DNA from: Candidatus Mcinerneyibacteriota bacterium
GTDB taxonomy: Bacteria > AUK180 > JAQVHJ01
Assembly: GCA_030630935.1 (NCBI GenBank)
Contig: DAOVMD010000068.1
Location: 1 to 10,448 of the forward strand
Length of the DNA: 10,448 nucleotides
Direction of reading: 5' to 3'
In this document: piece by piece, positions 1 through 10,448 of the stretch
How the letters are laid out: every line of letters begins with the position of its first letter
Position numbering within the stretch: position 1 is the first letter of the stretch
The notes under the pieces: model-generated
Database searches by the model: none
What the model was told of the DNA's origin: nothing
What the model saw: only the letters and a program-made list of their open reading frames with translations
Made by a program: the position numbers and the translations under genes

Positions 1-2
1 GT

Positions 3-1064
3 CTTGAGAAGGAATACATTTCCGAGGTTCAGTTAAAACTAGCATTGTCGCATCAGAAGAAAACCGGTTTATTACTTGGAGCCGTTCTGGTTAAGTTAGG
101 TTATGTCACGAACCAGGAGGTCATGGTTCTTTTATCTGAACAGAGGGAGTGGTATTATAATGAAAAATCGATTAAAGAATCAATTAGTCAACAAGATAAA
201 GGATTAAATACGATTCCTATAATTCTCTTAGATATAATTACAACCGGAATTAATCCTGACACAGGTGCTGAAATTGCACAATTAGCATTACTCAGTCTTG
301 AAGGTGATATGATTATACATAAGTTCTTAACTAATATTAAAACTCGAAAACCATTAACAGGTGCATTTAAGATTCTTCATAAAGTTACACAAAAAGATCT
401 CGATACTGCCAGAAATTTTAAGGATGTCATCCCCATTCTTTCAAAATATTTTGTAAAGAAACCTATATTTGCATATAATGTTCAATCAACTATTAATTTT
501 ATTATTAAGAGCTTTGAACGAGAACGAATTCCATTTACTCATAATACTTTCTTTGATTTGATAACTCTTTGGAGAAAAATACATTCAAAAGAAGGTGTTG
601 GTTATCTTTCATTACCACAGATGTGCGCTGAATTTAATTATCCCCTTTCAAAACCTTTTAATATTGAAGACTCAATTACTGCAAGTCATTTCATCTATAA
701 AAATATTATTGAAGAATTAAAATTTAAAAAGAATGTTAAAAGCTTGAGAAAACTTGAAGCTTTTCAGGATAGAAAATTTAAATTTTTTATTCCGGACAAA
801 ACCAGCACTTACTTTTTAGTTGAGAAAAGTATTTTATTAAAACGAAAGCTGCAAGTAGAATATTTCTCACCCTGGACAAACGAAACAACTGCAAGAACAA
901 TCGATCCTTATGAACTGATTAACCAGGGAAATGAATACTATCTTATTGCATTTTGTAATCTTAGAGAAGAAGTTCGCTGGTTTCGTTTAGATAGAATTAA
1001 AAACCTTGTCATGATTGATGAACCCTTCGAAAAAAAAGATTATGATTTGTCTCAATTAACATAG
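3..1064 (+). CDS. MshEN-like / degenerate DnaQ-fold / WYL-domain protein, 5'-partial
   Basis: The frame is open from the window edge, so the gene begins outside. The TTG at 45 is the first start-like codon inside but falls within a domain; residues below count from it. Residues 8-33 match the second half of a T2SSE-N/MshEN motif (LG, then VKLGYV, then LLSEQ), a fold that binds c-di-GMP in some secretion ATPases. Residues 58-222 resemble a DEDDh exonuclease. The ExoI region reads DIITTG (D63 kept, usual Glu replaced by I65). ExoII reads YNVQST (usual Asp is T149). ExoIII keeps D209 but has P204 where the His is expected. Catalysis is therefore unlikely. Residues 258-333 form a WYL domain (VEYFSP, ARTIDPYEL, YYLIAFC, RWFRLDRI), typical of regulators that sense nucleic acids or nucleotides. 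I infer a cytoplasmic sensor or regulator; targets are unknown. No terminator is visible after the stop; repeats begin about 30 bp later. Confidence 0.75.
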   Translation, partial: LEKEYISEVQLKLALSHQKKTGLLLGAVLVKLGYVTNQEVMVLLSEQREWYYNEKSIKESISQQDKGLNTIPIILLDIITTGINPDTGAEIAQLALLSLEGDMIIHKFLTNIKTRKPLTGAFKILHKVTQKDLDTARNFKDVIPILSKYFVKKPIFAYNVQSTINFIIKSFERERIPFTHNTFFDLITLWRKIHSKEGVGYLSLPQMCAEFNYPLSKPFNIEDSITASHFIYKNIIEELKFKKNVKSLRKLEAFQDRKFKFFIPDKTSTYFLVEKSILLKRKLQVEYFSPWTNETTARTIDPYELINQGNEYYLIAFCNLREEVRWFRLDRIKNLVMIDEPFEKKDYDLSQLT

Positions 1065-1095
1065 AAAAATGTAAAAAACAAAAAAAAGATAAAAT

Positions 1096-1140
1096 TTTAA
1101 CAGGGATGTACGGGATTGACGGGATGAAAAAGAAAAGAAA
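1096..1140 (+). repeat. Module a: GGGAT 9-bp-period repeat with A-rich tail
   Basis: GGGAT recurs at 1103, 1112 and 1121, an exact 9-bp period. It is preceded by TTTAACA and followed by an A-rich run that continues to about 1170. Related copies lie at 1660-1691 and 10143-10183, and the arms of the elements at 2662-2854 and 5714-5870 are built the same way. It is intergenic and no protein is likely. Confidence 0.75.
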
Positions 1141-1170
1141 AAAAAACAAGAATAAAAAAAAGAAAAATAT

Positions 1171-1254
1171 TTCTTTAGCAGGTCGACGACCAGAGAAAGG
1201 AGATTGAGTTTACCCCGATTTGTCAGGGATAGAGAAGCGTATCGGGAGACTTTT
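1171..1254 (+). repeat. Module b: 83-bp dispersed repeat, long copy 1
   Basis: This stretch aligns with 10188-10270 with about 9 mismatches over 83 bp. Its core is GCAGGTCGACGACCAGAGA, then a purine-rich GGAGA, then a CCCCGA...TCAGGG hairpin region and ATCGGGAGAC. The hairpin here carries a substitution relative to the perfect one at 10230-10245. A shorter copy is at 9951-10000. Confidence 0.85.
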
Positions 1255-1290
1255 ACGAGACGTGTAATTATAATTAGAAAACGACTAATT

Positions 1291-1324
1291 GTCATTGCGA
1301 GAAATGAAATGACGCGTCAATCTC
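1291..1324 (+). repeat. Module c: GTCATTGCGAG-type repeat
   Basis: It begins GTCATTGCGAG and ends GTCAATCTC. In between is the perfect 10-bp palindrome TGACGCGTCA (1310-1319). From memory it is a diverged copy of an intergenic repeat family of the form GTCATTGCGAG...GCAATCTC seen in many unrelated genomes. That recognition is not verified here, and this is the only copy in the window. Confidence 0.55.
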
Positions 1325-1369
1325 ATTTTTTTACAAGACAAATGAAAACAAAAAAAAGAAAAAATCTTT

Positions 1370-1413
1370 CACCACAGAGGACACTGAGAACACGGAGAAA
1401 AACAAAAAAATAA
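1370..1413 (+). repeat. Module d: CACNGAG 9-bp-period repeat with A-rich tail
   Basis: CACAGAG, CACTGAG and CACGGAG start at 1373, 1382 and 1391, an exact 9-bp period. They are followed by an A-rich tail. It is built like module a but with a different unit. Similar CACAGAG-type repeats are familiar from many Gram-negative genomes (memory only). Relatives here are the reverse-oriented 2866-2963 and the weaker 5669-5712. Confidence 0.7.
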
Positions 1414-1464
1414 AATAAATTTTAAATATTATAGAAATAGCTGCTGACAAGCGAAGCGCAGGCA

Positions 1465-1488
1465 TCCCGATTTTTTTTAACATCGGGG
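1465..1488 (+). repeat. CCCGAT...ATCGGG hairpin
   Basis: CCCGAT (1466-1471) pairs with ATCGGG (1482-1487) around a T-rich loop. The same stem motif recurs at 5648-5664, 9981-10000 and 10230-10245 with changed loops. No U-run follows, so I do not call it a terminator. Confidence 0.55.
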
Positions 1489-1534
1489 AGAGGACGTAGA
1501 GCTCGCAGAGAAAAACATAGCATCACTTCGCTCT

Positions 1535-1593
1535 GTAATGAAAAAGGAACAATGAATAAGTAAGAACAATTTTGCTTTAATTATTAGAATGCA
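1535..1593 (+). repeat. Module h, copy 1
   Basis: An AT-rich segment containing AATAAGTAAGAA followed by ATTTTGC, a TTATTA stretch and AATGC. The same order occurs at 7993-8056 between the two exported-protein genes. Copies differ by short insertions. No coding potential is evident. Confidence 0.5.
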
Positions 1594-1659
1594 CTTATCT
1601 GTAAAACGACTGTTCTCTGCTTTCTGCTCTCGTTTCAAGCAACAAAGTTGCTTGAGACT
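1594..1659 (+). repeat. Module e: AAAACGACTGTTCTC + CAAGCAAC hairpin, copy 1
   Basis: It starts with AAAACGACTGTTCTC and ends in the perfect hairpin TCAAGCAAC-AAA-GTTGCTTGA (1635-1655; 9-bp stem, 3-nt loop). The same unit occurs at 3181-3250 in reverse orientation and at 10073-10141, with a degenerate copy at 5985-6076. Loops differ (AAA, TCT, ATA) while stems are conserved, so pairing appears to matter. Confidence 0.85.
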
Positions 1660-1691
1660 GGAATTGACGGGATGAAAAAGAAAAAACAAAG
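1660..1691 (+). repeat. Module a, short copy
   Basis: Two 9-bp units, beginning at 1660 (GGAATTGAC) and 1669 (GGGATGAAA), then an A-rich tail. It directly abuts the module e hairpin. The same e-then-a order is seen at 10073-10183, so the two may move or be copied together. Confidence 0.7.
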
Positions 1692-1706
1692 ATAAAAATA
1701 AAAAAA

Positions 1707-1808
1707 TTAACAGGAACTGGACGGGACTTGTAATGGGCTTAATTATATTGTTTATAATTGTTTAGAGCATTTATTGCTTGAAGATTCTAACGAGTGCAGA
1801 ACAATATT
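1707..1808 (+). repeat. Module f, copy 1
   Basis: It begins TTAACAGGAACTGGACGGG, then contains TTGTAATGG, TTGTTTA and TTTAGAGCATTTATTGCTT, and ends near AACAATATT. Related segments are 2999-3060 (reverse), 5544-5619, 8057-8085 (partial) and 9843-9945. Similarity is patchy but the order of submotifs is preserved. Confidence 0.6.
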
Positions 1809-1856
1809 GACAGGGAACTTAAGAGAACTGACGAGAACTAAAAAATAAAACAAAGA
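1809..1856 (+). repeat. Module g: GAACT 10-bp-period repeat with A-rich tail
   Basis: GAACT recurs at 1815, 1825 and 1835, an exact 10-bp period, after ACAGG and before an A-rich tail. A near-identical copy is at 10001-10043 and a reverse-oriented one at 3080-3125. Confidence 0.8.
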
Positions 1857-2029
1857 TAAAAAAACAAACTAAATTATTAACCGCCCAAATTCATAAATGA
1901 TGCCGTCTACAAGTACGATGTAGAGTGTTTCGATTTTCTTTTTTCACATTAATACTCTTTATTATCTTCTTTAACAATATTTTCTATTTCTTTTATAATA
2001 TTTTCAAGAACCTGCATATTGTTTATAAA
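1857..2029. other. AT-rich gap without recognised gene
   Basis: I see no gene here. There is a weak hairpin, TCTACA...TGTAGA, near 1906-1925. On the minus strand a 22-codon ATG frame (1949-2017) follows the membrane ORF but has no Shine-Dalgarno site and no recognisable product. No terminator for the minus-strand unit ending at 2030 is apparent. Confidence 0.4.
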
Positions 2030-2293
2030 CTAATTGTAGTGACATAATAACAATATGGTTACACTAGTATGAAGAATATATATCAAAATAAATATCAATT
2101 TTAAAGTTAGACTTTCATTTATAAATCTTAATTTTTTATCCGTAATTATGGTAATAACCCACCCTAAAACAATTAAATTTAAAACAACATATAAGATAAT
2201 ATTTGTTATTTTAAAATATAATAAAGATAATATATGTACTAAAACAATTAAAAAGATAAATCTTGAATAATATTGTGAAAAACTTGCTTTCAT
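2030..2293 (-). CDS. Small three-helix membrane protein, unknown function
   Basis: An 87-residue, strongly hydrophobic protein that I do not recognise. Likely membrane helices are at residues 11-28, 30-50 and 63-84, separated by a short charged segment (TDKKLRF, residues 51-57). The start is well supported: TAGGAGG lies 6 nt upstream of the ATG, so the gene is probably translated. That RBS overlaps the stop codon of the 40-codon fragment just upstream, which suggests translational coupling. The nearest promoter is the sigma70-like one at 2433-2461, about 140 bp upstream. It lies in a repeat-rich gap with no functional partner nearby. It could be a cargo or relic of a mobile element, or an orphan membrane peptide. 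Function is not inferable from the sequence alone. Confidence 0.65.
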   Translation of the reverse strand: MKASFSQYYSRFIFLIVLVHILSLLYFKITNIILYVVLNLIVLGWVITIITDKKLRFINESLTLKLIFILIYILHTSVTILLLCHYN

Positions 2294-2303
2294 ATTAATC
2301 CTC

Positions 2304-2426
2304 CTACATTTTACTCGACAGCTTTATTAAATCATCCGAACTTTTATATAGCCATAGTTCACATGTTCCATAACTTATAACATTATAATAAGCTTTCCGA
2401 TACTCTATCTTTAATTTTCTGCTCAT
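2304..2426 (-). pseudogene. N-terminal remnant of a REP-associated (Y1/IS200-like) transposase
   Basis: A 40-codon frame, too short for most gene finders. Its first 20 residues, MSRKLKIEYRKAYYNVISYG, closely resemble the N-terminus shared by REP-associated tyrosine transposases (RAYTs), which usually read M-x-R-x-L-R-I-E-Y, then A-x-Y-H-V, then RG. The usual His is Asn and the RG is YG. The later DDLIKL may match the family's acidic-hydrophobic stretch. The frame stops at residue 40, and the HxH and catalytic Tyr motifs are not found downstream, so it is a truncated remnant or a domesticated fragment. The start has no Shine-Dalgarno site, and the promoter places the predicted transcript 5' end at or very near this ATG (leaderless). 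Its stop codon merges into the RBS of the next gene. The family match rests on a short stretch recognised by eye. Confidence 0.5.
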
Positions 2427-2432
2427 ATTAAT

Positions 2433-2461
2433 AGTATACTGAAATAATTCTAAAAAGTCAA
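2433..2461 (-). promoter_or_regulatory. Sigma70-type promoter for the RAYT-fragment/membrane-protein unit
   Basis: On the minus strand, TTGACT (2456-2461) and TATACT (2433-2438) are separated by 17 bp. Transcription would begin around 2426, the A of the ATG of the 40-codon frame, so that frame would be leaderless and the membrane-protein gene would have a leader of about 130 nt. Confidence 0.65.
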
Positions 2462-2553
2462 GTGGTTTTAATTCTAGATAATTCTCTGTTATTTATTTTA
2501 TTTACACTTCTCCTTATCCTTGTTTATTAAAATTTCTTCCCTGATTATGTCGA

Positions 2554-2618
2554 AGAATTATATGCGAATGATTCGGGCTTCCGGTCGGTAACCCCTACTT
2601 TGTTTGGAGTATAATTCT
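2554..2618. repeat. 65-bp segment with 9-bp terminal inverted repeats
   Basis: AGAATTATA (2554-2562) and TATAATTCT (2610-2618) are perfect inverted repeats. The interior is GC-richer than its surroundings and contains GATTCGGGCTTCCGGTCGG. It is a single copy in this window with no coding frame. It may be a small palindromic repeat or a structured RNA remnant. The rest of 2462-2661 shows nothing else. Confidence 0.35.
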
Positions 2619-2661
2619 GTTGTTTTCGAATAAGCTTTAATCGGTTTTACCAACTATAAAT

Positions 2662-2854
2662 TATTTAACAGAGATTTGAATTGGAGATTCAGACAACATG
2701 ATTAATGGGATAAGAAAAGAATAGAAAATATAAATATTAATTTGGTCATAATCATATATTTTATTTGGATTTAACCTGGAGTTAAAAAGTAATTCATATC
2801 GCTTTTATTCTATTTTTTTTATAATCACATTTATCATGTAATCTCTGTTAAATA
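2662..2854. repeat. Paired-arm palindromic element, copy 1 (A arm then inverted B arm)
   Basis: It is bounded by 15-bp perfect inverted repeats, TATTTAACAGAGATT (2662-2676) and its complement (2840-2854). The left arm A (to about 2727) continues to ATGGGATAAGAAAAGAATAG. The right arm B, read on the minus strand, has ATTACATGATAAATG and an A-rich end. A and B are related; A carries about 19 extra bases. Between the arms lies about 75 bp of AT-rich DNA. A second copy in opposite orientation is at 5714-5870. It has no transposase and resembles a MITE in layout. Confidence 0.75.
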
Positions 2855-2865
2855 GTCTTATCTTT

Positions 2866-2963
2866 TTGTTTTTCAGCGTGTTCAGTGTGTTCAGTAGTTA
2901 ATCTTTTTCCTTTTCTTGTTTTTTATCTTTGTTTTTCTTCATGGTTTTCATGTTCTTCACGGT
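2866..2963 (-). repeat. Two module-d-like 9-bp-period repeats, reverse orientation
   Basis: Read on the minus strand, each segment has 9-bp units followed by an A-rich tail. On the plus strand TTCAG recurs at 2872, 2881 and 2890. In the second segment TTCATG, TTCATG and TTCAC start at 2938, 2947 and 2956. A-rich tracts (T-rich on this strand) separate them. The units match the ACACTGAA and ACATGAAG variants of the intergenic repeat type also seen at 1370-1413. Confidence 0.65.
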
Positions 2964-2998
2964 TATAATCACACTCGACTGCTTATTAAGTATCGTCT

Positions 2999-3060
2999 GA
3001 TTTAAACATATATATTATAATTAAATTGTCCATTATAAGTCTCTTTAAAGTCCATGTTAA
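2999..3060 (-). repeat. Module f, partial, reverse orientation
   Basis: The minus strand reads TTAACATGGACTTTAAAGAG, then ACTTATAATGG and an AT-rich segment to ATGTTTAAATC. The first 20 bases are identical to 5544-5563 on the plus strand, giving an inverted pair across pckG. Confidence 0.7.
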
Positions 3061-3079
3061 TTTTTTTTGTTTATTTGTT

Positions 3080-3125
3080 TGTTTTTTTAGTTCTCGTTAG
3101 TTCTCTTCAGTTCCCTGTTAATATT
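3080..3125 (-). repeat. Module g, reverse orientation
   Basis: On the minus strand ACAGGGAACT is followed by AGAGAACT and CGAGAACT units with a 10-bp period and then an A-rich tail. It matches 1809-1856 and 10001-10043. Confidence 0.8.
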
Positions 3126-3180
3126 TTGTTTTTTTATTTGTTTTGGATTTCTTTCGTAATGAGTGATTAATGGGACACCC

Positions 3181-3250
3181 ACTGTTCAAGCAACTCTGTT
3201 GCTTGAACAGAGAATAGATATCAGAGAACCGAGAACAGTTGTTTTGTAGA
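3181..3250 (-). repeat. Module e with 13-bp-stem hairpin, reverse orientation
   Basis: CTGTTCAAGCAAC (3182-3194) and GTTGCTTGAACAG (3198-3210) form a perfect 13-bp stem with a TCT loop. This is the longest of the three intact hairpins. On the minus strand the module reads AAAACAACTGTTCTCGG, then TTCTCTGATATC, then the hairpin. Confidence 0.85.
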
Positions 3251-3272
3251 TTTTAGATAGAAGAAATAAATA

Positions 3273-3316
3273 ATTCTTCTGTTCTCATTGGCACATTTTG
3301 TTGGAAACAGAAGAAT
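3273..3316. repeat. 11-bp perfect inverted repeat
   Basis: ATTCTTCTGTT (3273-3283) is the exact complement of AACAGAAGAAT (3306-3316), with 22 bp between. It lies beyond the pckG terminator and has no U-run, so it is not an obvious terminator. No other copy is seen. Confidence 0.5.
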
Positions 3317-3407
3317 GTTTTATCAATAGTGTTACTTTTTTCCATTAACAGGATGTCCCAAGTTTGTTTTGTCCTTCTTTTTTCTTCTTAATCAGTTTAG
3401 TCTTTAT

Positions 3408-3441
3408 AAAAAAAAAGGGGCGGGATATAATCCCGCCCCTT
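3408..3441 (-). terminator. Intrinsic terminator of pckG
   Basis: Read on the minus strand, the 11-bp perfect GC-rich stem AAGGGGCGGGA (loop TTATA) pairs with TCCCGCCCCTT and runs into an unbroken tract of nine T (3416-3408). It begins about 25 bp after the pckG stop codon. This is a textbook Rho-independent terminator. Confidence 0.95.
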
Positions 3442-3466
3442 GAATATTTCCAAACTAGCTTAATAA

Positions 3467-5428
3467 CTACTCAGCTGCTTCGATAAGTTGTTCCACTGTT
3501 ACAATCGAACCGTATTTTTCTTTCAGAGTCTGCAACTTTGCTTTTTGTTCTTTATAAATTTCGAATAATTTTGCTGGAATCCGTTCACCTTTACTATAAG
3601 CTTCTTCTTGAAGTTCAATTCTTGAAATGATATTATCGAGATAGAATGAGAATTGTTTATCGTATAATTCTTTTGGATATTCCTTATTGATACTGTCGAA
3701 TAATTTTTTCAGGTCATCATATTTAGGAATAAAGCCTATTGATGTTTCTATAGCTTTCACATCGCCATTTGAATATAGTTCCAGCCAACCTAACCAAACC
3801 TTCACATCACGTTTTTCACCCAGTAATTTTGAACCTTCACCGCCGCGGGCTCCTTCTGTTAAGAAGTAGTTTAAACCTGCCATAATTGGTTTGTTTTTTA
3901 ATTTATCTGAGTTAAAGAATGTAAATTGTGCTTCCATATAATCACCAAGTGCTCCTGGAATAAATGGTGCATTTGCCCATGGTTGACGTCGGACACCGGT
4001 TGCACCAATTTCTGTTGCAGTTGCTGCAGATACAATCGAAGCACCAATCACAACACCTTCATCCGGAGTTTTTGCTACCCAAACCGGAGGCATGGTATTG
4101 CTGTCTCTTCCACTATATGTCATAACCTTAACTTCAACTCCATCTGAACTTTCAGCTGCTTCTTCATTGTAATTTTCAATAGCTGTGCAATCGAGAGTAC
4201 AACGTGAATTAGGGTTAGACATTGGAATTGGCTTCCCATTATCATCGACTTTACCTTCAACCCAATCACCCTGGAAGTTAAAACCTTTTTTCGGTGTATC
4301 TTCACCGTTACCAACCCAGTACGGAACATTATCTTCACCAATCAATACATTAGTCCAGATTACTTCAGTACCTTCTTCACGGAGACATTTCATCAGGAAT
4401 GGATCTCCTTCACGGTTTACATCTTTAACGATTCCAAAGATACCTTTTTCGGGGTTGATTCCGCGCAATGTTCCATCTGGTGCAATCCATAGTTGAGCAA
4501 GGTCATCACCAATAAAGTCAGTCCCGACCATTGCAGTTGTAGTCTTACCGCAGCCTGAAGGAGCAGCACCTGCAAAATAGGTCTTTCTCCCATCAGGTCC
4601 GGTTAAACCGGTTAAGAACATATGTTCGGAAATTTCTTTTTCCTTACCGTAATATGTTGCTAAATCAACTGCAAAACGGTGATTTCCCTTTTTTAACAAT
4701 AAAGTATTTCCAGCGTATGTACAGAACATAGAGAATGTGGTTAACCAGCTTCGATCCATGAACACACGAGCATTTGGTAAATCTTCTGTTCTGTTAGGAC
4801 CTTCACTGTGAACATTATTCAGGATATAACCTGTTCGGGATACTTCTGAATCAAATTGATTAAATATATTTCTGTAAAGAATATTTGCTGAATGCATAAC
4901 ATAGGTTGAAGTGGTTATCTCAAGTGCCGGAAGTGCTGCCTGTGCACCAACCGGACCTCTGCTGAAAAAACCGATCAGGAGTTTTTTACCTTTTCCTATC
5001 CCGGACATATGGGTTTTCACATATTCTAAGGCTTCACTTCTGATCAATTTCTTTGCGAGGCTGGAGATATCTTCATCCTCATTAACAATATAGAAAGTCC
5101 TATCAATAATCCGGGCTTGCTCCTTTGCAAGATCAAAATGAATTGTATGATCTTTCATGGCTAATGTTTTCTCTTCACCTTTCTCAAGACTTAAATCCCT
5201 GACCTTCTGAACATCTTCCGGGGAACCGGTATTTACGAATACTGCATCGGGTTGAACCATTGAAATTGCATTGGCAATTTTTAATAACGCCTCTTCAGTT
5301 TTTATTTTACCTAATTTCTCAATGCTATCCGTGTCAAGCTTGTCGTTAAAAAGTGACTTTGCTTGATCTATTGTTTTAATACCACCAATCTCGGAAAGGA
5401 TATCAATACCCTTCTTTAATTCTAACAT
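3467..5428 (-). CDS. pckG: Phosphoenolpyruvate carboxykinase (GTP)
   Basis: A cytoplasmic enzyme interconverting oxaloacetate + GTP and phosphoenolpyruvate + CO2 + GDP, in gluconeogenesis or, in some anaerobes, the carboxylating direction. The P-loop PSGCGKTT (290-297) includes the reactive-site C293 typical of GTP-type enzymes, which usually read PSACGKTN. The kinase-2 metal site is IGDDLAQ (306-312). Candidate Mn ligands are K246/K247 (LLLKKG) and H269 (SEHM), with D309. Substrate and nucleotide residues lie in NPNSR (405-409), SGR (439-441) and the TYAGN loop (237-241). At 653 residues it is somewhat longer than common bacterial GTP enzymes (about 600-620), and P-loop and C-terminal details are divergent, so it may belong to an archaeal-like or candidate-phylum branch. 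The start is fixed by AAGGAGGAG and a promoter. It is monocistronic. An ATP-type enzyme is unlikely given C293 and the overall motifs. Confidence 0.95.
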   Translation of the reverse strand: MLELKKGIDILSEIGGIKTIDQAKSLFNDKLDTDSIEKLGKIKTEEALLKIANAISMVQPDAVFVNTGSPEDVQKVRDLSLEKGEEKTLAMKDHTIHFDLAKEQARIIDRTFYIVNEDEDISSLAKKLIRSEALEYVKTHMSGIGKGKKLLIGFFSRGPVGAQAALPALEITTSTYVMHSANILYRNIFNQFDSEVSRTGYILNNVHSEGPNRTEDLPNARVFMDRSWLTTFSMFCTYAGNTLLLKKGNHRFAVDLATYYGKEKEISEHMFLTGLTGPDGRKTYFAGAAPSGCGKTTTAMVGTDFIGDDLAQLWIAPDGTLRGINPEKGIFGIVKDVNREGDPFLMKCLREEGTEVIWTNVLIGEDNVPYWVGNGEDTPKKGFNFQGDWVEGKVDDNGKPIPMSNPNSRCTLDCTAIENYNEEAAESSDGVEVKVMTYSGRDSNTMPPVWVAKTPDEGVVIGASIVSAATATEIGATGVRRQPWANAPFIPGALGDYMEAQFTFFNSDKLKNKPIMAGLNYFLTEGARGGEGSKLLGEKRDVKVWLGWLELYSNGDVKAIETSIGFIPKYDDLKKLFDSINKEYPKELYDKQFSFYLDNIISRIELQEEAYSKGERIPAKLFEIYKEQKAKLQTLKEKYGSIVTVEQLIEAAE

Positions 5429-5430
5429 AC

Positions 5431-5508
5431 TCTCCTCCTTTTAAGTGATTAATTAAGGAACTAATTCTAAATTTTTGGTATTATAACATTATAGTAATTT
5501 AAAGTCAA
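5431..5508 (-). promoter_or_regulatory. pckG promoter and ribosome binding site
   Basis: On the minus strand TTGACT (5503-5508) and TATAAT (5480-5485) are 17 bp apart, predicting a start near 5473 and a leader of about 45 nt. AAGGAGGAG within 5431-5440 precedes the ATG. No operator or riboswitch-like structure is visible in the short leader, so pckG looks strongly and simply expressed. Confidence 0.85.
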
Positions 5509-5543
5509 GATAAAAAGAAAAAAAAGAAAAAAAAGAAAAAAAA

Positions 5544-5619
5544 TTAACATGGACTTTAAAGAGACATGTAATTGACTTACTTATGTCGTTTACATTTGTT
5601 TAGAGCAATTGTTGCTTAA
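5544..5619 (+). repeat. Module f, plus orientation, upstream of pckG
   Basis: It begins TTAACATGGACTTTAAAGAG, identical over 20 bases to the reverse-oriented copy at 2999-3060. It continues through TTTGTTTAGAGCAATTGTTGC, shared in diverged form with 1755-1780. An A-rich run (5509-5543) precedes it. Confidence 0.75.
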
Positions 5620-5647
5620 TAAAACAATTGAATGCCAAATTAACTAC

Positions 5648-5664
5648 CCCGAAGTAAATTCGGG
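5648..5664 (+). repeat. CCCGAA...TTCGGG hairpin
   Basis: A perfect 6-bp stem (5648-5653 with 5659-5664) around GTAAA. It belongs to the same CCCGA/TCGGG hairpin group as 1465-1488, 9981-10000 and 10230-10245. No U-run follows. Confidence 0.5.
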
Positions 5665-5668
5665 ATAA

Positions 5669-5712
5669 ACTCCACACATTGAACACGCCGATGAAAAAGA
5701 AAAAGAGAAAAA
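5669..5712 (+). repeat. Module d-like repeat with A-rich tail
   Basis: It contains CACACATTGAACACGCCGATG followed by an A-rich tail, and directly precedes the paired-arm element. The same d-next-to-arm-B order occurs, inverted, at 2840-2910. Confidence 0.55.
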
Positions 5713-5713
5713 C

Positions 5714-5870
5714 TTTAACATAGATTACATGATAAATGGGATTACTAAAAAGAATAGAACAATAGCTAAAGTCATAATTTACTTGCTTAAGATTAAAGAG
5801 GGATTTATCTATTCTTTTCTTTATCCCATCAACCATGTCTTCTGAATCTTCGCTTCAAATCTCTGTTAAA
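5714..5870. repeat. Paired-arm palindromic element, copy 2 (B arm then inverted A arm)
   Basis: Arm B (5714-5760) begins TTTAACATAGATTACATG. Arm A, read on the minus strand from 5870, begins TTTAACAGAGATTTGAAG and reaches GGGATAAAGAAAAGAATAG. The order is inverted relative to 2662-2854, and each arm is roughly 85% identical to its partner there. The central spacer (about 50 bp) is not conserved, and the element is about 35 bp shorter. The terminal repeats differ at one base. Confidence 0.75.
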
Positions 5871-5984
5871 TTTTTATAGTGTATTAGAATAATTCATTGC
5901 GTATGGGAATTATCCTCGAATAAATCGAATTTCGAATACATTACTTAAACGCACCTTTGTGCTCTTTACAGCAAAACTGGAAGT

Positions 5985-6076
5985 TATCTAAAAAACAACT
6001 GCTTCTGCGCCCAGATACCCTAACGAAGTGCGTGGTTCTGGGTCGGTTCTCTGATATCTGATCTCTGTTCTTGAAC
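5985..6076 (+). repeat. Degenerate module e with an insert and a lost hairpin tip
   Basis: It starts ATCTAAAAAACAACTG and resumes at CGGTTCTCTGATATC (from 6044), as in the intact copies. Between lies about 40 extra bases that can pair through CCCAGA (6010-6015) and TCTGGG (6037-6042). At the 3' end the usual hairpin is collapsed to GTTCTTGAAC (6067-6076), as if the palindrome centre had been deleted. The stretch 5880-5984 before it shows no recognised feature. Confidence 0.6.
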
Positions 6077-6091
6077 TATCTCAACTTGTTA

Positions 6092-6278
6092 AACACTTAA
6101 ACGATTTTAATAACATTTCAACTATTCAACTATCAAAGCACCGCACATTTGAACGTTTTATTAACTCTTGAACAATTTAACTATCGTAACATTCTTAACA
6201 CTTAAACTATTTTAATAACATTTAAACTATTCAACTATCAAAGCACCGCACACTTGAACGCTTTATTAACTCTTGAAC
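6092..6278 (+). repeat. 105-bp-period tandem duplication
   Basis: 6092-6173 and 6197-6278 are direct repeats of 82 bp with 4 mismatches (about 95% identity), separated by 23 bp. Both contain CAAAGCACCGCACA and many AAC-containing submotifs with roughly 9-bp spacing. The surrounding DNA (6071-6310) has similar composition, suggesting further decayed units. It ends about 50 bp before the promoter of the next gene. Confidence 0.85.
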
Positions 6279-6329
6279 TATTGAACTTATGCGAAGCATG
6301 AATTGAACATTTTTTGTTTTTTTCTTTTA

Positions 6330-6375
6330 TTGAAATCTTTGTATTTTTATGTTATAATCAAATTAAATAAAGGAG
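6330..6375 (+). promoter_or_regulatory. Sigma70-type promoter and RBS for the aspartyl-protease-like gene
   Basis: TTGAAA (6330-6335) and TATAAT (6353-6358) are 17 bp apart, giving a short leader of about 17 nt. AGGAG (6371-6375) lies 6 nt before the ATG at 6382. Confidence 0.85.
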
Positions 6376-6381
6376 CAGAAA

Positions 6382-7992
6382 ATGAAAAGAATTTATATCC
6401 TAACTGTTATCTTTTTAATTATTGCACATGTTTTTTCCTGGGCTGACACAAATCTTACTGACCCGTACGAAATTTTGGATAAGCATTTAGATGCAGTTGG
6501 CGGCATAGAAAAATTGAAAACTGAAAAGACATCTTATGTAGAAGGTGATTTCACATTATCCGGGATGAAAGGAAAATTAAAAATTTGGTCTGAGCTGCCC
6601 GATAAAAACAGGACAGAATTAGATATTATTGTTTTAAAACAAGTTAGTGGAGACAACGGCAAATTCCAATGGAAAGTTGATATGAACGGTAAGATTTTAA
6701 TTATGAAGGATCCTGATACTATCAAGGACAGGAAAGTAAAGAAGCTCATGGCAGAGTTTGAACATTTAAAGAAGGATTCAAAATATTTCACATTCACTTA
6801 TGAAGGAATTAAAGAAGTCAGGAACTTAAAATGTTATGAACTCAAGATGATAAATACTATCAGTGACGACATTCATTTCATATATATCGACACAAAAGAT
6901 TATCTTGAGAGGAAAAATATTTTAAAGAAAAAGGATATGGAAATAATTACTCATCATTCTGATTTCAGGAAAGTGAATGGTTTAACAATGGCGTTCAAAA
7001 TTGAATTCAAATATATGCCGATTGGTCAGGTGCAGATATTCCAGATTACAAAGTACGAACCTAACATTCAGATTGACCCAAAGAAATTTGACCTGCCAAC
7101 AAAAGATATTCAGGATTTTAAATTTGAAAATGGTACCAGTGCAGAAGATATCCCATTCCATTATCAGGAACATATTTATTTAAAAGTAAACATAAATGGT
7201 TCAGAGAAATTATGGGCATTAGATTCCGGTGCATCAATGACTGTAATCGATTCGGAGTATGCTAAGGAACTTGGCTTAAAGATGGAAGGAAAACTGAAAG
7301 GTCAAGGTGCCGGGGATGTGATAGATTTCTCATTTGTCAAGCTTCCCCCATATAAAATTAAAGGTATAAATTTCCAGGAACAGCAAGTTGTTTCAACTAA
7401 TATAAGTGGAATATTTAAGGTAATGGGACTCGATGTCGGTGGTATTTTAGGGTATGATTTCTTATCACGATTTTTAGTTAAAATTGATTATGCTAATGAA
7501 AAAATCTCATTTTATGACCCTGATAAATTTAAATATCAAGGCAGCGGAAAAATTATTGATGCCCCATTAGTATTAAATATGTTTAATATCCCAATCACTA
7601 TTGATGCAAAGTATAAAGGACGATGGCGTGTGGATATAGGTTCTAATATTTTATCTTTTCATTATCCATTTGCAGAGGAAAATAAGTTAATGGACCTTCA
7701 GGGTGAAAAGGCTTTTTTCTTCGGAGCAGGGGGTGCTAAGAAAATCAAGCTGGTAAAGTTCAAAACTCTCGAAGTAGGTGGATTTATTCTTAAGGATCCA
7801 TATATAACCGTTCCAATGGAAGATATGGAAGGAGCACTTTCAAGTAAACAATTTATTGGAAATGCCGGAAACTCTCTATTCAGACATTTTATTCTATATC
7901 TTGATTATAAAAACCAAAGAATAATTTTAGAGAAAGGCGGGAACTTCGATAAGAAATTCCCCAAACTCCCACTGAAATTAAAGAAAGAATAA
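6382..7992 (+). CDS. Exported two-lobed retropepsin-like aspartyl protease with LolA-like N-terminal domain
   Basis: A 536-residue exported protein. The signal peptide is residues 1-21 (cleavage likely after SWA), with no lipobox Cys, so periplasmic or secreted. Residues 24-240 resemble the beta-sheet fold of LolA-type or outer-membrane lipoprotein-sorting domains (a call by general pattern). Residues 255-380 are a retropepsin-like lobe: catalytic ALDSGAS (279-285), then GGILGYDFL (353-361) and a KIDY strand. Residues 392-518 look like a second lobe with VDIGSN (417-422) and FIGNAGNSLF (491-500), then LYLDY. In the second lobe the Asp is kept (D418) but the usual Ser/Thr is I419, so it may be weakened or structural. 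Similar two-lobed proteins occur widely in Bacteroidetes-like bacteria, often with PDZ domains, absent here. Substrate unknown. It has its own promoter, and the metallophosphoesterase gene follows after 130 bp. Confidence 0.8.
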   Translation: MKRIYILTVIFLIIAHVFSWADTNLTDPYEILDKHLDAVGGIEKLKTEKTSYVEGDFTLSGMKGKLKIWSELPDKNRTELDIIVLKQVSGDNGKFQWKVDMNGKILIMKDPDTIKDRKVKKLMAEFEHLKKDSKYFTFTYEGIKEVRNLKCYELKMINTISDDIHFIYIDTKDYLERKNILKKKDMEIITHHSDFRKVNGLTMAFKIEFKYMPIGQVQIFQITKYEPNIQIDPKKFDLPTKDIQDFKFENGTSAEDIPFHYQEHIYLKVNINGSEKLWALDSGASMTVIDSEYAKELGLKMEGKLKGQGAGDVIDFSFVKLPPYKIKGINFQEQQVVSTNISGIFKVMGLDVGGILGYDFLSRFLVKIDYANEKISFYDPDKFKYQGSGKIIDAPLVLNMFNIPITIDAKYKGRWRVDIGSNILSFHYPFAEENKLMDLQGEKAFFFGAGGAKKIKLVKFKTLEVGGFILKDPYITVPMEDMEGALSSKQFIGNAGNSLFRHFILYLDYKNQRIILEKGGNFDKKFPKLPLKLKKE

Positions 7993-8085
7993 AATGAAAT
8001 AAGTAAGAAGTAATAATGAAAAATGAAAAATGATTTTGCATTATTAATTACAATGCTTTAGTTTAGAGCGATATTTATTGAAATA
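7993..8085 (+). repeat. Module h copy 2 plus partial module f
   Basis: 7993-8056 repeats the AAATAAGTAAGAA, ATTTTGC, TTATTA and AATGC order of 1535-1593. 8057-8085 contains TAGTTTAGAGCGATATTTATTG, close to the inner part of module f. It fills most of the gap between the two exported-protein genes. No terminator or clear promoter is seen. Confidence 0.5.
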
Positions 8086-8122
8086 AAAATTTTCATTATC
8101 CCTAATTACCAAAGGAGTTAAC

Positions 8123-9802
8123 ATGAAAAGAGGAACCATAATAATAATATTTTTACTTCTTCTATTTAGTCCTCGATTATTTTTTGCGGATACTGTTGAT
8201 AAGCCAATATTAAAGAAACCGATTCAAATAACGATTTCGGAAGATAGCAGTTTCAAATTTGAAATTGAAACATCATTTAAGAGGTCAGGGCTTAGGATTT
8301 ACCTTGGTGTACTTGAACCCGGGAAAAAGTATCCGGTTCCCAGGTACCGTTTTTTATTGGTTGATAAAGATGCCGCAAAAAGAACAACTCATATATTTAG
8401 ATATAACCTTGAGAGATTTGAATCATATAATAAAGATATTTTAAACTTCCGAGAAAAGGGTTATGGAATTATTCAATACCAGATAGTGATCCCTGTTTAT
8501 GGTGGTGAGGAAGTTTTCTATGGGAGATTTGGTTTTATTAAGAAGAATAAAAAATATTATCGCGCACCAATAATTATTGAAGGACCATTTATTGATCAGG
8601 TCACGACCAACTCAGCAGTTATATCATACACACTTAATGAGTTTGGAACCAATAAATCCACATTGATTATAAATGATAAGACTTATAAATCTGACGGCAT
8701 AAAAAATGAAATTATAATTAAAGATCTCTCCCCTGCAAAATCGTATAATTATTCCATTCAAATAGATGGGTACCCGGGAGAATTTTCCGGAACTTTCAAG
8801 ACCGATTCAGGTATACCAAATTTTAAGTTTGCAGTTATGTGTGATAGCCGCGGTGGGTATGGTTATTCAGAATCAACAACCGGAACCAGTTATAACGCCG
8901 TGAGAAACCTGATGACTCGAGCTGCGGATAAAGATATTGATTTTATTGTTTTCCCGGGTGATTTAATTAATGGGTATCTTGATAATGTTGCAGCAATCAA
9001 GGAACAATATTCAACCTGGAAAAAAGCCGTTGAACCGATTGCCTGGAAAATCCCTATTTATGAAGGAATTGGAAATCACGAGATGCTAATCGAGATTGTG
9101 GAGAAAAAGAATAAAAAATATGATTTTAATAAAAAACCACCCTATTCAACAGAGGATATCTTCGCTCAAGAATTTGTTAACCCGGAGAATGGACCTGATG
9201 TTAAAAAAGGAATGCCGCCATATAAAGAGAATGTTTATAGTTTTGTATACGGAACATGTACTTTTATCATGCTGAATAATGTTTATAATCAAGGCTCTTA
9301 TGAAACGGGAAATTTCTATCTCCAGGGATATATTGCTGAGGACCAGATGGATTGGCTCGAAACTGAATTGAAGAAAGCAAAGTTAACAACCAAGCATACC
9401 TTTGTATTTGTTCATGAACCGGCATTCCCAAATGGCGGTCATTTACGTGATTCAATGTTCTATTGGGGTAAGAATGAGAAATTTAATAAGATGCGGAAGA
9501 AATTCGTGAAACTTCTTTCTGACTATGAAGTTGATATTTTATTTGCAGGACATGAACATAATTATAATAGGATGCTAATTAATGATAAAGTTCAAGACGA
9601 TATAACTGAACCATTCTGGCAAGTAATCTCAGGCGGGACAGGTGCTCCTTATTATAATCAGGATTTAAGAGCTCCTTGGAAAAATAATGTGAAAGTTTTC
9701 TCTACACAAATTCATTATGTAGTAATTGAAGTAAAAGGAAAAACAGTGAAACTTACATGCTATTCTGATCAGGATCAAATACTGGATGAATTCGTTTTTT
9801 AA
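8123..9802 (+). CDS. Exported calcineurin-like metallophosphoesterase with FnIII-like domain
   Basis: A 559-residue exported phosphoesterase. The signal peptide is residues 1-22 (cleavage near FFA). Residues 30-140 form an unassigned beta-rich domain. Residues 147-228 look like the fibronectin III-type domain that precedes the catalytic domain of purple acid phosphatase-like enzymes. Residues 234-515 are the catalytic domain. Its metal motifs are CDSRGG (D241, R243), PGDLING (D280), IGNHE (N318, H319), VFVHEP (H431) and AGHEHN (H477, H479). The first motif is DxR rather than DxH, a variant I believe occurs in other bacterial members. It probably hydrolyses phosphate mono- or diesters outside the cytoplasm; substrate unknown. 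AAGGAG sits 5 nt before the ATG. No strong promoter is visible, so it may depend on read-through from the upstream gene. A plain A-rich repeat follows the stop. Confidence 0.85.
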   Translation: MKRGTIIIIFLLLLFSPRLFFADTVDKPILKKPIQITISEDSSFKFEIETSFKRSGLRIYLGVLEPGKKYPVPRYRFLLVDKDAAKRTTHIFRYNLERFESYNKDILNFREKGYGIIQYQIVIPVYGGEEVFYGRFGFIKKNKKYYRAPIIIEGPFIDQVTTNSAVISYTLNEFGTNKSTLIINDKTYKSDGIKNEIIIKDLSPAKSYNYSIQIDGYPGEFSGTFKTDSGIPNFKFAVMCDSRGGYGYSESTTGTSYNAVRNLMTRAADKDIDFIVFPGDLINGYLDNVAAIKEQYSTWKKAVEPIAWKIPIYEGIGNHEMLIEIVEKKNKKYDFNKKPPYSTEDIFAQEFVNPENGPDVKKGMPPYKENVYSFVYGTCTFIMLNNVYNQGSYETGNFYLQGYIAEDQMDWLETELKKAKLTTKHTFVFVHEPAFPNGGHLRDSMFYWGKNEKFNKMRKKFVKLLSDYEVDILFAGHEHNYNRMLINDKVQDDITEPFWQVISGGTGAPYYNQDLRAPWKNNVKVFSTQIHYVVIEVKGKTVKLTCYSDQDQILDEFVF

Positions 9803-9842
9803 AACAAAAATATAACAGAAACTAAAAAAACAAAAAAATATA

Positions 9843-9945
9843 AAAATGGACTTGAAAGAGACATGTAAGCAACTTACTGATACTGTTTATATTAGTTTAA
9901 AACTTTTGATACTTGAAGGTTCTAATGAATGTAAAAACAATATAT
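9843..9945 (+). repeat. Module f, copy after the metallophosphoesterase gene
   Basis: It starts AAATGGACTTGAAAGAGACATG, close to 5551-5570, and continues to CTTGAAGGTTCTAATGAATG and AACAATAT, close to 1777-1807. It therefore joins features of both other plus-strand copies and appears the most complete. An open frame across it (9846-10082) is a translation of repeat DNA. Confidence 0.7.
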
Positions 9946-9950
9946 ATTTA

Positions 9951-10000
9951 TTAAGCAGGTCGACGATCAGAGAGAGGAGATCCCGATTTTCTCATCGGGA
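9951..10000 (+). repeat. Module b, short copy with CCCGAT hairpin
   Basis: TTAAGCAGGTCGACGATCAG begins the module, followed by AGAGAGGAGA. The central part is missing relative to 1171-1254. It ends in a perfect 7-bp stem TCCCGAT (9981-9987) with ATCGGGA (9994-10000), then runs directly into module g. Confidence 0.8.
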
Positions 10001-10043
10001 GAACTTAAGAGAACTAACGAGAACTAAAATAAAAAAACAAAAG
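10001..10043 (+). repeat. Module g, copy 3
   Basis: GAACT at 10001, 10011 and 10021, an exact 10-bp period, then an A-rich tail. It is nearly identical to 1815-1845. Confidence 0.85.
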
Positions 10044-10072
10044 AAAAAACAGTTTCGCTTCTCGCATGATTT

Positions 10073-10141
10073 TTATCTATAAAACGACTGTTCTCAGTTC
10101 TCTGATATCAGCTCTCTGTTCAAGCAACATAGTTGCTTGAG
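10073..10141 (+). repeat. Module e with CAAGCAAC hairpin, copy 3
   Basis: AAAACGACTGTTCTCAG, TTCTCTGATATC, then TCAAGCAAC-ATA-GTTGCTTGA (10120-10140; 9-bp stem). It carries both the long inner segment of the 3181-3250 copy and the plus orientation of the 1594-1659 copy. Confidence 0.9.
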
Positions 10142-10142
10142 A

Positions 10143-10183
10143 ATGGGATTGACGGGATTGATGGGATGAAAAAAAAAGAAAAT
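10143..10183 (+). repeat. Module a, copy with three GGGAT units
   Basis: GGGAT at 10145, 10154 and 10163, an exact 9-bp period, followed by an A-rich tail. It abuts module e exactly as at 1594-1691. Confidence 0.8.
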
Positions 10184-10187
10184 AAGA

Positions 10188-10270
10188 TTCTTAAGCAGGT
10201 TGACGACCAAAGGGAGGAGATTTAGTTTACCCCGATTTGTCGGGGATAGAAAAACATATCGGGAGACTTT
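10188..10270 (+). repeat. Module b, long copy 2
   Basis: About 89% identical to 1171-1254 by hand alignment. The internal hairpin CCCCGA-TTTG-TCGGGG (10230-10245) is perfect here. Confidence 0.85.
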
Positions 10271-10448
10271 AAAAAGACTTTTAAGAAATAATTTAAAAAC
10301 GTCAGAGTGTCATTGAGACTGTGTCATAACTAAGATTACGAAGATGGTTTTTCCGTAATCATGATTTTTTTTCATGAAATTTAATGATTTTAATTTTTGT
10401 TAGTTAAATAAAAAGAACAAAACCATGATTTATGATGAATATATTCAA
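10271..10448. other. Unassigned AT-rich end of window
   Basis: No complete gene. It contains GTGTCATTGAGACTGTGTC (from 10308), followed by AT-rich DNA. An ATG at 10425 opens a plus-strand frame of only 8 codons to the window end, with no good Shine-Dalgarno site. A gene or insertion sequence could start here, but the sequence is too short to tell. Confidence 0.3.

Follow-up and report, generated by a model that had tools for sequence, protein, structure and literature searches.

Fusions of a WYL domain to a "3'->5' exoRNase" were noted by Makarova et al. in 2014 (PMC4012209), and these two-domain DnaQ/DEDDh-WYL proteins are the closest described relatives of the gene reported here. Among WYL regulators of the PafBC/DriD type, mutation of PafB R181, Y196, R204, R208, R211, and R214, singly or in groups, abolished single-stranded DNA (ssDNA) binding (PMC11804915). 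Pif1-WYL helicases (PMC9964779) likewise carry, C-terminal to a nucleic-acid enzyme fold, a WYL domain for which ssDNA binding has been proposed. In pExoDinG (PMC11981726), a DEDD exonuclease domain of the DEDDy type has been inactivated and is presumed to bind single strands; it is fused to a DinG helicase, and no WYL or MshEN domain is described. The MshEN receptor for c-di-GMP is defined by two tandem 24-residue motifs, RLGxx(LVI)2xxG(LVI)2xxxxLxxxLxxQ, separated by a 5-residue spacer. In MshE, affinity fell less than fivefold when Arg9 was changed and 36-fold with L10A, and G11I abolished binding (PMC5013675); the GSPII-A domain of PilF is an example of an MshEN-like domain without c-di-GMP binding (PMC12002112). 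Here, we report a gene of Candidatus Mcinerneyibacteriota whose product joins an MshEN-type domain, a catalytically degenerate DnaQ fold, and a WYL domain.

Gene and domain architecture

The window (the whole 10,448-nucleotide stretch analyzed) is one entire contig of a draft genome (3.16 Mb, 80% complete). The gene runs off the contig, its frame is open from the first codons on (product P0001), and identity to class relatives is 27 to 30%. Full-length relatives carry about 10 extra residues upstream, which complete the first MshEN motif; because they begin that much further upstream, the TTG at position 45, taken as the start in the first-pass annotation, is probably not the start. Residue numbers of that annotation plus 14 give the P0001 numbers used here (Table 1).

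Table 1. Features of the MshEN-DnaQ-WYL gene in the window, and loci of the f199 gene trio
Feature	Position	Strand	Details
MshEN-DnaQ(pseudo-exonuclease)-WYL gene	3..1064	+	353 aa on the contig; truncated 5' at the contig end, lacking about 10 residues
MshEN/GSPII-type domain	3..143	+	Residues 1-47; motif I truncated, motif II in full: LLGAVLVKLGYVTNQEVMVLLSEQ; NCBIfam NF053729 (c-di-GMP_motif, MshE-related), 46.9 bits over residues 1-47 (cut-off 38)
Helical linker	144..215	+	Residues 48-71; extends last MshEN helix, H37-64 (model)
DnaQ/DEDDh-fold domain, catalytically degenerate	216..731	+	Residues 72-243; Pfam RNase_T, 41.8 bits over residues 76-212 (cut-off 24); VIA-align
ExoI motif LLDIITTG	231..239	+	D77 kept; catalytic Glu replaced by I79
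ExoII	489..491	+	Catalytic Asp replaced by T163
ExoIII	654..674	+	F219 (or P218) in place of His; S224 in place of Asp (or D223 retained with one-residue shift)
Connector	732..803	+	Residues 244-267; includes helix ending FQDR, common to two-domain DnaQ-WYL relatives
WYL domain	804..1025	+	Residues 268-341; Pfam PF13280, 66.3 bits over residues 273-336 (cut-off 21.8); PDB match PafB/PafC
f199 trio loci	L176:2946-5873 (-), L147:579-3479 (+), L177-L180		

All three domains proposed from the letters alone were recovered by profile HMMs above curated cut-offs, and their scores are far above chance level. A PDB search with a profile built from the seven class members only (five three-domain copies in four of the seven genomes of the phylum in our set, plus two copies without MshEN) returned PafBC (2.6e-18), PilF (2.3e-15), the PolC exonuclease (2.8e-14), and MshE (5htl; 5.8e-9). 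The AlphaFold model of P0001 had a mean pLDDT of 87.3 and a pTM of 0.64. No helix-turn-helix (HTH) was detected, Pfam at E values up to 10 giving only WYL and RNase_T; the N-terminal (w)HTH of WYL transcription factors (PafBC, BrxR, and CapW) is absent, the N-terminal region being MshEN, and the model has no other region left to house one.

This architecture is not known to have been described; we found no account of it in the literature searched, and no relevant paper with both MshEN and WYL. WYL-exonuclease fusions are already known, so what is new here is the loss of the active site together with the addition of MshEN. As read from its sequence, the protein is a pseudo-exonuclease branch of the known DnaQ-WYL fusion, to which a putative sensory domain has been added.

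The intergenic stretch 3' of the gene contains a repeat, GGGATTGACGGGATGAAAAAG (window positions 1112-1132, 1660-1680, and 10154-10174), which occurs at 16 sites genome-wide with at most two mismatches (reversed control pattern, 0). Two pairs of imperfect inverted repeats (1803-1867/3061-3125, 65 nt, 86%; 1612-1655/3186-3229, 44 nt, 84%) flank about 1.2 kb, apparently mostly noncoding, between the gene and PEPCK. An Rfam search across the window gave no match.

Active site and predicted single-strand contacts

The middle part of the model aligned with PolC (9qpc; VIA-align Z 23.7, 2.5 Å, 194 residues), DinG (Z 20.3), and E. coli epsilon (1j53; Z 19.5, 2.3 Å, 162 residues), and the DnaQ/PolC/DinG/epsilon exonucleases together spanned Z 18 to 24; the structural match to the RNase H-like DnaQ fold, proposed for residues 58-222 in the earlier numbering, was thus found. 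Alignments also confirmed the first-pass reading of the first two motifs, in which D63 (now D77) is kept, I65 (I79) stands for the ExoI Glu, and T149 (T163) stands for the ExoII Asp. For ExoIII that reading stood in part: the His is lost but aligns to F219 (with P218, named earlier, as the alternative), and the Asp said to be kept (D209, now D223) lies one position off. The ExoIII register was taken from two MAFFT alignments and one hhalign HMM-HMM alignment, all giving F219/S224. Probably, then, four of the five DEDDh positions are replaced and only one is kept; a one-residue slip in the ExoIII loop is possible, and two catalytic residues would then be kept. Loss of catalysis, as originally proposed, stands up to comparison, the D-E-D-(H)-D set being absent once aligned and homologues not restoring the catalytic residues.

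In an active-site survey of 52 nonredundant DnaQ-WYL proteins, the catalytic set was lost in all seven class members. Among these, the first Asp is also gone (F or S) in four, and the replacements vary among paralogues. Outside the class, DEDDh was intact in 32/45 proteins, Ser stood for His in 11 (Chloroflexota), and two had DKDRD. The Chloroflexota DnaQ-WYL loci with such an intermediate active-site change (all 13: 11 plus 2) are L046, L047, L050, L051, L054, L060, L062, L063, L066, L070, L082, L088, and L097.

The WYL assignment was borne out, the Sm-like ligand-site residues being present as well. In the PafB register taken from the PDB alignment (offset 117), R298, Y313, R321, R325, R328, and R331 correspond to PafB R181, Y196, R204, R208, R211, and R214, so that all six PafB ssDNA-contact residues are present; among 28 relatives, R298, R325, and R331 never vary, and conservation of Y313 is at least 90%. 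We infer that the WYL domain binds single strands, and the earlier proposal of nucleic-acid binding is strengthened by this full set of residues, located in WYL. Unlike PafBC/DriD, the window protein has no detected HTH, has one WYL domain, and is not evidently a transcription factor; Pif1-WYL differs in being a catalytic helicase, whereas the fold here is that of an inactive exonuclease.

MshEN domain, neighbourhoods, and distribution

The MshEN part was predicted and searched separately because the full-length VIA-align list was filled by DnaQ chains. A paralogue's MshEN domain, modeled alone, lay 0.9 Å over 58 columns from 5htl, and its closest structures were c-di-GMP-bound MshE and PilF. 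All five three-domain copies exceed the NCBIfam c-di-GMP_motif cut-off, in agreement with the MshEN-like motif first read from the letters of the window copy. With MshE and PilF MshEN/GSPII (5htl and 8pdk) they have in common the four-helix fold, the motif spacing, both Gln residues (5/5 copies), and most hydrophobic positions; half of motif I of the window copy lies off the contig. They differ in their first Arg, which is replaced at each of the nine motif starts visible, and in being joined to a pseudo-exonuclease plus WYL, not to an ATPase or glycosyltransferase. The third Gly, a change of which abolished binding in MshE, is kept in 7/9 visible motifs and is Ser in motif II of the G002 and G003 copies. 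With the Arg lost throughout and the third Gly lost in two of five copies, c-di-GMP is no more than a plausible candidate for the nucleotide gating proposed in the first-pass annotation.

Each of the phylum's seven genomes encodes GGDEF cyclases, which makes the presence of c-di-GMP probable. We regard c-di-GMP as a tentative candidate for the MshEN ligand, at somewhat below an even chance: the window, G000, and G001 proteins may bind it, and binding by the G002 and G003 copies (Gly to Ser) is doubtful.

Gene neighbourhoods differ among copies and are not conserved. The window gene is followed by PEPCK, aspartyl protease, and metallophosphoesterase genes (its upstream side is off the contig). 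The G000 paralogue is codirectional with LarA-like and lactate/malate dehydrogenase-like genes, and the G001 paralogue with LarA-like, FAD oxidase, and CCG/Fe-S genes (4-bp overlap); in both genomes an amidohydrolase gene shares that direction. The G002 and G003 three-domain copies have CsgG-like and MutL-like genes nearby. In both of the latter genomes two tandem CsgG-like genes adjoin the three-domain gene (L035:9610-12406, minus strand).

Among the 126 neighbours of relatives outside the class, the commonest Pfam family was GGDEF (5 proteins at three loci in two lineages). Four of these five belong to f199, a family from another phylum in which REC-GGDEF, DnaQ-WYL (DEDDh intact), and GGDEF genes form an overlapping trio. 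Each of the four f199 genomes has REC-GGDEF next to DnaQ-WYL, and the trio is complete in the three where the locus extends far enough. The trio is convincing as an operon, and it serves as an independent pointer toward c-di-GMP; the family-wide excess of GGDEF over chance is only suggestive, and the G024 GGDEF, one gene away, may be there by chance.

The three-domain form was found in 0/379 sampled genomes outside the phylum, and the two-domain DnaQ-WYL form in 22/379, from many phyla (up to five candidates scored per genome, E up to 1e-12). In a contig scan with a single peptide pattern, the matches listed included the three-domain form in just two MAGs, both unclassified (the counterparts of G001 and G002), whereas the two-domain form came from Chloroflexota, Deltaproteobacteria/Myxococcota, and Zixibacteria. 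The three-domain form is therefore likely rare; in our set, the family was restricted to a single small bacterial class. Searches of viral contigs, phages, and plasmids gave no match over most of the query and mainly WYL-level matches, and so no sign that the gene came from a mobile element. In the tree, the seven sequences of the class group together as a clade (support, 100/99), within which the window copy groups weakly with the two MshEN-less copies (90/76). Against intact two-domain DnaQ-WYL proteins, hhalign aligned 264 columns (probability, 99.9%) spanning DnaQ, connector, and WYL; domain order and full-length homology are thus common to both, but the two-domain fusions keep DEDDh or most of it and none has MshEN.

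Selection was computed on G002 versus G003 orthologue pairs, both of relatives and neither including the window copy; dN/dS was 0.116 for the three-domain pair and 0.094 for the two-domain pair, and below 0.13 in every domain, which points to purifying selection. The gene is maintained despite loss of catalytic residues. At synonymous sites, the G002 and G003 family genes (L035/L036 and L037/L038) had diverged by 0.37 to 0.48, against 0.13 to 0.19 for neighbouring genes, a two- to threefold excess that perhaps reflects gene exchange or relaxed codon use.

Competing explanations and meaning

We consider it rather probable that the protein is a noncatalytic, single-stranded-nucleic-acid-binding sensor or adaptor. 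Between them, the WYL domain and the catalytically dead cleft of the DnaQ domain would hold a single-stranded end without degrading it. MshEN would supply a second input, either c-di-GMP or contact with a protein, and this input would alter the binding or relay it to a partner. Lacking both an HTH and a catalytic domain, the protein would have to act via a partner or by protecting or occluding nucleic acid.

The main rival, to which we give a little less than an even chance, is that MshEN is a helical docking domain without c-di-GMP binding, like the partner-binding N termini of T4P/T2SS ATPases, which would make the protein a scaffold responding only to ssDNA via WYL. The Arg and Gly losses described above, frequent loss of the turn Gly, and the presence of PilB N-domain-PilZ complexes (7lkm and 7lkn) among the matches of the MshEN model speak for it; retention of both Gln residues and most hydrophobic contacts, the scores of all five copies above the c-di-GMP_motif cut-off, and the small cost of the Arg9 change in MshE speak against it. 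A DnaQ domain that still cuts, with a nonstandard active site or altered metal use, is very improbable. Its fold is intact, and the partial replacements in Chloroflexota (DEDSD and DKDRD) indicate that the family tolerates active-site change, but the window protein probably retains just one of the five catalytic residues, and loss of the first Asp in four members, with replacements that differ between paralogues, looks like drift of an unused site and not a new conserved one.

That the gene is a functionless, decaying remnant of a DnaQ-WYL gene is very improbable. Low identity to class relatives, the lost active site, and patchy presence (4/7 genomes) would fit decay, but all copies are open frames, the WYL contact residues are conserved, MshEN was gained and retained, and dN/dS in the two orthologue pairs is 0.09 to 0.12 and low in all domains; decay is largely refuted by these dN/dS values of relatives, and we therefore rejected it. 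We give scant credence to a phage-defence or CRISPR-associated regulator resembling BrxR/CapW-type WYL proteins, although the first-pass annotation had raised a defence link. PADLOC did match the protein, with domain-level WYL and DEDDh models only; the genes nearby (for the window copy, those downstream) have metabolic or otherwise unrelated functions, no family of defence genes comes up repeatedly near this gene or near its relatives, matches among the 126 outside-class neighbours are scattered with no model matching more than three, and there is no HTH. The defence reading was rejected.

Within the sensor or adaptor reading, a bolder version, which we think unlikely, would make DnaQ-WYL proteins a c-di-GMP-linked branch of single-strand sensors, represented by the f199 trio with its intact exonuclease and by the window's class, in which MshEN was fused, the nuclease given up, and a receptor formed that couples c-di-GMP state to ssDNA. 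If true, such coupling could bear, for example, on DNA damage or on type IV pilus DNA uptake. MshEN and WYL each serve as sensor domains whose ligands, known or likely, are nucleotides or nucleic acids, and we found no report of their joining; if both ligands bind, a second messenger and single-stranded DNA would be integrated in one polypeptide. The pseudo-exonuclease is also a clear example of a DnaQ domain that has apparently changed from enzyme to binder, for which the intact two-domain relatives serve for comparison.
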